Positions 1 to 64,000 of a stretch of 64,000 bases of DNA are shown one piece after another; position 1 is the stretch's first letter, and each line of letters starts with the position of its first letter. This DNA is from Methylobacterium organophilum (GTDB taxonomy: Bacteria > Pseudomonadota > Alphaproteobacteria > Rhizobiales > Beijerinckiaceae), in contig NZ_BPQV01000004.1 of the NCBI RefSeq assembly GCF_022179465.1, forward strand, positions 186,001 to 250,000. The letters run 5' to 3'. Under the pieces are notes generated by a model, which was given only the letters and a program-made list of their open reading frames with translations, made no database searches and was not told the origin of the DNA. A program made the position numbers and the translations under genes.

Positions 1-47
1 CGAACGGGTGCGTCAGCCCGTATAAACAGACCAATGAGGCCCATCCC

Positions 48-1352
48 ATGAGCGCCGGCACCGCCACCGCCCATTCCGCCACCAACCGCTTCTTCTCCGC
101 CCACGTCACCGAGACCGATCCCGAGCTCGCCAAGGCGCTGGAGCAGGAGCTCGGCCGGCAGCAGCACGAGATCGAGCTGATCGCCTCGGAGAACATCGTC
201 TCCCGCGCGGTGCTGGAAGCCCAGGGTTCGGTGCTCACCAACAAGTACGCCGAAGGCTATCCGGGCCGGCGCTACTACGGCGGCTGCCAGTTCGTGGACA
301 TCGCCGAGAACCTCGCCATCGACCGCGCCAAGCGGCTGTTCGGCTGCGAGTTCGCCAACGTGCAGCCGAATTCCGGCTCCCAGGCCAACCAGGGCGTGTT
401 CATGGCCCTGATGCAGCCCGGCGACACCTTCCTCGGCCTCGACCTCGCCGCCGGTGGCCACCTCACCCACGGCGCCCCGCCGAACGTCTCGGGCAAGTGG
501 TTCAAGCCGGTCTCCTACACCGTGCGCCGGGAGGACCAGCGCATCGACATGGAGCAGGTCGAGCGCCTCGCCCAGGAGCACAAGCCGAAGGTGATCATCG
601 CCGGCGGCTCGGGCTATCCGCGCCACTGGGACTTCGCCAAGTTCCGTGAGATCGCCGATTCCGTCGGCGCCTACTTCTTCGTCGACATGGCCCACTTCGC
701 CGGCCTCGTCGCGGCGGGCCTGCATCCCTCGCCGTTCCCCCATGCCCACGTCGCCACCACGACGACGCACAAGACCCTGCGCGGCCCGCGCGGCGGCATG
801 ATCCTCACGAACGACGAGGCGCTGGCCAAGAAGTTCAACTCGGCGATCTTCCCCGGCCTGCAGGGCGGCCCGCTCATGCACGTCATCGCCGCCAAGGCCG
901 TGGCCTTCGGCGAGGCCCTGACGCCGGAGTTCAAGGTCTACGCCAAGCAGGTGATCGACAACGCCAAGGCGCTCGCCGACACCATCATCTCGGGCGGCTA
1001 CGACATCACCTCGGGCGGCACCGACAACCACCTGATGCTGGTCGACCTGCAGCGGAAGGGCCTGACCGGCAAGGCGGCCGAGGCCGCGCTGTCGCGCGCC
1101 CACATCACCTGCAACAAGAACGGCGTGCCCTTCGACCCGCAGAAGCCGACCATCACCTCGGGCATCCGCCTGGGCACCCCGGCGAGCACCACCCGCGGCT
1201 TCGGCGTGGCCGAGTTCAAGCAGGTCGGCGGCTTCATCGTCGAGGTGCTGAACGGGCTGGCCGAGAAGGGCGAGGGCGGCGACGCCGCGATCGAGGCCAA
1301 GGTCAAGGAGCAGGTCCACGCGCTGACCGACCGCTTCCCGGTCTACGGCTGA
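48..1352 (+). CDS. glyA: Serine hydroxymethyltransferase
   Basis: A 434-residue cytosolic PLP enzyme interconverting serine and glycine with transfer of a one-carbon unit to tetrahydrofolate. The PLP-binding motif [14 protein letters not shown] is present (H241, K242, K242 being the Schiff-base lysine), as are the N-terminal [10 protein letters not shown] motif and the [13 protein letters not shown] substrate motif. Length fits bacterial GlyA (about 420-435). The N-terminal 20 residues (Ala/Thr/His-rich) are a variable extension. The only upstream sequence in the window is 47 bp with a weak purine stretch (aatgagg) before the ATG. A hairpin follows the stop. In a methylotroph this enzyme would also feed the serine cycle, which is inference from the presumed genus. 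Confidence 0.97.
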
Positions 1353-1374
1353 GCCCGACCTCACAAGCCAACGC

Positions 1375-1416
1375 GCGAAGGCCGCGGATCGCAGGACCCG
1401 CGGCCTTCGCCGTTTC
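1375..1416 (+). terminator. Probable intrinsic terminator of glyA
   Basis: A 13-bp perfect inverted repeat GCGAAGGCCGCGG (1375-1387) pairs with 1398-1410 across a 10-nt loop and is followed only by a short CGTTTC tract. It starts about 22 bp after the glyA stop. The weak T run makes a Rho-independent role likely but not certain. It may also serve the convergent small gene ending at 1453. Confidence 0.6.
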
Positions 1417-1452
1417 GGAACCGGAATCGCAGGGCCGCCATCGATCCGGGGA

Positions 1453-1659
1453 TCAGGCGGCCACCACCGCCACGCTCTCGGCCGGCCTCTCGCCGGCGCC
1501 CGGGTGGCGGCGGCCCGAGTAATAGAGGCCGATGGCGTTCCAGAAGGCCTCGCGCTCCTCGCGGCTGAAGCGCTGAAGGGCCGCTTCCAGCGCCTCGCGC
1601 CCGGCCTTGGAGGCCTCGTCGCGCAGACGTTCGTCCATCATCGCCGTGCTGTCCGACAT
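1453..1659 (-). CDS. Small charged hypothetical protein (68 aa)
   Basis: The start at 1659 (MSDSTAMMDERLRDEASKAG) is preferred over an ATG 22 codons upstream because GGGAAGGGAGC lies just before it and the upstream extension is Gly/Arg/Pro-rich and not protein-like. The product is an amphipathic, mostly helical, acidic-basic protein with the segment FSREEREAFWNAIGLYYSGRRHPG. There is no signal peptide, membrane segment or recognisable domain. It is monocistronic, convergent with glyA and divergent from the SleB-like gene. Function unknown. Confidence 0.6.
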   Translation of the reverse strand: MSDSTAMMDERLRDEASKAGREALEAALQRFSREEREAFWNAIGLYYSGRRHPGAGERPAESVAVVAA

Positions 1660-1924
1660 GACCGCTCCCTTCCCGCCTGCGCCGAAGGACGGCGCCGTTC
1701 GAAGGAACCCGGAAGTCCGTCCCACGGATCCGGCAGACCGGTGTTTTTCGGGGGTCGACCGCCCTCACCGGTTGACCCCTCGGGCGCGCGGCCGGGACCG
1801 TGTGCGAAAAGTCACACACATTTTGGAATCGAAGGTCAGGCTTAACGGTTCCTTTGCGCTTCGACCTTAGCCGTTGCACCCTGGGGTTCCGGGGCCGTCC
1901 CGGGACAATCGCTGAGGAGCCTGC
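1660..1924. promoter_or_regulatory. Divergent intergenic region with hairpin
   Basis: A 265-bp spacer between two divergent genes, holding both promoters. A near-perfect inverted repeat GGGGTCGACC (1751-1760) / GGTTGACCCC (1770-1779) could be an operator or RNA hairpin; no T run follows it on either strand. A comparatively AT-richer stretch at about 1805-1870 is the likeliest promoter of the SleB-like gene. Confidence 0.35.
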
Positions 1925-2722
1925 ATGCGGTTCGACCGACGCATCCAAACCGGCATCGTCCTGGCCACGCTGACGGCGGGCCCCGGACTCGGCGGATGCG
2001 GCGTTCTGCGCCCGCAGGAGATGACCACCGGCTCCATCGCCCCCAACGCCAAGGTCGTCGCCGCGCCGACCAGGGCGGATAAGGAGTGCCTCGCCCGGGC
2101 GATGTACTTCGAATCGAACCGGAGCGACGAAGAGGGCCTGCTCGCCGTCGGCACGGTGGTGATGAACCGCCTCGATTCGCCGAAATATCCGGGCAGCGTC
2201 TGCGAGGTGGTCGGCCAGAAGCGCCAGTTCGCCACCGGCGTGCTCAACCGCGCGGTCCGCGACCAGGACCGTCCGCGCATCGAGAAGGTGGCCGACGCGC
2301 TGCTCTCCGGCCAGCGCCATTCCGGCGTCGGCCAGGCCCTGCACTTCCACACCGCCGGGCGCAGCTACCCCTACGACAACATGCATTACGTGGCGCAGGC
2401 CGGCGGCAACGCCTTCTACGAGAAGAGCGACCGCGAGGGTTACCTGCCCGCCCCCATCCCCCATGCCGTGGTGCGCACCGCCACCGGCTCCCTGGTGCCG
2501 CTCCAGGTCGCCGCGCTCTCCGACGCGGCCCTCGTGCCGAGCACCCCGAAGGCCCCCGGCCTCGCCCCGGTGGCCGCGCCGGTCGCGGTCGCGCAGGCCC
2601 CGGCGCTGCCCGCCCGCGTGCCCACGCGCTACGCCTCCGCGCCCGGCAGCGCCCACGCCCGGCACGCCACGGTCGACCCCGCCCGCAACATCTGCCGCGT
2701 CGCCGACGAGCAGTGGGGCTGA
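1925..2722 (+). CDS. SleB-type cell wall hydrolase, predicted lipoprotein
   Basis: A 265-residue protein with a lipoprotein-like N terminus: a basic start, a hydrophobic stretch (GIVLATLTAGPGLGGC) and a lipobox LGGC with Cys at about 25. Residues about 52-165 match the Hydrolase_2/SleB (CwlJ) fold: CLARAMYFESN with the predicted catalytic Glu, VVMNRLDSPKYPGSVCEVV, QF, and a late ALHFHT...NMHYVA segment. The family cleaves peptidoglycan cortex in Bacillus; in alphaproteobacteria it is a presumed envelope muralytic enzyme. The C-terminal ~75 residues are a low-complexity Ala/Pro/Val linker. GAGGAG lies 5 bp before the ATG. A standalone gene. Confidence 0.85.
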   Translation: MRFDRRIQTGIVLATLTAGPGLGGCGVLRPQEMTTGSIAPNAKVVAAPTRADKECLARAMYFESNRSDEEGLLAVGTVVMNRLDSPKYPGSVCEVVGQKRQFATGVLNRAVRDQDRPRIEKVADALLSGQRHSGVGQALHFHTAGRSYPYDNMHYVAQAGGNAFYEKSDREGYLPAPIPHAVVRTATGSLVPLQVAALSDAALVPSTPKAPGLAPVAAPVAVAQAPALPARVPTRYASAPGSAHARHATVDPARNICRVADEQWG

Positions 2723-2854
2723 CGGCGGCCGCGTTCTGTCGCGGCCGTTCCCCGCGCGGGTTTGCGGGCCGGCGCCGGGCGCCTTAAGTCAAGGGTGACC
2801 GATCCGGTTCGTGCTGGCTGGCGCGGATCGCCCCGCCTGAGCGCCCCGAGAGCC

Positions 2855-3856
2855 ATGGCCGTCGTCCTCGACCTCCTCAACAACGACACCCGCACCCGGC
2901 TGCCGGAGGCGGCGCGGCCGCGTCATCCGGAGAAGGCGCACCGCCCCGACACGCCGATCCAGCGCAAGCCGGACTGGATCCGGGTGAAGGCGCCGGGCTC
3001 GAAGCTCTGGGCCGAGACCAAGGAGATCGTGCGCGCGAACAAGCTCGTCACGGTCTGCGAGGAGGCGGGCTGCCCGAATATCGGCGAGTGCTGGGAGAAG
3101 CGGCACGCCACCTTCATGATCATGGGCGACACCTGCACGCGGGCCTGCGCCTTCTGCAACGTGCGCACCGGCCTGCCCGAGGGGCTCGATGGCGACGAGC
3201 CGCAGAAGGTCGCCGACGCCGTGGCCAAGCTCGGCCTGCACCACGTCGTCGTCACCTCCGTCGACCGGGACGACCTGGCCGATGGCGGCGCGGAGCATTT
3301 CTTCCGCACCATCCGCGCGATCCGCGCGACGAGCCCCGGCACCACGGTCGAGATCCTGACCCCCGACTTCCTGCGCAAGAAGGGCGCCCTGGAGCGGGTG
3401 GTCGAGGCGCGGCCCGACGTGTTCAACCACAACCTGGAGACGGTGCCGGGCAAGTACGTCACCGTGCGGCCGGGGGCCCGCTACTTCCACTCCGTGCGGC
3501 TCCTGCAGCGGGTGAAGGAGCTCGATCCGACCATCTTCACCAAGTCCGGCATCATGGTCGGTCTCGGCGAGGAGCGGAACGAGGTCGTGCAACTCATGGA
3601 TGATCTGCGCTCGGCGGATGTGGACTTCCTGACCATCGGTCAGTACCTGCAGCCGACCCGCAAGCACCACGAGGTCGTGCGCTTCGTGCCGCCCGACGAG
3701 TTCAAGGCCTACGAGACGACCGCCTATGCCAAGGGCTTCCTCCTGGTCTCGGCGACGCCCCTGACCCGCTCGTCGCACCATGCGGGCGAGGATTTCGCCC
3801 GCCTGCAGGCGGCGCGCCTCGCCAAGCACGGGGCCGCGCCCCTCGCAGGCGCCTGA
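2855..3856 (+). CDS. lipA: Lipoyl synthase
   Basis: A radical-SAM enzyme inserting two sulfurs into octanoyl groups on E2 and GcvH proteins. With the start at 2855 ([17 protein letters not shown]) the product is 333 residues, a usual LipA length. The auxiliary-cluster cysteines are C68, C73 and C79 ([12 protein letters not shown]) and the radical-SAM cysteines C94, C98 and C101 (CTRACAFC). The C terminus carries [11 protein letters not shown], close to the family's RSSYHA sulfur-donor cluster signature. An in-frame TTG-type start 31 codons upstream gives a non-conserved Arg-rich extension and was not used. The next gene begins 6 bp after the stop, suggesting co-transcription. Confidence 0.97.
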
Positions 3857-3862
3857 ACCCCG

Positions 3863-4321
3863 ATGCCGTCCTTCCGCATCACCAAGCACGTCCGCCACAC
3901 GCCCGAGCAGATGTACGATCTGGTCGCGGATATCGAGCGCTATCCGGAATTCCTGCCGCTCTGCGAATCCCTGCGCGTGCTGCGCCGGCAGGAGGGGCCG
4001 AACGGGACGCAGGTGGCGGTCGCCGAGATGGGCGTCGGCTACAAGGCGATCCGCGAGCGCTTCACCACCCGGGTCACCCTCGACCGGGCCAACCTGAAGA
4101 TCACCGCCGAGTATATCGACGGGCCGTTCCGGCATCTCGAGAATCGCTGGGGCTTCCGCCCCGGGGCCAAGGGCGGCTGCGACATCGACTTCTTCATCAC
4201 CTACGAGTTCAAGAGCTTCGCCCTCGGGCTCCTGATGGGGAAGATGTTCGACAAGGCGTTCCGCAAGTTCACCGACGCCTTCGAGAGCCGCGCCGACCGC
4301 ATGTACGGCGTGCCGGCCTGA
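3863..4321 (+). CDS. RatA/COQ10-like SRPBCC (START-fold) protein
   Basis: A 152-residue single-domain protein beginning MPSFRITKHVRHTPEQMYDLVADIERYPEFLP, the hallmark of the polyketide cyclase/SRPBCC family containing mitochondrial COQ10 and bacterial RatA. In eukaryotes and alphaproteobacteria the family is thought to bind or chaperone ubiquinone; the E. coli homologue was named a ribosome-association toxin. The body includes VAEMGVGYKAIRERFTTRVTL and a hydrophobic C-terminal helix. It sits 6 bp after lipA, an arrangement that is common in alphaproteobacteria to my knowledge. A ubiquinone-binding role is the better inference. Confidence 0.88.
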   Translation: MPSFRITKHVRHTPEQMYDLVADIERYPEFLPLCESLRVLRRQEGPNGTQVAVAEMGVGYKAIRERFTTRVTLDRANLKITAEYIDGPFRHLENRWGFRPGAKGGCDIDFFITYEFKSFALGLLMGKMFDKAFRKFTDAFESRADRMYGVPA

Positions 4322-4441
4322 GGCCTCCTGCCCCTCGCCGGAAGGGGCGAGGACCACGGCGCGAGGCGCAGCCTCAGCGCATCCATCGGGGTCGACCTGC
4401 CGCGGCGATGGCCCGGCCTCCGGCCCTTCGACCGCCGGGGC

Positions 4442-5005
4442 CTAAACCGCGAATTCTTCCAGAACCTTGATGCGCTTGGCGGGAACGCCGGCCGCGAGCA
4501 CGTTGCTCTCGATGTCCTTGGCGACGACCGAGCCGGCACCGATCACCGAATTCTCTCCGATGGACACGCCGGGAAGGATCTTGCATCCGGCCCCGATCCA
4601 GACGTTGTCGGAGATCGTGACCGGCTTGTGATAGGAATTTCTTTTATTGAGCTCGTGATTGAACCAATGCCCGGCCGTATCGATCGAGACATTGGGCCCG
4701 ATATTGCATCGATTTCCGATGAACACCTGCGCCTTCGAGGCAGATATGCGGCAGTGATACCCGATGAAGCAATCCCTGCCGATTGCGATTTGCCGCAGCG
4801 TTGGCCGCCTGAAGCTGAATTCGAGGATCAACGGGCCGGAAATGCGCGTCTCCCGATCGATCGACAACCCGGCCAGCCGGTAGAGGAACACACGCATATA
4901 ATCCAGCGCATGAAAGCGCGGGATGGCATTAGCCACACAGACCAGAAGATATTTCAGCATCTCGAAAGCTGGTCTCATGATCAAATGCCCTCTAGCAGCG
5001 AACAT
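4442..5005 (-). CDS. Left-handed beta-helix O-acetyltransferase (WbbJ/LacA type)
   Basis: A 187-residue hexapeptide-repeat acyltransferase. The repeats appear as IGRDCFIGYHCRISASKAQVFIGNRC...ISDNVWIGAGCKILPGVSIGENSVIGAGSVV, ending in the typical VLAAGVPAKRIK. His112 in DTAGHWFNHE is the likely catalytic histidine of this family, inferred by similarity to maltose/galactoside/colanic-acid acetyltransferases that use acetyl-CoA. An alternative Met lies at codon 10 (4978). Base composition is clearly more AT-rich than in the neighbours, and the gene is isolated from any polysaccharide locus, which hints at transfer. The acceptor sugar is unknown. Confidence 0.85.
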   Translation of the reverse strand: MFAARGHLIMRPAFEMLKYLLVCVANAIPRFHALDYMRVFLYRLAGLSIDRETRISGPLILEFSFRRPTLRQIAIGRDCFIGYHCRISASKAQVFIGNRCNIGPNVSIDTAGHWFNHELNKRNSYHKPVTISDNVWIGAGCKILPGVSIGENSVIGAGSVVAKDIESNVLAAGVPAKRIKVLEEFAV

Positions 5006-5327
5006 AATCTATAGTTGTATTTAAAAAAGCATAATAGCCTCGGTTGCGTACGCGCGAATGCCTTGGAGTCCTCGCTTTTTATCAGCAAAAATCACGCCGG
5101 AAAACCAGAAGTATTGTGCGATCAAGGACCTACCTTCCTCCCCATGCCATCGCCCATGCGTTCGCAGGAGCTGCCGGGGCTTCGCGGGGCGCGCCGCCGG
5201 ACGGAAACCGGGCGACCGCTCCGCATCGGCGATGGTCTGCAAGGACCTTGATTTCGTCCGCCCGAAGGCTCTTCCTCCAAGAACTGGCGCGCCCCGACGA
5301 CGCACCTGACAAGAGTTGGAGGCCATC
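5006..5327. other. AT-richer intergenic region before aqpZ
   Basis: A 320-bp divergent spacer. The first ~125 bp (5006-5130) are noticeably AT-rich and continue the composition of the acetyltransferase gene; the rest is GC-rich. It must hold promoters for both genes. Short open frames here have no ribosome-binding sites or protein-like composition. No RNA gene was recognised. Confidence 0.4.
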
Positions 5328-6062
5328 ATGGATCACGATACGCAGAAACGGGCCGCAGCCGAGTTCTTCGGAACCTTCTGGCTGACCTTCGGCGGCTGTG
5401 GCGCCGCCGTCCTGTCGGCCGCCTACCCGACCCTCGGCATCGGATTTCTCGGCGTCGCCCTGGCCTTCGGCCTGACCGTCCTGACCATGGCCTATGCCGT
5501 GGGCCACATCTCCGGCGGACACTTCAATCCCGCGGTCACGCTGGGGCTGTGGTCCGCGGGCCGCTGCGCCAACCGGCACGTCCTGCCCTACATCGTCGCG
5601 CAGGTCCTCGGCGCGATTCTCGGCGCCGGCATCCTCTTCCTGATCGCCTCCGGGAAGGCGGGCTGGCAGCCCAACGGCTTCGCCTCGAACGGCTACGGCG
5701 CCCTGAGCCCCGGCCAGTACGAGCTGGCGGCCTGCTTCCTGACCGAGTTCCTGCTGACCTTCTTCTTCCTGTTCATCATCATCGGGACGACCTCGAAGGG
5801 GGCGGCGGTGGGCTTTGCCGGCATTCCCATCGGCTTCGCCCTGGTGCTGATCCACCTGATCTCGATCCCGGTCACCAACACCTCGGTCAATCCGGCCCGC
5901 AGCACCGGGACGGCCTTCTTTGCCGGAGGAGAGTACGTTGTGCAGCTCTGGCTGTTCTGGCTCGCCCCGATCCTCGGCGCGGTCGTCGCGGGGGCCCTGG
6001 CCAAGTGGCTCTACGAGCCGGCCATCGCCCTCGAAGCCCCGATCAAGGAGCACGCCGTCTGA
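5328..6062 (+). CDS. aqpZ: Aquaporin Z
   Basis: A 244-residue inner-membrane water channel of the MIP family. Both NPA boxes are visible, [11 protein letters not shown] and SVNPARSTG, and six membrane segments can be traced with the internal two-fold repeat. The insertion after helix 2 ([16 protein letters not shown]) is typical of AqpZ rather than GlpF. The ATG at 5328 is chosen because GTTGGAGG lies 5 bp upstream; the longer TTG-initiated frame would place the Shine-Dalgarno sequence inside the gene. Monocistronic. Confidence 0.95.
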
Positions 6063-6101
6063 GAGGATGTCCCGCGCCTGACCTTGCGACCGGAGCGCGG
6101 G

Positions 6102-6608
6102 TCAGGCGCCCTCGCCGGCGAGGGCGTCCTCGAGCAGCGCCAGCGCCTGCTCGACCGAGAGCCGGCGGATCTCGCCGCGCCCGGGATCCCCGAACCGGCG
6201 CGCCACGTGGCGCGTCGTCCCGTCCCGGACGGCGAGCCCGAAATGCACGAGGCCGACCGGCTTCTCCGTGCTGCCCCCGCCCGGGCCGGCAATGCCGGTG
6301 ACCGCGACCGCGAGATCGGCGCGGGAGGCGGCGAGCGCCCCCTCCGCCATGGCGCGGGCCACGGGCTCGCTCACCGCGCCATGGGCCACGATGAGCGCCA
6401 TCGGCACGCCGATCGATTCGGCCTTGGCTTCGTTCGAATAGGTGACGAAGCCGCGCTCCAGCACGGCGGAGGAACCCGGCACGGCGGTGATCAGCCCGGC
6501 CACGAGGCCGCCCGTGCAGGATTCCGCCGTCGCGAGCGTCTTTCCCGCCGCCCCGTAGGCCCGCACCAGCGCCTCGGCGCGGGCGAGTAGGGCGGCGTCG
6601 GCGATCAC
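6102..6608 (-). CDS. pncC: CinA C-terminal-type nicotinamide-nucleotide amidohydrolase
   Basis: A 168-residue stand-alone CinA_C domain, predicted to deamidate nicotinamide mononucleotide to nicotinate mononucleotide for NAD recycling. The conserved core is [24 protein letters not shown] with the Ser/Cys pair, [11 protein letters not shown], and [13 protein letters not shown]. The start is assigned to a GTG at 6608 that overlaps the ispDF stop in GTGA; longer frames upstream are antisense-like Arg-rich sequence from the ispDF region. It is the second gene of an operon with ispDF, as in many alphaproteobacteria. The N-terminal COG1058 domain of full CinA is absent. Confidence 0.92.
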
Positions 6609-7900
6609 GCGCGGCGCGCGGCCGTCTCCGCCGCGTCGTCGAGGGGCGGGCATTCCTCCGGCAGGCGCACAGTGGCGGCGGCCTGGGCGGCGAGCCCCTC
6701 GGCCCGGCCGACGAAGCCGAGCTTCTCCGTGGTGGTCGCCTTGATCGAGACCGCGGTGAGCGGCACACCGGCGATCGCGGCGATGCGGGCGCGGATCGCC
6801 TCCCGGTGCTGGCCGATGCGCGGCGCCTCGGCGAGCACGGTGATGTCGAGATGGTCGATCTTGCCGCCGCGGGCCCGCACCAGCGAGCAGGCATGGGCCA
6901 GGAACTGGTCGGAGGCGGCGCCGCGCCATTTCTCGTCGGAGGGCGGGAAATGGGTGCCGATATCGCCGTCGGCGATGGCGCCGAGCAGGGCGTCGGTCAG
7001 GGCGTGGAGCGCCACATCCCCGTCGGAATGGGCGAGCACGCCGCGATCGGCGGGAATCCTCACGCCGCCGAGCCAGACATGGTCGCCCTCCGTGAAGGCG
7101 TGGACGTCGAAGCCGGTGCCGAGGCGGGTCACGTAAGCAGTCATCGCCGTATCAGATACCCCGCCGGCGGGGCCGGAGAAAGTCCGGTCCGCGTCGATCA
7201 GGTCCGCGGCCTGGGTGATCTTGCGGTTGCGGGCATCCCCCTCGAACACGACCACCGGCAGGCCGGCCCATTCCGCCAGCGCCCCGTCATCGGTGAAGCC
7301 GTCATGGCCCTCGGCCTGCGCCCGGCGATGGGCCTCGATCAGGGGGGCGAAGCGGAAGCTCTGCGGGGTCTGCACCGCGCGCAGCCGCTCCCGGGCCGGC
7401 GTCTCGTGGACGCGGCCGATGCCCGGCGCCACGTCCTCCACGAGCTTGATCGTGTCCGAGACGGCCACGCCCGGCACCGCGGCGCCGTGATCGCGTCCCG
7501 CCGCCACGGCCCGGTCGATCAGGGCCTCGTCGACATAGGGGCGGGCGGCGTCGTGCACGAGCACGAGATCCGGGGCGCCCGCCGCGGCCAGCGCCTCCAG
7601 CCCGGCCCGGACCGAGCCCTGGCGCGTGGCGCCGCCGGGCACCGGCTCCGCGAGCTTCCCGCGGGCGGCCGAATCGAGATCCTCCAGGCATTCCGCGTAG
7701 AAGGCGGCGGCGTCCGGCGCGATCACCGGCTGGATCCGGGCGATGCCCGGATGCCGGGCCAGAGCCGCCAGCGTCCGCGTCAGCACGGCCCGGCCGCCGA
7801 CCCGGCGATACTGCTTGGGCACGTCGCCGCCGATGCGCACGCCCTTGCCCGCCGCCACCACCACCGCGGCAATCTCCGGCCTCGCGGCGCGCTCGGACAT
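6605..7900 (-). CDS. ispDF: Bifunctional IspD/IspF of the MEP pathway
   Basis: A 431-residue fusion. Residues about 8-240 are the IspD cytidylyltransferase ([33 protein letters not shown]). Residues about 252-415 are IspF, 2-C-methylerythritol 2,4-cyclodiphosphate synthase (GTGFDVHAF with metal ligands Asp and His, [31 protein letters not shown]). Together they catalyse two non-consecutive steps of isoprenoid precursor synthesis; IspE acts between them. The fusion is characteristic of alphaproteobacteria and some epsilonproteobacteria. It is translationally coupled to the downstream amidohydrolase by a 4-bp overlap and divergent from dusB. Confidence 0.97.
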
Positions 7901-7990
7901 GACGAAGCCTCGAATTGCAAAAATAACAGGGACGGTCCAGGTGCCGCGCTCTTAGGCTCGGGATGACGCGAAGGCAAACGAACGAAGCGC

Positions 7991-8018
7991 TTGCGTCCGG
8001 CTCCGCTTTGGCTATTTA
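7991..8018 (+). promoter_or_regulatory. Putative sigma70 promoter of the dusB-ntrBC operon
   Basis: TTGCGT (7991-7996) and TATTTA (8013-8018) are separated by 16 bp in an AT-richer patch between ispDF and dusB. A transcript started 6-8 bp downstream would begin at about 8025, only a few bases before the ATG at 8028, so the mRNA may be leaderless. Position and composition support it; no experimental evidence. Confidence 0.4.
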
Positions 8019-8027
8019 TTGTGCAGA

Positions 8028-9097
<1,070 letters not shown>

Positions 9098-9101
<4 letters not shown>

Positions 9102-10237
9102 ACGAGACGGACGAGGGGGCGCCCCCCTGGGGCGACCAGCCCGCGGCGGAAGCCGTGCTCAACGCGCTGCCGCTGCCGGTGCTCACCATCGGCCCGGACG
9201 AGCGCATCCTGCGGGTCAACCACGCCGCGGAGCTGTTCTTCGACGCCTCGGCCCGGCTGATGCGGCGGGGACGCCTGCGCGACATCATCCCCTTCTCCTC
9301 GCCGATCATCGCCCTGGTCGCCGAGGTGCGCCGCCGCCGCTCCAGCGTGGCGGAGTACCGGGTCGAGCTGACCCAGCCGCGCTCCGGCCAGGAGCGCAGC
9401 GTCGACGTCTTCGCCACCCCCCTGCGGGACGAGGACGAATCGGTGGTGCTGATGCTCCAGGAGCGCACCATCGCCGACAAGATGAACCGGCAGCTCACCC
9501 ATCGCGGCGCGGCCCGCTCGATGATCGCCCTCGGCGCCATGCTGGCCCACGAGATCAAGAACCCGCTCGCCGGCATCCGCGGCGCCGCCCAGCTCCTCGA
9601 GCAGTCCGGCGAGGAGGAGGACCGCATCCTCACCCGGCTGATCTGCGACGAATCCGACCGGATCGTGCGCATCGTCGAGCGCATGGAGCTGTTCGGCGAG
9701 GAGCGCCCGGTCGAGCGCGGGGCGGTCAACGTGCACGGGGTGCTCGACCAGGTGAAGCGCTCGGCCCAGTCGGGCTTCGCCCGTCACATCCGCTTCGTCG
9801 AGAACTACGATCCCTCCCTGCCGCCGGTGCTCGGCAACCGCGACCAGCTGATCCAGGTGATTCTCAACCTCGTGAAGAACGCCACCGAAGCGATCGGCGC
9901 GGACGCGGTCGACGGCGAGATCACCCTCTCGACGGCCTTCCGCACGGGCCTGCGCCTGCAGGTGCCCGGCTCGCGCGAGCGCGTCAGCCTGCCGATCGAG
10001 GTGGCGGTGCGGGACAACGGCCCGGGCATCCCGCCCGATCTGCTGCCGGACCTGTTCGACCCCTTCGTCACCACCAAGGCACAGGGGACCGGCCTCGGTC
10101 TTGCTTTGGTGGCCAAGATCGTCGGCGACCACGGCGGGATCGTCGAATGCGATCCCGCCCCCCGCCGAACCGCCTTCCGCATCCTCCTGCCCATGTCGAG
10201 CGCCCGAGACGGGCGCGAGTCCAGCGTGGATCCGTGA
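9098..10237 (+). CDS. ntrB: Nitrogen regulation sensor kinase NtrB (GlnL)
   Basis: A 379-residue soluble histidine kinase/phosphatase that sets NtrC phosphorylation in response to PII. An N-terminal PAS domain (about 15-125) is followed by the HisKA motif [19 protein letters not shown] with phospho-acceptor H151 and an HATPase_c domain: N box [13 protein letters not shown]1 [10 protein letters not shown] box [16 protein letters not shown]. No membrane segment. The ATG at 9098 overlaps the dusB stop in ATGA, indicating translational coupling, and ntrC follows 25 bp downstream. Confidence 0.96.
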
Positions 10238-10262
10238 TCCCCGGAGCCCCGAGTCAAGCGTC

Positions 10263-11726
<1,464 letters not shown>

Positions 11727-11804
11727 CCGCGACGGGGGAGGGATCCCAGCCTCCTCCGATCCCCCTCTGTTCTCCTCGCCCCGGCCGCGCTAGAGGCGCG
11801 GCCC

Positions 11805-13445
11805 ATGCTCCGCCTCCGTGACTATCAGCGCGCCGCCCTGGACGCCCTCGACCGGCACTGGTCCGAGGGCGGGGGACCGGGACTCGTCGTGCTGCCGACC
11901 GGGGCCGGCAAGGCCCTGGTCATCGCCGCCCTGATCCGGGAATGGCTGGAGGGCGCGCCGGATGCGCGGCTCTGCGTCGTCACCCATGTGCGCGAGCTCG
12001 TCGCGCAGAACCACGCCGAGCTCATGGCCTATTGGCCCCACGCCCCGGCGGGCATCTATTCCGCCGGCCTCGGACGGCGCGAGGGGCAGGCCCAGATCCT
12101 GGTCTGCTCCATCCAGTCGGTGCGCGACCGGATGGAGACGCTCGCGCCCTTCGACGCCGTCATCATCGACGAGGCCCATCTGGTGCCGCGCTCGGCCGAG
12201 ACCGGCTACGGCCGCTTCCTCGCCGCGGCCCGGCGGCGCAACCCGGCGCTGCGCGTCGTCGGCTTCACCGCCACGCCCTACCGCCTCGATTCCGGCCGGC
12301 TCGACGAGGGGGAGGGGAAGCTCTTCGAGCGGATCGTGTACGAGGCCGCGGTCGGCGACCTGATCCACCAGGGCTATCTCGCGCCCCTCGTCTGCAAGGC
12401 GACGGCGACTGCCCTCGACGTGACCGGCGTGCCCAAGCGCGGGGGCGACTACGTGCCCTCGGCGCTGGAGGCCGCGGTCAACAAGGACTGGGTCACCCGG
12501 GCCGCGGTCGCGGAGATGGCGGAATACGGCCGGGAGCGGCGGGCCTGGCTCGCCTTCTGCGCGGGGCTCGCCCATGCCGCCGCCGTGCGCGACGCGGTGC
12601 GGGCGGAGGGCTTTTCCTGCGAGACCGTGACCGGGGACATGAACCGGCGGGAGCGCGACCGCGTCGTCGCGGCCTTCCGGGCCGGCCGGATCCGCTGCCT
12701 CGCCTCCGTCGGGGTGCTCACCACCGGCTTCAACGTGCCGGAGGTCGATCTGGTCGCCCTGCTGCGCCCGACCCAATCCGCCGGCCTCTACGTGCAGCAG
12801 GTCGGCCGCGCCCTGCGCCGCGCGCCCGGCAAGGCCGACGCGATCGTGCTCGACTATGCCGGGCTCGTGCGCATGCACGGCCCGGTGGACGCGGTGACCG
12901 CCCGCTCCGTCACCCTGGGGGCCGCCGCGCCGGGCCTGAGCCGGGCCAAGCCCTGCCCCGGCTGCGGCGCCCTGATCGCGCTGAATGCCAGCACCTGCGA
13001 GGCCTGCTGGGTCGAGCCGGAAGCCGAGGAGGACGGGGCGCCGCCCCACGAGGCGAGCGCGGAGGACGCCCTGCCGATCCTGTCGGAGACGGCCGCGCCC
13101 TGGTGGCCCGTCGAATCCTGGCACCTCGCCCACGGCCCCGGGGGCAGCGGGCCCGACCGTCTGGAAGCCGTGTTCCGCTGGCGGAGCGGCGGCTGCCGGA
13201 TCGAGATCGGGCTTGAGCATTCGGGCCATGCCAGGGAGAAGGCGGTGCAATGGTGGCGGGCCTTCGGCGGCGCCGAGCCGGTGCCGATGCGCGTATCCGA
13301 CGCGCTGGCCCGCTTCGACGAACTCGAGCGCCCCGCCGCCCTGCAGATCGCCGCGGCCGGCCGGCTCTCGGAGAGCGTCACCGTCCGCTTCGCCGATGGC
13401 CGCCGCTTCCGCGACCTGCGCCGCTGGGGCGGCCTCGCCGCCTGA
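11805..13445 (+). CDS. DEAD/DEAH-box (superfamily II) helicase with C-terminal zinc ribbon
   Basis: A 546-residue protein: Q-like motif LRDYQRAALDALD, Walker A LPTGAGKALVIAAL, motif II IIDEAHLV, motif III GFTATPYRLDSG, and a helicase C-terminal domain (FNVPEVDLVALLRPTQSAGLYVQQVGRALRRAPGKADAIVLDY). Cysteines CPGCG...CEAC at about 384-402 form a zinc ribbon. The remaining ~130 residues are unassigned. The architecture resembles RadD/YejH-type repair helicases and the related SSL2-like family. The gene sits between ntrC and ntrY, 78 bp after ntrC, interrupting an otherwise standard regulatory block. A specific role is not inferable. Confidence 0.85.
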   Translation: MLRLRDYQRAALDALDRHWSEGGGPGLVVLPTGAGKALVIAALIREWLEGAPDARLCVVTHVRELVAQNHAELMAYWPHAPAGIYSAGLGRREGQAQILVCSIQSVRDRMETLAPFDAVIIDEAHLVPRSAETGYGRFLAAARRRNPALRVVGFTATPYRLDSGRLDEGEGKLFERIVYEAAVGDLIHQGYLAPLVCKATATALDVTGVPKRGGDYVPSALEAAVNKDWVTRAAVAEMAEYGRERRAWLAFCAGLAHAAAVRDAVRAEGFSCETVTGDMNRRERDRVVAAFRAGRIRCLASVGVLTTGFNVPEVDLVALLRPTQSAGLYVQQVGRALRRAPGKADAIVLDYAGLVRMHGPVDAVTARSVTLGAAAPGLSRAKPCPGCGALIALNASTCEACWVEPEAEEDGAPPHEASAEDALPILSETAAPWWPVESWHLAHGPGGSGPDRLEAVFRWRSGGCRIEIGLEHSGHAREKAVQWWRAFGGAEPVPMRVSDALARFDELERPAALQIAAAGRLSESVTVRFADGRRFRDLRRWGGLAA

Positions 13446-13520
13446 CAGGACCGCCGCTCCGGAGCCCCCGCGACCGGATTCGTATTAATTTCGCCACACT
13501 GTTGTGGCCCCGCATCAGCC

Positions 13521-15875
13521 ATGCCGTCGCAAGAACAGAACAAGGAGCCGACCGCCTCCGGCCCGCAGGGGCCGGGCGCCACGGCCACGACGCGCCCCAA
13601 CCCGCGCGGCCCGGGCTGGGCCGGTGCGGCGATGGTCGGCATGGCGCTGGTCTCGGCCACGATCACCTTCCTGATCCTGGCCGGCCTCATCAAGGTGACG
13701 CCGACGCCGACCATGGGCGTCACCCTGCTCGCCATCAACGCCGCCGTGGTGCTCGGGCTGGTCGTGGTGATCGCCTGGGAGGCGCGGGTCTTCCTGCATG
13801 CCCGCAAGGCCAATGCCACGGTGGCGCGGCTGCACAGCCGCATCGTCGGCCTGTTCAGCCTAATCGCGATCCTGCCGACCATCCTGCTCGCCATCGTCGC
13901 CTCGGTGACGATCGACCGGGGCCTGTCCCTCGGCTTCACCGACCGGGTGCGCGACGTGGTGCTGAAATCCGTGGAGGTGGCCGACGCCTATCAGGAGAAC
14001 CAGTGCCAGTCCCTCGCCCGGGAGATCCGCATCCTCACGGACGACCTGACGCGGGCGCGGCCGAATTTCGACGTGAACCGGGACTGGTTCGAGAACTTCC
14101 TCACCACCCGCGCCACGGCCCTGGGCCTGCCCATCGCCAAGATCATGCGCGGCCCCAACGAGGTGGTGGCGCGGGCCAATATCGACGTCCTCAAGCAGAC
14201 GCGGCTGCCCTCGGCGGCGGCCTTCGAGGATGCGGCGAAGTCGAGCGACCCGATCTGCCTGCTGCCGACCGAGGGCCGGGTCTTCGCCGCCCTGCTGCGC
14301 ATGCCGGCCTACGACAACGCCGTGCTGCTGGTGCAGCGGGAGGTGAGCCAGCTCGCCATCGACTTCCCCGGCGTGTCGCGGGCGGCGGCGGCCGAGTACC
14401 TGACCTACGATTCCCTGCGCCGCTCGATCCAGATCGCCTTCGCCTCGGTCTTCGTGCTGATCTCGCTGATCGCCCTGCTCTCGGCGGTCTGGTTCGGGCT
14501 CAACTTCGCCAACCGCTTCGTCGCCCCGATCCGCCGCCTGATCAACGCCGCCGACCAGGTCGCCTCGGGCAACTTCTACGCCCAGGTCCCGGCCCGGAAG
14601 ACGGATGGCGACCTCGCCCATCTCGGCGAGAGCTTCAACAAGATGACGCAGGAGCTGCGCCGCCAGCATGACGGCCTCACCGCCGCGAGCGAGCTGATCG
14701 ACCGCCGCCGCCGCTTCACGGAGGCCGTGCTCTCCGGCGTCTCGCCGGGGGTGATCGGCGTGGATGCCGGCGGCCTCATCACCATCGCCAACCCCTCCGC
14801 CGAGCGGACCCTCGGGCTCGCCTCCGAGACGCTCGTCGGCATGCCGCTCACCGCCGCGGTGCCGGAGCTCGCGCCGCTGCTGCCGGAGGGGGAGGGGCGC
14901 CAGCGCGCGCTCCAGCAGCAGATCCAGCTGACCCGGGGCGGGCGCGAACGCACCATCGCCGTGCGGGTGACGAGCGAGCAGGCGCAGGGGGCCGCCCGCG
15001 GCTTCGTGGTGACGCTGGACGACATCACCGACCTCGTCTCGGCCCAGCGCACCTCCGCCTGGGCGGACGTGGCCCGCCGCATCGCCCACGAGATCAAGAA
15101 CCCGCTCACCCCGATCCAGCTCTCGGCCGAGCGGATCCGGCGCAAGTACGGGAAGGTCATCACCGCGGACAAGGAAGTCTTCGATCAGTGCACGGCGACG
15201 ATCGTGCGCCAGGTCGACGAGATCAAGCGCATGGTCGACGAGTTCTCGTCCTTCGCGCGCATGCCCAAGCCGGCGATCACGCGCCAGGACCTCACCGAGA
15301 TCGCCAAGCAGAACCTGTTCATGCTCCGCATGGCGCATCCCGAGCTGGACTTCCCGTTCTCGTCGGAGGGGCCGGAGGGCGCGGAAAAGGTCGAGGCGGC
15401 CTTCGACGTGCGGCTGCTCAGCCAGGCGCTCACCAACATTCTGAAGAACGCCGTCGAGGCGGTGCAGGCCGTGGAGGCCCTGCTCGCGGAAAGCGGCGAG
15501 AAGGGCCGCGTCGCCCTCCGGCTTCTCGTCGATGGCGACTTCGCGGTGATCGAAGTCACCGACAACGGCAAGGGATTTCCCCAGGAAGGGCGTCAGCGCC
15601 TGCTGGAGCCCTATATGACGACGCGCGAAGGCGGTACGGGCCTCGGCCTCGCCATCGTCAGCAAGGTGCTCGAAGAGCACGGCGGCGGCATCGAGTTGAA
15701 CGACAACCCTGAAGGACGGGGGGGACAGGTTCGCATGCGGGTTCCGCGCGAGATCGGGCATGCCCCGGCGGCGGAGGCCAAAGCGGCCGCCGCCTCGCTC
15801 GACAAGAATACGACGGACAAGGACAGGGAGAGCGAGAGCATGGGTTCGCCACGCGTCGCGGAGATGCAGCCATGA
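13521..15875 (+). CDS. ntrY: Nitrogen regulation transmembrane sensor kinase NtrY
   Basis: A 784-residue inner-membrane histidine kinase. Hydrophobic helices at about 33-57, 65-88 and 112-133 precede a periplasmic/sensor stretch, another helix at about 298-322, HAMP (about 322-375), PAS (about 390-500), HisKA with [24 protein letters not shown], and HATPase_c (ILKNAVEAVQ, VTDNGKGFP, TTREGGTGLGLAIVSKVLEEHGGG). The N-terminal 35 residues are Gln/Gly/Pro-rich. Together with NtrX it is implicated in nitrogen and redox regulation in alphaproteobacteria. It overlaps ntrX by 4 bp. The 75-bp upstream spacer with AT-rich TCGTATTAATTTCG may carry its own promoter. Confidence 0.96.
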   Translation: MPSQEQNKEPTASGPQGPGATATTRPNPRGPGWAGAAMVGMALVSATITFLILAGLIKVTPTPTMGVTLLAINAAVVLGLVVVIAWEARVFLHARKANATVARLHSRIVGLFSLIAILPTILLAIVASVTIDRGLSLGFTDRVRDVVLKSVEVADAYQENQCQSLAREIRILTDDLTRARPNFDVNRDWFENFLTTRATALGLPIAKIMRGPNEVVARANIDVLKQTRLPSAAAFEDAAKSSDPICLLPTEGRVFAALLRMPAYDNAVLLVQREVSQLAIDFPGVSRAAAAEYLTYDSLRRSIQIAFASVFVLISLIALLSAVWFGLNFANRFVAPIRRLINAADQVASGNFYAQVPARKTDGDLAHLGESFNKMTQELRRQHDGLTAASELIDRRRRFTEAVLSGVSPGVIGVDAGGLITIANPSAERTLGLASETLVGMPLTAAVPELAPLLPEGEGRQRALQQQIQLTRGGRERTIAVRVTSEQAQGAARGFVVTLDDITDLVSAQRTSAWADVARRIAHEIKNPLTPIQLSAERIRRKYGKVITADKEVFDQCTATIVRQVDEIKRMVDEFSSFARMPKPAITRQDLTEIAKQNLFMLRMAHPELDFPFSSEGPEGAEKVEAAFDVRLLSQALTNILKNAVEAVQAVEALLAESGEKGRVALRLLVDGDFAVIEVTDNGKGFPQEGRQRLLEPYMTTREGGTGLGLAIVSKVLEEHGGGIELNDNPEGRGGQVRMRVPREIGHAPAAEAKAAAASLDKNTTDKDRESESMGSPRVAEMQP

Positions 15876-17242
15876 GCGCCGATATCCTCATCGTCGACGA
15901 CGAGGCGGACATCCGCGACCTCGTGGCCGGCATCCTCGACGACGAGGGCCATCGCTGCCGCACGGCCAGCGGCTCGGACGAGGCGCTGGCGGCGATCGAG
16001 TCGCGACGGCCGCATCTCGTCTTCCTCGACATCTGGCTGCAGGGCTCGCGCCTCGACGGCCTGCAGGTGCTCGACCTGATCAAGGCGGGCCATCCGGACC
16101 TGCCGGTGGTGATGATCTCCGGCCACGGCAACATCGAGACCGCGGTCTCGGCCATCAAGGCAGGCGCCTACGACTTCATCGAGAAGCCGTTCAAGGCCGA
16201 CCGGCTGATCCTGGTGGCCGAGCGGGCGCTGGAGGCCTCCCGCCTCAAGCGCGAGGTGCGCGACCTCAAGACCCGCTCCGGTCAGGCGAGCCGCCTCGTC
16301 GGCGGTTCCGTGGCCATGAACCAGCTGCGCCAGACCATCGAGCGGGTGGCCCCGACCAATGCCCGCGTCATGGTCTCGGGCGCGCCGGGCTCGGGCAAGG
16401 AGCTGTCCGCGCGCACCCTGCACGCCGCCTCCGCCCGGGCGAGCGGCCCCTTCGTCGTCATCAACGCGGCGACGATCACGCCGGAGACGATGGAGGCGGA
16501 GCTGTTCGGCGTCGAGGCCGGGGAGGGCCGGGCCCGCCGGGTCGGCGCCCTGGAGGAGGCCCATGGCGGCACCCTCTACATCGACGAGGTCGCGGACATG
16601 CCGCGGGAGACGCAGAGCCGGATCCTGCGCGTCCTCGTCGACCAGAACTTCCAGCGCGTCGGCGGCACCACGCGGGTGCATGTGGACGTGCGCATCATCT
16701 CCTCCTCCTCCCGCGACCTCGCGGAGGAGATCGCCGGCGGCCGCTTCCGCGAGGACCTGTTCCACCGCCTCTCGGTGGTGCCGATCCGCGTGCCCTCCCT
16801 GGCCGAGCGCCGGGAGGACGTGCCGGAGCTGCTCGCCTTCTTCATGGACCAGATCTCGGCGGCCACGGGCCTGCCGCGGCGGCGCATCGCCGAGGACGCC
16901 ATGGCGGTGCTCCAGTCGCACGACTGGCCCGGCAACGTCCGCCAGCTGCGCAACAACGTCGAGCGGCTGATGATCCTGACCCAGACCGACCCGGAGCAGG
17001 AGGTCACCTCGGAGATGCTGCCGACCGAGATCGGCGCGCTGGTTCCGACCACGCCGACCGGCGCGGGCGGCGAGAAGCTGATGAGCCTGGCGCTCCGCGA
17101 GGCCCGGGAGATCTTCGAGCGCGAGTACCTGATCGCGCAGATCGCCCGCTTCTCCGGCAACATCTCCCGCACGGCCGAGTTCATCGGCATGGAGCGCTCC
17201 GCCCTCCACAGGAAGCTGAAGTCCCTCGGCATCGGCTCCTGA
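15872..17242 (+). CDS. ntrX: Response regulator NtrX (atypical sigma54-activator family)
   Basis: A 456-residue protein: receiver domain with D53 in LVFLDIWLQGS, AAA+ domain with Walker A GAPGSGKE (170-177), Walker B GGTLYIDEVADMP and DWPGNVRQLRNNVERL, and a Fis-type HTH (GNISRTAEFIGMERSALHRKLKSLG). The sigma54-contact loop is degenerate: where NtrC has GAFTGA, this protein reads LFGVEAGEGRARRVGAL. To my knowledge several alphaproteobacterial NtrX proteins share this loss and probably regulate sigma70 promoters instead. The ATG overlaps the ntrY stop (ATGA). Confidence 0.96.
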   Translation: MSADILIVDDEADIRDLVAGILDDEGHRCRTASGSDEALAAIESRRPHLVFLDIWLQGSRLDGLQVLDLIKAGHPDLPVVMISGHGNIETAVSAIKAGAYDFIEKPFKADRLILVAERALEASRLKREVRDLKTRSGQASRLVGGSVAMNQLRQTIERVAPTNARVMVSGAPGSGKELSARTLHAASARASGPFVVINAATITPETMEAELFGVEAGEGRARRVGALEEAHGGTLYIDEVADMPRETQSRILRVLVDQNFQRVGGTTRVHVDVRIISSSSRDLAEEIAGGRFREDLFHRLSVVPIRVPSLAERREDVPELLAFFMDQISAATGLPRRRIAEDAMAVLQSHDWPGNVRQLRNNVERLMILTQTDPEQEVTSEMLPTEIGALVPTTPTGAGGEKLMSLALREAREIFEREYLIAQIARFSGNISRTAEFIGMERSALHRKLKSLGIGS

Positions 17243-17255
17243 GGAAGAATCGGCG

Positions 17256-17287
17256 AGAGCCGGGCCGAAGCGTCACGGCCGGGCTCT
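17256..17287 (+). terminator. Hairpin between ntrX and hfq
   Basis: AGAGCCGGGCC (17256-17266) and GGCCGGGCTCT (17277-17287) pair with one mismatch across a 10-nt loop, 13 bp after the ntrX stop. No T run follows, so it may be a weak terminator, a processing site or an attenuator partly separating hfq expression from ntrYX. Confidence 0.4.
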
Positions 17288-17427
17288 TGCATCGCGCGGG
17301 GCTTCGCCGTGTAATGTCGACGGCTGGGGAGTCACGCCCGACGAAACGGTGCGGACACGGGACTTCGAAACGCCATCGACAAGAACCCGCCAGATCCGGC
17401 GGGCGGCTGGTGCAAGGATAACAAGAA

Positions 17428-17682
17428 ATGGCGGGCGAACGCGCTCAGAACCTGCAGGACACGTTCCTGAACCATGTTCGCAAGAACAAGATCCCGCTGA
17501 CGATCTTCCTCGTCAACGGCGTTAAGCTCCAGGGCGTTGTGACCTGGTTCGACAACTTCTGCGTGCTTTTGCGCCGGGACGGCCATTCGCAGCTCGTCTA
17601 CAAGCACGCGATCTCGACAATCATGCCGGGCCATCCGGTTCAGCTCTTCGAGCCGGACGAGACCGCCCCCGAGAAGGCCTGA
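17428..17682 (+). CDS. hfq: RNA chaperone Hfq
   Basis: An 84-residue Sm-like protein that forms a hexameric ring and pairs small RNAs with mRNAs. The Sm1 motif ([31 protein letters not shown]) and Sm2 motif ([11 protein letters not shown]) are intact, including the YKHA uridine-binding residues. The acidic C-terminal tail is short ([10 protein letters not shown]), typical of alphaproteobacteria. It lies 185 bp after ntrX in its usual position. The hflX GTPase gene that commonly follows hfq is not here; a convergent TonB receptor is found instead. Confidence 0.97.
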
Positions 17683-17840
17683 GGCGCCCGCCGGGCGCAT
17701 ATCGCCGGACCTGAAAACACGCCGCCAGCACCCTCTCTCCGGGAAGGTGCGGCGGCGAAACTTTGCGGGCGGGCGAGCGCCCCCCCGGCGCGGCCATCCC
17801 GCCCGTCACGCGCCGCGCCACCCGAAGCCCCCTCGAAACG

Positions 17841-17874
17841 CAAACGCGCGGCCCGCCATCAGACGAGCCGCGCG
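17841..17874 (-). terminator. Probable terminator of the TonB receptor gene (hfq/receptor spacer)
   Basis: The 236-bp convergent spacer 17683-17918 holds three hairpins. GCGCCC/GGGCGC follows hfq (17684-17698), GGCGCCGG/CCGGCGCC sits at 17892-17912, and CGCGCGGC/GCCGCGCG spans 17845-17874. Read on the minus strand the last is followed by TTTGCGTTTCG, the best terminator-like tail for the receptor gene. No gene is supported in this spacer. Confidence 0.45.
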
Positions 17875-17918
17875 GGCGGAGGGTCGTGGCAGGCGCCGGG
17901 TTCGCCGGCGCCCGTTTC

Positions 17919-20450
17919 TCAGAACTTGCGGACCAGCGGCTCCACCGGCGGGGCGGGCGGCGGCACGTCGAAGGCGTAGCGGAAGCCGCCATAGACCGAG
18001 AGCGGCTGCGCCAGCGTCGTGGTGCGCGGGTCGTTGATCACGTAGTTGCCGGCCACTGCACCGGCCTCGGCGAAGGTGCCGAACGTCGCGTAGCGGTTGT
18101 TGGTCAGGTTGGTCACGTAGCCGAACAGCTGGAGGTTCTTGTTGACCTGGTAGCTCGTGTTCAGGTTCAGCACGTAATAGGCGGGCAGCTTGGGGTTCAG
18201 GTTCGACTCGTCGCCCCGGTAATAGGCCGAGGAGAAGGCCTGGAGGGCCATGCCGACGCGCCAATGCGGCAGCACCTCGACGTCGAAGCCGACCTTGAAC
18301 TGGTGATCCGGGATCAGCGGCACCTTGTTGCCCGGCACGACGAAGATGGCGCCGTCGTCCGAGAGCGGGTTGTTCGGCGAGGAGAGCGTGCCGTTGAACC
18401 GGAAGGTGGCATCGATCAGCGCGTAGTTCGCGTAGACCGTCAGCCAGTCGGACACGTACTCGGCGCTGACCTCGACCCCCTGGCGGCGGGTGGCGGGAAC
18501 GTTGACGAAGTAGCCGCGGGCCGCGTTGCCGGGGGTGGCGAGCTGCAGGATGTCGTTGGTCAGGTCGGTGCGGAAGGCGCCGATCTTATAGTTCACCAGG
18601 CCGCCGTCGTAGAAGTTCGCCAGCGAGCCGCGGAAGCCGACCTCGTAGGTCTGGGCGGTGACCTGCTTGAGCGGCGGATCGGCGACCAGGGAGTTCGGCA
18701 GCAGGCAGGGCCGGTCGGGATTGGCGCAGGCGAGCTCCAGCGGGGTCGGGGCGCGGTTCGATTCGGAATAGCCGCCGTAGAGCGCCAGCTCGGGGGCGAA
18801 GCGGTAGGTCAGGCCCGCGAGCGGGTTGATCTTGTTGAAGTAATGCGTGCCCGTCACGTCCGGCGAGAAGCCGGTCTGATCCTCGCTGGAGATGCGCGCG
18901 AAGTTGAGGCGCGCCCCGGCGGTGAGCGAGAGGGCGTCCGTCAGGTCGATCGTGTCGGAGGTGTAGAGGCCCATATAGAGGTTGGAGCCCTGGACCGAGC
19001 TCGGCGCGATGCCGAGGGCGGCGGCGGTCCGCAGGAACTGCGTGCCCAGCCCCGGGACGAACCCGTAATAGGGGTTGTTCGGATCGGTGGTCACCGCCAG
19101 GTCGGGATTGATCACCCCGAGGGTGCTCGACGACTTGAAGCTGTAATTGGCGACGTCGATCGAGCCGCCGACCACGAAGCTGTTGTTGAAGCCGAAGACC
19201 TTGTCGCGGTTGGCCGCCTGGAGCGAGCCGCCATAGCCGGTCGCCTCGGTCTTGGTGATGTCGATGGTGCCGTAGGGCACGCCCGCCGTGAACGGGATGC
19301 CGTTGGCGGCGGTGCCGCGGCCGAGCATCAGGAACTGGTTCCGGAAGTCGAGCTGCGACTGGCCCGGGGCCGGGGCGAAGCCGTCATCCTCGAAGCAGAG
19401 GCGCCCGCGGAAGCTCGAACGCGTGCTGCAATTCTCGAAGTTGCCGTCGTTGCCGTCGACGTAGTTCTGGCTGAAGCGGCGGAAATAGGCGTTGCCGGCG
19501 AGATCCCAGGTCGGGGAGATGTCGACGCGGCCGGTGAGCTGGATCGTGCCCAGCTGCGTGGTGGTGGTCTGCGGGTAGGTGAAGATCGCCCGGTCGTCGG
19601 TATGCGTGAAGTCGACCGGCGTGGCCGCGGCGGCGCCGAAATAGGTACGCGCGAGCTGGCCGACGAGGTGGAACTCGGAGTCGAGCGTCCGGTAGCCGAG
19701 ATCGGCATAGACGCGGCCGATCGTGCTCGGGCTCTGGTAGCGCCAGCCGCGGTCGTTCAGGCCCTCGCCGGCGAAGTAGAAGCTCCACGGGCCGATCATG
19801 GTGCCGTACTGGAGCGAGCCGGCGATGCGGCCGTCCGAGCCGCCCAGGGCCGAGATCTCGGTGCCCTGCCAGGTGAAGCCGTTCTTCATCTGGATGTTGA
19901 TGGCGCCGCCCAGGGCGTTGAGGCCGAAGACCGGGTTGCCGGTGACGACGTCGATGCGCTGGATCGCGACCTGCGGGATCAGGTCGAGATTGACCGTGTC
20001 GCCGAAGGCCTCGTTGATGCGCACGCCGTTCTGGTAGACGGCCAGCCCCTGCGGCACGCCGGTGACCGGCGAGGCCTGGAAGCCGCGATAGTTGATGTCG
20101 ATGCGGTTGTTGTTGCCCTGCGAGTCCGAGAGGTTGAGGCCGGGCACGCGCCGGCCGAGCGTCTCGATGGTGTTGAAGGTGGCCCGGTCGAACTCCAGAT
20201 CGGCCGCCGTCACCGTCTCGACGGTGCTCGGGATCTTGTAGAGCGGCTGGGCGCCCCCGCGCAGCCGCGGCTCGGCCACCGTGGGGAGCTGGGTGGCGGA
20301 CGCCAGGCGCGGCCCGAGGCCGGCGCCGGCCACGCCGACCGGGGTGGTCGCGACGACGCTGATCTCGTCGAGCGTTGTGGCCGGCTGCGCCAGGGCAGCC
20401 CCCGGCACGAGCGCAACGGAGGCGATGAGGCTGCGACGGAGCGCGCGCAT
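17919..20450 (-). CDS. TonB-dependent outer-membrane receptor
   Basis: With the start at 20450 the product is 843 residues. It begins with signal peptide MRALRRSLIASVALVPGAALA, cut before QPATTLDEISVVATT, the last part being a TonB-box-like segment. A plug domain follows (about 75-200; LGRRVPGLNLSDSQGNNNRIDINYRGFQ, INEAFGDTVNLDLIPQVAIQRIDVVTGNPVFGLNALGGAINI). A 22-strand-type barrel ends in aromatic Phe (PLVRKF), the BAM signal. It resembles FecA/BtuB-class receptors; the ligand is not evident. Upstream start codons give an Arg-rich non-signal extension and were rejected. No exbBD or ABC partner is adjacent. Confidence 0.92.
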   Translation of the reverse strand: MRALRRSLIASVALVPGAALAQPATTLDEISVVATTPVGVAGAGLGPRLASATQLPTVAEPRLRGGAQPLYKIPSTVETVTAADLEFDRATFNTIETLGRRVPGLNLSDSQGNNNRIDINYRGFQASPVTGVPQGLAVYQNGVRINEAFGDTVNLDLIPQVAIQRIDVVTGNPVFGLNALGGAINIQMKNGFTWQGTEISALGGSDGRIAGSLQYGTMIGPWSFYFAGEGLNDRGWRYQSPSTIGRVYADLGYRTLDSEFHLVGQLARTYFGAAAATPVDFTHTDDRAIFTYPQTTTTQLGTIQLTGRVDISPTWDLAGNAYFRRFSQNYVDGNDGNFENCSTRSSFRGRLCFEDDGFAPAPGQSQLDFRNQFLMLGRGTAANGIPFTAGVPYGTIDITKTEATGYGGSLQAANRDKVFGFNNSFVVGGSIDVANYSFKSSSTLGVINPDLAVTTDPNNPYYGFVPGLGTQFLRTAAALGIAPSSVQGSNLYMGLYTSDTIDLTDALSLTAGARLNFARISSEDQTGFSPDVTGTHYFNKINPLAGLTYRFAPELALYGGYSESNRAPTPLELACANPDRPCLLPNSLVADPPLKQVTAQTYEVGFRGSLANFYDGGLVNYKIGAFRTDLTNDILQLATPGNAARGYFVNVPATRRQGVEVSAEYVSDWLTVYANYALIDATFRFNGTLSSPNNPLSDDGAIFVVPGNKVPLIPDHQFKVGFDVEVLPHWRVGMALQAFSSAYYRGDESNLNPKLPAYYVLNLNTSYQVNKNLQLFGYVTNLTNNRYATFGTFAEAGAVAGNYVINDPRTTTLAQPLSVYGGFRYAFDVPPPAPPVEPLVRKF

Positions 20451-20741
20451 AGATTCCCGACCCAAGAGATTCGTTGTTGCCGTTGTTGTTCCGGCTGTCC
20501 TCGGCCTGTCTGACGCAACTCGGCCGTGCGGCACAATATGGTCACGCTTGGATTTCGGCCTCCGCGGCCGGGCGCGGCGAAGGTTGTCCGCGCGCGTGGC
20601 GGTCAAGTCACATTTATGCCATAGATATCAAGGGCATACGGGAGCATACGGCAAGGATTTCGGGATCATTCGGCAATCTCGTGTGAGGGTTGAAACACCG
20701 GCCCTTGCCCCTGCGAAGCCGGGCGCCGGATCTCCGGTGGG
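20451..20741 (-). promoter_or_regulatory. Receptor upstream region with 10-bp-spaced direct repeat
   Basis: The 290-bp spacer carries the receptor promoter and lies downstream of mdcH. GCATACG occurs twice exactly 10 bp apart (20634-20640 and 20644-20650), one helical turn, in a locally AT-richer patch, so it may bind a regulator. I could not recognise a Fur box or a cobalamin riboswitch by eye. Confidence 0.35.
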
Positions 20742-21677
20742 TCAGGCCTGCGCCCGGCCCGCGACCCAGCGGACGAGGCCCTCCGCGGAACGGAAGTCGT
20801 CGAGGGCGTGGACCTGGGCGCCGGGGAGGGCATCCCGGGCCATGGTCGCCAGGGCGTGGCCCGGCCCCAGCTCGAGCACCGTCTCGGCGCCGAATTCCCG
20901 GCAGGCGTCGAGGCAGGCCGCCCAGTCGATGGTCCGGGCGATCTGGTCCGCGAGCTTGTCCCGCCCGGCCGCGGCATCGAACACCGCCGCTCCGTCGAGC
21001 CCGGCGATCAGCCGCGGCGCCCCCGGCGGCGGCCGCAGCGGCGTCGCCTCCGCGAGCGCCGCGCGGAACGCGTCCGCCGCCGCCGCGAGCCGGGGCGTGT
21101 GCGAGGGGGTGTGCACCGGCAGCACCACGGCGCGCTGCGCCCCGGCCTGGATCGCCTCCGTGCAGAGCGTTTCGAGGGCCGCCCGGGCCCCGCCGACGAC
21201 ACCACTGTCGATTGCGTTCCGGATCGCGAGATGGCCGCCATGCCGGGCCGCCAGAGCTTCGAGGGCGTCGAGCCGGAGGCCGCGGATGCCCGCGAGGCCG
21301 AAGCCTTCGCCGGAGGCCGCATCCATCGCCTCGGCCCGGGCGGCCGCGAGGCGCAGGATATCCTCCGGCGCCAGCCGCCCGGCGACGCCCCAGGCGGCGA
21401 GATCGCCGATGCTGTAGCCGGCCACCACCGCGCGGCCGGGCTTCGCGGAGGCGACCAGCGCCCAGCCGGCAAGCGCCGCGACGCAGCACAGGATCTGGCC
21501 GGTGCGGTTGCCATGCAGGTCGGCGCCGGCGGCCTTCACCAGGTCGCGCGGGTCGGTGCCGCCGAGGAGCGGCCGGGCCGCCTGGAACACCGCCTGCGCC
21601 GCCGGCAGGTCCGCCGTGAGGTCGAACATGCCCGGATGCTGGCCGCCCTGGCCCGAGAGCAGCACGGCCAGGGTCAT
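20742..21677 (-). CDS. mdcH: Malonate decarboxylase malonyl-CoA:ACP transacylase (epsilon)
   Basis: A 311-residue acyltransferase that loads the malonate decarboxylase acyl carrier by malonyl transfer from malonyl-CoA. It begins VLLSGQGGQHPGMF, has the nucleophile elbow GYSIGD with S89, and a candidate catalytic His in LPVHTPSHTP. Length matches MdcH. The ATG at 21677 overlaps the mdcB stop (ATGA). It is the last gene of the operon mdcACDEGBH. The enzyme belongs to the FabD superfamily, but the operon context makes MdcH secure. Confidence 0.93.
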   Translation of the reverse strand: MTLAVLLSGQGGQHPGMFDLTADLPAAQAVFQAARPLLGGTDPRDLVKAAGADLHGNRTGQILCCVAALAGWALVASAKPGRAVVAGYSIGDLAAWGVAGRLAPEDILRLAAARAEAMDAASGEGFGLAGIRGLRLDALEALAARHGGHLAIRNAIDSGVVGGARAALETLCTEAIQAGAQRAVVLPVHTPSHTPRLAAAADAFRAALAEATPLRPPPGAPRLIAGLDGAAVFDAAAGRDKLADQIARTIDWAACLDACREFGAETVLELGPGHALATMARDALPGAQVHALDDFRSAEGLVRWVAGRAQA

Positions 21678-22543
21678 GCCGCGGCCTCGAGGCCCTGCAC
21701 GAACAGGCTCATCGCCAGCAGGTCCGCCGCCCCGCCCGGGCTCAGCCGGCGGGCGACGAAGGCATGGTGCAGCATTTCCGCCGCCCCGCGCCAGCCGGCC
21801 TGCCCCACCCCGCCGCCGGCGAGGAAGGCGGCCGCCGCGGCCCGGGCGAAGCGATAGCCGTCCGCGCCCCCGCGATGGAGCAGGTTGGTGTCCTCCAGGG
21901 CCGCGACCAGGGCGAGGCAGGCCTCGACCCGGGCCGCCTCGGCGTCGCCGGGCCGCAGCCGCGCGCCGCGCCGCAGGGCCGGCAGGCCGACGCGATAGAG
22001 CGTCGGAAAGCCCGCCGCCGCCTCCGCCGGCGCGCCGCCGACGCCGTGGCGCCGCCGCGCCCGGGCCCCCGGCGCATGCAGCAGCACCGGCCCGTCGAGG
22101 ATCTTTTTCGCGTGCCGCGCCCGGACATGCGCCCCGAGCGACCCCGGCGGGAGCGGCTTCGCCCCGGCCCCGAGCGCCCCGGCGGCGGAGACGAGGAGGC
22201 CGAGGCCGAAGATCGCGCCGCGATGGGTGTTCACGCCCCCCGTCGCCGCCCGCATGGCGGCCTCCGCCGCGAGCCCGATTCCGCGCAGATGGTCCATGTC
22301 GCGCCCCTCCGCGCCGGCCCGGGCCAGATCCGCGAAGAAGGGTTCCAACGCCGCCGCGCTCGCGGCGAAGGTCGCCGCGTCCATGTCGTCGTGGCTGCCG
22401 CTGTCGACGTGGCTGACGAGGCCGGGCTTCGGATAGGTGGCGACTTCGAGCCGCAAGGCCGCCACCGCCTGCGCCGCGATGGCCTCTGCCCGGCAGGGCA
22501 GGGGGCGGGGAGGGACAGAACGGAGGGGGAGGGCCGCATTCAT
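21674..22543 (-). CDS. mdcB: Triphosphoribosyl-dephospho-CoA synthase
   Basis: A 289-residue CitG/MdcB-family enzyme making 2'-(5''-triphosphoribosyl)-3'-dephospho-CoA from ATP and dephospho-CoA, the precursor of the malonate decarboxylase prosthetic group. Signature segments are LEVATYPKPGLVSHVDSGSHDDMD, ATGGVNTHRGAIFGLGLL and EDTNLLHRGG. The start at 22543 overlaps the mdcG stop by 4 bp and its own stop overlaps the mdcH start, so mdcG-B-H are translationally chained. Confidence 0.94.
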   Translation of the reverse strand: MNAALPLRSVPPRPLPCRAEAIAAQAVAALRLEVATYPKPGLVSHVDSGSHDDMDAATFAASAAALEPFFADLARAGAEGRDMDHLRGIGLAAEAAMRAATGGVNTHRGAIFGLGLLVSAAGALGAGAKPLPPGSLGAHVRARHAKKILDGPVLLHAPGARARRRHGVGGAPAEAAAGFPTLYRVGLPALRRGARLRPGDAEAARVEACLALVAALEDTNLLHRGGADGYRFARAAAAAFLAGGGVGQAGWRGAAEMLHHAFVARRLSPGGAADLLAMSLFVQGLEAAA

Positions 22544-23211
22544 GCCGCCCGCTCCTCCGAGGCGGTGGCCAGCAGGGCGTCGACACGCCTCAGTTCCAGC
22601 CGGTCGAGGAATTTGAGGATCGCCTCGCCGGTGCCCGGGAGAAGCTCGCGCCACTGCACCCCGGCGCCGTCCGGGAAGACGATCTCGCCGTCGAGGCGCA
22701 TCGGCGCCGTCTCGGCCAAAGCGGACAGGCCGGCGAGGAAGCCCGGCGGCACCGGGCCGGAAACGGGCCAGAGCAGGTCGAGATCCGAGGCGTCGCTCAG
22801 ATAGGGCAGGCCAGTCAGGGCCTGCCAGAGCAGGCTGCCGAAGGGGCGCGGCCTCAACCCGAAGCGCTCGCCGAGCCGCAGGAGATCCGCGAGCGCGCCC
22901 CGCCAGGCGGCCGGCGCCACCTCCGTCACCCCCGCGAGCTCCGGGGCCGGGCAGGGCGCCAGAACCGCCACCGGCAGGGCGAGGCCGATCCGGCGCTTGC
23001 CCGCGGACGGAGGCAGCGGCAGGCCGAGGGGCACCGCGTCCCGCGCCTCGCCGGGATGGTAGCGCCGCACGATCAGCGGATGCCCCGCTTCCGCCCATCC
23101 GGCGAGGAGGTCCGATCCGTGGAGATCGGGCCGGGCGCGCAGGAGGTCGTCCCAGGCCGCCGGCACGACCCGGACCAGGTCGTGGCGCCGGCAGGCCGGC
23201 GCCTCAGCCAC
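22540..23211 (-). CDS. mdcG: Phosphoribosyl-dephospho-CoA transferase
   Basis: A 223-residue nucleotidyltransferase that attaches the prosthetic group to the MdcC carrier serine. The catalytic acidic pair appears in SDASDLDLLWPV, and RRHDLVRV, FGSLLWQALTGLPYL and GEIVFPDGAGVQWRE are MdcG-like. The start is set at a GTG (23211; VAEAPACRRHDLV) that overlaps the mdcE stop by 8 bp; longer frames run antisense-like through mdcE. The assignment is strong from position and the family's DLDLLW motif. Confidence 0.9.
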   Translation of the reverse strand: MAEAPACRRHDLVRVVPAAWDDLLRARPDLHGSDLLAGWAEAGHPLIVRRYHPGEARDAVPLGLPLPPSAGKRRIGLALPVAVLAPCPAPELAGVTEVAPAAWRGALADLLRLGERFGLRPRPFGSLLWQALTGLPYLSDASDLDLLWPVSGPVPPGFLAGLSALAETAPMRLDGEIVFPDGAGVQWRELLPGTGEAILKFLDRLELRRVDALLATASEERAA

Positions 23212-23920
23212 CCCGCGCCTCGCGCGCCACCTGCGCGGCGACCGCCTCCGCCACGGGGCGCCCGCCCCGCTCGGCCCCGAGCCGGTCGCGGATGTCGTCC
23301 CGGGGCAGATCCGCGAGCAGGGTGCGGATCTGCGGCGCCAGGGGCTGGCCGGGATCGAGCACCGCATGCACGGCACCGGTGGCGACCATGTTGTCGAGGC
23401 CCGGCGCGAAGACCGGGGTCGACTTCGCCATGTTCTCCAGCGTCTCCAGCGGCAGCTTGGTGACCCGGGCGACGGAAGGCAGATCCATCACGCTCGGATT
23501 GGCCCCGGGCAGGGCGGCGAGCACGCGGGTGGCCAGGGCGGTGGCGATGAAGGCGCCGGCGGCCGAGTGGCCATAGATCAGGCCGAAGGTCGGATGGCCG
23601 GAGCGGTCGGCCAGCAGCAGCGCCTTGGCGAGATGGGCGAGGCATTCGTTGAGGCCGAGCAGCTCGTCGCGCCGGCTCATGCGCTGGCTGTCGGAATCGA
23701 CCAGAACCAGGATCGGCGCGCCGCCCCCGGCCCGCACCGCGTCGAGCACGGCGCGGGAGAGCGCCAGCGCGCCCTCGACGCCCAGGGGCGTGTCGCCGTC
23801 GATGCCGACGATCACAGCCTCGGCCCCGTCGAAGGGCCCGCGGCCCGTGACGAGGCCGTCCGCGACCACCACCGCATGGCCCTCGGGAAAGAGGGCCGCG
23901 AGGATCTCAGCGAGCGTCAT
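23204..23920 (-). CDS. mdcE: Biotin-independent malonate decarboxylase gamma subunit
   Basis: A 238-residue crotonase-like carboxyltransferase-type subunit. With MdcD it decarboxylates malonyl-S-ACP to acetyl-S-ACP. Recognisable segments are ILVLVDSDSQRMSRRDELLGLNECLAHLAKAL, GHPTFGLIYGHSAAGAFIATAL and MDLPSVARVTKLPLETLE. It overlaps the mdcD 3' end by 14 bp and precedes mdcG. Cytoplasmic. Confidence 0.94.
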   Translation of the reverse strand: MTLAEILAALFPEGHAVVVADGLVTGRGPFDGAEAVIVGIDGDTPLGVEGALALSRAVLDAVRAGGGAPILVLVDSDSQRMSRRDELLGLNECLAHLAKALLLADRSGHPTFGLIYGHSAAGAFIATALATRVLAALPGANPSVMDLPSVARVTKLPLETLENMAKSTPVFAPGLDNMVATGAVHAVLDPGQPLAPQIRTLLADLPRDDIRDRLGAERGGRPVAEAVAAQVAREARGG

Positions 23921-24824
23921 GGTCGGCCTCCTGCACGCGGGCCACGGTCTGCGCGAAGGCGGCTGCGGTCATGGCCGGCACGGCATCGGGATCGTTGACG
24001 CCGAGGCGCGCCCAGACCTCCGTGGCGTCGCGGCAATCGCCGAAGCGCGCCACCCGGGCTTCGAGCCGCGCCTGCTCGGCCTCCAGCGTGTCGAGGTCGA
24101 AGGCGGGGGCGCGGGCGATCAGATCGAGGGCGGCGGCGCGGAAGGCGGCGACGCTGTCCTCGGCGAAGGCGTCGGCCCCGCCGATGAGACGGCGGTGCTT
24201 GCCGCCCATGGTGCGCCAGACCAGCGCCCGGTCGCGGGAATCGAACTCCTCGGCGCCCCTGTTGGTCTCGATCACCTCCGGCCCGGAGACCGAGATGCGC
24301 CCGCTCTCGGAGACGGCGAGCCGCGAGCAGGTCCCGGCGATGAGGCCGCCGCCGCCGTAGCAGCCGGCGCGGCCGCCGATCAGGCCGATCACCGGGATGC
24401 CGGCGGCGCGCACCGCCACGATCGCCCGCATGGCCTCGGCAATGGCGGTCTCGCCGGCATTGGCCTCCTGCAGGCGCACGCCGCCGGTGTCGAACAGGAT
24501 CAGCACGGCGGCGGGCTTCACGCTCAACGCCGCGCGGAGAAGCCCGATCAGCTTGGCGCCGTGCACCTCGCCGAAGGCGCCGCCCATGAAGCGGCCCTCC
24601 TGCGCGGCGACGAGGACCGGCTTGCCGGCGAGGGCGGCGCGGCCGACCACGATGCCGTCGTCGAAGGCCCGCGGCAGGTCGAAGAGGGGCAGGTGCGGGC
24701 TCATGCGCCGCTCGGTCGGCCCGAGGATCTCGGCGAAGCTGCCGGGATCGGTGAGCGCCGCGACGCGCTGGCGGGCGCTCGCCTCGTACCAGCTCAGGGC
24801 GCTCGGATCGGTGCTCGCGGCCAT
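23907..24824 (-). CDS. mdcD: Biotin-independent malonate decarboxylase beta subunit
   Basis: A 305-residue carboxyltransferase-fold subunit homologous to acetyl-CoA carboxylase beta-type domains. It carries SWYEASARQRVAALTDPGSF, AAQEGRFMGGAFGEVHGAKLIG, and GIPVIGLIGGRAGCYGGGGLIAG with an oxyanion-type glycine-rich loop. It forms the decarboxylase pair with MdcE. It begins 1 bp after the mdcC stop and ends overlapping mdcE, so the order is the canonical mdcC-D-E. Confidence 0.95.
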   Translation of the reverse strand: MAASTDPSALSWYEASARQRVAALTDPGSFAEILGPTERRMSPHLPLFDLPRAFDDGIVVGRAALAGKPVLVAAQEGRFMGGAFGEVHGAKLIGLLRAALSVKPAAVLILFDTGGVRLQEANAGETAIAEAMRAIVAVRAAGIPVIGLIGGRAGCYGGGGLIAGTCSRLAVSESGRISVSGPEVIETNRGAEEFDSRDRALVWRTMGGKHRRLIGGADAFAEDSVAAFRAAALDLIARAPAFDLDTLEAEQARLEARVARFGDCRDATEVWARLGVNDPDAVPAMTAAAFAQTVARVQEADHDAR

Positions 24825-24825
24825 G

Positions 24826-25134
24826 TCAGGCCTCCATCAGCCGGGCGCCCTGGAGCAGGCGCAGGGACACGGTGTCGGGGCGCGCGCCCCCGTCATTGAT
24901 GCTGATGCGCAGGCCGCCGGGCTGGGTCCGGGCCACGAAATCGGCCACCACCGCCTCCCAGACCGCGCCGTAGCCGGCGATCGGGGTCTCGATCACGACC
25001 TCGCAGGCATCGGGCGGCAGCACCCGCTCCAGCAGGATCTCCAGATTGCCGGAGGCGACCACGCCGGTGATGGCGTGCGGCACCGAGCCGGGCAGCGGCG
25101 TCTTCGTGGTGTGGCGGAAGGTCAGGGATTCCAT
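24826..25134 (-). CDS. mdcC: Malonate decarboxylase acyl carrier protein (delta)
   Basis: A 102-residue acyl carrier that bears phosphoribosyl-dephospho-CoA rather than phosphopantetheine. The N terminus MESLTFRHTTKTPLPGSVPHA leads to VVASGNLEILLER, in which S28 is the likely attachment residue by family alignment. The start at 25134 is chosen because the longer frame upstream is Arg/Ser/Pro-rich antisense-type sequence and because 102 aa matches MdcC. It lies 52 bp downstream of mdcA. Confidence 0.93.
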   Translation of the reverse strand: MESLTFRHTTKTPLPGSVPHAITGVVASGNLEILLERVLPPDACEVVIETPIAGYGAVWEAVVADFVARTQPGGLRISINDGGARPDTVSLRLLQGARLMEA

Positions 25135-25186
25135 GGGGATCTCCGCGGGGACCGGCGCGCCTCCCCCGCACGGGGAGGCGGCGGGC

Positions 25187-26833
25187 TCACCAGTTCCGGA
25201 ACTTCGCGGGCGGGTCGTAGAGGCCGCCCGACCAGTGCACGAGGTCCTTGATCGACTTGGCGGCGAGCAGGGAGCGGTCGGCGTCGAGGGGCTCGATGCC
25301 GAGATCCTCCGGCCGGCGCACGATGCCGCGGGACCGCAGCGCCTCGACCTTGGCCCGGTCGCGGCCCCGGCCGATCTCGGTATAGCCCGCCACCCCGCGG
25401 ATCGCCTGCTCGCGCTCGCCCGCGTCGCGGCAGAGCAGGAGGTTGGCGATGCCCTCCTCGGTGACGATGTGGGTGACGTCGTCGGCATAGACCATGACGG
25501 GGGCGAGCTCGAGCCCGGTCTTCTTCGCGAGCTCCATCGCGTCGAGGCGCTCGACGAAGGTCGGGACCAGCTTGTCGCCGAAGGTCTCGACCAGCTGCAC
25601 CACGAGCTTGCGCCCGCGCATCAGCAGCGGGTCGCCGCCACCCTGCGCCTCGCGGCCCGCCTTCATCCAGGTGTCGGAGGGATGGCGGCGGCCATGCGGG
25701 TCCGAGCCCATGTTCGGCGCGCCGCCGAAGCCGGCCACCCGGTTCTGCGTGACGGTGGAGGAATGGCCCATCAGGTCGATCTGCAGGGTCGAGCCGATGA
25801 AGAGGTCGCAGGCATAGAGGCCGGCGGTCTGGCAGAAGGCGCGGTTCGAGCGCAGGGACCCGTCCGCCCCGGTGAAGAACACGTCCGGCCGCTCGCGGAT
25901 GTAGCGGTCCATGCCGACTTCCGAGCCGAAGCAATGCACCTGGGAGACCCAGCCCGATTCGATCGCCGGGATCAGGGTCGGGTGCGGGTTGAGCGCCCAG
26001 TGGGTGGCGATCTTTCCCTTCAGGCCGAGGCGCTCGCCATAGGTCGGCAGCAGCAATTCGATCGCCGCCGTGCCGAAGCCGATGCCGTGGTTGAGCCGGC
26101 GGATGCCGTATTCGGCGTAGATCCCCTTGATCGCCATCATGGCCATCAGGATCTGCGTCTCGGTCATCGCCGCGGGATCGCGGGTGAAGAGCGGCTCCAC
26201 GTAGAAGGGCTTGTCGGCCGCGACCACGAAGTCGACCCGGTCGCCGGGGATGTCGACCCGGGGCACGCGCTCGACGATCTCGTTGACCTGCGCGATCACG
26301 ACGCCGTTCTTGAAGGCGGTCGCCTCCACCACCGTCGGCGTGTCCTCGGTATTCGGCCCCGTATACAGGTTGCCCTCCCGGTCGGCGGAGACGCCGGCGA
26401 TCAGGGCGACGTTGGGCGTCAGGTCGACGAAGTAGCGGGCGAAGAGCTCCAGATAGGTGTGCACCGCGCCGAGCTCGATCTGCCCGCCATAGAGCATCCT
26501 CGCGATCCGCCCGCCCTGGGGGCCGGAATAGGAATAGTCGAGGCGCCGGGCGATGCCCGTCTCGAACACGTCGAGATGCTCGGGCAGCACGATGCCCGAC
26601 TGGACCATGTGCAGGTCGTGGATCTTGGCCGGGTCGCAGGCCGCCAGCCCGCGGGCGAGGCAATCCGCCTGCTTCTGGTTGTCGCCCTCCAGGCAGACCC
26701 GGTCGCCGGGGCGCAGCACCGCTTCGAGCAGGTCGATCACGGCCCCGGCGGCCACGACCTTGCCCGTCGCGTGGGGGCGGCCCGCCGCGATCCGCTCCTC
26801 CCGGGCCCGTTTCTCCCCGCGCCAGTCGCTCAT
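25187..26833 (-). CDS. mdcA: Malonate decarboxylase alpha subunit (acetyl-S-ACP:malonate ACP transferase)
   Basis: A 548-residue CoA-transferase-like subunit that exchanges acetate for malonate on the acyl carrier. Signature regions are VVAAGAVIDLLEAVLRPGDRVCLEGDNQKQAD, GGQIELGAVHTYLELFARYF, RRLNHGIGFGTAAIELLLPTYGERLGLKGKIATHW and VAGFGGAPNMGSDPHGRRHPS. GAAGGAAG precedes the ATG. It is the first gene of the mdcACDEGBH operon, divergent from madLM across a 244-bp regulatory spacer. Confidence 0.96.
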   Translation of the reverse strand: MSDWRGEKRAREERIAAGRPHATGKVVAAGAVIDLLEAVLRPGDRVCLEGDNQKQADCLARGLAACDPAKIHDLHMVQSGIVLPEHLDVFETGIARRLDYSYSGPQGGRIARMLYGGQIELGAVHTYLELFARYFVDLTPNVALIAGVSADREGNLYTGPNTEDTPTVVEATAFKNGVVIAQVNEIVERVPRVDIPGDRVDFVVAADKPFYVEPLFTRDPAAMTETQILMAMMAIKGIYAEYGIRRLNHGIGFGTAAIELLLPTYGERLGLKGKIATHWALNPHPTLIPAIESGWVSQVHCFGSEVGMDRYIRERPDVFFTGADGSLRSNRAFCQTAGLYACDLFIGSTLQIDLMGHSSTVTQNRVAGFGGAPNMGSDPHGRRHPSDTWMKAGREAQGGGDPLLMRGRKLVVQLVETFGDKLVPTFVERLDAMELAKKTGLELAPVMVYADDVTHIVTEEGIANLLLCRDAGEREQAIRGVAGYTEIGRGRDRAKVEALRSRGIVRRPEDLGIEPLDADRSLLAAKSIKDLVHWSGGLYDPPAKFRNW

Positions 26834-27077
26834 GGAAGCTTCCTTCGCCCGTCCGTATCCGCATCGGCGGAGAATGGCAGATCACGTATCCGTTATCGCC
26901 ATCATGACCGATACTGGTATTCTTGTTTGCGGATTTGTCAATATTCTGCATACTGACAACGAAGCCGATCCATAACGGCGAAACAGGAAGGAATCGTCCG
27001 ATGCGCCCTGCCGCAGCGCCCCCTCTCCGCCAGCCTGTCGCCGATGCGCGGGCCGTCCCCGCGCGGGGGGGCCGGGC
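26834..27077. promoter_or_regulatory. Divergent mdcA / madL control region with repeated CGTATCCG
   Basis: The spacer contains CGTATCCG at 26854-26861 and 26885-26892 within an AT-rich patch (about 26875-26975) that also includes GATACTGGTATTC and CATACTG. The same octamer and its palindromic form CGTATACG recur upstream of the GntR gene at 31.6 kb. Known GntR-type malonate regulators (MdcY, MatR) bind sites centred on GTATAC. I infer that these are operators repressing both the decarboxylase and permease operons. Confidence 0.55.
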
Positions 27078-27545
27078 ATGACCATCCTCGGTGTCGCCCT
27101 GCTCGCGGCCTGCACGCTGATCGGCGTGTATCTCGGCGACCTGCTCGGGGCCGCGCTCCACGTGAAGGCCAATGTCGGCGGCGTCGGCCTGGCCATGATC
27201 CTGCTCATCGCCGCCCGGGTCTGGCTCAAGACGCACGACCGTCTCGGCAAGGGCGTCGTCACCGGCGTCGAGTTCTGGGCCAGCATGTACATCCCCATCG
27301 TCGTGGCGATGGCCGCGCAGCAGAACGTGGTCGCCGCGGTGAGCGGCGGCCCGATCGTGATCATCGCCGCCACGGGCTCGCTGGTGCTGTGCTTCGCCTG
27401 CGTCGCCCTGATCAGCCGGATCGGGCGCCGGCCCGAGGACGACCGCTGGAGCGCCGAGGCCCGGCACGGCGGCGCCGTAATCGGCGGCGAGCCGGAGCCG
27501 GCTCCGGCCGCCGGCCCCGTCATCGCCAACGACCGCAGGGGGTGA
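27078..27545 (+). CDS. madL: Malonate transporter subunit MadL
   Basis: A 155-residue membrane protein with four predicted helices: MTILGVALLAACTLIGVYLGDLLGAAL, GVGLAMILLIAARVWL, FWASMYIPIVVAMAAQQNVVAAV and PIVIIAATGSLVLCFACVALI. It matches MadL/MdcL, which pairs with MadM in a sodium-coupled malonate carrier. The C-terminal ~35 residues are hydrophilic. It is the first gene of the divergent permease operon, with madM 5 bp after its stop. Confidence 0.92.
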   Translation: MTILGVALLAACTLIGVYLGDLLGAALHVKANVGGVGLAMILLIAARVWLKTHDRLGKGVVTGVEFWASMYIPIVVAMAAQQNVVAAVSGGPIVIIAATGSLVLCFACVALISRIGRRPEDDRWSAEARHGGAVIGGEPEPAPAAGPVIANDRRG

Positions 27546-27550
27546 GCGCC

Positions 27551-28330
27551 ATGGACCTTTCGATCTGGCACGGCATCGAGCACGTCTTCGTCGAGCAGAG
27601 CCTGGTGGCGGCCTTCGCCGTCGTCGGCGCGCTGATGCTGTTCTCGAACGTTCTCGCCAGGCGGCTCACCGCGGGCCGGGTGCACGGCTCGGCCATCGCC
27701 ATCGTGCTCGGGCTGGTCCTGGCCTATTTCGCCGGCCTCCAGACGGGCGGCAAGAAGGGCGTCGCCGACCTCCCGGCCCTGGCCGGGATCGGCCTGATGG
27801 GCGGGGCGATGCTGCGCGACTTCGCCATCGTGGCCACCGCCTTCGAGGTGGACGTGGTCGAGGCGCGCCGCGCCGGCCTGCTCGGCGTCCTCGCCCTGGC
27901 GCTGGGCACGCTGCTGCCCTTCGTGGTCGGGGCGCTCACGGCGGTCGCCTTCGGCTATCACGACGCGGTCTCGATCACGACGATCGGCGCAGGCGCGGTC
28001 ACCTACATCGTCGGCCCGGTCACCGGCGCGGCGATCGGGGCGGATTCGACGGTGATGGCGCTCTCCATCGCCACCGGCGTCACCAAGGCGGTGATGGTGA
28101 TGGTCGGCACGCCGCTGGTCGCCCGCCTCATCGGCCTCGACAACCCGCGCTCGGCCATGGCCTATGGTGGGCTGATGGGCACGGTGAGCGGGGTGGCCGG
28201 CGGGCTCGCGGCCACCGACCCGCGGCTCGTGCCCTACGGGGCGCTCACCGCCACCTTCCACACCGGCATCGGCTGCCTCGTCGGCCCCTCGCTCTTCTTC
28301 CTGACGGTGCGCGCCCTGGTCGGGGGCTGA
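27551..28330 (+). CDS. madM: Malonate transporter subunit MadM
   Basis: A 259-residue polytopic membrane protein with about eight helices, the larger subunit of the MadLM malonate:Na+ symporter. It begins MDLSIWHGIEHVFVEQSLVAAFAVVGALMLFSN and contains GLVLAYFAGLQTGGKKGVADLPALAGIGLMGGAMLRDFAIVATA and GAGAVTYIVGPVTGAAIGADSTVMALSIATGVTKAVMVM, typical of the family. ATG 27551 is used; a longer frame upstream is out-of-frame madL. It ends facing the convergent TRAP operon. Confidence 0.94.
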   Translation: MDLSIWHGIEHVFVEQSLVAAFAVVGALMLFSNVLARRLTAGRVHGSAIAIVLGLVLAYFAGLQTGGKKGVADLPALAGIGLMGGAMLRDFAIVATAFEVDVVEARRAGLLGVLALALGTLLPFVVGALTAVAFGYHDAVSITTIGAGAVTYIVGPVTGAAIGADSTVMALSIATGVTKAVMVMVGTPLVARLIGLDNPRSAMAYGGLMGTVSGVAGGLAATDPRLVPYGALTATFHTGIGCLVGPSLFFLTVRALVGG

Positions 28331-28350
28331 GGGCGCGCCCGGCGGACCCG

Positions 28351-28392
28351 AAAAAACCCGCCGCGCCTCCGATCGGATCGGGGCGCGGCGGG
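28351..28392 (-). terminator. Strong terminator of the TRAP operon (minus strand)
   Basis: CCCGCCGCGCC (28357-28367) pairs perfectly with 28382-28392. Read on the minus strand the hairpin is followed directly by TTTTTT (28356-28351), a textbook Rho-independent terminator 22 bp after the dctM stop. It may also slow plus-strand transcripts from madLM. Confidence 0.85.
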
Positions 28393-28413
28393 GCGTCGTC
28401 ATCGCGGTCCGGC

Positions 28414-29766
28414 TCAGCGGGTCGAGGGCAGGAGCTGGTCGGGCAGCCAGAGGGCGATGCCCGGCACCAGGCAGAGCAGCACGATCGCGATCCCCATCAG
28501 GATCACGAAGGGCAGGGTGCCCCAGATGATGTCCTTGAGCGGGATGTCCGGGGCGATGTTCTTGATGACGAAGATGTTGAGCCCCACCGGCGGGTGGATC
28601 AGGCCCATCTCCATGGTGATCGTCATCACCACGCCGAACCAGACGAGGTCGAACCCGGCGGCCTTGAGCGGCGGCAGGATGATCGGCGCCGTCATCAGGA
28701 TGATCGAGACCGGCGGCAGGAAGAAGCCCAGGGCGATCACCAGCGCCAGGATGGTGGCGAGGAGCAGCCAGGGCGAGAGCTGCATCGCCACGATGGCCTG
28801 GGCCGCCGCCTGGCTGATGTGGAGGTAGCTCATCACGTAGGCGTAGAGGAGCGACATGCCGATGATCAGCATCAGCATGGTCGATTCCCTGAGCGTCGCG
28901 GTCAGGATCGGGTCGAGGTCGCGGAAGCGCCAGACACCGTAGATGACCGCGATGAGCGCCAGGGCGAGGAGGCCGCCGAGGCCCGCCGTCTCGGACGGGG
29001 TGGCGTAACCGCCATAGAGCGCGACCATGACGCCGGTGAGCAGGATCACGAAGGGCAGCACCCGCGGCAGCGTCGAGAAACGCTCCCGCATGCTGTAGGC
29101 CTCCTCCTTCAGGATCGGGTGCTGCGTGCCGTCCCGCTCATAGGCCCGCTTGGCCGCCGCGAATTCCGAGCGGAAGCGGAACACCGACCAGCCGGCGAAG
29201 AGCGCCACCAGCAGGAAGCCCGGCCCGATTCCGGCGAGGAACAGGCGCCCCAGCGACTGCTCGGCCGCGACCGCGTAGAGGATCATGGTGATCGAGGGCG
29301 GCAGCAGGATGCCCAGCGTCCCGCCCGCCGCGATGATGCCGGCGGCGAAGCCCGGCGAGTAGCCGCGCTTGCGCATCTCCGGGATGCCGGCCGAGCCGAT
29401 GGCCGAGCAGGTGGCCGGCGAGGAGCCCGCCATGGCCGCGAACAGGGCGCAGGCGAAGACGTTGGCGATGCCGAGGCCCCCCGGGATGCGGTGCATCCAG
29501 GCATGCATGGCCGAGTAGAGGTCCTGGCCGGCCCGGCTCCGCCCGATCGCGGCGCCCTTCAGGATGAAAAGCGGGATCGAGAGCAGGGTGATCGAGGCCA
29601 TCTCCTCGTAGACGTTCTGCGCCACCGTATCGAGGGAGGCGGCGGGCATGAACGCATACATGAAGGCGAGCGCCACGAAGCCGAGCGCAAAGGCGATGGG
29701 GATGCCCGACAGCATCGCCGTGAGCGTCGCCCCGGCATAGAGGAAGCCGATCGCGGCGGTGCTCAT
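28414..29766 (-). CDS. TRAP transporter large permease (DctM)
   Basis: A 450-residue inner-membrane protein with about 12 helices of the DctM family. Typical segments include SIPLFILKGAAIGRSRAGQDLYSAMHAWMHRIPGGLGIANVFACALFAAMAGSSPATCSAIG, GTLGILLPPSITMILYAV, and LIHPPVGLNIFVIKNIAP near the C terminus. It moves a dicarboxylate with sodium. The insertion near residues 220-250 is hydrophilic. The ATG overlaps the dctQ stop (ATGA). Position beside mdc/mad and a GntR gene suggests a MatM-like malonate function. Confidence 0.93.
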   Translation of the reverse strand: MSTAAIGFLYAGATLTAMLSGIPIAFALGFVALAFMYAFMPAASLDTVAQNVYEEMASITLLSIPLFILKGAAIGRSRAGQDLYSAMHAWMHRIPGGLGIANVFACALFAAMAGSSPATCSAIGSAGIPEMRKRGYSPGFAAGIIAAGGTLGILLPPSITMILYAVAAEQSLGRLFLAGIGPGFLLVALFAGWSVFRFRSEFAAAKRAYERDGTQHPILKEEAYSMRERFSTLPRVLPFVILLTGVMVALYGGYATPSETAGLGGLLALALIAVIYGVWRFRDLDPILTATLRESTMLMLIIGMSLLYAYVMSYLHISQAAAQAIVAMQLSPWLLLATILALVIALGFFLPPVSIILMTAPIILPPLKAAGFDLVWFGVVMTITMEMGLIHPPVGLNIFVIKNIAPDIPLKDIIWGTLPFVILMGIAIVLLCLVPGIALWLPDQLLPSTR

Positions 29767-30446
29767 CGAGGTGCTCCCGGGGTGCGGGCCGAAGGGGGCG
29801 CGTGGGGATCGAGGGGGGCGACGTCGTCGCGGTTCGTGTTGAGATCGGCGCCCATGCCGATCTTCGGCTGCGCCCGGCCGGCGCTGGCCGGCCCGTAGAG
29901 CAGGGCCTCGGCGATCTGCAGGACGAATTGCAGGCCGAGCAGGGTCATGCCCGCCGCCATCAGCAGATAGGGAATGAAGAGCGGCGGCCCCCAGGTCGAT
30001 TGCGAGATCTGGCCGTCGACCCAGGCCTCGTGGAACAGGCTCCAGCTCTTCCAGGCGAAGAAGGCCACGAAGGCGAGGCTGACCAGGTCGACCAGGAGCA
30101 GCCGGATCCGGTTGGCGGCGGCCGGCAGCAGCCCGGTCAGCGCCTCGATGGCGACGTGCCCGCGCTTGGCCTGGACCCCGGCCGCCGAGAGGAAGGTCGC
30201 GCCCACGATCAGGAACACCGCCGTCTCGTCCTGCCACTCGGTCGGCTCGTGCAGGACGTAGCGGATCAGCACCGAGTAGCTGAGCACGAGGCAGGCCCCG
30301 ACGAGGGCGAGGCCGCCGCAGACCAGGATGGCGTGGTTGAGCCGGCGGGTGGCCCGGTCGATCACGCCGAGGGGGCCGGGGATCCGCGGCACCTCGGCCG
30401 CGGGCCGCTCGGCGGCGGCCGAGGCCGCATCGAAGGCGTGGCTCAC
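29763..30446 (-). CDS. TRAP transporter small permease (DctQ)
   Basis: A 227-residue protein with four membrane helices (AILVCGGLALVGACLVLSYSVLIRYVL, ETAVFLIVGATFLSAAGVQ, LLLVDLVSLAFVAFFAWKSW, LFIPYLLMAAGMTLLGLQFVLQIAEALL) and the family motif EPTEWQDE before helix 2. The start is a GTG at 30446 overlapping the dctP stop (GTGA), and the stop overlaps dctM (ATGA), so P-Q-M are translationally coupled. Both tails are long and hydrophilic compared with typical DctQ. Confidence 0.9.
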   Translation of the reverse strand: MSHAFDAASAAAERPAAEVPRIPGPLGVIDRATRRLNHAILVCGGLALVGACLVLSYSVLIRYVLHEPTEWQDETAVFLIVGATFLSAAGVQAKRGHVAIEALTGLLPAAANRIRLLLVDLVSLAFVAFFAWKSWSLFHEAWVDGQISQSTWGPPLFIPYLLMAAGMTLLGLQFVLQIAEALLYGPASAGRAQPKIGMGADLNTNRDDVAPLDPHAPPSARTPGAPR

Positions 30447-31465
30447 GCGACCTTCTCCGCGAGTTTCAGGAGCTCGGCGCAGCTCGCGTTCTTGTTGGCG
30501 AAGTCCTTCCAGGCGGTCTCGCGGGCGATGTCGCGCCATTTGCCCAGCGTCGCCTCGTCCATGTGCACGACCTTGGCCCCGGCCTTGGCGAACACCTCCT
30601 CGACCTTGCTGTCGTCGGCCTTGGCCCCGTCCTGGCCGAAGGGCTCCAGCTCCGCGCCCACCGCCATGATCAGGTCCTGCTGGTCCTTGGGCAGGCCGGA
30701 GAACACGATCTTCGACATCATGATCGGCTCGAGCATGAACCAGTAGGAGCGCTCCCGCCCCGAGGTCAGGGCCTTCGAGATCTCCTCCAGGCGGAACGAG
30801 ATCAGGCTGGTGGAGGAGGTCAGCACCGCGTCGCAGGCGCCGGTCTGCATGGCGGCGTAGGATTCGTTGGAGGGCAGGGAGAGGGTCGCCGCGCCGGCCT
30901 GCTTCATCATCAGGTCCATCTCGCGGGAGCCGCCGCGGACCTTCATGCCCTTGGCGTCGTCCGGGGTGAGCAGCGGGCGCTCGCGGCTCGCCACGCCGCC
31001 GGCCTGCCAGACCCAGGAGACCAGGATGACGCCCTTGGCGTCGAGGATCTCGACCAGCTTGCGGCCCACCGGCGCATTCTTCCAGGCCACCGCCTGGGCG
31101 TAGGAGGGGACGAGGGCCGGCATCAGCCCGATATTCATCTCCGGCACCTCGCCGCCGGCATAGGGCGAGGGGTAGAGCGTCATGTCGAGGGCGCCCTTGC
31201 GGATGGCGCTGAACTGCGCGTTGGTCTTCATCAGCGAGGAGCCGGGATAGACCTGCAGGTCGAGGGCGCCGCCGGAGCGCTCCTTGAGGGCGGCGGCGAA
31301 TTTCCGGCACATGCGGTCGCGGAAATCGCCCTCCTCGGCCGAGCCGCCGGGAAACTGGTGCGAGATCTTCAGCGTGGTCGCCGCGCGGGCGGAGCCGAGG
31401 CCCAGCTTGAGCAGGGCAGGGGCGGCCAGACCGGCCGCGAGAAGGTGGCGGCGGTGGATCAACAT
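30443..31465 (-). CDS. TRAP transporter substrate-binding protein (DctP)
   Basis: A 340-residue periplasmic binding protein with a twin-arginine-like leader (MLIHRRHLLAAGLAAPALLKLGLGSARA). The mature part has the DctP family segments LKISHQFPGGSAEE, VYPGSSLMKTNAQFSAIRKGALDM and FSGLPKDQQDLIMAVGAELE. The usual binding arginine probably lies in KGMKVRGGSREMDLM. It is the first gene of the dctPQM operon, divergent from the GntR gene. Malonate or a related C3/C4 dicarboxylate is the inferred ligand. Confidence 0.92.
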   Translation of the reverse strand: MLIHRRHLLAAGLAAPALLKLGLGSARAATTLKISHQFPGGSAEEGDFRDRMCRKFAAALKERSGGALDLQVYPGSSLMKTNAQFSAIRKGALDMTLYPSPYAGGEVPEMNIGLMPALVPSYAQAVAWKNAPVGRKLVEILDAKGVILVSWVWQAGGVASRERPLLTPDDAKGMKVRGGSREMDLMMKQAGAATLSLPSNESYAAMQTGACDAVLTSSTSLISFRLEEISKALTSGRERSYWFMLEPIMMSKIVFSGLPKDQQDLIMAVGAELEPFGQDGAKADDSKVEEVFAKAGAKVVHMDEATLGKWRDIARETAWKDFANKNASCAELLKLAEKVA

Positions 31466-31722
31466 AGCGTCTCCTCCCGAATATCAGCGTCTGCGCGCTG
31501 AAAATTGATTCGGTTCTCGCATTTTTTCGCAGTTTCGTATTTTTTCAAGCATCATTTTTCATTATCGTATACGCGAAAACCGATCAGGCGCGATTCCGTA
31601 TCCGGTTCTCGTCCCCGCCCCGCCGTTCCGCGGCCGCGGGCACGACCGGCGGCCCGCAGCAAGCTTGACGTTGGAGGGCGCCGGCCGCTGATTTCGCGGC
31701 GGGACGCCGGGGAGGAGACGCG
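31466..31722. promoter_or_regulatory. Divergent dctP / gntR control region with CGTATACG operator
   Basis: A markedly AT-rich stretch (about 31500-31610) with the perfect palindrome CGTATACG at 31566-31573 and CGTATCCG at 31597-31604. These match the octamers in the mdcA/madL spacer 4.7 kb away. The palindrome is centred on GTATAC, the core recognised by MdcY and MatR. The inferred roles are autoregulation of gntR and control of the TRAP operon. Confidence 0.6.
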
Positions 31723-32406
31723 ATGGAGGAGCAGGGGGTCGAGGAGCGCGAGCTCCTCTCGGACCGGATCCGCAATGCGCTGACCGACGCCATCGCCTCG
31801 GGCAGCCTCGCCGCCGGCACGGCGCTCGACGAGCAGGAGCTCGGCGACCGCTACGGCGCCTCGCGCACGCCCGTGCGGGAGGCGTTGCGCCAGCTCGCCT
31901 ATAGCGGGCTGGTGGAGCTGCGCCCGCGCAAGGGCGCCGTCGTCACGCGGATGACGCCGGAGCGCATCGCCGAGATGTTCGAGACCACCGCCGAGATCGA
32001 GGCGATGTGCACCCGGCTCGCCACCCACCGCATGACGGTGCTGGAGCGCAGCCGCCTGATCGAATTGCACGAATCCTCGGCCGCCCTGGTCGCGGCGGGC
32101 GATTACGACGCCTACGACGCCTTCAACCTCACCTTCCACGCGACGCTCTACAAGGCGACGCATAACGGCTTCCTGGCGGAACAGGCGCTCGGCATCCGCT
32201 CCCGGCTCTCGGCCTTCCGGCGGACGCAGCTGCGCCAGGACGGCCGCATCCACATCTCGAGGGCCGAGCACGGCGAGATCCTGGCGGCGATGGCGGAGGG
32301 CGACGGCGAGCGGGCGGCGCGGCGCATGCGCGCCCACATGCTCAACGCCGCCAGCGCCCTCGGCCGCTACATCGCCGAGCATACCGGCTCGCTGCCGGAG
32401 GTCTGA
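31723..32406 (+). CDS. GntR-family (FCD) regulator, probable malonate regulator
   Basis: A 227-residue regulator. The winged-HTH domain (about 8-75) contains LDEQELGDRYGASRTPVREALRQLAYSGLVELRPRKGAVV, a classic GntR recognition region. The FCD domain (about 80-220) has likely metal/ligand histidines in FNLTFHATLYKATHN, EHGEIL and MRAHM. GGGAGGAGACG precedes the ATG. It is divergent from dctPQM and near the mdc/mad genes, so I infer an MdcY/MatR-like role in sensing malonate or malonyl-CoA. The binding-site motif is discussed under the control regions. Confidence 0.9.
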   Translation: MEEQGVEERELLSDRIRNALTDAIASGSLAAGTALDEQELGDRYGASRTPVREALRQLAYSGLVELRPRKGAVVTRMTPERIAEMFETTAEIEAMCTRLATHRMTVLERSRLIELHESSAALVAAGDYDAYDAFNLTFHATLYKATHNGFLAEQALGIRSRLSAFRRTQLRQDGRIHISRAEHGEILAAMAEGDGERAARRMRAHMLNAASALGRYIAEHTGSLPEV

Positions 32407-32421
32407 CGGGACGGCGGCGGC

Positions 32422-33828
32422 TCAGGCCGCCCGCACCGGCCGCAACTCGGCGGCGACCAGACCGGCGAGGTCGGCCGCCTCGTTGCGGATGTCGGGCACG
32501 GCGATGCATTCCCACAGCACGCCGCGCAGGAGCGGCCCCAGCGTCCAGAGCCGCCGGGCCGAGCGGGTCCCGAGGGCGGCGAAATCCGGCGAGGCGTCGA
32601 GGCCGAGGTCGAACGGGCCGGGCCGTACCAGGCCGCGGGCGATGAGACGGCGCAGCAGCACGTCCTGCGTCTGCCCGATCCGGCCGAAGCCGGTGGCGTC
32701 GAGGATGCTCTGGACCGCGAGCTCCTCCGTGCCGGCCCGGCCCCGCGGCTGCAGGGTCACCACGGCCTCGTCCGCCGCGTCGCGGATCGACAGGATCCGG
32801 CCCGCCCGCACGCTGAGGCGCCCGGCCGCGACCTCCCGGGCGATCGCCTCCGCCGCGGGCGGGGCGATGCGGTGGCGGTGCACGTCCCAGAAGGGGCGGA
32901 GGTGGCGCAGGAAGCGGGCCCGCTCCACCGGGGGCAGGCTGCGCCAGACGAAGTCGGTCACGGGGCGCAGGGAATCGATCACGCCGCGCCAGTCGAGCCC
33001 CGCGGCGCGGGCCTGCGCCACCTCGGCCCGGATCCGCCGGGTCAGGCGGGTGAGGGAGGCGAGGTCGCGCGCCCCGAGATTCGGCACCGGCCAGGGGGCG
33101 GCGGGGGCGTGGACGTTCGGCAGCAGCCCCCGGCGGGAGAGGGCCACGACCGGGCCGGGAAAGCCGCGCCCGCGCAAGGTCGCCACCGCGTCGACCATGG
33201 TCAGGCTGGTGCCGACGATCAGGACCGGGCGCTCGGGATGCAGGCGGCCGAAGCTCTCCGGATCCCAGGGATCGGCCCGATGCCGGCTCTCCGGGCCGCC
33301 GGAGCCGGCGAGATTGCCCATGGCGAGCACCGCCCCGGCGACTTTGTGGACCTGGCCGCCCTCGGTGCGCAGATCGTAGCCGTGGGACGCCGGGGCGAGA
33401 TCGACCACCGCGTCGTTGACGAGATGGAGCCGGGGCGCCCCGTCCTCCGTCACCGCCCGCCGCAGCAGCTCGGTCAGGTAGCGGCCGTAGAGCCCGCGCG
33501 GGGCGAAGGTGCCGGCCGGCGTCGCCTGCACGGTCGCGGCGTCCTCCGCGTCCGGCCCCGCGGCCAGTGCCGCCAGCCATTCCTCGAAATGCCGCGGCCG
33601 GTCCGGATAGGCGCTCATGTTGGCGGCGCGCAGGTTGAGGAGATGGGCCGGGGCCTGCGTGCCGTAGGCGAGGCCGCGGCCGAAGGTGCCGGCGCGCTCG
33701 CAGAGCAGCACCGGGCGGTCCCGGGGCAGGGCCTCGAGCAGGTGGATCGCGGCCATGGTGCCACTGAACCCCGCCCCAATCACGGCGATGGGGAGCGCGC
33801 GCTCCTTCGCGGTCATCTCGACAACCAT
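32422..33828 (-). CDS. FAD/NAD(P)-binding oxidoreductase (COG4529-like)
   Basis: A 468-residue flavoprotein with an N-terminal Rossmann motif IAVIGAGFSGTMAAIHLL, RGLAYGTQAPAHLLNLRAANMSAYPDRP, a second dinucleotide motif VLIVGTSLTMVDAVATL, and LDATGFGRIGQTQDVLLRRLIARGLVRPG near the end. It fits the uncharacterised FAD-NAD(P)-binding family that also resembles N-hydroxylating monooxygenases. Start choice between 33828 (MVVEM) and 33816 (MTAKE) is not settled by a clear ribosome-binding site. It is convergent with gntR and divergent from the sulfur-type genes. Substrate unknown. Confidence 0.8.
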   Translation of the reverse strand: MVVEMTAKERALPIAVIGAGFSGTMAAIHLLEALPRDRPVLLCERAGTFGRGLAYGTQAPAHLLNLRAANMSAYPDRPRHFEEWLAALAAGPDAEDAATVQATPAGTFAPRGLYGRYLTELLRRAVTEDGAPRLHLVNDAVVDLAPASHGYDLRTEGGQVHKVAGAVLAMGNLAGSGGPESRHRADPWDPESFGRLHPERPVLIVGTSLTMVDAVATLRGRGFPGPVVALSRRGLLPNVHAPAAPWPVPNLGARDLASLTRLTRRIRAEVAQARAAGLDWRGVIDSLRPVTDFVWRSLPPVERARFLRHLRPFWDVHRHRIAPPAAEAIAREVAAGRLSVRAGRILSIRDAADEAVVTLQPRGRAGTEELAVQSILDATGFGRIGQTQDVLLRRLIARGLVRPGPFDLGLDASPDFAALGTRSARRLWTLGPLLRGVLWECIAVPDIRNEAADLAGLVAAELRPVRAA

Positions 33829-34118
33829 CCTCACGTCAGACGAACGGCCGGCGGCGCGACGGCCCCGACCCATCCCTCAACCGTAACGCCGTTCTATAAA
33901 TCGAACAAGAACCGTCCGATCGCTTCCGTGCAAACCCTTCGGAAAGACAACCACATTCTGAAAGACGAAGGAATTTCTCTGTAAACGCGCGTGGTCGTAG
34001 AAAACCTTCTCTGAAATTCGTCCACTAAAAAGAACACTTCTCTTGACCCTGGCCGCCTCTGGCCGGAGCATCTGCGCCGTCCCCGATCCCCTCGCCAGAG
34101 GCCGCCTCGTCGCGCCCG
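33829..34118. promoter_or_regulatory. AT-rich divergent region before the sulfur-type genes
   Basis: A 290-bp spacer, AT-rich at 33880-34045. An inverted repeat GAATTTC (about 33971) / GAAATTC (about 34012) is separated by ~35 bp; regulation of the monooxygenase operon is plausible. A short frame translating here is low quality and not called. Confidence 0.35.
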
Positions 34119-35270
34119 ATGAACGCCGTCCCGCCCCTCGCCGACCCCGCCGAGACCCTCGCCCGCGCCTTCGCCGCCCGCGCCGGGGAGGCCGACCGTA
34201 CGGGCCGCTTCTCCCACGAGAACCTGGCCGCCCTGCGCGCGGCCGGGCTCCCGGGGCTCACCGTGCCGCGCCGCCTCGGCGGGGCGGGGGCGGGCCTCGG
34301 CGAGGCGGCGCGGGTGGTCGGCACCATCGCCCGGGGCGATCCCTCGACCGGCCTCGTCCTGGCGATGCAGTTCATCCAGCACGGCCTGATCCACGGGGCG
34401 GAATCCTGGCCCCGGCCCCTCGCCGACGCCGTGGGCCGCGCCGCGGTGGAGGAGGGGGCGCTGATCAACGCACTCCGGGTCGAGCCGGAGCTCGGCACGC
34501 CGGCCCGGGGCGGCCTGCCGGAGACCGTGGCGCGGCGCGTGCCCGGCGGCTGGTCGCTGTCGGGCCGCAAGATCTACTCCACCGGGAGCCCGGGGCTCGC
34601 CTACGGCCTCGTCTTCGCCCGCACCGACGAGGCCGAGCCGCGGCTCGGCAACTTCCTGGTGCCGCTCGCCGCGCCGGGCGTGCGGATCGAGGAGACCTGG
34701 GACCATCTCGGTCTGCGGGCGAGCGGCAGCCACGACGTGGTGCTGGAGAACGTCGCGCTGCCCGCCGACCATGCCGTCGACCTGCGCGCGCCGGAGGGCT
34801 GGCGGGCGCCGGCCGCCGCGCAGCAGGCCTGGAACGCCGCCCTCCTGGCCGCCGTCTATGACGGGGTCGCCCGCGCCGCCCAGGCCTGGTTCCTCGGCTT
34901 CCTGCGCGCGCGCGCCCCGGGCAGCCTCGGCGCGCCGCTGGCGAGCCTGCCGCGCTTCCAGGAGGCCGCCGGGGAGAACGAGCGGCTGCTCTTCGTCAAT
35001 GCGCGCCTCGTTGCCGGCCTCTCCGCCGCGGTCGATGCCGGCACGCCGCCGACGCCCGAGGAATCCGGCTTCGTGAAGGTCACGGCCAGCGAGAACGCCA
35101 TCGCCGTGGTGCAGCGGGCGGCGGAATTCGCCGGCAATCCGGGCCTGTCCCGGAAGAACCCCCTCGAACGCCACCTGCGCGACGTGCTCTGCGCCCGCAT
35201 CCACTGGCCGCAGGGCGATGCCGTCCGCGTCCAGGCCGGGCGCGCCGCCCTCGCTCCCGCCGCACGATAG
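34119..35270 (+). CDS. Acyl-CoA dehydrogenase-fold flavin enzyme (SfnB/DszC-like)
   Basis: A 383-residue protein with the acyl-CoA dehydrogenase fold: helical N domain (LAALRAAGLPGLTVPRRLGGAGAGLGEAARVVGTIARGDPSTGLVLAMQF), beta domain (GRKIYSTGSPGLAYGLVFART, WDHLGLRASGSHDVVLENVALP) and C domain (NPLERHLRDVLCARIHWPQGDA). Members next to LLM monooxygenases are typically reduced-flavin monooxygenases or sulfur-compound enzymes rather than fatty acid oxidation enzymes. The catalytic Glu of true dehydrogenases is not obvious. It is followed by a SsuD-like enzyme after 9 bp, so an organosulfur role is inferred. Confidence 0.82.
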   Translation: MNAVPPLADPAETLARAFAARAGEADRTGRFSHENLAALRAAGLPGLTVPRRLGGAGAGLGEAARVVGTIARGDPSTGLVLAMQFIQHGLIHGAESWPRPLADAVGRAAVEEGALINALRVEPELGTPARGGLPETVARRVPGGWSLSGRKIYSTGSPGLAYGLVFARTDEAEPRLGNFLVPLAAPGVRIEETWDHLGLRASGSHDVVLENVALPADHAVDLRAPEGWRAPAAAQQAWNAALLAAVYDGVARAAQAWFLGFLRARAPGSLGAPLASLPRFQEAAGENERLLFVNARLVAGLSAAVDAGTPPTPEESGFVKVTASENAIAVVQRAAEFAGNPGLSRKNPLERHLRDVLCARIHWPQGDAVRVQAGRAALAPAAR

Positions 35271-35279
35271 GAGGCCGCC

Positions 35280-36383
35280 ATGCCCCTGCTCCCGCCCGAC
35301 GCCATCGAGTTCATCGGCTTCGCCGCCCCGCGCTACGTCTCGGAGACGCATCCGCCGGACGGGCCGGCGATCGACCGCGACTATCTCAGGCTCCTCGCCC
35401 AGGCCCATGAATGGGGCGGCTTCGACCGCATCCTCGTCGCCTTCTACGCCGACGCCCCCGACGCCCTGCTGCTCTCCGCGCAGATCGCCGCGGTGACGGA
35501 GCGCATCGGCCTGATGATCGCCCACCGGACCGGCTTCACCGCCCCGACCGTCGCGGCGCGCCAGTTCGCGACCCTGGACCAGCTCACCGGCGGGCGCGTC
35601 GCCCTCCACGCGATCAGCGGCGGCGACGACCGCGATCTTGCCCGGGACGGCGACCACCTGACCAAGGACGAACGCTACGCCCGCACGGGCGAGTTCCTCG
35701 ACATCGCCCGCCGGGTCTGGAGCGCAGCGGAGCCCTTCGACTATGCCGGCCGGCACTACCGGATCGCGGGCGGCTTCTCCGAGGTGAAGCCGGTGCATCC
35801 GGACGGCATCCCCGTCTATTTCGGCGGCGCCTCGCCGGCGGCCCTGGAGATCGCCGGGCGGCACGCCGACACCTACGCCCTCTGGGGCGAGACCCTGGCG
35901 CAGGTCCGCGAACTGATCGCCCGGGTGCGGGCGGCGGCGGCCCCGCACGGGCGGCGGCCTCGCTTCAGCCTCTCGTTCCGGCCGATCCTGGCGGAGACCG
36001 AGGCCGCGGCTTGGGCGCGGGCGGAGGCGATCCTGGCGCGCACCCGCGCCCTGCGGGCGGCGCGGGGGCTCGGCCCGGCGGCCCGGCCGGAGAACGAGGG
36101 CTCGCGCCGCCTGCTCGAGGCGGCGGCCCAGGGGTCGCGCCTCGACAAGCGCCTCTACACGGCGATCGCCGCCGAGACCGGCGCCTCGGGCAACTCGACC
36201 GCGCTGGTCGGCACGCCGGAACAGGTCGCGGAGGCGCTGCTCGACTATCACGATCTCGGGGTGCGCACCTTCCTGATCCGCGGCTTCGACCCGCTGGAGG
36301 ACGCGCTGGATTACGGCCGCACCCTGATCCCCGCCTTCAAGGCCCTGCTCGCCCGCCGGGGCGCGACCGCGGACGCCGCCTGA
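35280..36383 (+). CDS. SsuD-like LLM-class FMNH2-dependent monooxygenase
   Basis: A 367-residue TIM-barrel flavin monooxygenase of the alkanesulfonate monooxygenase group. Segments include EFIGFAAPRYVSETHPP, FDRILVAFYADAPDALLL, IGLMIAHRTGFTAPTVAARQFATLDQLTGGRVALHAISGGDDRDLARDGDHLTKDERYARTGEFLDI and VYFGGASPAALEIAGRHADTYALWGETL. It would need reduced flavin from a partner reductase, which is not adjacent. AGGAGG lies just before the ATG. The stop shares one base with the next gene (TGATG). Confidence 0.88.
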   Translation: MPLLPPDAIEFIGFAAPRYVSETHPPDGPAIDRDYLRLLAQAHEWGGFDRILVAFYADAPDALLLSAQIAAVTERIGLMIAHRTGFTAPTVAARQFATLDQLTGGRVALHAISGGDDRDLARDGDHLTKDERYARTGEFLDIARRVWSAAEPFDYAGRHYRIAGGFSEVKPVHPDGIPVYFGGASPAALEIAGRHADTYALWGETLAQVRELIARVRAAAAPHGRRPRFSLSFRPILAETEAAAWARAEAILARTRALRAARGLGPAARPENEGSRRLLEAAAQGSRLDKRLYTAIAAETGASGNSTALVGTPEQVAEALLDYHDLGVRTFLIRGFDPLEDALDYGRTLIPAFKALLARRGATADAA

Positions 36384-37339
36384 TGCGCCTCATGTCCCTC
36401 CTCGCCCTGGCGCTGCTGCTGGCGGCCGGACCCGCCCGCGCCGAGGACGTCCTCCGGGTCGGCGACCAGCGGGGCAATGCCCGCGCCCTGATGGAGGCGG
36501 CGGGCGTCCTCGACGGCCTGCCCTACCGGCTCGAATGGAGCGAGTTCCCCGCCGCCGCCCCGCTGCTCGAAGCCCTCAATGCGGGGGCGATCGACGCGGG
36601 CGGGGTGGGGGACGCGCCCTTCACCTTCGCCGCCGCCGCGGGCGTGCCGCTCAAGGCCTTCGCCGCCTATCGCAACCGGCAGGACGGCCTCGCCATCCTG
36701 GTCCCGCCGGATTCGCCGATCCGCGGCGTCGCCGACCTCAAGGGCAAGCGGATCGCCACCAATCGCGGCTCGATCGGCCACCAGATCGTCCTCGCCGCCC
36801 TGGAGGAGGCCGGCCTGCCCGCCGACAGCGTGACCCTCTCCTTCCTGCCGCCGGCGGATGCCAAGATCGCCCTCGCCTCGGGCGGGGTCGATGCCTGGGC
36901 GACCTGGGAGCCCTACACCTCGACCGCCGAGCTCGCCGGCCTCGCCCGCGTGGTGCGCGACGGCAACGGCATCACCCCCGGCCTCAGCTTCGCCGTGGCC
37001 CATGACGGGGCGCTCAAGGCCAAGCGCGCCCTGCTCGCCGATTTCGGGCGCCGCCTCGCCCGGGCCCGGGACTGGGCGCTCGCCGACCCGAAGCCCTATG
37101 CCGCGGTCTGGTCGAGGCTGATCGGCCTGCCCGAGGCGGTGCCCCTGCGCTGGTTCGGCCGGGCGCAGTACCGCGCCGTGCCGATCGACGCCGAGGTGAT
37201 CGCCGACGAGCAGCGCACCATCGACCTCTATGTCCGCAACGGCCTGATCCCGAAGGCGCGGGCGCCCCAGGCGGCGGCGATCTTCGACGCCGCGCTCCTG
37301 AGCGCGCAGGACCTGAAGCCCGAGCCGGCCACGCGCTGA
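36383..37339 (+). CDS. Sulfonate-type ABC transporter substrate-binding protein
   Basis: A 318-residue SsuA/TauA-like periplasmic protein. The signal peptide MRLMSLLALALLLAAGPARA is cut before EDVLRVGDQRGNARALMEAAGVL. The NMT1/THI5-like fold shows LEWSEFPAAAPLLEALNAGAIDAGGVGDAPFTFAAAAGVPLKAFAAYR, LKGKRIATNRGSIGHQIVLAALEEAGL and GVDAWATWEPYTSTAE. No ABC permease or ATPase gene is adjacent in the window, so it must borrow a transporter encoded elsewhere. It is translationally coupled to the SsuD-like gene. Confidence 0.88.
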   Translation: MRLMSLLALALLLAAGPARAEDVLRVGDQRGNARALMEAAGVLDGLPYRLEWSEFPAAAPLLEALNAGAIDAGGVGDAPFTFAAAAGVPLKAFAAYRNRQDGLAILVPPDSPIRGVADLKGKRIATNRGSIGHQIVLAALEEAGLPADSVTLSFLPPADAKIALASGGVDAWATWEPYTSTAELAGLARVVRDGNGITPGLSFAVAHDGALKAKRALLADFGRRLARARDWALADPKPYAAVWSRLIGLPEAVPLRWFGRAQYRAVPIDAEVIADEQRTIDLYVRNGLIPKARAPQAAAIFDAALLSAQDLKPEPATR

Positions 37340-37427
37340 GGGCTTGCCTTCACCCCGCATCGACTTTTGCCCGGCGGCGGTGTCCAGTGCCGCCTCGATC
37401 GATGCGCCCGCACGAGGATGTTTCGCG

Positions 37428-37982
37428 ATGCACGACGTCGACGGCGATCACGCCCACCCGCACGACCCGGACCACGGGCATGAGCACGGCCATGCGCATG
37501 GGCACCACGACCACGGGGCCGAGGCCGGGCGCTGGAAGCATGACGGCGTGCGCGTGATCCCCGGGGACAAGCTCGACCCCAACACCGCCCAGACCCCGGG
37601 CATGTACCGGCAGGCGGCGATCAACGCCGCCCGGGTCGGCGCCCAGAAGATCTGGGCCGGCACGGTGGCGATCGAGCCCGACGCCAAGACCGGCGTGCAC
37701 CATCACGGCGCCCTGGAGAGCGTGATCTACATCGTGTCGGGCAAGGCCCGGATGCGCTGGGGCGACCGCCTCGAATACGTGGCCGAGGCGGGGCCGGGCG
37801 ACTTCATCTTCGTGCCGCCCTACGTGCCCCACCAGGAGATCAACGCCTCCACCGACGAGCCCCTGCATTGCGTGCTGGTGCGCTCGGACAACGAGGCGGT
37901 GGTGGTGAACCTGCCCGATGTCGATCCGGTGGAGCGGCCGGAATCGGTCTACTGGGTCGACCCGATCCACCGGCACCCCTGA
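37428..37982 (+). CDS. Cupin-domain protein with His-rich N terminus
   Basis: A 184-residue protein. Residues 8-30 are dominated by His (HAHPHDPDHGHEHGHAHGHH), a metal-chelating leader. The cupin barrel follows: motif 1 KTGVHHHGALESVIYIVSGKARMRWG and motif 2 AGPGDFIFVPPYVPHQEIN, with the His/Glu metal ligands intact. No signal peptide. The start at ATG 37428 is preferred; a longer frame is not preceded by a better site. The metal and substrate are unknown; the fold covers dioxygenases, isomerases and binding proteins. Confidence 0.82.
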   Translation: MHDVDGDHAHPHDPDHGHEHGHAHGHHDHGAEAGRWKHDGVRVIPGDKLDPNTAQTPGMYRQAAINAARVGAQKIWAGTVAIEPDAKTGVHHHGALESVIYIVSGKARMRWGDRLEYVAEAGPGDFIFVPPYVPHQEINASTDEPLHCVLVRSDNEAVVVNLPDVDPVERPESVYWVDPIHRHP

Positions 37983-37998
37983 TCGGACGGAGCCGGCC

Positions 37999-38910
37999 TC
38001 AGACCAGCTCCCAGGCGCCCTCGTCGGCCATCAGCTTGGCCAGGAGGGCGTGGTTGAGCTCGTGGCCGGTATGGGCGGCCTCGACCCGGCCCTCGATCGG
38101 GTGGCCGGCCAGCGCCAGGTCGCCGACCACGCCGAGGAGGCGGTGGCGCACCGGCTCGGCCGGCAGCCGCATCCCGCCGATGACGCGGCCGCGCAGCAGC
38201 AGCGCCGCGGAATGCGGGCCGCAGCCCCGCAGGAAGGGTTTTCGCGTCACCGTGCCGTAGGCGCGCCCGGCCATGGCCCGCAGGTAGCGGCCGAAGCTGC
38301 GCGAGGGCGCGAGCTCGGCCACGAAACTCTCCGGCGTGACGGGGCCGGCCCAGTCGAGCGGCCCGAAATGGGCGAGGGCGACGTGGCCGCTCACGAACAG
38401 GCCCTCGCCGGGAGCGATGCTCAGGCGCCGCCGCCCGTCCGCGACGGCGACGGGGCGCCGCACGCGGATCCGGCGCCGCGGCGCCTCCTGGGCCACCCGG
38501 CCGGCCTCCCGGATCGCCGTGCACCAGGGCACGGCGCTGCCGTCGAAGATCGGCAGTTCCTCCGCGTCGATCTCGACGAGGGCGTTGTCGATCCGGAGCG
38601 CGCTGAGCGAGGCCATCAGGTGCTCGATCGTGCGCACGAGGACGCCGTCGCGCTGGATCGCGGTGCAGAGCGGCTGCGACACCCGGAAAGGCCACAGGGC
38701 CGGCACCTCGGCGCTGCGCCCGCCCTTCAATTGGCGGCGGAACAGGATGCCGTGGCCCGCCGGCGCCGGGGAGACCCGCACCGTGGCGCGGGCGCCGGTA
38801 TGCAGGCCCCGGCCCGACAGGGCGAAGGGCCGCGCCAGGGTCGCCTGAGAGGTCGCCTGGGCGGTCGTCCGGGACGCCGCCGGGGATGCGGAGCCTGAGT
38901 CTGGGGTCAT
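37999..38910 (-). CDS. Divergent LpxC paralogue (UDP-3-O-acyl-GlcNAc deacetylase family)
   Basis: A 303-residue LpxC-family protein: FALSGRGLHTGARATVRVSPA, TIEHLMASLSAL with E96 and zinc ligand H97, EIDAEELPIFDGSAVPW, SRSFGRYLRAMAG, VRHRLLGVVGDLALAGH, and TGHELNHALL with H283. In E. coli LpxC the zinc ligands are H79, H238 and D242 within HKMLD. Here H256 is kept but the Asp position is G260 (HRLLG), checked on the DNA. The protein may therefore be inactive or bind metal differently. The start at 38910 is inferred. Lipid A synthesis genes are not nearby, so a canonical lpxC likely exists elsewhere. Confidence 0.8.
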   Translation of the reverse strand: MTPDSGSASPAASRTTAQATSQATLARPFALSGRGLHTGARATVRVSPAPAGHGILFRRQLKGGRSAEVPALWPFRVSQPLCTAIQRDGVLVRTIEHLMASLSALRIDNALVEIDAEELPIFDGSAVPWCTAIREAGRVAQEAPRRRIRVRRPVAVADGRRRLSIAPGEGLFVSGHVALAHFGPLDWAGPVTPESFVAELAPSRSFGRYLRAMAGRAYGTVTRKPFLRGCGPHSAALLLRGRVIGGMRLPAEPVRHRLLGVVGDLALAGHPIEGRVEAAHTGHELNHALLAKLMADEGAWELV

Positions 38911-39270
38911 GGGCGGTCGCACCGGGGGAGGGGGCCCGGCCGGCCCGGGAGCCTCGTCCCGACGGGGGAGGGCCGGCTTTCGGGACGGACGAGGCGATAG
39001 CGGAAGACGCAGGCCGAGGCGAGCGCTGCAGCGCAGCGTTGCTTCAATCGGCACAATCGGTTATGGCACGCTCGCTTGTTGCGTCATCCTGCGGGTCGTG
39101 CATCCCGGCTGGCGCGAGAAGAGCCCTCGACCATCGTGTCACATGCGTCGGCCCCCCGGATGCGGGGGTGAGCCTGGATGGGAGCACATCCCCCGGGCGG
39201 CGGTGGAGAGGGCGGTCCGCAACGCGAACCGCCGGCGCCGGCCTCGAGGAGAGGCCTTTCAGGAGAGAGA
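38911..39270 (+). promoter_or_regulatory. rpsA upstream region
   Basis: A 360-bp divergent spacer. TTGCTT (about 39040) and TTATGG separated by ~16 bp form a possible sigma70 promoter, leaving a 5' leader of about 200 nt before rpsA. Such a leader would fit the autogenous control known for ribosomal S1 in E. coli; this is inference. AGGAGAG lies before the rpsA ATG. No gene is supported here. Confidence 0.4.
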
Positions 39271-40986
39271 ATGTCAGCTGGTCTGAACGTGCGCGACGGC
39301 GCGCCGAGCCGCGAGGATTTCGCGGCGCTGCTCGAGGAGTCCTTCCTCCAGCACGAGATCACCGAGGGCTCGGTCGTCAAGGGCACCGTCGTCGGGATCG
39401 AGAAGGACGTCGCCGTCATCGATATCGGCGCCAAGACGGAGGGCCGCGTCGCCCTCAAGGAATTCACCGGCCCGGGCCGCGAAGGCGAGCTCAAGGTCGG
39501 CGATGAGGTCGAGGTCTATGTCGACCGCATCGAGAACGCGCTCGGCGAAGCCGTCATCTCGCGCGACAAGGCCCGCCGCGAGGAGAGCTGGGTGAAGCTC
39601 GAGAAGGCCTTCGAGGCCAACGAGCGCGTCACCGGCACCATCTTCAACCAGGTCAAGGGCGGCTACACCGTCGATCTCGACGGCGCCGTGGCGTTCCTGC
39701 CGCGCTCCCAGGTGGACATCCGCCCGGTGCGGGACGTGACCCCGCTGCTCGGCACCCCGCAGCCCTTCCAGATCCTCAAGATGGATCGCCGCCGCGGCAA
39801 CATCGTCGTCTCGCGCCGGACCGTGCTCGAGGAGAGCCGCGCCGAGCAGCGCTCCGAGCTGGTGGCCAACCTCGAAGAGGGCCAGGTCATCGACGGCGTG
39901 GTCAAGAACATCACCGAGTACGGTGCGTTCGTGGACCTCGGCGGCATCGACGGCCTGCTGCACGTCACCGACATGGCGTGGCGCCGCGTGAACCATCCGT
40001 CCGAGGTCGTGACCATCGGCCAGACGGTCAAGGTCAAGATCATCAAGATCAACCACGAGACCCACCGCATCTCGCTCGGCATCAAGCAGCTGCTGGCCGA
40101 TCCGTGGGAGGGCATCGCCCAGCGCTACCCCGAGGGCGCCAAGCTCAAGGGCCGCGTGACCAACATCACCGATTACGGCGCCTTCGTGGAGCTGGAGCCG
40201 GGGATCGAGGGCCTGATCCACGTCTCCGAGATGAGCTGGACCAAGAAGAACGTCCATCCGGGCAAGATCGTCTCCACCTCCCAGGAGGTCGAGGTGCAGA
40301 TCCTGGAAGTCGATCCGGTCAAGCGCCGCATCTCGCTCGGCCTCAAGCAGACCCTGCAGAACCCCTGGGATGCCTTCGCCGAGAAGCACCCGGTCGGCTC
40401 CGAGGTCGAGGGCGAGGTCAAGAACAAGACCGAGTTCGGCCTGTTCATCGGCCTCGAGGGCGATGTCGACGGCATGGTCCACCTGTCGGATCTCGACTGG
40501 AACCGTCCCGGCGAGCAGGTCATCGAGGAGTTCAAGAAGGGCGACATGGTGCGTGCCCAGGTTCTCGACGTCGATGTCGAGAAGGAGCGCATCTCGCTCG
40601 GCATCAAGCAGCTCGGCGGCGACCCCTTCGCGGAAGCCGGCGAGATCAAGAAGGGTCAGGTCGTCACCTGCGAGGTGATCGAGGTGAAGGATTCGGGCGT
40701 GGAGGCGAAGATCGTCGACACCGACCTGTCGACCTTCATCCGTCGCGCCGAGCTCGCCCGTGACCGCGGCGACCAGCGTCCCGAGCGTTTCGCCGCCGGC
40801 GAGAAGTTCGACGCCCGCGTGACCATGTTCGACCGCAAGGCGCGCCGCGTCCAGCTGTCGATCAAGGCGCTCGAGGTGGCCGAGGAGAAGGAGGCGATGG
40901 CCCAGTTCGGCTCCGCCGATTCCGGCGCCTCCCTCGGCGACATCCTCGGCGCGGCCATGAAGAAGGCCCGCTCCGACAACGAGTGA
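39271..40986 (+). CDS. rpsA: 30S ribosomal protein S1
   Basis: A 571-residue protein with six S1 RNA-binding repeats. They begin at about residues 25, 110, 195, 283, 370 and 460; examples are GSVVKGTVVGIEKDVAVIDIGAKTEGRVAL, GVVKNITEYGAFVDLGGIDGLLHVTDMAW, and GRVTNITDYGAFVELEPGIEGLIHVSEMSWTKK. S1 brings mRNA to the ribosome. Codon use is strongly biased, as expected for high expression. The start 39271 is supported by CAGGAGAGAGA. A strong terminator follows. Confidence 0.98.
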   Translation: MSAGLNVRDGAPSREDFAALLEESFLQHEITEGSVVKGTVVGIEKDVAVIDIGAKTEGRVALKEFTGPGREGELKVGDEVEVYVDRIENALGEAVISRDKARREESWVKLEKAFEANERVTGTIFNQVKGGYTVDLDGAVAFLPRSQVDIRPVRDVTPLLGTPQPFQILKMDRRRGNIVVSRRTVLEESRAEQRSELVANLEEGQVIDGVVKNITEYGAFVDLGGIDGLLHVTDMAWRRVNHPSEVVTIGQTVKVKIIKINHETHRISLGIKQLLADPWEGIAQRYPEGAKLKGRVTNITDYGAFVELEPGIEGLIHVSEMSWTKKNVHPGKIVSTSQEVEVQILEVDPVKRRISLGLKQTLQNPWDAFAEKHPVGSEVEGEVKNKTEFGLFIGLEGDVDGMVHLSDLDWNRPGEQVIEEFKKGDMVRAQVLDVDVEKERISLGIKQLGGDPFAEAGEIKKGQVVTCEVIEVKDSGVEAKIVDTDLSTFIRRAELARDRGDQRPERFAAGEKFDARVTMFDRKARRVQLSIKALEVAEEKEAMAQFGSADSGASLGDILGAAMKKARSDNE

Positions 40987-41030
40987 TCCGGCAGACCCCG
41001 GCCTTCGGGCCGGGGCCCAACCCCGGACGG

Positions 41031-41064
41031 AACCTCCCGGACCCCGCGGTCCGGGAGGTTTTTT
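41031..41064 (+). terminator. Strong Rho-independent terminator of rpsA
   Basis: AACCTCCCGGACC (41031-41043) and GGTCCGGGAGGTT (41048-41060) form a perfect 13-bp stem with a CCGC loop, followed by a T run ending at 41064. It starts 44 bp after the rpsA stop. Confidence 0.95.
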
Positions 41065-41137
41065 GTTGCGCCGACGCCCCGCGGGGCCGAATCGATCCGG
41101 ACCGTTTCCGGACGGCGGAAGCGGTCTCCGCGCCTCT

Positions 41138-41175
41138 CCTCGCCCCCTGGGCGAGGGGGACCGCGCGCAGCGCGG
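41138..41175. repeat. Tandem GC-rich hairpins downstream of rpsA
   Basis: CCTCGCCC/GGGCGAGG (41138-41156) is followed by CCGCGC/GCGCGG (41161-41175). Similar short palindromic GC-rich stretches occur in other spacers of the window (about 4326-4370, 54735-54780), so it may be a dispersed intergenic repeat. The rest of 41065-41301 shows no gene. Confidence 0.4.
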
Positions 41176-41301
41176 GGGAGTGGGCTTTTTGCCGGGCGCG
41201 AGGCCGGCTCTCACGGCGCCCCCTCCCTCCGCCTCGCGGCCACCGCCCCCAGCGTTGGAGAAAAGGTCGATCACTCCCCCTCCGCGTCATGACAAGCAGG
41301 G

Positions 41302-41309
41302 CTTCATAT
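41302..41309. repeat. Left target-site duplication (CTTCATAT)
   Basis: An 8-bp AT-rich direct repeat abutting the left inverted repeat; the same octamer is at 44665-44672. Eight bases of AT-rich duplication is what the IS1595 family makes. The match extends to 12 bp (CTTCATATCCTA) because the next four bases happen to agree. Confidence 0.7.
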
Positions 41310-41335
41310 CCTAATTATATACCTGAGAAAGCAGA
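41310..41335 (+). repeat. Left terminal inverted repeat
   Basis: It starts CCTAATTATATA and ends AAAGCAGA. Compared with the reverse complement of 44639-44664 it matches at 20 of 26 positions, with the inner eight bases (AAAGCAGA) identical. Confidence 0.7.
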
Positions 41336-41400
41336 TACTAGCACCCCTTGGGCGTACAATGCATTAGCTAAAGCATTGAGCAGACAGGGTGAGTTCGCTA

Positions 41401-41663
41401 TGGCGAACGATGTTAAGATTAAGGATTTTATTCCTGAGTCGTTTTTGACTGGCGAGCCTTCCGACGAGATGGTGGCCGCGGGGGGTTCGGCTGCGGCGGA
41501 TTTAGGCGCTGAGAACGTATCCTTAGACTTTCTTGCACGTACGATATTTCAAAGGATGGTGCTCGCCAGCCATGGACAGCATCCTCGTAATTTTGGGCAA
41601 AAACCCCACGCTCACCAGCATTCCACAGATTGCGAAAAAACAGCCTGTGATACAAGTCATTAA
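41401..41663 (+). CDS. Possible truncated ORF at the left end of the element
   Basis: An 87-codon frame beginning MANDVKIKDFIPESFLTGEP. Its first ~50 residues look protein-like (acidic, low bias; VSLDFLARTIFQR), then the sequence turns to unconvincing His/Gln/Thr-rich text. It overlaps the 3' end of the opposite HEPN-like gene, whose own last ~40 residues look out of frame. I suspect an old junction near 41550-41580 that left a 5' gene remnant. The same frame is open back to 41289 across the inverted repeat. No function recognised. Confidence 0.35.
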
Positions 41664-42159
41664 ATGATTCTTCGCAAAGTGACAGGTCAGTTGCCAGTTC
41701 CTCTAGTACGGATAGATCAACTGCTATAGATTTAATCTCAGCCGCTCCCGTCCTGCGTTTTGCAGAGATCTTCATTAAAGATGGCGGATTCACTGACTGG
41801 TAAAATTTATTAAAATGAAATCCATGCATCAGGTCGTTCCTGGCGCCTCTCAACAAATTGTAGAGCGCTACAGTGACATTGGCGATTTCCATCAGCTTAG
41901 CATCATCGACAATATTTTTATTCATCAAATTTAAAAGCAAATCGGCTCGGCTGACGTTGGGCATATCAGCCGTGACAAGCTCGCCGGTTTCTTGATCCCA
42001 ATTGGCTGCGGCCCATATTGCGGCCACCAGATTGCGCTCCAGGGCGTTCCACAGGACGCTTATGTATCCTAGGATCGCTAGCTGTTCGTCGGACATGCCG
42101 GTGCGAGCCTTGCGCATCAACGGCGTGTTGGCATCCCACAAGAGCGGGTTCTGGACCAT
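41428..42159 (-). CDS. HEPN-like hypothetical protein
   Basis: A 243-residue protein starting MVQNPLLWDANTPLMRK (alternative Met at 42096, MSDEQLAILGYISVLW). It is largely helical: LWNALERNLVAAIWAAANWD, LLLNLMNKNIVDDAKLMEIANVTVALYNLLRGARNDLMHGFHF. The segment RNDLMH fits the R-x4-H signature of HEPN ribonucleases, at the end of a long helix as in that superfamily. HEPN domains act in toxin-antitoxin, abortive infection and CRISPR systems. The last ~40 residues are Pro/Arg-rich and may be read-through beyond a truncated end. It is cargo of the transposon. Confidence 0.6.
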   Translation of the reverse strand: MVQNPLLWDANTPLMRKARTGMSDEQLAILGYISVLWNALERNLVAAIWAAANWDQETGELVTADMPNVSRADLLLNLMNKNIVDDAKLMEIANVTVALYNLLRGARNDLMHGFHFNKFYQSVNPPSLMKISAKRRTGAAEIKSIAVDLSVLEELATDLSLCEESFNDLYHRLFFRNLWNAGERGVFAQNYEDAVHGWRAPSFEISYVQESLRIRSQRLNPPQPNPPRPPSRRKARQSKTTQE

Positions 42160-42346
42160 GACTGACGGGCCTAGGCAGCAACGTACAACCAAAAAGCCCG
42201 AACTCACCGAAGCTGACAAGGCACCCCTAGAAGCCGAGCCCGATTGGGAGCGGATGGGACAAGCGGCGAAGCGGTTGCTTAGGGATGCTCCAGAACGCGA
42301 TAACAATGTAAGGAGCCAAGGAGCGCAAAAGCGCACAGAACGATAG
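42158..42346 (+). CDS. Small hydrophilic ORF (62 aa) in the element
   Basis: It begins MTDGPRQQRTTKKPELTEADKAPL and continues EAEPDWERMGQAAKRLLRDAPERDN, a charged helical composition that looks coding. Its ATG shares the palindrome CATG at 42157-42160 with the divergent HEPN-like start. It could be a small partner (for example an antitoxin) of the HEPN-like protein, but that is speculation; no clear ribosome-binding site is present. Confidence 0.4.
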   Translation: MTDGPRQQRTTKKPELTEADKAPLEAEPDWERMGQAAKRLLRDAPERDNNVRSQGAQKRTER

Positions 42347-42407
42347 ACAGTTAGGTCAAAGAACTTAAATAATATACACCCTGAATGTGGCTTGGGAATT
42401 TTGTGCC

Positions 42408-43337
42408 ATGCCAGTCTCAATGCCTGATGTCAGGCGCACAATTACCGTTCTTGCTCGGCAGAATAAAATCAATGCTCTAATATATTCCCTTGTTATACCA
42501 ACATTGCTTGGCCTTTTATCTGGATTTTACAAGGAGTTGACTGCGTTTAGTCAATTTGTTTTTTGGATCCCATTTGTAGTTCTGGTGGTTACTGCTTGGG
42601 TAACTGCATGGCTTAACTATGATGTAAAATTAGCACCCGAGGTTTATTTCGAACTAGACGATGCAAAGCACCAAATATCTGACCTATCAAAGACTACGCG
42701 GTTCCTAAGCACATTGCAGGAACAGGCGCTGGTTCTTGGGGCCATGGTCCGCGAACAAGTCAAAAGGAAGCTGCAGCAGCAAGGGGGCCTCAAAGAGGCA
42801 GTTGACGAAATATGCTCTTTGATGGCGGCAAACAGAGATAACCTTTTTGAGTTTGAGTCTAGAGAGCTTTGGAGCTTCGCGGTCTATATATACAGTGAGA
42901 AAGATGGCCTACTGTATCCCGTTTGGAGGGAGCGCCATGAAAAGCACCCTTCGAAATCTATGGGTAGGGTCTGGAGTCCTGGCCAAGGCCATGTCGGCAT
43001 TGCATGGGCTCAGGGGGAGGGTAAAATATGCCCCGACATATCTGTTCCCGGCGTAGCGGATATGTTTTCTCCAACGAGCAAGAAAACTGGCTACGACGCA
43101 GCGACATACGTGTCGTTTGTGTCAGAACCAATTGGTCCGTATGGTTCACGTAAGGTGCCGTATGGAGTGCTGGTTGCAACCAGCAACTCGGCGGATCGTT
43201 TCAACTTCGGCTCAGCCCTACCACTCCGTCATGCCGCTAGCGCGATTGCCGCGCTTATCTACCTCGCCTACGATCAGGCCGACCTCGAAGAACTTGTGGA
43301 AACGGCCAAGCCAAAACCCCCGTCCGGTGTTATATGA
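42408..43337 (+). CDS. Two-helix membrane protein with GAF-like sensor domain
   Basis: A 309-residue protein. Two membrane helices lie at about 22-40 (INALIYSLVIPTLLGLLSGF) and 48-69 (FSQFVFWIPFVVLVVTAWVTAW). A probable coiled coil (about 80-120; LDDAKHQISDLSKTTRFLSTLQEQ) links to a cytosolic GAF-like domain (about 150-295): ESRELWSFAVYIYSEKDGLLYPVWRERHE, GRVWSPGQGHVGIAWAQGEG, YVSFVSEPIGPYGSRKVPYGVLVATSNSADRF. GAF domains bind cyclic nucleotides and other small ligands, and two-helix effectors occur in nucleotide-signalling immune systems. A sensor or effector role is inferred, not shown. Codons are AT-rich compared with the host. Confidence 0.7.
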   Translation: MPVSMPDVRRTITVLARQNKINALIYSLVIPTLLGLLSGFYKELTAFSQFVFWIPFVVLVVTAWVTAWLNYDVKLAPEVYFELDDAKHQISDLSKTTRFLSTLQEQALVLGAMVREQVKRKLQQQGGLKEAVDEICSLMAANRDNLFEFESRELWSFAVYIYSEKDGLLYPVWRERHEKHPSKSMGRVWSPGQGHVGIAWAQGEGKICPDISVPGVADMFSPTSKKTGYDAATYVSFVSEPIGPYGSRKVPYGVLVATSNSADRFNFGSALPLRHAASAIAALIYLAYDQADLEELVETAKPKPPSGVI

Positions 43338-43360
43338 GGGGTTCGTCGCGGGAGGTTGTC

Positions 43361-43576
43361 ATGGAAGACGTTGTCTCAAGAAGGCCCGTCCAGTCCTACA
43401 GCCGAGAGGCGGAACGCATCAGCGCAGAGATCGGACAGCCGAATAGCGACCCGAGGCTCGTTGACGATCTTGTAAGCGCAATCAAGGTCCAAGCCGATGA
43501 GGTTTCTAACTTCTTCATCGGTCGGTCTACTCATCCCCAGCGCCTACAGGGCATGAAACGGCAGACAAAGAAATAA
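43361..43576 (+). CDS. Small hypothetical protein (71 aa) downstream of the GAF-like gene
   Basis: It begins MEDVVSRRPVQSYSREAERISA, preceded by GGGAGG at 5 bp, a good ribosome-binding site that selects this ATG over one nine codons upstream. The product is helical and hydrophilic (PRLVDDLVSAIKVQADEVSNFF) with a basic C terminus (MKRQTKK). It lies 23 bp after the GAF-like gene and is probably co-transcribed. No family recognised. Confidence 0.55.
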   Translation: MEDVVSRRPVQSYSREAERISAEIGQPNSDPRLVDDLVSAIKVQADEVSNFFIGRSTHPQRLQGMKRQTKK

Positions 43577-43652
43577 TCTTACCCGTTGCGCTTCGTCAGC
43601 CTGAGGCGATGCCTCTCAGCCATGTAGGTCGACCGGCTTCGTCAGTCCGCCG

Positions 43653-44595
43653 TTAGGTAAGGCGCCTACCGGCGATGCTAGCCGCGAGCTTGCAGGAACG
43701 CTCGCAATCCGAATAGCCGAGCTTCGTGCGGGTGTTGTAGCGGAAGTCGAACTCCGCGAGGTAGCGGTGCAGATGCTTCTCCGCGCAGTGCTGGTAGATG
43801 CCGCGCATGCCGCGCTTGAAGACGGAGAAGTAGTTCTCGACCGTGTTGGAATGGACCTCGCGGTCGTCCAAGCGGACGTACTCACCGGCCGAGGCTTGAC
43901 CGTGGAATGCTCCACGAAATGCGTTGAGAGGCCCGTGTAAAGGCAGCTCTCGTCGGTCATGAAGCGGCTGTCTTTGGAGATGTTTGCCTTCACGATCTCC
44001 TGCACGTTGGCCTTGGTCGCAGTCGCCGGGTGGAATGAGCGGGGACGGTGCCGCCACGCTCGACCAGCGAGACGACGACGCACTTGTCGTAGCCGCCACC
44101 GGACTTGAGGTGCGGGCGGCCCTTGCGGTGCTTGGACGGCTGTGCCTCTTCGACCTTGCCGATGTAGGTCTAATCAGCCTCAACGATCTTGCCGGGGCCG
44201 CCCATGGGCTCCTGAGAGCCGGGGAGCGGGCGCATGGCCTCGCGTAGACGGTGGGACATGAACCACGCCGTCTTGTAGGTGATGCCGAGCATGCGGTGCA
44301 GCTGATGGGCTGAGACGCCTTTCTTGCTGGAAGCCATGAGATGCAGGCCCATCACCCACTTGGTCAGCGGGATTTTGGAACGCTCCATCACCGTGCCGAC
44401 CGTGACTGTGAATTGCTCGCGGCACTCGTTGCACTGGTAGACGCCGGGGCGATGGGACTTGCCGGCTAGAGCCCTGATCTTGGCCTGATCGGCGTTGCCG
44501 CAGTGAGGGCAGGTCCGACCCTCGGGCCAGCGCTGTGCTTCAAGCCACGCGCGGGCGGCAGTCTCGTCGGTGAAGCGGGGCTGAGAGAGCGACAT
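43653..44595 (-). pseudogene. IS1595-family (ISXO2-like) transposase, broken
   Basis: It begins MSLSQPRFTDETAARAWLEAQRWPEG and has the N-terminal zinc ribbon (CPHC...CNEC) and the helical segment WVMGLHLMASSKKGVSAHQLHRMLGITYKTAWFMSHRLREAM typical of the family. An amber codon at 44170-44172 replaces the Glu expected in EAD(E)TYIGK, inside the DDE catalytic domain. Two frameshifts follow, near 44040 and near 43895, after which the intact-looking frames SFHPATATKANVQEIVK and EYVRLDDREVHSNTVENYFSVFKRG resume. Reassembled length is about 310 residues, the family norm. Inactive. Confidence 0.9.
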
Positions 44596-44638
44596 AGCGG
44601 GGCAGGTCCGTTTGATAGATAGGACTTATACCCTCAAG

Positions 44639-44664
44639 TCTGCTTTGTCACATATACAATCAGC
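44639..44664 (-). repeat. Right terminal inverted repeat
   Basis: Read on the minus strand it starts GCTGATTGTATA and ends AAAGCAGA, matching the left repeat at 20 of 26 positions. It lies directly upstream of the transposase start. Confidence 0.7.
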
Positions 44665-44672
44665 CTTCATAT
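44665..44672. repeat. Right target-site duplication (CTTCATAT)
   Basis: Identical to 41302-41309 and directly outside the right inverted repeat. Confidence 0.7.
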
Positions 44673-45239
44673 CCTATATTCTAAGAATAATATCTTGACA
44701 TTCTGGGTCTGATGTCTTAGGTGTCGTCCCGCTCGCCGCCGCGGCGGGGCCTTTGTCAGGGTCCCGGCGACACGGCACAGGGAAGCCTTCCGGAGGATCG
44801 GCCGGGGGTGCTTTCGGGGGCGGCGAGGCGGTTCCCGCGTCGTGGGTGGCGATCGACCCACGCCCCGGGCGTCGTGCGCGCTGGAGGCGGCCGGAGCGGC
44901 GGGTTCATCCCGCAAGCCGGCTCGAGCCTTACAAGGGACCTGATCTGCCCGCCCCCACTACGAGGGCCGGGTCGCCGCGGCGGTTCCGCGAGCCGAGCCC
45001 GGGAGGGCAGGACACCTCCCGTGCCGAGAGACAGGGGCGTGCCAGGGCGAGCAAAAAACCGCGACGCAAAATCGGTTCGAGGCGGCGTCTGCCCCCCGAG
45101 CCGCGGGACGCCGGGGAAACCGGATCCACGCGCATGACAGAGTACAAGGGTTTCCGCGGCGTCCCGCGTCCCCTGTCGTCAAGCATGAGCGCCCCGGCGG
45201 ATTGCCGCGCGGGGCCGGTGGCGCGTGGGCGGGCGCCCC
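44673..45239. other. Spacer between the element and bioB, no gene supported
   Basis: The first ~45 bp are AT-rich and include TTGACA (about 44695); the remainder is GC-rich sequence in the 3' flank of both rpsA and bioB. Open frames of 80-170 codons here are Arg/Gly/Pro-rich with no ribosome-binding sites and are not called. No clear terminator for bioB was found. Confidence 0.4.
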
Positions 45240-46241
45240 TCACTCCGCCGCGGCGAGGGTGATCTCCGGCACGCGCACGCCGATGTCGCGGAGCAGGGCG
45301 GCGTCCTCGTCGGCCTCGTTGTTGGCCGTGGTGAGCAGGCGCTCGCCGTAGAAGATCGAGTTGGCGCCGGCCAGGAAGCAGAGGATCTGCGCCTCGCGGG
45401 TCAGGCTCTTGCGGCCGGCGCTGAGGCGCACCCGGGCCTTGGGCATGACGATGCGGGCGGTGGCGCACATGCGCACGAGGTCGAGGGGATCGACCGGCGG
45501 CCGGTCCTGCAGGGGCGTGCCACCCACGGCGACGAGGGCGTTGATCGGCACGCTCTCGGGATGGGGGGCATGGTTGGCGAGCACCATCAGCATCTCGACC
45601 CGGTCGCGCACCCGCTCGCCCATGCCGACGATGCCGCCGCAGCAGACGCCGATGCCCGCCTGGCGCACGTTCTCCAGCGTCTTCAGCCGGTCCTCGTAGG
45701 TGCGCGTCGAGATGATGTCGCCGTAGAAGTCCGGGCCGGTATCGAGGTTGTGGTTGTAGGAGGTGAGCCCGGCCTCGGCGAGGCGCTCCGCCTGGGAGGC
45801 GGTGAGCATGCCCAGGGTGACGCAGGCCTCCATGCCGAGGCCGCGCACGCCGCGCACCATCTCCAGCACCGCGTCGAAATCCGGCCCGTCCTTGGGCTGG
45901 CGCCAGGCCGCGCCCATGCAGAAGCGGTGCGCGCCGTTGGCCTTGGCCGCGGCGGCCTCCTGCAGCACCCGCTCCACCGGCATCAGCCGTTCGCGCGGGA
46001 GCCCGGCCTCCTTGTGGTGGGCCGATTGCGGGCAATAGGCGCAATCCTCGGGGCAGCCGCCGGTCTTGATCGAGAGCAGGGCCGCCCGCTGGATGTCGGC
46101 CGGATCGTTATGGGCACGGTGCACGCTGCCCGCGCGATGCACGAGATCGAGCAGCGGCATGTCGTGGATCGCCTGGATCTCGGCGAGCGTCCAGTCATGC
46201 CGGAGGGCGGAGGGGGGCAGGGAGACCACGGTGTCGCTCAT
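45240..46241 (-). CDS. bioB: Biotin synthase
   Basis: A 333-residue radical-SAM enzyme converting dethiobiotin to biotin. The cluster motif [14 protein letters not shown] is present, with further family segments [71 protein letters not shown] and [33 protein letters not shown], which hold the conserved 2Fe-2S ligands. No other bio genes are adjacent. It is divergent from the catabolic island. Confidence 0.97.
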
Positions 46242-46434
46242 GCCACCTTTGAGGGCAATCGGGCCGGAAAAATCAAGCCTTACCGCCCCGCGACGCCCGG
46301 CCGAAGGCGTTCCGGCGGCCGCGCAGGCGGTCCGCCGGCGACTGCGTTCTGTATTCGGAAGACTCGGGCCGGATCCCGTCGCGGCGGGAAGGGCAACGCC
46401 GCCGCCCCGGATCCGGTGGCACGAAACCTGCTTT

Positions 46435-46463
46435 GAAAAATGCGAAGTATGCTTCCTATTTTC
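46435..46463. promoter_or_regulatory. MarR-type operator candidate upstream of the GMC gene
   Basis: The core GCGAAGTATGCTTC (46442-46455) matches 12 of 14 bases of the core GCGAAGTACACTTC of the perfect palindrome at 58185-58210; both are flanked by A-rich and T-rich arms. It ends 11 bp before the ATG, so a bound repressor would block transcription or elongation. Inferred to be a second MarR site. Confidence 0.55.
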
Positions 46464-46474
46464 GTAGGTCGAGC

Positions 46475-48106
46475 ATGGTCGCTGCCCATCGTCTCTCGAA
46501 GGACTACGACGTCATCGTCTGCGGCGGCGGCTCGGCGGGATGCGTGGTGGCGAGCCGCCTCGCCGCGGACCCGAATCTGGACGTGCTGCTGATCGAGGCC
46601 GGCGGAGCGGACGAGGCGCGGGAGGTCCGCGACCCGACCCTCTGGATGCGGAACATCGGCTCCGAACGCGACTGGGGCTTCTTCTCGGAGCCGTGCCCGG
46701 GGCTGAACGGTCGCCGCGCACCGCTGCCGATGGGTCGGGTCCTCGGCGGCGGCTCGAGCGTGAACGGCCTCGTCTGGGCACGGGGGCACAAAGCGGATTT
46801 CGATCTCTGGGAGGCCGAGACGGGCGATCCCGGCTGGGGCTACCGCGCCGCCATCGACCTCTACAAGCGGATCGAGGACTGGGACGGCCCGGCCTCGCCG
46901 TTGCGCGGCCTCGGCGGGCCGATGCGGATCACGCTTCCGAAGGACCCGGTCCCCGTCGTCGACGGCCTGCTCGCGGCCACCTCCGCTTTCGGCATTCCGC
47001 CCGTCGCGGACCATAACGCCGAGGCCATGGAAGGCGACGGCTGCTGCGCGGTCGCGAACGTCAACGTCGACCGCGACGGCGTCCGCGTTTCGACGGCGTC
47101 GGCCTATCTCGCCCCCAGGATCGGTCAGCCGAATCTCACCGTCTTGACCGGCGCCGTCACCCGGCGCGTCGTGATCGAGGACGGGCGCGCCGTGGCGGTC
47201 GAGTTCGAACGCGACGGCGCCGTCCGTCTCGCCCGCGCGCGCCACGAGATCGTGCTGTCGCTCGGGGCGATCAACACGCCGAAGACGCTGATGCTGTCAG
47301 GCGTTGGGGACGCCGCCGCGCTTCGCTCGCTCGGACTGCCGGTCGTTCGGCACCTGCCGGGCGTCGGCCAGAACTTCCAGGATCACATCCTCGTCGCCGG
47401 CTGCGTGTTCGAGTATCGCGAGCCCACCGCGCCGCGCAACAACTCGGCCGAGTTCACCTTCTTCTGCAAGTCCGAGGCCGCGCAACCGTCGCCCGACCTC
47501 CAGCCGATGCTCGAGGAATGCGCCTTCGGCTCGGAGGTGACGCGCCCGCGATACGGCCTGCCCGCCGATCCCGCGACCTGCTTCACGCTGGCGCCCGGAC
47601 TGGTCCGCCCGAAGAGCCGCGGCTCTGTCGCGCTCACCGGGGCGCAGCCGGAAGACCCTGTCCGGATCCAGGCGAATTTCCTCAGCGAGGAAGCCGACAT
47701 CCGCGCGCTGCTGCGCTGCGTCGAGATCTGCCGCGAGATCGGCCATTCCGAGGCGCTGAGGCCGTTCGTGAAGCGCGAACTCATGCCGGGGCCGCTTTCG
47801 CAGCCGGACATGCGGGCTTTCCTGCGGGATGCGGCGGGCACCTACTTCCACCAGACCTGCACGGCCAAGATGGGCCGGGACGCCCTGTCGGTCGTCGACG
47901 GCTCGCTCCGGGTCTACGGCGTCGCGGGGCTTCGCATCGCCGACGGCTCGATCATGCCGGCGGTCACCGGCGGCAACACCATGGCCCCCTGCATCCTGAT
48001 CGGCGAGCGCGCCGCCGCTCTCATCATGCGCGACCTCGCCTCCGCAGCAGACCTCCGACCGATCGATCGATCGCCGACCCATCGCTTCCAGGAAACCGCC
48101 GCATGA
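46475..48106 (+). CDS. GMC-family FAD-dependent oxidoreductase
   Basis: A 543-residue enzyme: FAD-binding [79 protein letters not shown], and a C-terminal segment with likely catalytic His in [13 protein letters not shown] and Asn in TGGNTMAP. The family oxidises alcohols (choline, glucose, pyridoxine, polyethylene glycol); here the alcohol is unknown. The stop overlaps the aldehyde dehydrogenase start (ATGA), implying alcohol-to-aldehyde-to-acid chemistry. ATG 46475 is preferred to an in-frame TTG at 46433 within the operator. Confidence 0.9.
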
Positions 48107-49578
48107 CCCCCGCCTCGTACGACGCGTCCGATGGTGTCCGCACCTACAAGCTGTTCATCGGCGGCGAATGGCTGCGCTCCTCGCGCAACCTCGTGGCGGA
48201 CAGCGTGAACCCGGCCGACGGCACGATCTTCGCGCGCACGCAGCAGGCGGGCCGCGACGAGGTCGTGGCCGCGATCGACGCCGCCCACAAGGCCTTCGGA
48301 AGCTGGGGCGCCTCGCTCGCGAGCGAACGTGAGAAGATCTTGCTGAAGACGGCGGAGGTCATCGAGCGCCGCACCGACGAAATCCGCGACATGCTGATCG
48401 ACGAGTGCGGCTCGGTCTTCAACAAGGCGCTCTGGGAGATCGCCTACGTCACCGATTGTCTGGTGAGCGCGGCCGGCGATGTGCGCCACGTCATGGGCGA
48501 AACCATGCCCGTGACCCAGCCGGGGCAGATCTCGATGTCGGTGCGACGGCCGCTGGGCGTCGTGGCGGGCATCGCGCCGTTCAATTCGCCGTTCCTGCTG
48601 TCGATGAAGAAGATCGCCTTCGCGCTCGCTGCGGGCAACACCTTCGTGCTGAAGCCGTCGGAGGAGACGCCGATCTCCGGGGCGCTGATCGCCGACCTCT
48701 TCCAGGAGGCGGGGTTGCCGGCCGGCGTGCTGAACGTCGTGCCCGGCATGCCGGCCGAAGTCGGCGAATGCCTCATGGCCGATCCCCGCGTGAAGCTCGT
48801 GACCTTCACGGGCTCGACCAAGACCGGCCGCCTGCTCGCGGTCGAGGCCGCGAAGTATCTCAAGAAGTTCACGCTCGAGATGGGCGGAAAGAGCCCGCTG
48901 ATCGTGCTGAAGGATGCCGATATCGACTACGCGGTCGACGCGGCCGCCTTCGGGATCTTCCTGCATCAGGGCCAGGTCTGCATGGCCAATTCGAAGATCA
49001 TGGTCGAGGCGCCGATCTTCGACACCTTCAAGGAGCGCTTCGTCGCCAAGGCGAAGACCGTACCGGTCGGCCATCCGCGCGAGACGACCAGCGTGATCGG
49101 GCCCCTGATCCGCGACAGCCAGGTACGCTTCATCGACGCCCAGCTCGAGGACGCGAAGGGCAAGGGCGCCCGGATCGAGACCGGCGGCCGCCACGAGGGC
49201 CGCTATTTCGAGCCGACCGTGCTGACCGGCGTCACGCCCGAGATGCGGATCTACCACGAGGAGAGCTTCGGTCCGGTCGTGTCGCTGATCCGCGTCGAGG
49301 ATTCGGAAGAGGCGCTGCAGATCGCGAACGACACGCCATACGGGCTCTCGGCCGCGGTCATCACCAACGACCTGCAGAAGGCGATGGACCTGTCGCTGCG
49401 GCTCGAATCCGGGATGGTGCATGTCAACGACTGCACCATCACGGACGAACCGCACGTGCCGTTCGGCGGCGTGAAGAACAGCGGCTTCGGCCGGGAGGGC
49501 GGTCGCTCCTCCTGGGAGGAGCTGACCGAGCAGAAGTGGATCACCATTCAGCTCGGCAAGCGCGAGTTCCCCTTCTGA
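48103..49578 (+). CDS. NAD(P)-dependent aldehyde dehydrogenase
   Basis: A 491-residue ALDH-superfamily enzyme. The general base E259 lies in FTLEMGGKSPL and the nucleophile C293 in HQGQVCMANS; cofactor-binding segments are FTGSTKTGR and PFGGVKNSGFGREGG. Sequence style is closest to benzaldehyde/vanillin/salicylaldehyde dehydrogenases (PFNSPFLLSMKKIAFALAAGN, CTITDEPHVPFGG), so an aromatic or bulky aldehyde is plausible. It overlaps the GMC oxidoreductase gene and most likely acts on its product. Confidence 0.92.
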   Translation: MTPASYDASDGVRTYKLFIGGEWLRSSRNLVADSVNPADGTIFARTQQAGRDEVVAAIDAAHKAFGSWGASLASEREKILLKTAEVIERRTDEIRDMLIDECGSVFNKALWEIAYVTDCLVSAAGDVRHVMGETMPVTQPGQISMSVRRPLGVVAGIAPFNSPFLLSMKKIAFALAAGNTFVLKPSEETPISGALIADLFQEAGLPAGVLNVVPGMPAEVGECLMADPRVKLVTFTGSTKTGRLLAVEAAKYLKKFTLEMGGKSPLIVLKDADIDYAVDAAAFGIFLHQGQVCMANSKIMVEAPIFDTFKERFVAKAKTVPVGHPRETTSVIGPLIRDSQVRFIDAQLEDAKGKGARIETGGRHEGRYFEPTVLTGVTPEMRIYHEESFGPVVSLIRVEDSEEALQIANDTPYGLSAAVITNDLQKAMDLSLRLESGMVHVNDCTITDEPHVPFGGVKNSGFGREGGRSSWEELTEQKWITIQLGKREFPF

Positions 49579-49680
49579 AGAGGGAGAGGGGGAACGCCGC
49601 CCGCGCCTCGGCGCAGGCGGCGGGAAATCGGGTGCCACGGCGCGCGGCGCATGTCCGCGTCGCTAGAACGGGGGAGCACG

Positions 49681-51096
49681 ATGGCCAGAACGGAACTTCG
49701 ACTGGACGAACACGCGATCGAACCGATCCCTGAATCGGACCGGGATTCGACCGGCCCGCAGCAGATGTGGATCTGGGCGGGCGCCAACATCGCGCCGATC
49801 AACTGGGCACTCGGCGCGCTCGGCATCATCCTCAAGCTGGGGCTCTGGGACACGATCGCGGTGATCGTGCTCGGCAACCTCGTCGGTTGCGCGCTGTTCG
49901 CCTCCTTCACCGTCATGGGCCACAAGACCGGCGTGAACCAGATGGTGCTCAGCCGCGCGGCCTTCGGGCGGCGCGGGGCCTATCTCCCCGCCACGCTGGT
50001 CTTCCTGATGACGCTCGGCTGGATCGGGGTGAACACCTACTTCCCCGTGAAGGTCTCGATGGGGATCCTCGGGCAGTTCGGCGTGCCGGACACGGCGGTT
50101 CCGAACCTGATCGTCATCACGATCATCATGGCGCTCCAGGTCGGGATCGGCACCTACGGCTTCTACGCGATCCGGACCTTCGAGAAATACACGGTGCCGG
50201 CCACGGTCGCGATCATGCTCCTGATCAGCATCGCGGCCTGGTCGCAACCGGGCGTCGTGAACTGGGGTCTCGTCAGCCCGCTGGCGCCGGGCGAGCGTTT
50301 CGCCATGATCACGCTGCTCACGGCCGCGATCGGCGTCGGCTGGGGCATCTCCTGGGTCACCTGGGCCTCGGACTATTCGCGCTTCGTGCCGAAGAGCCAG
50401 TCGTCCGTCTCGGTCTTCGGGTACAGCTTCTTCGGCATGTACGTGCCGGTCGTCTGGCTCGGCGTGCTCGGGGCCACGATCGCCAGCGTCACGCAGGACG
50501 CAGACCCGGCCAAGATGGTCAGCGCCGTGTTCGGCGGCCCGATGGCGGTGCTGGTGCTCGCGCTCGTCCTGCACGGGCCGATCGCGACCAACATCCTCAA
50601 CGTCTATTCCGCGACGCTCGCGCTGCTCTCCATCGGCGTGCGCGTCCGGCGCATGCTGCTCGCGCTGATCGTAGGCGCGGCCGGCTATCTCGTGACCTTC
50701 TACTTCGTCTTCGCGCCGGACTTCGCACAGGCCTTCGACCACTGGATGCTCGGCCTGATCATGTGGCTGAGCCCGTTCGCCGGCGTCGCGCTCGCCGACT
50801 TCTACGTGAAGCGGAAGGGCGAGGTCGACGTGGCGGAGCTCTACAAGTCGCCGGAGACGAGTGCCTACGGAGACGTCAACTGGGCCGGGATTGTCGCGTT
50901 CTTCGGGGGGCTGATTTCGGGCTGGTTCTTTCAGAACGGCCTGTTGCCCGTGTTCCAGGGACCGATCTCCGTGCACCTCCTCGGCGGCGCCGATCTGAGC
51001 TGGCTCGTCGGAACGCTCGTCGCGGGCGGCCTCTATCTGGCTCTCAGCCGCAAGCCGGCCGTGGCCATGACCGCCGCGGCCGTGCCGGGCGAATAG
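49681..51096 (+). CDS. NCS1-family (cytosine/purine permease-like) transporter
   Basis: A 471-residue membrane protein with about 12 helices. N-terminal DSTGPQQMWIWAGANIAPINWALGALG and the AFGRRGAYLPATLVFLMTLGWIGVNTYF region are typical of the nucleobase:cation symporter-1 family, whose members carry cytosine, allantoin, hydantoins, thiamine or pyridoxine. WGISWVTWASDYSRFVPKSQS is also diagnostic. It lies 102 bp after the dehydrogenase on the same strand. The family suggests a nitrogen-heterocycle substrate for the island. Confidence 0.9.
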   Translation: MARTELRLDEHAIEPIPESDRDSTGPQQMWIWAGANIAPINWALGALGIILKLGLWDTIAVIVLGNLVGCALFASFTVMGHKTGVNQMVLSRAAFGRRGAYLPATLVFLMTLGWIGVNTYFPVKVSMGILGQFGVPDTAVPNLIVITIIMALQVGIGTYGFYAIRTFEKYTVPATVAIMLLISIAAWSQPGVVNWGLVSPLAPGERFAMITLLTAAIGVGWGISWVTWASDYSRFVPKSQSSVSVFGYSFFGMYVPVVWLGVLGATIASVTQDADPAKMVSAVFGGPMAVLVLALVLHGPIATNILNVYSATLALLSIGVRVRRMLLALIVGAAGYLVTFYFVFAPDFAQAFDHWMLGLIMWLSPFAGVALADFYVKRKGEVDVAELYKSPETSAYGDVNWAGIVAFFGGLISGWFFQNGLLPVFQGPISVHLLGGADLSWLVGTLVAGGLYLALSRKPAVAMTAAAVPGE

Positions 51097-51270
51097 TGCC
51101 GGCAAGCCACCACGCGGTCCGATCGACCGGAACGGCGGGGACCGGCGCATCGCCGGTCCCCATTGCGCTCATGGGCGGGAGGGCGAGGGATCTCCCGGGC
51201 GCCGCCCCGTGTCGCGAGCATCGATCTGCCGAAATGGCGACGCGTGATGGCCCTGCCGCTTACGCGCGGC

Positions 51271-51976
<706 letters not shown>

Positions 51977-51984
<8 letters not shown>

Positions 51985-52786
51985 GGGCGGCCTCCCGTTC
52001 GGCCTCGCGGGTCGCGGCGCTCTTGCCGAGATAGGCCTCGATGACGGCCGGATCCTGACGGATCTCGGTCGGCGTCCCGTCGGCGATCAGCCGGCCGTGG
52101 TTCAGCACGACGATGCGATCGGAGACCTCCATCACCATCGGCATGTCGTGCTCGACCAGAAGGATCGTGACACCGCGGTCGCGCACCGACCGGATCAGCC
52201 GCACGAAGCTCTTGGTTTCCGATGCGTTCATGCCCGAGACCGGCTCGTCGAGGAGGAGCATGGAGGGCTCGGTCGCAAGCGCGAGCGCCACTCCGACCAA
52301 CCGCTGCTCGCCATAGGAAAGCGAGCCGGCACGCTCCTCCGCGCGGGATCCGAGCCCGACCCACTCGATCAGTTCGCGGGCCTTCGCCCGGCGGGCCACT
52401 TCGCCCCTGCGCTCCTTCGGCAGGTTGAGGATCGCATCCAGAAGGCTCGCGCCGCCGTCCGCGCGGTGAAGGCCGATCAGCACGTTGCCGAGCACCGTGT
52501 CGTCGGGGAAGACGCTCGTGCGCTGGAAGGTGCGCGCGAGGCCGAGCCGGTTGATGCGGTTCGGCGACAGCCCGGCAAGGCTCGCGCCCTTGAAACGCAC
52601 CTCCCCCTGGCTCGGCTTGAGGAAGCCGGTGCAGACGTTGAAGGCGGTGGTCTTTCCTGCGCCGTTCGGTCCGATGAGGCTGAGGATCTCGCCCTCGCGC
52701 ACGTCGAAATGCAGGTCGGCGACGGCGATGAGCCCGCCGAAGCGTACCCCGACATGGTCGAGGGAGAGGAGCGGCCGCCCGCTCAT
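51977..52786 (-). CDS. Branched-chain-type ABC transporter ATPase (LivG-like)
   Basis: A 269-residue ATPase: Walker A IGPNGAGKTTAFNVCTGFLKPS, signature LSYGEQRLVGVALALATEPSMLLLDEPVSGMN, and H-loop TILLVEHDM, with a C-terminal LivG/BPD-type extension. The start at 52786 overlaps the LivM-like stop (ATGA). Confidence 0.93.
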
Positions 52787-53823
52787 GGCCGGCCCTCCAG
52801 CTGTGGCTTGGCGGCCGGTGAAGGCGTCTTCGCGTGCCCTGTGCGTCCCCTGAACAGGTCGTCGAGGAAGGGGGCGATGCCGCGCGGCATCAGGAACAGG
52901 ATCAGGATCAGGACCGCGCCATAGACGAGCCACTGGGCTTCCGGCGCCATGTAGGGTCGAAGCGCCACGGGAAGCGTGCCGAAGATCACGCCGCCGATGA
53001 TCGGGCCCGCCAGCGTTCCCTTGCCGCCCGACACCACCATGATCACCATGGTGATCGTGTAGGCGAACAGGAACACGTCCGGGTCGATGATGCGGAAATA
53101 ATGGGCGTAGAGGCTGCCGGCCGCGCCCGCGATCGCGGCCGAAATGGTGGCCGCGACGGTCAGTGTCCTGGTGGCGTTGATGCCGACCGACAGGGCGAGC
53201 TGCTCGTTCTCCTTCAGCCCCCGCATGGCACGGCCGAAACGCGAATGTACGAGCCGCGCGACGACGAGATAGGCGAGCGTCCCGACGCCGAGCATCAGGT
53301 AGTAGTTTTGGACCTTGGTCCTGAGCGTCAGCTCGCCGAGGCCCGGGAAGCCCAGCCTCATGAAGGGGATCGAAGTCAGCGCCAGCGGCCCCTGGGTCAG
53401 CTCGATCCAGTTCAGCGCGACGAGCCGAACGACCTCCGCGAAGCAGATCGTCACGATCACGAAATACGCCCCGCGAACGCGGAACGACAACCGGCCGACC
53501 ACGAAGCCGAAGAAGCCCGAGACCACGATCGCGACGAGGAAGCCGAGGAAGGGGTGCCAGCCTTCATGGACGATGCGCGTATCGCCGAACAGGCCGACGT
53601 CGAAGCCGAGCGCGGTGAGCGCGCTCGCATAGGCCCCGATGCCGAAGAAGGCGATGTGCCCGAGACTGAGCTGGCCGGTGAAGCCGAGCAGCAGGTTCAG
53701 GCTGATGGCCCCGATGGTGAAGATGCCGCCGGTCATCAGGGCATTGAGGAGGTAAGGATCCTTCAGGCCGAGAGGAAGCAGCGCCAGAATCAAGAGGATG
53801 AGGAGCGGGAGGGAGCGGGTCAT
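52783..53823 (-). CDS. Branched-chain-type ABC transporter permease (LivM-like)
   Basis: A 346-residue polytopic membrane protein: LNLLLGFTGQLSLGHIAFFGIGAYASALTALG and VSGGKGTLAGPIIGGVIFGTLP are family hallmarks. It carries a hydrophilic C-terminal tail. The start overlaps the LivH-like stop and its stop overlaps LivG, a fully coupled operon. Confidence 0.93.
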   Translation of the reverse strand: MTRSLPLLILLILALLPLGLKDPYLLNALMTGGIFTIGAISLNLLLGFTGQLSLGHIAFFGIGAYASALTALGFDVGLFGDTRIVHEGWHPFLGFLVAIVVSGFFGFVVGRLSFRVRGAYFVIVTICFAEVVRLVALNWIELTQGPLALTSIPFMRLGFPGLGELTLRTKVQNYYLMLGVGTLAYLVVARLVHSRFGRAMRGLKENEQLALSVGINATRTLTVAATISAAIAGAAGSLYAHYFRIIDPDVFLFAYTITMVIMVVSGGKGTLAGPIIGGVIFGTLPVALRPYMAPEAQWLVYGAVLILILFLMPRGIAPFLDDLFRGRTGHAKTPSPAAKPQLEGRP

Positions 53824-54692
53824 CCGACACGCTCCGCGCGGGCGAACAGGCCCGTGGGCTTCGCCAGCAGAACCGCGATGATGATGACGAAGCCCATGGC
53901 GTCGCGGTAACCGGACGAAATGTAGCCGGCGCCGAACTCTTCGGCGATAGCGAGCACGAAACCACCGATGGTCGCGCCCGCGATCGAGCCGAGGCCGCCG
54001 AGGATCACGATGGCAAAGGCCTTGACCGCGGCGAGATCGCCCATCTGCGGGAACACGACATAGACCGGCCCGAGCAGCGCGCCGGCAGCGGCGGCGAGGC
54101 TGCAGCCGAGGGCGAAGGTCGCGGTGTAGATCAGTCCGACATTGACGCCCATCAACGCCGCGGTGTCGGCGTCCTGGAAAGTCGCGCGCATGGCTCGGCC
54201 GAGCCGCGTGCCGTTGATCGTCGCGTAGGCCGCGACGATCAGCAGGGCGGCCGCCACAAAGACGAACAGACGGATCCAGGAGATCGAGACGCCTGCGAAG
54301 GCGAGCGGTGCCTCAGGAAACGGGTTCGGAATGGCCTTGGCGACGCCCCCGAAGATCCAAAGTGTGCCGGACTGCAGCATGATGCCGGCGCCGATCATCA
54401 CCAGCATGGTGGTGTCGATATCCGCGTCCCGCAAAGGTCTCAGGAGCAGCCATTCGATCAGCGCCCCGAGCGCGAGGCCAGCGACGATTGCGACGGGAAG
54501 CGCGACGAAGAAGTTCAAGCCGAGCGTGACCGATGCGATGTACATCGCATAGGCCCCGACGGTGTAGAGAGCACCGTGGGTAAAGTTCACCACGTTCATG
54601 ATGCCGAAGATCAGCGTCAGTCCGATGCCGAGCAGTGCATAGGCGCCGCCCAGCACCAGGGCGTTGACGAGGTGTTGCAGGAACTGGTCCAC
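53820..54692 (-). CDS. Branched-chain-type ABC transporter permease (LivH-like)
   Basis: A 290-residue membrane protein starting at a GTG (MDQFLQHLVNALVLGGAYALLGIGLTLIFGIMNVVNFTHGALYTVGAY), a clear LivH N terminus, with VILGGLGSIAGATIGGFVLA near the end. It pairs with the LivM-like protein. It lies 96 bp downstream of the binding-protein gene. Confidence 0.93.
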   Translation of the reverse strand: MDQFLQHLVNALVLGGAYALLGIGLTLIFGIMNVVNFTHGALYTVGAYAMYIASVTLGLNFFVALPVAIVAGLALGALIEWLLLRPLRDADIDTTMLVMIGAGIMLQSGTLWIFGGVAKAIPNPFPEAPLAFAGVSISWIRLFVFVAAALLIVAAYATINGTRLGRAMRATFQDADTAALMGVNVGLIYTATFALGCSLAAAAGALLGPVYVVFPQMGDLAAVKAFAIVILGGLGSIAGATIGGFVLAIAEEFGAGYISSGYRDAMGFVIIIAVLLAKPTGLFARAERVG

Positions 54693-54788
54693 GGAAACTC
54701 CGCACGCTCGAACGTGCTGGGCCCGGCCGGCGCTGCGTCTTCACCGCTCTCCGTCGGGGAGAGGCGGGCGCAGCGCGCAACCCTCGGA

Positions 54789-55943
54789 TCAGAGCTTCAC
54801 TTCGCCGATCTGGCCGCCGGCGATCTCGATCAGGTAGACGCCGGGCTTCGACTGGCCGCTCTCCTTGCCCAGGGGGCCGGACTTGGTGAACTTGATCGTT
54901 CCGTTCAGCCCGGTGAACTCCACATTCCAGAAGGCTTTCTGGATCGCCTTCGGCTCGGCGGAGCCCGCCTTCTCGATCGCGGCAGCGATCGTGCGGATGC
55001 CGTCATAGCCGCGGAAGCTCTCGGTCGCGCCGGCGAACGGGTAGCCGTGCTTCTTCCATTCGCCGAGGAAGTATTGGGTCGCCTTCTGATCCGGGGTCTT
55101 GGCCGGATCCCAGGGCAGAAAGGTGGTGAGGTGCATCGTCTTCTCGGCGGCGCCTCCCGCCTGGGCGACGATCTGATCGGGATTCTGCGAGCCGCCCGTG
55201 GTGATGACGCGCTTCTTCACGCCCATCGCAGCCATCTGCTTGAAGACGAGCGTCAGCTGGTCGACGGCCGCGGTGATCATCAGGGTGTCGGCGTCGGTGC
55301 CTTTGATCTTGGCGAGTTGCGCGCTCATGTCCTGGGCGCTGGCATCCATCGTCTCCGTCAGGCCGACCTCGATGCCTTTGCCCTTCAGCATCTTGCCGAA
55401 ATCGCCGGCGGCGCCGCGGCCCCAGTCGTTGTTGATGACGAGGAAGTCGACCTTCTTGACGCCGAGCTTCTCGACCATCGGGGCGAACATCTCGGCCTCG
55501 AGCGCCGACGGCGGCGAGATGCGGAACACGAAAGGATTCCCCGACGTCGTGATCTTGCCCGACGAGGAGGTCTCGACCAGCATCGGGACCTCGTATTCCT
55601 CGAGCTTCGGCATGACCGCGAGCGTCAGGCTCGAGCCCCAGGCGCCCATCATGACCGGCGTCTTGTCCGAGTTGATAAGTTTTTCGGCGACCGCGGCAGC
55701 CTCGGTCGGGTTCGACTTATTGTCCTCGATCACGAGCTCGATCTTCTTGCCGAGCACGCCCCCGCGATCGTTGATCTCGTCGGCCGCAATCTTCGCGCCG
55801 TTGACCACATAGGCGCCGGAGGCGGCGAACGGGCCGGTGAGGGGCTCGTTGACCCCGATCTTGATCGTGTCGGCCGCAAACGCGGGCACGGTAGCGAGCG
55901 TAAGGGCCAGAACGGCGATCGAAGCGATGCGAGACGTCGGCAT
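54789..55943 (-). CDS. Branched-chain-type ABC transporter substrate-binding protein
   Basis: A 384-residue periplasmic protein with signal peptide MPTSRIASIAVLALTLATVPAFA before ADTIKIGVNEPLTGPFAASG. The Peripla_BP_6 fold is evident (AADEINDRGGVLGKKIELVIEDNKSNPTEAAAVAEKLI, VETSSSGKITTSGNPFVFRISPP). The ATG at 55943 has AAGGAA 6 bp upstream; an in-frame GTG five codons earlier would place that signal inside the gene. It gives substrate specificity to the Liv-type importer, which such clusters often use for aromatic acids or amides rather than amino acids. Confidence 0.92.
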   Translation of the reverse strand: MPTSRIASIAVLALTLATVPAFAADTIKIGVNEPLTGPFAASGAYVVNGAKIAADEINDRGGVLGKKIELVIEDNKSNPTEAAAVAEKLINSDKTPVMMGAWGSSLTLAVMPKLEEYEVPMLVETSSSGKITTSGNPFVFRISPPSALEAEMFAPMVEKLGVKKVDFLVINNDWGRGAAGDFGKMLKGKGIEVGLTETMDASAQDMSAQLAKIKGTDADTLMITAAVDQLTLVFKQMAAMGVKKRVITTGGSQNPDQIVAQAGGAAEKTMHLTTFLPWDPAKTPDQKATQYFLGEWKKHGYPFAGATESFRGYDGIRTIAAAIEKAGSAEPKAIQKAFWNVEFTGLNGTIKFTKSGPLGKESGQSKPGVYLIEIAGGQIGEVKL

Positions 55944-55994
55944 GGCCGTTTCCTTCACGGGGAGAACAGGAAGCTCATCGGGACACGGACGGAC

Positions 55995-56852
55995 TCATGC
56001 CGCGGCCGCGCGGGTGCGGGCTTCGGCGAGGATCGCGAGCGCCGCCTTGACCAGCGGCCCTCCCGCCGACCGGAAGCCGTCGAGGATGGTGAAGTGGTTT
56101 GCACCCTCGATCGGGATCAGCGGGCCTGGGGCGCCGGCATCGGCGCGCTTCGCGTGGAGCGCGAGGCTGTCGCGGATGAGCACCGGGACCTCGGCAGTTC
56201 CATAGGCGATCGCCATCGGCTTATTCACGACCGGCAGCAGAAGCGGCGAGAGGGTCTCGACCTCGCGGTCAGTGAGCGTCAGCGCGCCGTTCAGAAACGT
56301 GTCGCGAATCGGCGCGAGCGCGTAGACGCCCGACACGGCGAGCCCGGCTCTCACCGCAGAATGGCCGAGCAGCATGGCGGTCAGGTGGCCGCCGGCCGAC
56401 CAGCCCGCGAGCACGATCGGGCCGTTCACTCCGTGCTGCCGGCCTTCTCGGGCGAGCCAGTCGAGCGCCTCCCCGAGCTCCGCGACGATCTCCGTGAGGC
56501 TCGCCTCAGGCGCGAGCGTGTGGCTCGGCATTGCGACCGACCAGCCGGCGGCGTTCGCGCCTTCGGCGTAGTGCGCGAACATCTCGCGCGAGTTCCTCTG
56601 CCAATAGCCGCCATGGACGAACACGAGGCAGGGCGCGTCGCGGTCCCTGGCCGGATAGATGTCGATCCGGTTGCGGGGCTTTCTTCCATAGGCGAGGTCG
56701 AGCTTCGCGCCGGGCCGTGCACGCCATTCAGCCGCGAGCCGGTCGCGCTCGACGATCAGCGCGGCGCTGTTCGCGACTGCCGCGTTGTTGTTGTACGCGG
56801 CGTCGCGCTGCTCTTGAGAGAGCGTCTCCCAGATCTCCTGAGGCGCCGGCAT
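55995..56852 (-). CDS. Alpha/beta hydrolase, arylformamidase-like
   Basis: A 285-residue hydrolase with oxyanion motif HGGYW (80-84; VFVHGGYWQRNS), nucleophile elbow GWSAGG with S152, and a late His in EGANHFTILDG. HGGxW plus the IDIYPA segment resembles kynurenine formamidase/arylformamidases and the wider hormone-sensitive-lipase group. An alternative GTG at 56861 overlaps the amidohydrolase stop (GTGA); the ATG at 56852 is shown. It presumably cleaves an N-acyl or ester bond made by the monooxygenase or amidohydrolase. Confidence 0.85.
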   Translation of the reverse strand: MPAPQEIWETLSQEQRDAAYNNNAAVANSAALIVERDRLAAEWRARPGAKLDLAYGRKPRNRIDIYPARDRDAPCLVFVHGGYWQRNSREMFAHYAEGANAAGWSVAMPSHTLAPEASLTEIVAELGEALDWLAREGRQHGVNGPIVLAGWSAGGHLTAMLLGHSAVRAGLAVSGVYALAPIRDTFLNGALTLTDREVETLSPLLLPVVNKPMAIAYGTAEVPVLIRDSLALHAKRADAGAPGPLIPIEGANHFTILDGFRSAGGPLVKAALAILAEARTRAAAA

Positions 56853-56857
56853 CGCGC

Positions 56858-58144
56858 TCACGCGGCGACCGCCTGCGGCAGAATCGGGCTGTCGGCATCG
56901 ATGCGCTTGCCGGCGCGCAGGCAGAAGGCCGGCTGCAGCAAGCGCTCGGCGATGACGCGGTAATCCTCGTTGTCGCGCAGGACGAAGCGGCCGCGCAGGT
57001 CGTCGAGCACCGAGACATCCGCCGTGCGGCCGACGGCGAGCGAACCCAGCGTGTCCTCCATCTGCAGCATCCGGGCCGGATGGATGGTCACCATCTTGAC
57101 CACGTATTCGAGGTCGAGCCCGAGCGTCATCATCGAGCTCATGGCCTGGGTCAGGCTGAAGCGGGCCTGGCCCTTGAAGGGGTGGTTCTCGTCGTCCTCG
57201 TGCTCTTCCGGGGTACCGGCCGGGATCGGTATCTCGGGCACCTGCGTGTTGTAGCCGTGCATGTCGGCGCCGAGCGTATGGGGGACGACGCCGGCCGCGA
57301 GCGCCTGCTTGGCGAGGCGGTAGGAGAAGTGGGACCCATGGCCGACATCGACCTTCAGGCCGCGGTCGATCGCCGCCTGGATGACGTGATGCACTGCGCC
57401 CTCGCGGTTCACGAACCCGCCCGGATGGCGGGTGAACGGATGGGCCAGCACATCGCCTTCCTTCAGCAGCGGGATCACGCGCTCGAGGATGGTGTCGGCG
57501 TCCTCGCCGTTGGCGCCGCTCTCCGGCAGGCCCCAGAGCTGGCCGAAATGGACGTAGAGCGGCACTTCCGAGCGCCGCGCGATCTCGGCCGCCATCTCCA
57601 TGACCTTGATGCCCCAGCGGGCGAAGCCGCCGATCTCGGCGTGCCCCTTGATTCCGCGGACGATGTCGCGGTTGGCCGTCGCCGAACGCACCGTCGCTTC
57701 GATGTCGACGCAGTCGGGCTGATAGAGGTTCGGGTAGAAGTGGCCCTCGAGACCACCGACCAGATAGGCCGACAGAAACGCCAGCACGTTGGTCTCGGCC
57801 GGCTCGGCGATGAACTTGCGGAAGCCCGGCAGCGTCATGCAGGACGGACCGCCCTGATCGACCACCGTCGTCACCCCGGAGCGCACCCCGACCATGTCGG
57901 CCTCGAGGCCGAAGCGGCCGGTGACGTACTGGTAGACGTGGCCGTGAGTGTCGATCAGGCCGGGCAGCACCAGCTTGCCGGCGACGTTGACGACCTCGCG
58001 TGCGGTGCTCGGCAGGATCTGCTCCTCCACGGCCGCAATCTTGCCGCCCTTCACCGCGACGTCGCGCACGCCGTCGACGCCCGAAGCCGGACAGATCACC
58101 CTGCCGCCCTTGAGCACCAGATCGTAGCCAGTCGCGTCGGCCAT
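56858..58144 (-). CDS. Dihydroorotase/D-aminoacylase-like metallo-amidohydrolase
   Basis: A 428-residue amidohydrolase-superfamily enzyme. The N-terminal metal motif is GLIDTHGHVY (H67, H69), a carboxylated-lysine candidate sits in RGIKGHAEIG, further ligands in LYVHFGQLW and VDVGHGSHFSY, and LGADMHG follows. The beta-sandwich wraps both ends (VLKGGRVICPA...AVGRTADVSVLDD). It resembles the amidohydrolase/deacetylase group near dihydroorotase and hydantoinase. It is the first gene of a seven-gene minus-strand operon (amidohydrolase, hydrolase, binding protein, two permeases, two ATPases) under the MarR palindrome. Confidence 0.88.
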   Translation of the reverse strand: MADATGYDLVLKGGRVICPASGVDGVRDVAVKGGKIAAVEEQILPSTAREVVNVAGKLVLPGLIDTHGHVYQYVTGRFGLEADMVGVRSGVTTVVDQGGPSCMTLPGFRKFIAEPAETNVLAFLSAYLVGGLEGHFYPNLYQPDCVDIEATVRSATANRDIVRGIKGHAEIGGFARWGIKVMEMAAEIARRSEVPLYVHFGQLWGLPESGANGEDADTILERVIPLLKEGDVLAHPFTRHPGGFVNREGAVHHVIQAAIDRGLKVDVGHGSHFSYRLAKQALAAGVVPHTLGADMHGYNTQVPEIPIPAGTPEEHEDDENHPFKGQARFSLTQAMSSMMTLGLDLEYVVKMVTIHPARMLQMEDTLGSLAVGRTADVSVLDDLRGRFVLRDNEDYRVIAERLLQPAFCLRAGKRIDADSPILPQAVAA

Positions 58145-58184
58145 GCGGCCCTCCGTATGCAACCCGGCGGGCCTGCGGCACGCC

Positions 58185-58210
58185 GAAAAGCGAAGTACAC
58201 TTCGCTTTTC
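58185..58210. promoter_or_regulatory. 26-bp palindromic operator between amidohydrolase operon and marR
   Basis: Two perfect 12-bp arms, GAAAAGCGAAGT and its reverse complement, flank a 2-bp centre. It lies 40 bp upstream of the amidohydrolase ATG and 82 bp upstream of the marR ATG. Size, symmetry and divergent position are those of a MarR dimer site. A related site occurs at 46435-46463. Confidence 0.75.
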
Positions 58211-58292
58211 CCAATGCACGCGGCGTGCCAGGAAGCTGGAGCGGTGCAGGCGGCGAAACGAGAAACGGACGAGGAGAGGGAATGGGACAGCG

Positions 58293-58781
58293 ATGAAAGA
58301 GCGCGCGCGTTCAAGGTCTTCCAGTGAGAGTTGGCCGCTCTCCCAGCGTCCGGGATTTCTCGTCCGGCGGCTTCATCAGATCCACGTGAGCCTGTTCATG
58401 GAGCTCTGCGCCGAGTTTCGCATCACGCCGCTGCAGTACAGCCTTCTTTCGACGCTTTCGGAGCACGGCGCGGCCGACCAGTCGACGCTCGCGCGCGCCG
58501 TCGCGCTCGACCGCACCACCACCACGGGTGCCTTGAAACGCTTGGAGAGCCGGGGCCTCATCCAGCGCATTCCGTCGGAGCAGGATCGCCGCGCGCAGGA
58601 CTGCCGGATGACCCCCGAAGGAACCGCGCTGTTGGCCGCCATGCAGGCCCCCGCGCGCGAGGCCCACGAGGCCACGATCGCCAGTCTCGGCGTCGACGAC
58701 CGCAAAACGCTGATGAAGCTGCTCCAGCGCGTTGTCGCGGCGCATGACGACCGCCGCGCGACCGGCATGCCGCAGGATTAG
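58293..58781 (+). CDS. MarR-family transcriptional regulator
   Basis: A 162-residue winged-HTH regulator: FLVRRLHQIHVSLFMELCAEFRITPLQYSLLSTLSEHG, recognition helix region DQSTLARAVALDRTTTTGALKRLESRGLIQRIPSEQDRRAQDCRMTPEG. This matches the MarR DNA-binding wing (D-x-R). Divergent from the amidohydrolase operon and next to the palindrome, it is the probable local repressor responding to an aromatic or heterocyclic ligand. Its 3' end overlaps the convergent flavin reductase gene by 4 bp. ATG 58293 is used; longer frames run back through the operator. Confidence 0.9.
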   Translation: MKERARSRSSSESWPLSQRPGFLVRRLHQIHVSLFMELCAEFRITPLQYSLLSTLSEHGAADQSTLARAVALDRTTTTGALKRLESRGLIQRIPSEQDRRAQDCRMTPEGTALLAAMQAPAREAHEATIASLGVDDRKTLMKLLQRVVAAHDDRRATGMPQD

Positions 58782-59308
58782 GTGACCGCCGCGTCTTTGC
58801 TCACGGCGGCAGGCGTGAGCGGGGCCATGGCCACGAAACCTCCCTCCATCCAGCCGAGCGGAGCAGCGCCGCCGTCGCGGCCGACCACGCCGGTGACCTC
58901 GCCGATGAAAAGGCTGTGGGTGCCGAACGGGATCTCCTGACGAACCTCGCAGAAGATCGCCGCGCAAGCGTCGGGCAGGTAGGGCACGCCCTCATGCGCC
59001 GACCAATCGCCTTCGGAGAACCGCTCATCACGCCGCGCGCTGTCGGCGAAGGGTCCGACCAGCCTCGCCTGATCGGCTGCCAGCAGGTTGATGCAGAACC
59101 GGCCCGCGCGGGAGATCGGCCCATGGGCGCTGGCGTTGCGGTTGATCGAGACCAGCATCGAGGGCGGGTCCATCGAGATCGGGATGACGGCCGAGGCGGC
59201 GAGCCCCGCGGGCGCACCGTTGGGGTCGACCGTGGTCACCAGCGAGACCGCCCCCGGCATCCGCCGCATCGCCGCCTTGAGAGACGCCTTATGCTCGCCG
59301 TTCCGCAT
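58778..59308 (-). CDS. Flavin reductase (NtaB/HpaC-like)
   Basis: A 176-residue FMN-binding reductase: MRRMPGAVSLVTTVDPNGAPAGLAASAVIPISMDPPSMLVSINRNASAHGPI, RFCINLLAADQ, and a late GTHSLFIGEV. The family supplies reduced flavin to two-component monooxygenases. It is the third gene of the minus-strand operon that begins with the NtaA-like monooxygenase, its evident partner. Confidence 0.9.
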   Translation of the reverse strand: MRNGEHKASLKAAMRRMPGAVSLVTTVDPNGAPAGLAASAVIPISMDPPSMLVSINRNASAHGPISRAGRFCINLLAADQARLVGPFADSARRDERFSEGDWSAHEGVPYLPDACAAIFCEVRQEIPFGTHSLFIGEVTGVVGRDGGAAPLGWMEGGFVAMAPLTPAAVSKDAAVT

Positions 59309-59319
59309 CGCGCCGTTGC

Positions 59320-60024
59320 CTACCTCTTCATGCTCATGTTGTAGACGGTGATCTTTCGGATCTCTTCTCGCGACTTGTCGATGTGCCTCCGAACGAGATC
59401 TTCCGCGGCCTCGAAACGCCCCGCGAGGAGCGCACGGATGATCTCGCCGTGTTCGTCGTAAGTCTCTTCGATCCGCCGCTCCGAGACGAAGTCGACGCGC
59501 CTGATGATCCGGATCCTGTCGGTGATCTCGGCGAACGTGCGCGCCATCGAGGTGTTGTTCGCGAGACCCACGATCGCGAGGTGGAACGCCTCGTCGCTAT
59601 CGGCCACGAAATCCGAGTCGAGCCGGCGCTCGGCCTTGTCGGCGCACCATAGCGCCGCGAGAGCATCGAGCCGCGGCGGCGAGCCGGCCTTCGAGGCGAG
59701 GCGGATCGCCAGCGCCTCGAGCTCGGACCGGAAGTCGTAGAGATCTTCGTAATAGGACAGGTCGAGGGCGCGCACCTGCCAGCAATTGTGCCCGCCGACG
59801 TTCTGCAGGTAGCCTTCATGCTCGAGGATGTGCAGGGCGAGGCGCAACGGCGTCCGCGAGATCGCGAGCATCTCGGCAAGCGCGGCCTCCGAATAGCGTT
59901 GCCCGGGCGGCAAGCGGAAGTCGAAGATGCGCTGCTTCAGCTGGGCATAGGCCTCCTCGGAGAGCTTGCCGCGCTTGCCTTCTCCGAGGACATGGATCTC
60001 CGCCGTCGGCGTCGCTTTATTCAT
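59320..60024 (-). CDS. GntR-family (FCD) regulator
   Basis: A 234-residue regulator. The winged HTH (SEEAYAQLKQRIFDFRLPPGQRYSEAALAEMLAISRTPLRLALHILEHEGYLQNVGG) precedes an FCD ligand-binding domain (YYEDLYDFRSELEALAIRLA, DEAFHLAIVGLANN, YDEHGEIIRALLAG, VRRHIDKS) with the expected His/Asp metal ligands. It sits between the NtaA-like gene (32-bp gap) and the flavin reductase (11-bp gap), so it is probably autoregulated. The palindrome TTGGGATCCCAA upstream of the operon is its candidate operator. Confidence 0.9.
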   Translation of the reverse strand: MNKATPTAEIHVLGEGKRGKLSEEAYAQLKQRIFDFRLPPGQRYSEAALAEMLAISRTPLRLALHILEHEGYLQNVGGHNCWQVRALDLSYYEDLYDFRSELEALAIRLASKAGSPPRLDALAALWCADKAERRLDSDFVADSDEAFHLAIVGLANNTSMARTFAEITDRIRIIRRVDFVSERRIEETYDEHGEIIRALLAGRFEAAEDLVRRHIDKSREEIRKITVYNMSMKR

Positions 60025-60056
60025 ATCCGGTCTTTCGCACGGGTCTCGCCCCCCGC

Positions 60057-61379
60057 TCAGGCGTATCGGGTGACGCCGAGATGGTCGCGCAGATGTGGGC
60101 CGGAATACTCCTTCCGGAAGATGCCGCGGCGCTGCAGCTCGGGCACCACGAGGCCGGTGAAGTCCTCCACGCCGGTCGGGAAATGGGTCGGTACCGCGAG
60201 GAAGCCGTCGCAGGCGCCGGCCTCGAGCCATTCCTGCATGATGTCGGCAATGGTGCTCGGCGCGCCGACGAGCTTCATATAGCTGCCCTCGGCGAAGAAG
60301 CGCGCGGTCTGGAGGATCGAGAGGTTGCCCTTGCGCGCGAGGGCCATGATCGCCTCCCGGTGCGACTTGCCCGCGTTGGTCGGCGGTAGCTCGGGCATCG
60401 GCCCGTCGAGATCGTAATCGAGGAAGTTCAGGCCGCCTGAATGCGGCGTCAGGTGGCTGATGGCGAGTTCGACGGGGATGAGGTCACGCATCTTCGTGCG
60501 GAAGGCCTCCGCATCCGCATCGGTGCGGCCGACGATCGGCGTGATGCCGGGGAGCACCTTGATCATGTCGGGATCGCGGCCGAAGCGCTCGGCGCGCTTG
60601 CGGATGTCCTCGCGGAAGGCGCGGGCTGCCGTGATGTCGGTCTGCAGCGTGAACACCACGTCGGCGGTGCGCGCCGCAAGCTCGCGACCCGGCTCCGACG
60701 AGCCCGCCTGGAAGATGACGGGGCGCACCTGCGGGCTGCGGCCCATCGGCAGGGGACCCCGGACCTTGAAGAAGCGCCCCTCATGCTGGAGGAAATGCAT
60801 CTTCTCGACATCGAAATAGCGGCCACTGTCTTTATCGCGCGTGACGGCGCCGGGCTCCCAGCAATCCCAGAGTCCCGTCACGACATCGATGAATTCGCTC
60901 GCGCGCTCGTAACGAAGGCCGTGCTCGACATGGGCGTCGAGCCCGAAATTCTGCGCCTCGTTCTCGTTGAACGAGGTGACGAGATTCCAGCCGGCCCGCC
61001 CATTGCTGATGAAGTCGATCGAGGAGAAGCGACGGGCGGTGTTGTAAGGCTCATTGTAGGTCGCCGTCGACGTCGCCGCGAGCCCGAGATGCCTCGTCTT
61101 CATGGCGAGCGCGGGAAGCAGCATGGTGGGGTCGAAGTGGATCGCGCGAGGATGCGCCGCCCCGTAGGTATCGCCCTTCACAATGTGGTTGCTGCGCGGG
61201 ACGGCGGCCTGGTCCTCGAAGAAGATTGCGTCGAGCTTTGCCGCCTCGGCGAGCTGGGCCGCCCGCACATAGTGCTCGATGCCCACATCGAGCTCCGGGA
61301 TCGCCTCGGGCAGGCGCCAAGCGCCCAGATGCTGTCCCGGAAACAGGAACAGGGCCAAGCGCATCATCGTGTCGGTCAT
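60057..61379 (-). CDS. NtaA/SnaA/DszA-family flavin-dependent monooxygenase
   Basis: A 440-residue LLM-class enzyme, the usual length of nitrilotriacetate monooxygenase component A. Segments include LFLFPGQHLGAWRLPEA, LDAIFFEDQAAVPRSN, LGLAATSTATYNEPYNTARRFSSIDFISNGRAGWNLVTSFNENEAQNFG, VIFQAGSSEPGRELAARTADVVFTLQTDI and VPTHFPTGVEDFTGLVVPELQRRGIFR. Family members oxidise N-linked carboxymethyl groups, dibenzothiophene sulfone or pristinamycin precursors. With the reductase it likely makes the first oxidative attack on the island's substrate. Confidence 0.92.
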   Translation of the reverse strand: MTDTMMRLALFLFPGQHLGAWRLPEAIPELDVGIEHYVRAAQLAEAAKLDAIFFEDQAAVPRSNHIVKGDTYGAAHPRAIHFDPTMLLPALAMKTRHLGLAATSTATYNEPYNTARRFSSIDFISNGRAGWNLVTSFNENEAQNFGLDAHVEHGLRYERASEFIDVVTGLWDCWEPGAVTRDKDSGRYFDVEKMHFLQHEGRFFKVRGPLPMGRSPQVRPVIFQAGSSEPGRELAARTADVVFTLQTDITAARAFREDIRKRAERFGRDPDMIKVLPGITPIVGRTDADAEAFRTKMRDLIPVELAISHLTPHSGGLNFLDYDLDGPMPELPPTNAGKSHREAIMALARKGNLSILQTARFFAEGSYMKLVGAPSTIADIMQEWLEAGACDGFLAVPTHFPTGVEDFTGLVVPELQRRGIFRKEYSGPHLRDHLGVTRYA

Positions 61380-61438
61380 GGTCGGCTCTCAGGATCAGGC
61401 GAATGCACCCGCGGGCGATCGATACAGGTAAATTCTGT

Positions 61439-61450
61439 TTGGGATCCCAA
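61439..61450. promoter_or_regulatory. Palindrome TTGGGATCCCAA, candidate GntR operator
   Basis: A perfect 12-bp palindrome in an AT-richer stretch 60 bp upstream of the monooxygenase start. FCD-type GntR proteins commonly bind short palindromes of this size. The remainder of the 313-bp spacer 61380-61692 shows no gene. Confidence 0.55.
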
Positions 61451-61580
61451 TTAGGACCGAGATTGCTTACGAGCGGTCCGGCCGCTCGTCAAGCTTGGTT
61501 CTGGTGTGGTCCGCGCTGGCCATTGCAGGGCAGCGCTGTCTCGCCTCAAGCCGGGATGTACTTGATTTGTTCTCAAATGC

Positions 61581-61613
61581 ACGAGGAGGGCGCCGGATCG
61601 GCGCCCTCCTCGT
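61581..61613. terminator. Strong hairpin downstream of nrdJ
   Basis: ACGAGGAGGGCGCC (61581-61594) pairs perfectly with 61600-61613 across a GGATC loop, a 14-bp stem 80 bp after the nrdJ stop. There is no long T run on the minus strand, so it is either a weak intrinsic terminator or an mRNA 3'-end stabiliser. Confidence 0.55.
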
Positions 61614-61692
61614 CAGTCCCTGGCCCAACGCTCGTCGAGGAGCTGGCCTCCGCTCCGAACGATGCTTGAGGTATGTCCCCTCAAGGGTCCCG

Positions 61693-64000
61693 TCACGAGC
61701 AGCCGGTGGTCGAACCGCAGGTGTCGCATTTCAGGCAGGTGCCGTTGCGGACCAGCGTGAAGTTCGCGCATTCGGGGCAGGCCTCGCCGACATAGCCCTT
61801 CATCTTCGCCTCGGCCCGGCGGTCGGCGACGCTGCGCTCCGCCTTGGCTTCCGGGGCGGCGAAGGGCAGGGCCTCGACGCTGCCGAGGCTCTGCGGCTCC
61901 GCCTTCAGGGCGGTGGCGCCGCGCAGGGCGTGCACCGTGCCGCCCGCCGGGGCGCTCTGGCCGGTGGAGGCCGCGCCCATGCCGACCGTGCCGCCGGCCG
62001 GACCGCCCTGGATCAGGGTGAGCCGGTCGGCCGAGCCGCGCAGCAGGCCGCGGGAGACGATGGTCGAGGCGGCCGGAGTCGCCTTGCCGGCCTCGCGGGT
62101 GGTGTCGCCCTCGCCGCCGCCGAGCACCGTGCCGCCGATCTCGGACGGGTTAACGTGGGCGAGATCCGTGCGGCCGAGATAGGACACGGCGAGCTCGCGG
62201 AACACGTAGTCGAGCAGCGAGGTCGCGTTCTTGATCGCGTCGTTGCCCTGCACGAAGCCCGCCGGCTCGAAGCGGGTGAAGGTGAAGGCCTCGACATATT
62301 CCTCCAGCGGCACGCCGTATTGGAGGCCGAGCGAGATCGCGATGGCGAAGTTGTTCATCAGGCTGCGGAAGGTCGCGCCTTCCTTGTGCATGTCGATGAA
62401 GATCTCGCCGAGGCGGCCGTCCTCGTACTCGCCGGTGCGCAGGTAGACCTTGTGGCCGCCCACCACCGCCTTCTGGGTGTAGCCCTTGCGACGGTCGGGC
62501 ATCTTCTCCCGCGAGCGGATGCGCTCGACGCGCTCGATCACCCGCTCGACGATCTTCTCCGCGGCCGCCGCCGCCTTGGCCGCGGCCGGGGCCTGGATCA
62601 GCGCCTCGACCACGTCGTCGGCCTCCTCCTCGTCATCCGCGATCAGGGCGGCGTTGAGGGGCTGCGAGAGCTTGGAGCCGTCGCGGTAGAGGGCGTTGGC
62701 CTTGAGGGCGAGGCGCCAGGACAGCAGATAGGCCGCCTTGCAATCCTCCACCGTGGCGTCGTTGGGCATGTTGATGGTCTTGGAGATCGCCCCCGAGATG
62801 AAGGGCTGCGCCGCCGCCATCATGCGGATGTGGCTCTCGACCGAGAGGTAGCGCTTGCCGAGCCGGCCGCAGGGATTGGCGCAGTCGAAGACCGGGTAAT
62901 GCTCGGTCTTCAGGTGCGGCGCGCCCTCGAGCGTCATCGCCCCGCAGACATGGGTGTTGGCGGCCTCGATCTCCTTCTTCGAGAAGCCGAGGAACGGCAG
63001 CAGCTCGAAGGTCGGGTCGGCGAGTTTTTCCGCCGGGACCTTGAGGGTGTCCTTCAGGAAGTCGTCACCGAGCGTCCAGCGGTTGAACACGAACTTGATG
63101 TCGAAGGCCGATTTCAGGCCCGCCTCCACCGCCGCGATCTTGTCGTCGGTGAAGCCTTTGGCCCGGAGCGAGCCCGGATTGACCGCGGGAGCCTGGCCCA
63201 TGGAGCCGTGACCGACCGCGTAGGCCTCGATCTCGGCGATCTCGGCCTCCCGGTAGCCGAGCGCCCGCAGGGCGTCCGGCACGGCGCGGTTGATGATCTT
63301 GAAGTAGCCGCCGCCGGCAAGCTTCTTGAACTTCACCAGGGCGAAGTCGGGCTCGATGCCGGTGGTGTCGCAATCCATCACGAGGCCGATCGTGCCGGTG
63401 GGCGCGATCACCGTGGCCTGGGCGTTGCGGTAGCCGTGCTCCTCGCCGAGCGCCAGGGCCCGGTCCCAGGCCGCCTTGGCATGGGCGCCGAGATCGGCCT
63501 GCGGGATGTTGGCGTGGTCGAGGGGGACGGGGGTGACGTTGAGGAACTCGTAGCCCGCGGCCTCGCCATGGGCCGCCCGGCGATGGTTGCGGATCACCCG
63601 CAGCATCGCGTCGGCATTGTCCTCATAGGCCGCGAAGGTGCCGAGCTCGGCCGCCATCTCGGCGGAGGTGGCATAGGCCACGCCCGTCATGATCGCGGTC
63701 AGCGCCCCGGCCAGCGCCCGGCCCTCGGCGGAGTCGTAGGGCAGGCCCATGGTCATCAGCAGGCCGCCGATATTGGCGTAGCCGAGGCCGAGGGTGCGGT
63801 ACTTGTAGGACAGCTCCGCGATCTCCTTGGACGGGAACTGCGCCATCATCACCGAGATCTCGAGCACCACCGTCCAGAGCCGGTTCAGGTGCTCGAAGGC
63901 CTCCACGTCGAAGCGCTTCGTCTCCCGGTCGTACATCGTCAGGAGGTTGGCCGAGGCGAGATTGCAGGCCGTGTCGTCGAGGAACATGTACTCGGAGCAC
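61693..64000 (-). CDS. nrdJ: Vitamin B12-dependent ribonucleotide reductase (partial, 5' end outside)
   Basis: At least 769 residues of the class II reductase that makes deoxyribonucleotides using adenosylcobalamin. The window opens in [20 protein letters not shown], which includes a substrate-site region. The sequence continues through [54 protein letters not shown] and [39 protein letters not shown], and ends in a zinc-binding tail [28 protein letters not shown]. The coding frame runs uninterrupted off the window edge at 64000. Length and domain order match the large alphaproteobacterial NrdJ (about 1,200 aa). Confidence 0.96.

Follow-up and report, generated by a model that had tools for sequence, protein, structure and literature searches.

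The AT-rich island between rpsA and bioB, two convergent genes of Methylobacterium organophilum, is, with a probability of about 0.8, a degenerate passenger-carrying IS1595 transposon of a group with a constant frame and variable toxin- or defence-type cargo. The window, which is the whole stretch of 64,000 nt analyzed (GCF_022179465.1, NZ_BPQV01000004.1, 186,001-250,000, forward strand), carries it as an AT-rich element of 3,355 bp (41310-44664) flanked by exact copies of CTTCATAT. The frame of the group to which it belongs consists of the transposase half, the terminal repeats, the distal end and usually an accessory ORF, and it holds toxin- or defence-type genes that vary from element to element.

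Ends of the element and target duplication

The initial annotation had placed CTTCATAT at both edges of the island (positions in Table 1), with 26-bp inverted repeats just inside; both copies were exact, and the count of 20 matches in 26 positions was reproduced. A third copy of CTTCATAT was present in the window at 60273, in comparison with 0.2 copies expected by chance. The repeats could be fortuitous and the island no transposon at all, and when the window was resampled 40 times under a Markov-1 model, four resamples did reach at least 20 of 26 matches with their best combination of an 8-bp direct and a 26-bp inverted pair, while the real window held a second, GC-rich direct/inverted repeat pair at 19/26. 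In this GC-rich window the repeats alone are within chance and no proof; homology to a second element, L067, decides.

L067, a congeneric relative, showed 78% DNA identity to the window element over 1,066 bp of the transposase end and 105 bp of the distal end. Its distal tip was identical to that of the window over 17 bp (CCTAATTATATACCTGA), and it has an exact 8-bp duplication of its own. Read from the two sequences, the tip, the end identity and this separate duplication are proof that the window element is a transposon. The identical tip and the duplication of L067 are decisive against chance, and the AT-rich repeat edges an AT-rich insert with an IS1595 transposase, which leaves chance extremely improbable. 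The island had also been described as bounded to the base: from the window copy alone the boundary could shift by as much as 4 bp, because the direct identity at both edges spans 12 bp (CTTCATATCCTA), but comparison with L067 favours the boundary originally given. When the distal end pattern was searched with at most 3 mismatches in 112 genomes of the genus, it was found only in the genome of origin and in one other (G491).

A 12-bp duplication was considered and rejected; TAGG precedes the 8-mer in the targets of the window element and L067, but GAGG stands there in L227, a relative on a plasmid that has this tip too. The targets of these three elements all read AGG-N8-CC, which we read as a probable target preference seen in three cases only, with no further copy in the genus.

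Table 1. Features of the IS1595 element in the window
Feature	Position	Strand	Remarks
Left 8-bp target duplication CTTCATAT	41302..41309	.	Direct identity extends to 41313; boundary set by comparison with L067
Distal terminal inverted repeat CCTAATTATATACCTGAGAAAGCAGA	41310..41335	+	First 17 bp identical to distal end of L067
Conserved distal end, about 100 bp	41310..41410	+	78% DNA identity to L067; GGGTGAGTTCGCTATGGC leader, inward-reading start codon
Short ORF, 87 aa, MANDVKIKDFIPESF...	41400..41663	+	Starts in conserved leader; antisense overlap with HEPN-like ORF; coding doubtful
Cargo 1: HEPN-like protein, 243 aa, RNDLMH (R-x4-H)	41428..42159	-	Motif common to L067, L193 and L194
Accessory ORF, 62 aa	42158..42346	+	ATG overlaps HEPN-like ATG on opposite strand (CATG)
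Cargo 2a: 2TM-GAF-type protein, 316 aa (GTG 42387) or 309 aa (ATG 42408)	42387..43337	+	Hydropathy; PF13185 matches of relatives
Cargo 2b: possible partner, 80 aa (ATG 43334) or 71 aa (ATG 43361)	43334..43576	+	First ATG overlaps stop of 2a (ATGA)
IS1595-family transposase pseudogene	43629..44595	-	Split over three frames; two in-frame stops
Transposase-proximal terminal inverted repeat	44639..44664	-	Inside the region 78% identical to L067
Right 8-bp target duplication CTTCATAT	44665..44672	.	Direct identity extends to 44676

The joined flanks were searched in 112 genomes of the genus, 111 of which matched somewhere. Among the matches listed none spanned the junction in the 111 other genomes, and the best match per genome, with few candidates scored in each, was mostly the end of rpsA, besides the window's own halves. 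The stretches downstream of rpsA at 29 loci contained no element sequence; bioB was also not found there within 1.5 kb (less in two loci), and therefore these loci are no base-level test of the empty site.

The transposase gene

IS1595-family elements make AT-rich 8-bp target duplications. The transposase of the window element reads inward from the right repeat and has IS1595 domains, as annotated at the outset, but the breakage of the gene by two stops and two frameshifts had been overlooked. The split ORFs matched PF12760 (E 1.8e-12) and PF12762 (E 7.2e-14), both above the Pfam cut-offs, and showed the IS1595-type N-terminal zinc ribbon and DDE domain. Two pieces matched the NCBIfam model NF033547 with E 1.4e-18 and 1.7e-14, each under the whole-protein cut-off, a shortfall probably due to the breakage of the gene. 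Since the transposase gene is a pseudogene, the window copy is a relic; judged from its reading frames, it is no longer able to move by its own transposase, while the cargo frames are open. The assignment to the IS1595 family with passengers was supported by the transposase domains, the AT-rich 8-bp duplication and the further elements found in the genus (15), in the class (9) and on plasmids (4).

The wider group of IS1595 elements

Altogether, 29 IS1595 elements could be delimited by exact 8-bp duplications, comprising 16 from 57 genus loci, nine from 16 class loci, which had been brought into the survey through the accessory ORF, and four from seven plasmid regions opened. In the 25 elements measured, the duplications were 80% AT, and the adjoining 10 bp on each side 34%. 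Many other elements had GGCGATTAT-like ends, and cargo ORFs were present in all but one decayed copy. Two public plasmids are annotated with the element parts as individual genes, of which several are called hypothetical. For a second IS1595 clade of the genus (T87-type, L117-L138), the end search gave no ends with exact duplications and at least 15/26 matches, and no accessory-ORF match was found in the 19 contigs checked, which cover 20 of its 22 loci.

The 62-aa ORF of the window matched the accessory model A1 with E 1.7e-16, the ORF itself being in the training set. The accessory ORF was found in 13 of the 16 duplication-bounded genus elements (one at just E 7.9e-4; seven of the 13 are training sequences) and was absent from L068, L077 and L151. 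At E<=1e-3 there were 52 matches in the genus, 27 of them within 5 kb of a listed IS1595 match (17/42 for non-training sequences), and at E<=1e-9 the corresponding figures were 26/29 and 16/19.

We analyzed the cargo of 17 genus elements, 13 of them duplication-bounded, as 28 proteins, with ORFs called by a simple longest-frame rule. All 17 elements gave a Pfam match at E<=0.05; in 14 the domains are ones that we take to be nuclease, toxin or defence-associated, and the remaining three had DUF3800 only. The flanks of 15 elements supplied 48 control ORFs, chosen by third-position GC. The best 25 of their 64 Pfam families were mostly metabolic, transport, envelope and regulatory, and also included DUF4411 and a DDE transposase. 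The flank ORFs matched 25 PADLOC families at E<=1e-10, with one protein each, including PtuA, RmrA, capP and AriA models, and some matches of defence type thus occurred in the flanks too, whereas 35 cargo proteins matched 63 PADLOC families; these are counts of families and not of proteins, and the flank ORFs had been picked by third-position GC, so the comparison is just suggestive.

Such cargo might instead serve the transposon itself, its toxin-like genes (PIN, GNAT, and XRE/IrrE with DUF4411) acting as addiction or stabilization modules unrelated to phages, for which the toxin-antitoxin pairs of Tn3-family transposons offer a precedent (excerpt of PMC7157771). This explanation is rather unlikely, as other cargos (AIPR, putAbiC, DNA methylase with Mrr, and Schlafen/AlbA_2) are of defence type and form no obvious two-gene addiction pairs. 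Addiction and defence roles of the cargo are compatible with each other.

Exchange of cargo between the window element and L067

The cargo of L067 differs from that of the window element. Besides the two stretches of 78% identity, DNA matched only between one end and the other, and with tblastx the small ORF was matched weakly as well; the L067 counterpart of the 87-aa ORF has only 12 codons. The common ends with different cargo mean that cargo has been exchanged by some route, and, as far as the two sequences tell, this pair is a clear case of cargo exchange. The proposal in the initial annotation that the element brought in the cargo gains support from this comparison, but proof falls short. 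Exchange as a conflict between cargo and transposase identities was unconvincing, as the two were roughly parallel in five of the seven protein pairs compared.

The HEPN-like gene

The HEPN-like protein of the window has the motif GARNDLMHG, and its relatives have GERNSLAHG, ENRNQLLHS and FRNEVVHG, each with a polar residue after the arginine; the rule for the HEPN superfamily is Rx4-6H with a polar residue after R (excerpt of PMC3710099). The protein had no match of note in NCBIfam, Pfam (with a longer frame of 330 aa as query), PDB sequences or PHROG. Its alignment to the L067 protein was marginal (21% identity, E 0.004 in a one-to-one search), and relatives were found in three of 240 genomes, including its own, the other two being weak. 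We infer that the HEPN-like protein may be an RNase.

The 2TM-GAF gene and its small neighbour

PF13185 (GAF_2) was matched at E<=1 by five of the six members of the 2TM-GAF family (best E 1.8e-6), but the window protein alone gave no GAF model in Pfam at that threshold. PDB profile searches gave weak matches (best E 0.019), some of them to presumed GAF proteins. Hydropathy showed two hydrophobic N-terminal segments in five of the six members. The relatives were five differently labelled alphaproteobacterial records with 20-29% identity, and an ORF of 61-70 aa lay directly behind the gene in all five. These small ORFs were 8-18% identical to the 80-aa ORF of the window, and at such identity their homology is not established. 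A limited literature search did not find a system of a 2TM-GAF protein with a small ORF; the paper retrieved, in the portion available, dealt with other systems.

No IS1595 transposase was found beside the five relatives. This occurrence of the gene apart from IS1595, together with the common ends and different cargo of the window element and L067, would suit a composite island in which an old IS1595 element later acquired the HEPN-like gene and the 2TM-GAF pair, by separate insertions or recombination. We consider such a history possible but on the unlikely side; a repeat scan of 41310-44664 gave just short imperfect inverted pairs, and the ORFs scanned inside matched no transposase beyond IS1595 and the zinc-ribbon families shared with IS1595.

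Searches for the window cargo elsewhere

Searches of Pfam, NCBIfam and PADLOC with the window cargo proteins gave nothing noteworthy (best E 0.088), and PADLOC had no match even at E<=10 for the three proteins tested, the HEPN-like one as the 330-aa frame. The same cargo was not found in 36 other genomes of the genus, on plasmids or in viral scans, and the sets of 61 and 385 genomes held no close copy outside its own genome. In the class, cargo relatives occurred in five of 385 genomes including its own, two of them clear (32% and 23% identity) and two marginal (E 0.004 and 0.009). The search for intact copies with the same cargo, suggested in the initial annotation, thus yielded no IS1595 copy with the window cargo. 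Its idea of a small undescribed module is partly supported by the lack of family matches and by the small ORF behind the 2TM-GAF gene in 5/5 relatives, but is weakened by the 8-18% identity of those ORFs.

The lack of a family match of note, together with a transposase carrying two stops and two frameshifts, could point to a decayed island whose AT-rich hypothetical ORFs are passive passengers with no present function. We regard this as improbable. Next to the broken transposase, the frames of the HEPN-like gene, the accessory ORF, the 2TM-GAF gene and the 80-aa ORF are all open, overlaps of start and stop codons are operon-like, and the 2TM-GAF protein is kept in the five alphaproteobacterial records.

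Discussion

In the reading that we prefer, an IS1595-family transporter IS inserted between rpsA and bioB and made the 8-bp AT-rich target duplication, and the cargo would have arrived together with the element. The 2TM-GAF protein would reside in the membrane, with its GAF domain sensing a signal, and the small co-translated neighbour may restrain or assist it; the pair could then act as a growth-arrest or abortive-infection module. More tentatively, this compact alphaproteobacterial IS1595 clade might be a platform dedicated to swapping conflict modules, in which a constant transposase end, a constant distal end and a conserved small accessory protein would take up interchangeable toxin or antiviral units, and the 2TM-GAF protein with its neighbour a new signal-gated membrane effector system spread by such elements and by other routes. 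This extension was rated lower in view of the identity of just 8-18% between the small neighbours and that of the window.

Small insertion sequences are usually taken as bare transposases, but this group repeatedly carries toxin- or defence-type genes in units of 2-4 kb with exact ends. With their ends known, the units can serve as an index to conflict genes still to be found, and the 2TM-GAF pair is one candidate.

The HEPN-like protein resembles the RNases of the HEPN superfamily in its R-N-D-L-M-H, an R-x4-H motif with a polar residue after R, but differs in that it has no Pfam HEPN family match. The 2TM-GAF family resembles GAF-domain sensors (PF13185, PF01590) in the GAF_2 matches of 5/6 members, and is unlike them in its hydrophobic N-terminal pair (5/6) and the small ORF behind the gene (6/6).

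Transporter IS (tIS) enclose, between a single pair of ends, passenger genes that have no part in transposition (excerpts of PMC7986276 and PMC11891212), and the window element likewise holds non-transposition genes within one such pair. ISNha5 is an IS1595-family tIS with a transcription regulator as passenger (excerpt of PMC11891212, citing Siguier et al. 2009). Elements of this kind share with ours the transposase, the inverted repeats, the 8-bp AT-rich duplications and the genes between the transposase and the far end. They differ in that here the cargo varies among close frames and is mostly of toxin or defence type, an accessory ORF recurs, and the window transposase is broken. Passenger-bearing IS1595 elements are thus known in kind; what looks new is the GAF-type pair, and exchangeable conflict-type cargo accompanied by an accessory ORF. 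In Tn7-like elements several genes serve transposition and the cargo is larger, in contrast to the window group with its single IS-type transposase and a total length of 2-4 kb. The likeness to them lies in a transposon frame with exchangeable cargo of defence or toxin type, as the cargo of Tn7-like transposons is exchangeable and enriched in defence and toxin-antitoxin genes (excerpt of PMC8649781). Tn3-family transposons with toxin-antitoxin pairs (PMC7157771, same excerpt) similarly have toxin-type passengers near the transposition genes, but they use another transposase family with a resolvase and res site, and the cargo range of the window group is wider.

Ends and setting of the element

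Two claims of the initial annotation concerned the ends of the element, and both were reproduced: CTTCATAT was found on either side, and the 26-bp inverted repeats just inside its two copies agreed at 20 of 26 positions. Identity of the direct repeat at the element edges continued to 12 bp. The element had a GC content of 54%, compared with mostly about 70% in the window, was inserted between convergent rpsA and bioB, and occurred once in its own genome. A chance control showed that a repeat pair of at least 20/26 was reached in 4 of 40 resampled windows; therefore, the repeat pair by itself is not beyond chance, and the comparison with a relative decides.

Features of the element and its neighbourhood
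Feature	Position	Strand	Remark
rpsA	ORF end 40986	+	sequence recognition and annotated match
Direct repeats	41302-41309, 44665-44672		8 bp
Element	41310-44664		3,355 bp
HEPN-like protein	41428-42159	-	243 aa, RNDLMH motif
Accessory ORF	42158-42346	+	62 aa
2TM-GAF gene	42387-43337	+	two hydrophobic N-terminal segments
Small ORF	43334-43576		80 aa
bioB	stop 45240	-	named from its recognised sequence

Left of the element, a GC-rich dispersed repeat (41130-41266) had 79-81% identical copies in the same genome (C9:238973-239112 and C16:81945-82098) and weaker copies in congeners. Just past the bioB stop lay a 20-bp inverted repeat (45102-45168), 95% complementary, with arms 27 bases apart.

A congeneric relative and the transposase

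The genus comparison set comprised 112 genomes, one per species. In genome G491, a 3,113-bp element, L067, had its own exact 8-bp duplication, CTTTAACT. DNA identity between L067 and the window was 78% at the transposase end (1,066 bp) and again 78% at the distal end (105 bp), and the only other DNA matches were of the element ends with each other. The first 17 bases of the distal tip were identical, and the end pattern (at most 3 mismatches) was found in only 2 of the 112 genomes, the window's own and G491, twice in each. Likeness of the cargo was limited to the small ORF, with weak amino-acid similarity, and the HEPN-like proteins, which gave a marginal alignment with 21% identity. The shared ends, tip and rare end pattern show that the window element and L067 have one frame with differing cargo.

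In all three elements with the CCTAATTATATAC tip (window 41302-41313, L067 and L227), AGG preceded the 8-bp duplication and CC followed it, with the transposase reading rightward, so that the sequence around the target is similar to the ends of the element itself.

The assignment to IS1595 was borne out by Pfam and NCBIfam, in which the zinc ribbon and the DDE domain of IS1595 were matched by separate reading frames. Aligned with the L067 transposase, the window gene broke into three pieces in three frames, and two in-frame stops interrupted it, one in the VEADETY region and the other close to the C-terminus. It is a pseudogene. The genus also has another clade of IS1595 transposases (L117-L138), which yielded neither convincing duplication-bounded ends nor the accessory ORF.

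The wider group and its accessory ORF

Of 57 genus loci (the window, L067-L086 and L117-L152), 16 had both inverted repeats matching at 19-26/26 and an 8-bp duplication without mismatch. The same held for 9 of 16 class-level loci (20-26/26), all of which came in via the accessory ORF, and for 4 of the 7 plasmid regions opened (20-25/26) out of 218 plasmid records having a related transposase; the remaining three regions had inverted repeats and no exact duplication. Across 25 genus and class elements, the AT content was 80% in the duplications, compared with 34% in the 10 bp on either side. Element lengths were 1,960-4,234 bp, except for the decayed L187 (1,042 bp). No exact duplication was found at ten more genus loci with a best transposase match to the cargo-bearing types (L072, L074, L078, L082, L083, L086, L140, L141, L143 and L147); L072, L078, L082 and L086 had inverted repeats, and others were partial or close to contig ends.

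The accessory protein recurred at 55-83 aa (alignment A1, ten sequences). A genus search with its model gave 52 matches, 27 of them no more than 5 kb away from an IS1595 match; at E<=1e-9 the proportion was 26/29, or 16/19 minus training sequences. Of the 16 duplication-bounded genus elements, 13 contained the ORF; seven of these copies belonged to the training set, and the one in L080 was a weak match (E 7.9e-4). The class search matched 15 of 385 genomes. Its start in the window overlapped the HEPN-like start on the opposite strand at CATG (42157-42160), as it did in L067.

One plasmid each of Methylobacterium oryzae and Roseomonas marmotae carried the gene arrangement IS1595 transposase, hypothetical protein, VapC or PIN toxin, 61-62 aa hypothetical protein. 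Both elements had exact duplications, their small ORFs matched the accessory model, and their parts were annotated as separate genes. In the congeneric element L079, one of the cargo proteins was 95% identical to an M. oryzae plasmid protein.

Cargo

Thirty cargo proteins, 28 from 17 genus elements and two from class elements, were analyzed one by one with Pfam. Thirteen of the 17 were duplication-bounded; duplication-bounded L079 and L151 fell outside this set. Each of the 17 gave one or more matches at E<=0.05, and the two class-element proteins had no match of note. Fourteen of the 17 had a nuclease, toxin or defence-associated domain, and the other three had DUF3800.

Pfam matches in the cargo of genus elements
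Domain	Elements
GNAT	L067
DUF3800	L068, L073, L077
PIN	L069, L071 (below cut-off), L078
Schlafen AlbA_2	L070, L082, L084, L085 (also FRG)
Putative phage abortive infection protein	L072
GIY-YIG	L075
XRE + IrrE-like peptidase	L076, L080
N6/N4 DNA methylase + Mrr	L078
MerR/DUF433 + PIN_10 + Cas2-like ORF	L081
AIPR	L086

With PADLOC, 35 cargo proteins, including the window's two, matched 113 families at E<=1e-3 and 63 at 1e-10. As a control, 48 flank ORFs matched 25 families at 1e-10; their Pfam families, among the matches listed, were mostly of ordinary cell functions. This cargo-versus-flank control is suggestive only. Cas2-like ORFs of 91-93 aa lay near the distal end of L081 (4302-4574; CRISPR_Cas2 E 6e-5, just below cut-off) and L177 (4673-4951; likened to that of L081 by eye), and the PIN-type cargo was the same in both.

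An RNxxxH motif was common to the HEPN-like proteins of the window and L067 and to two more distantly related proteins; PMC3710099 describes a motif of this type as a signature of HEPN RNases. Family and PDB searches with the window protein gave no further match supporting this assignment.

For the 2TM-GAF protein, 71 candidate stretches in genome contigs led to five confirmed relatives, which were 20-29% identical in the family alignment. Two hydrophobic segments lay near the N-terminus in five of the six members (L156 has one), and GAF_2 matched at E<=1 in five of six, the window protein being the member without a match. Behind the gene, all five relatives had an ORF of 61-70 aa, overlapping or at most 76 bases away; in the window the two overlap by ATGA. 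The small ORFs are conserved in position and size across members, but those of the relatives are only 8-18% identical to that of the window, too little to establish homology, and this counts against reading the pair as a module. No IS1595 transposase was detected in the 12-13 kb loci of the five relatives by tblastn with five queries. At L153 (5959-7204; alphaproteobacterial MAG, likewise with no IS1595 transposase detected), the 2TM-GAF gene and the small ORF behind it lay between mutS-like and glnD-like genes, recognised by eye from translations.

Proposed mechanism and comparison with known systems

The transposon frame occurs with differing cargo, and the gene arrangement within the window copy recurs elsewhere. 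At the terminal repeats, the transposase would once have made cuts staggered by 8 bp and rejoined the DNA, and the cargo may have been advantageous to the host or to the element. The 2TM-GAF protein is predicted to sit in the membrane, with its GAF domain sensing a ligand; the putative role of the small neighbour is to restrain it or to belong to its complex, and the HEPN-like protein may cleave RNA.

Among the matches listed in a literature search, none described IS1595 elements with toxin- or defence-type passengers in its title or abstract start; as subscription journals were mostly outside the search, the absence of such papers is only weakly supported. Passages on IS1595 in two IS surveys (PMC7371123, PMC11092175) include no such cargo. 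Passenger-bearing IS ("tIS"), the IS1595 member ISNha5 among them, have already been published (PMC7986276, PMC11891212). Defence cargo is known from Tn7-like transposons (PMC8649781), and toxin-antitoxin pairs from Tn3-family transposons (PMC7157771).
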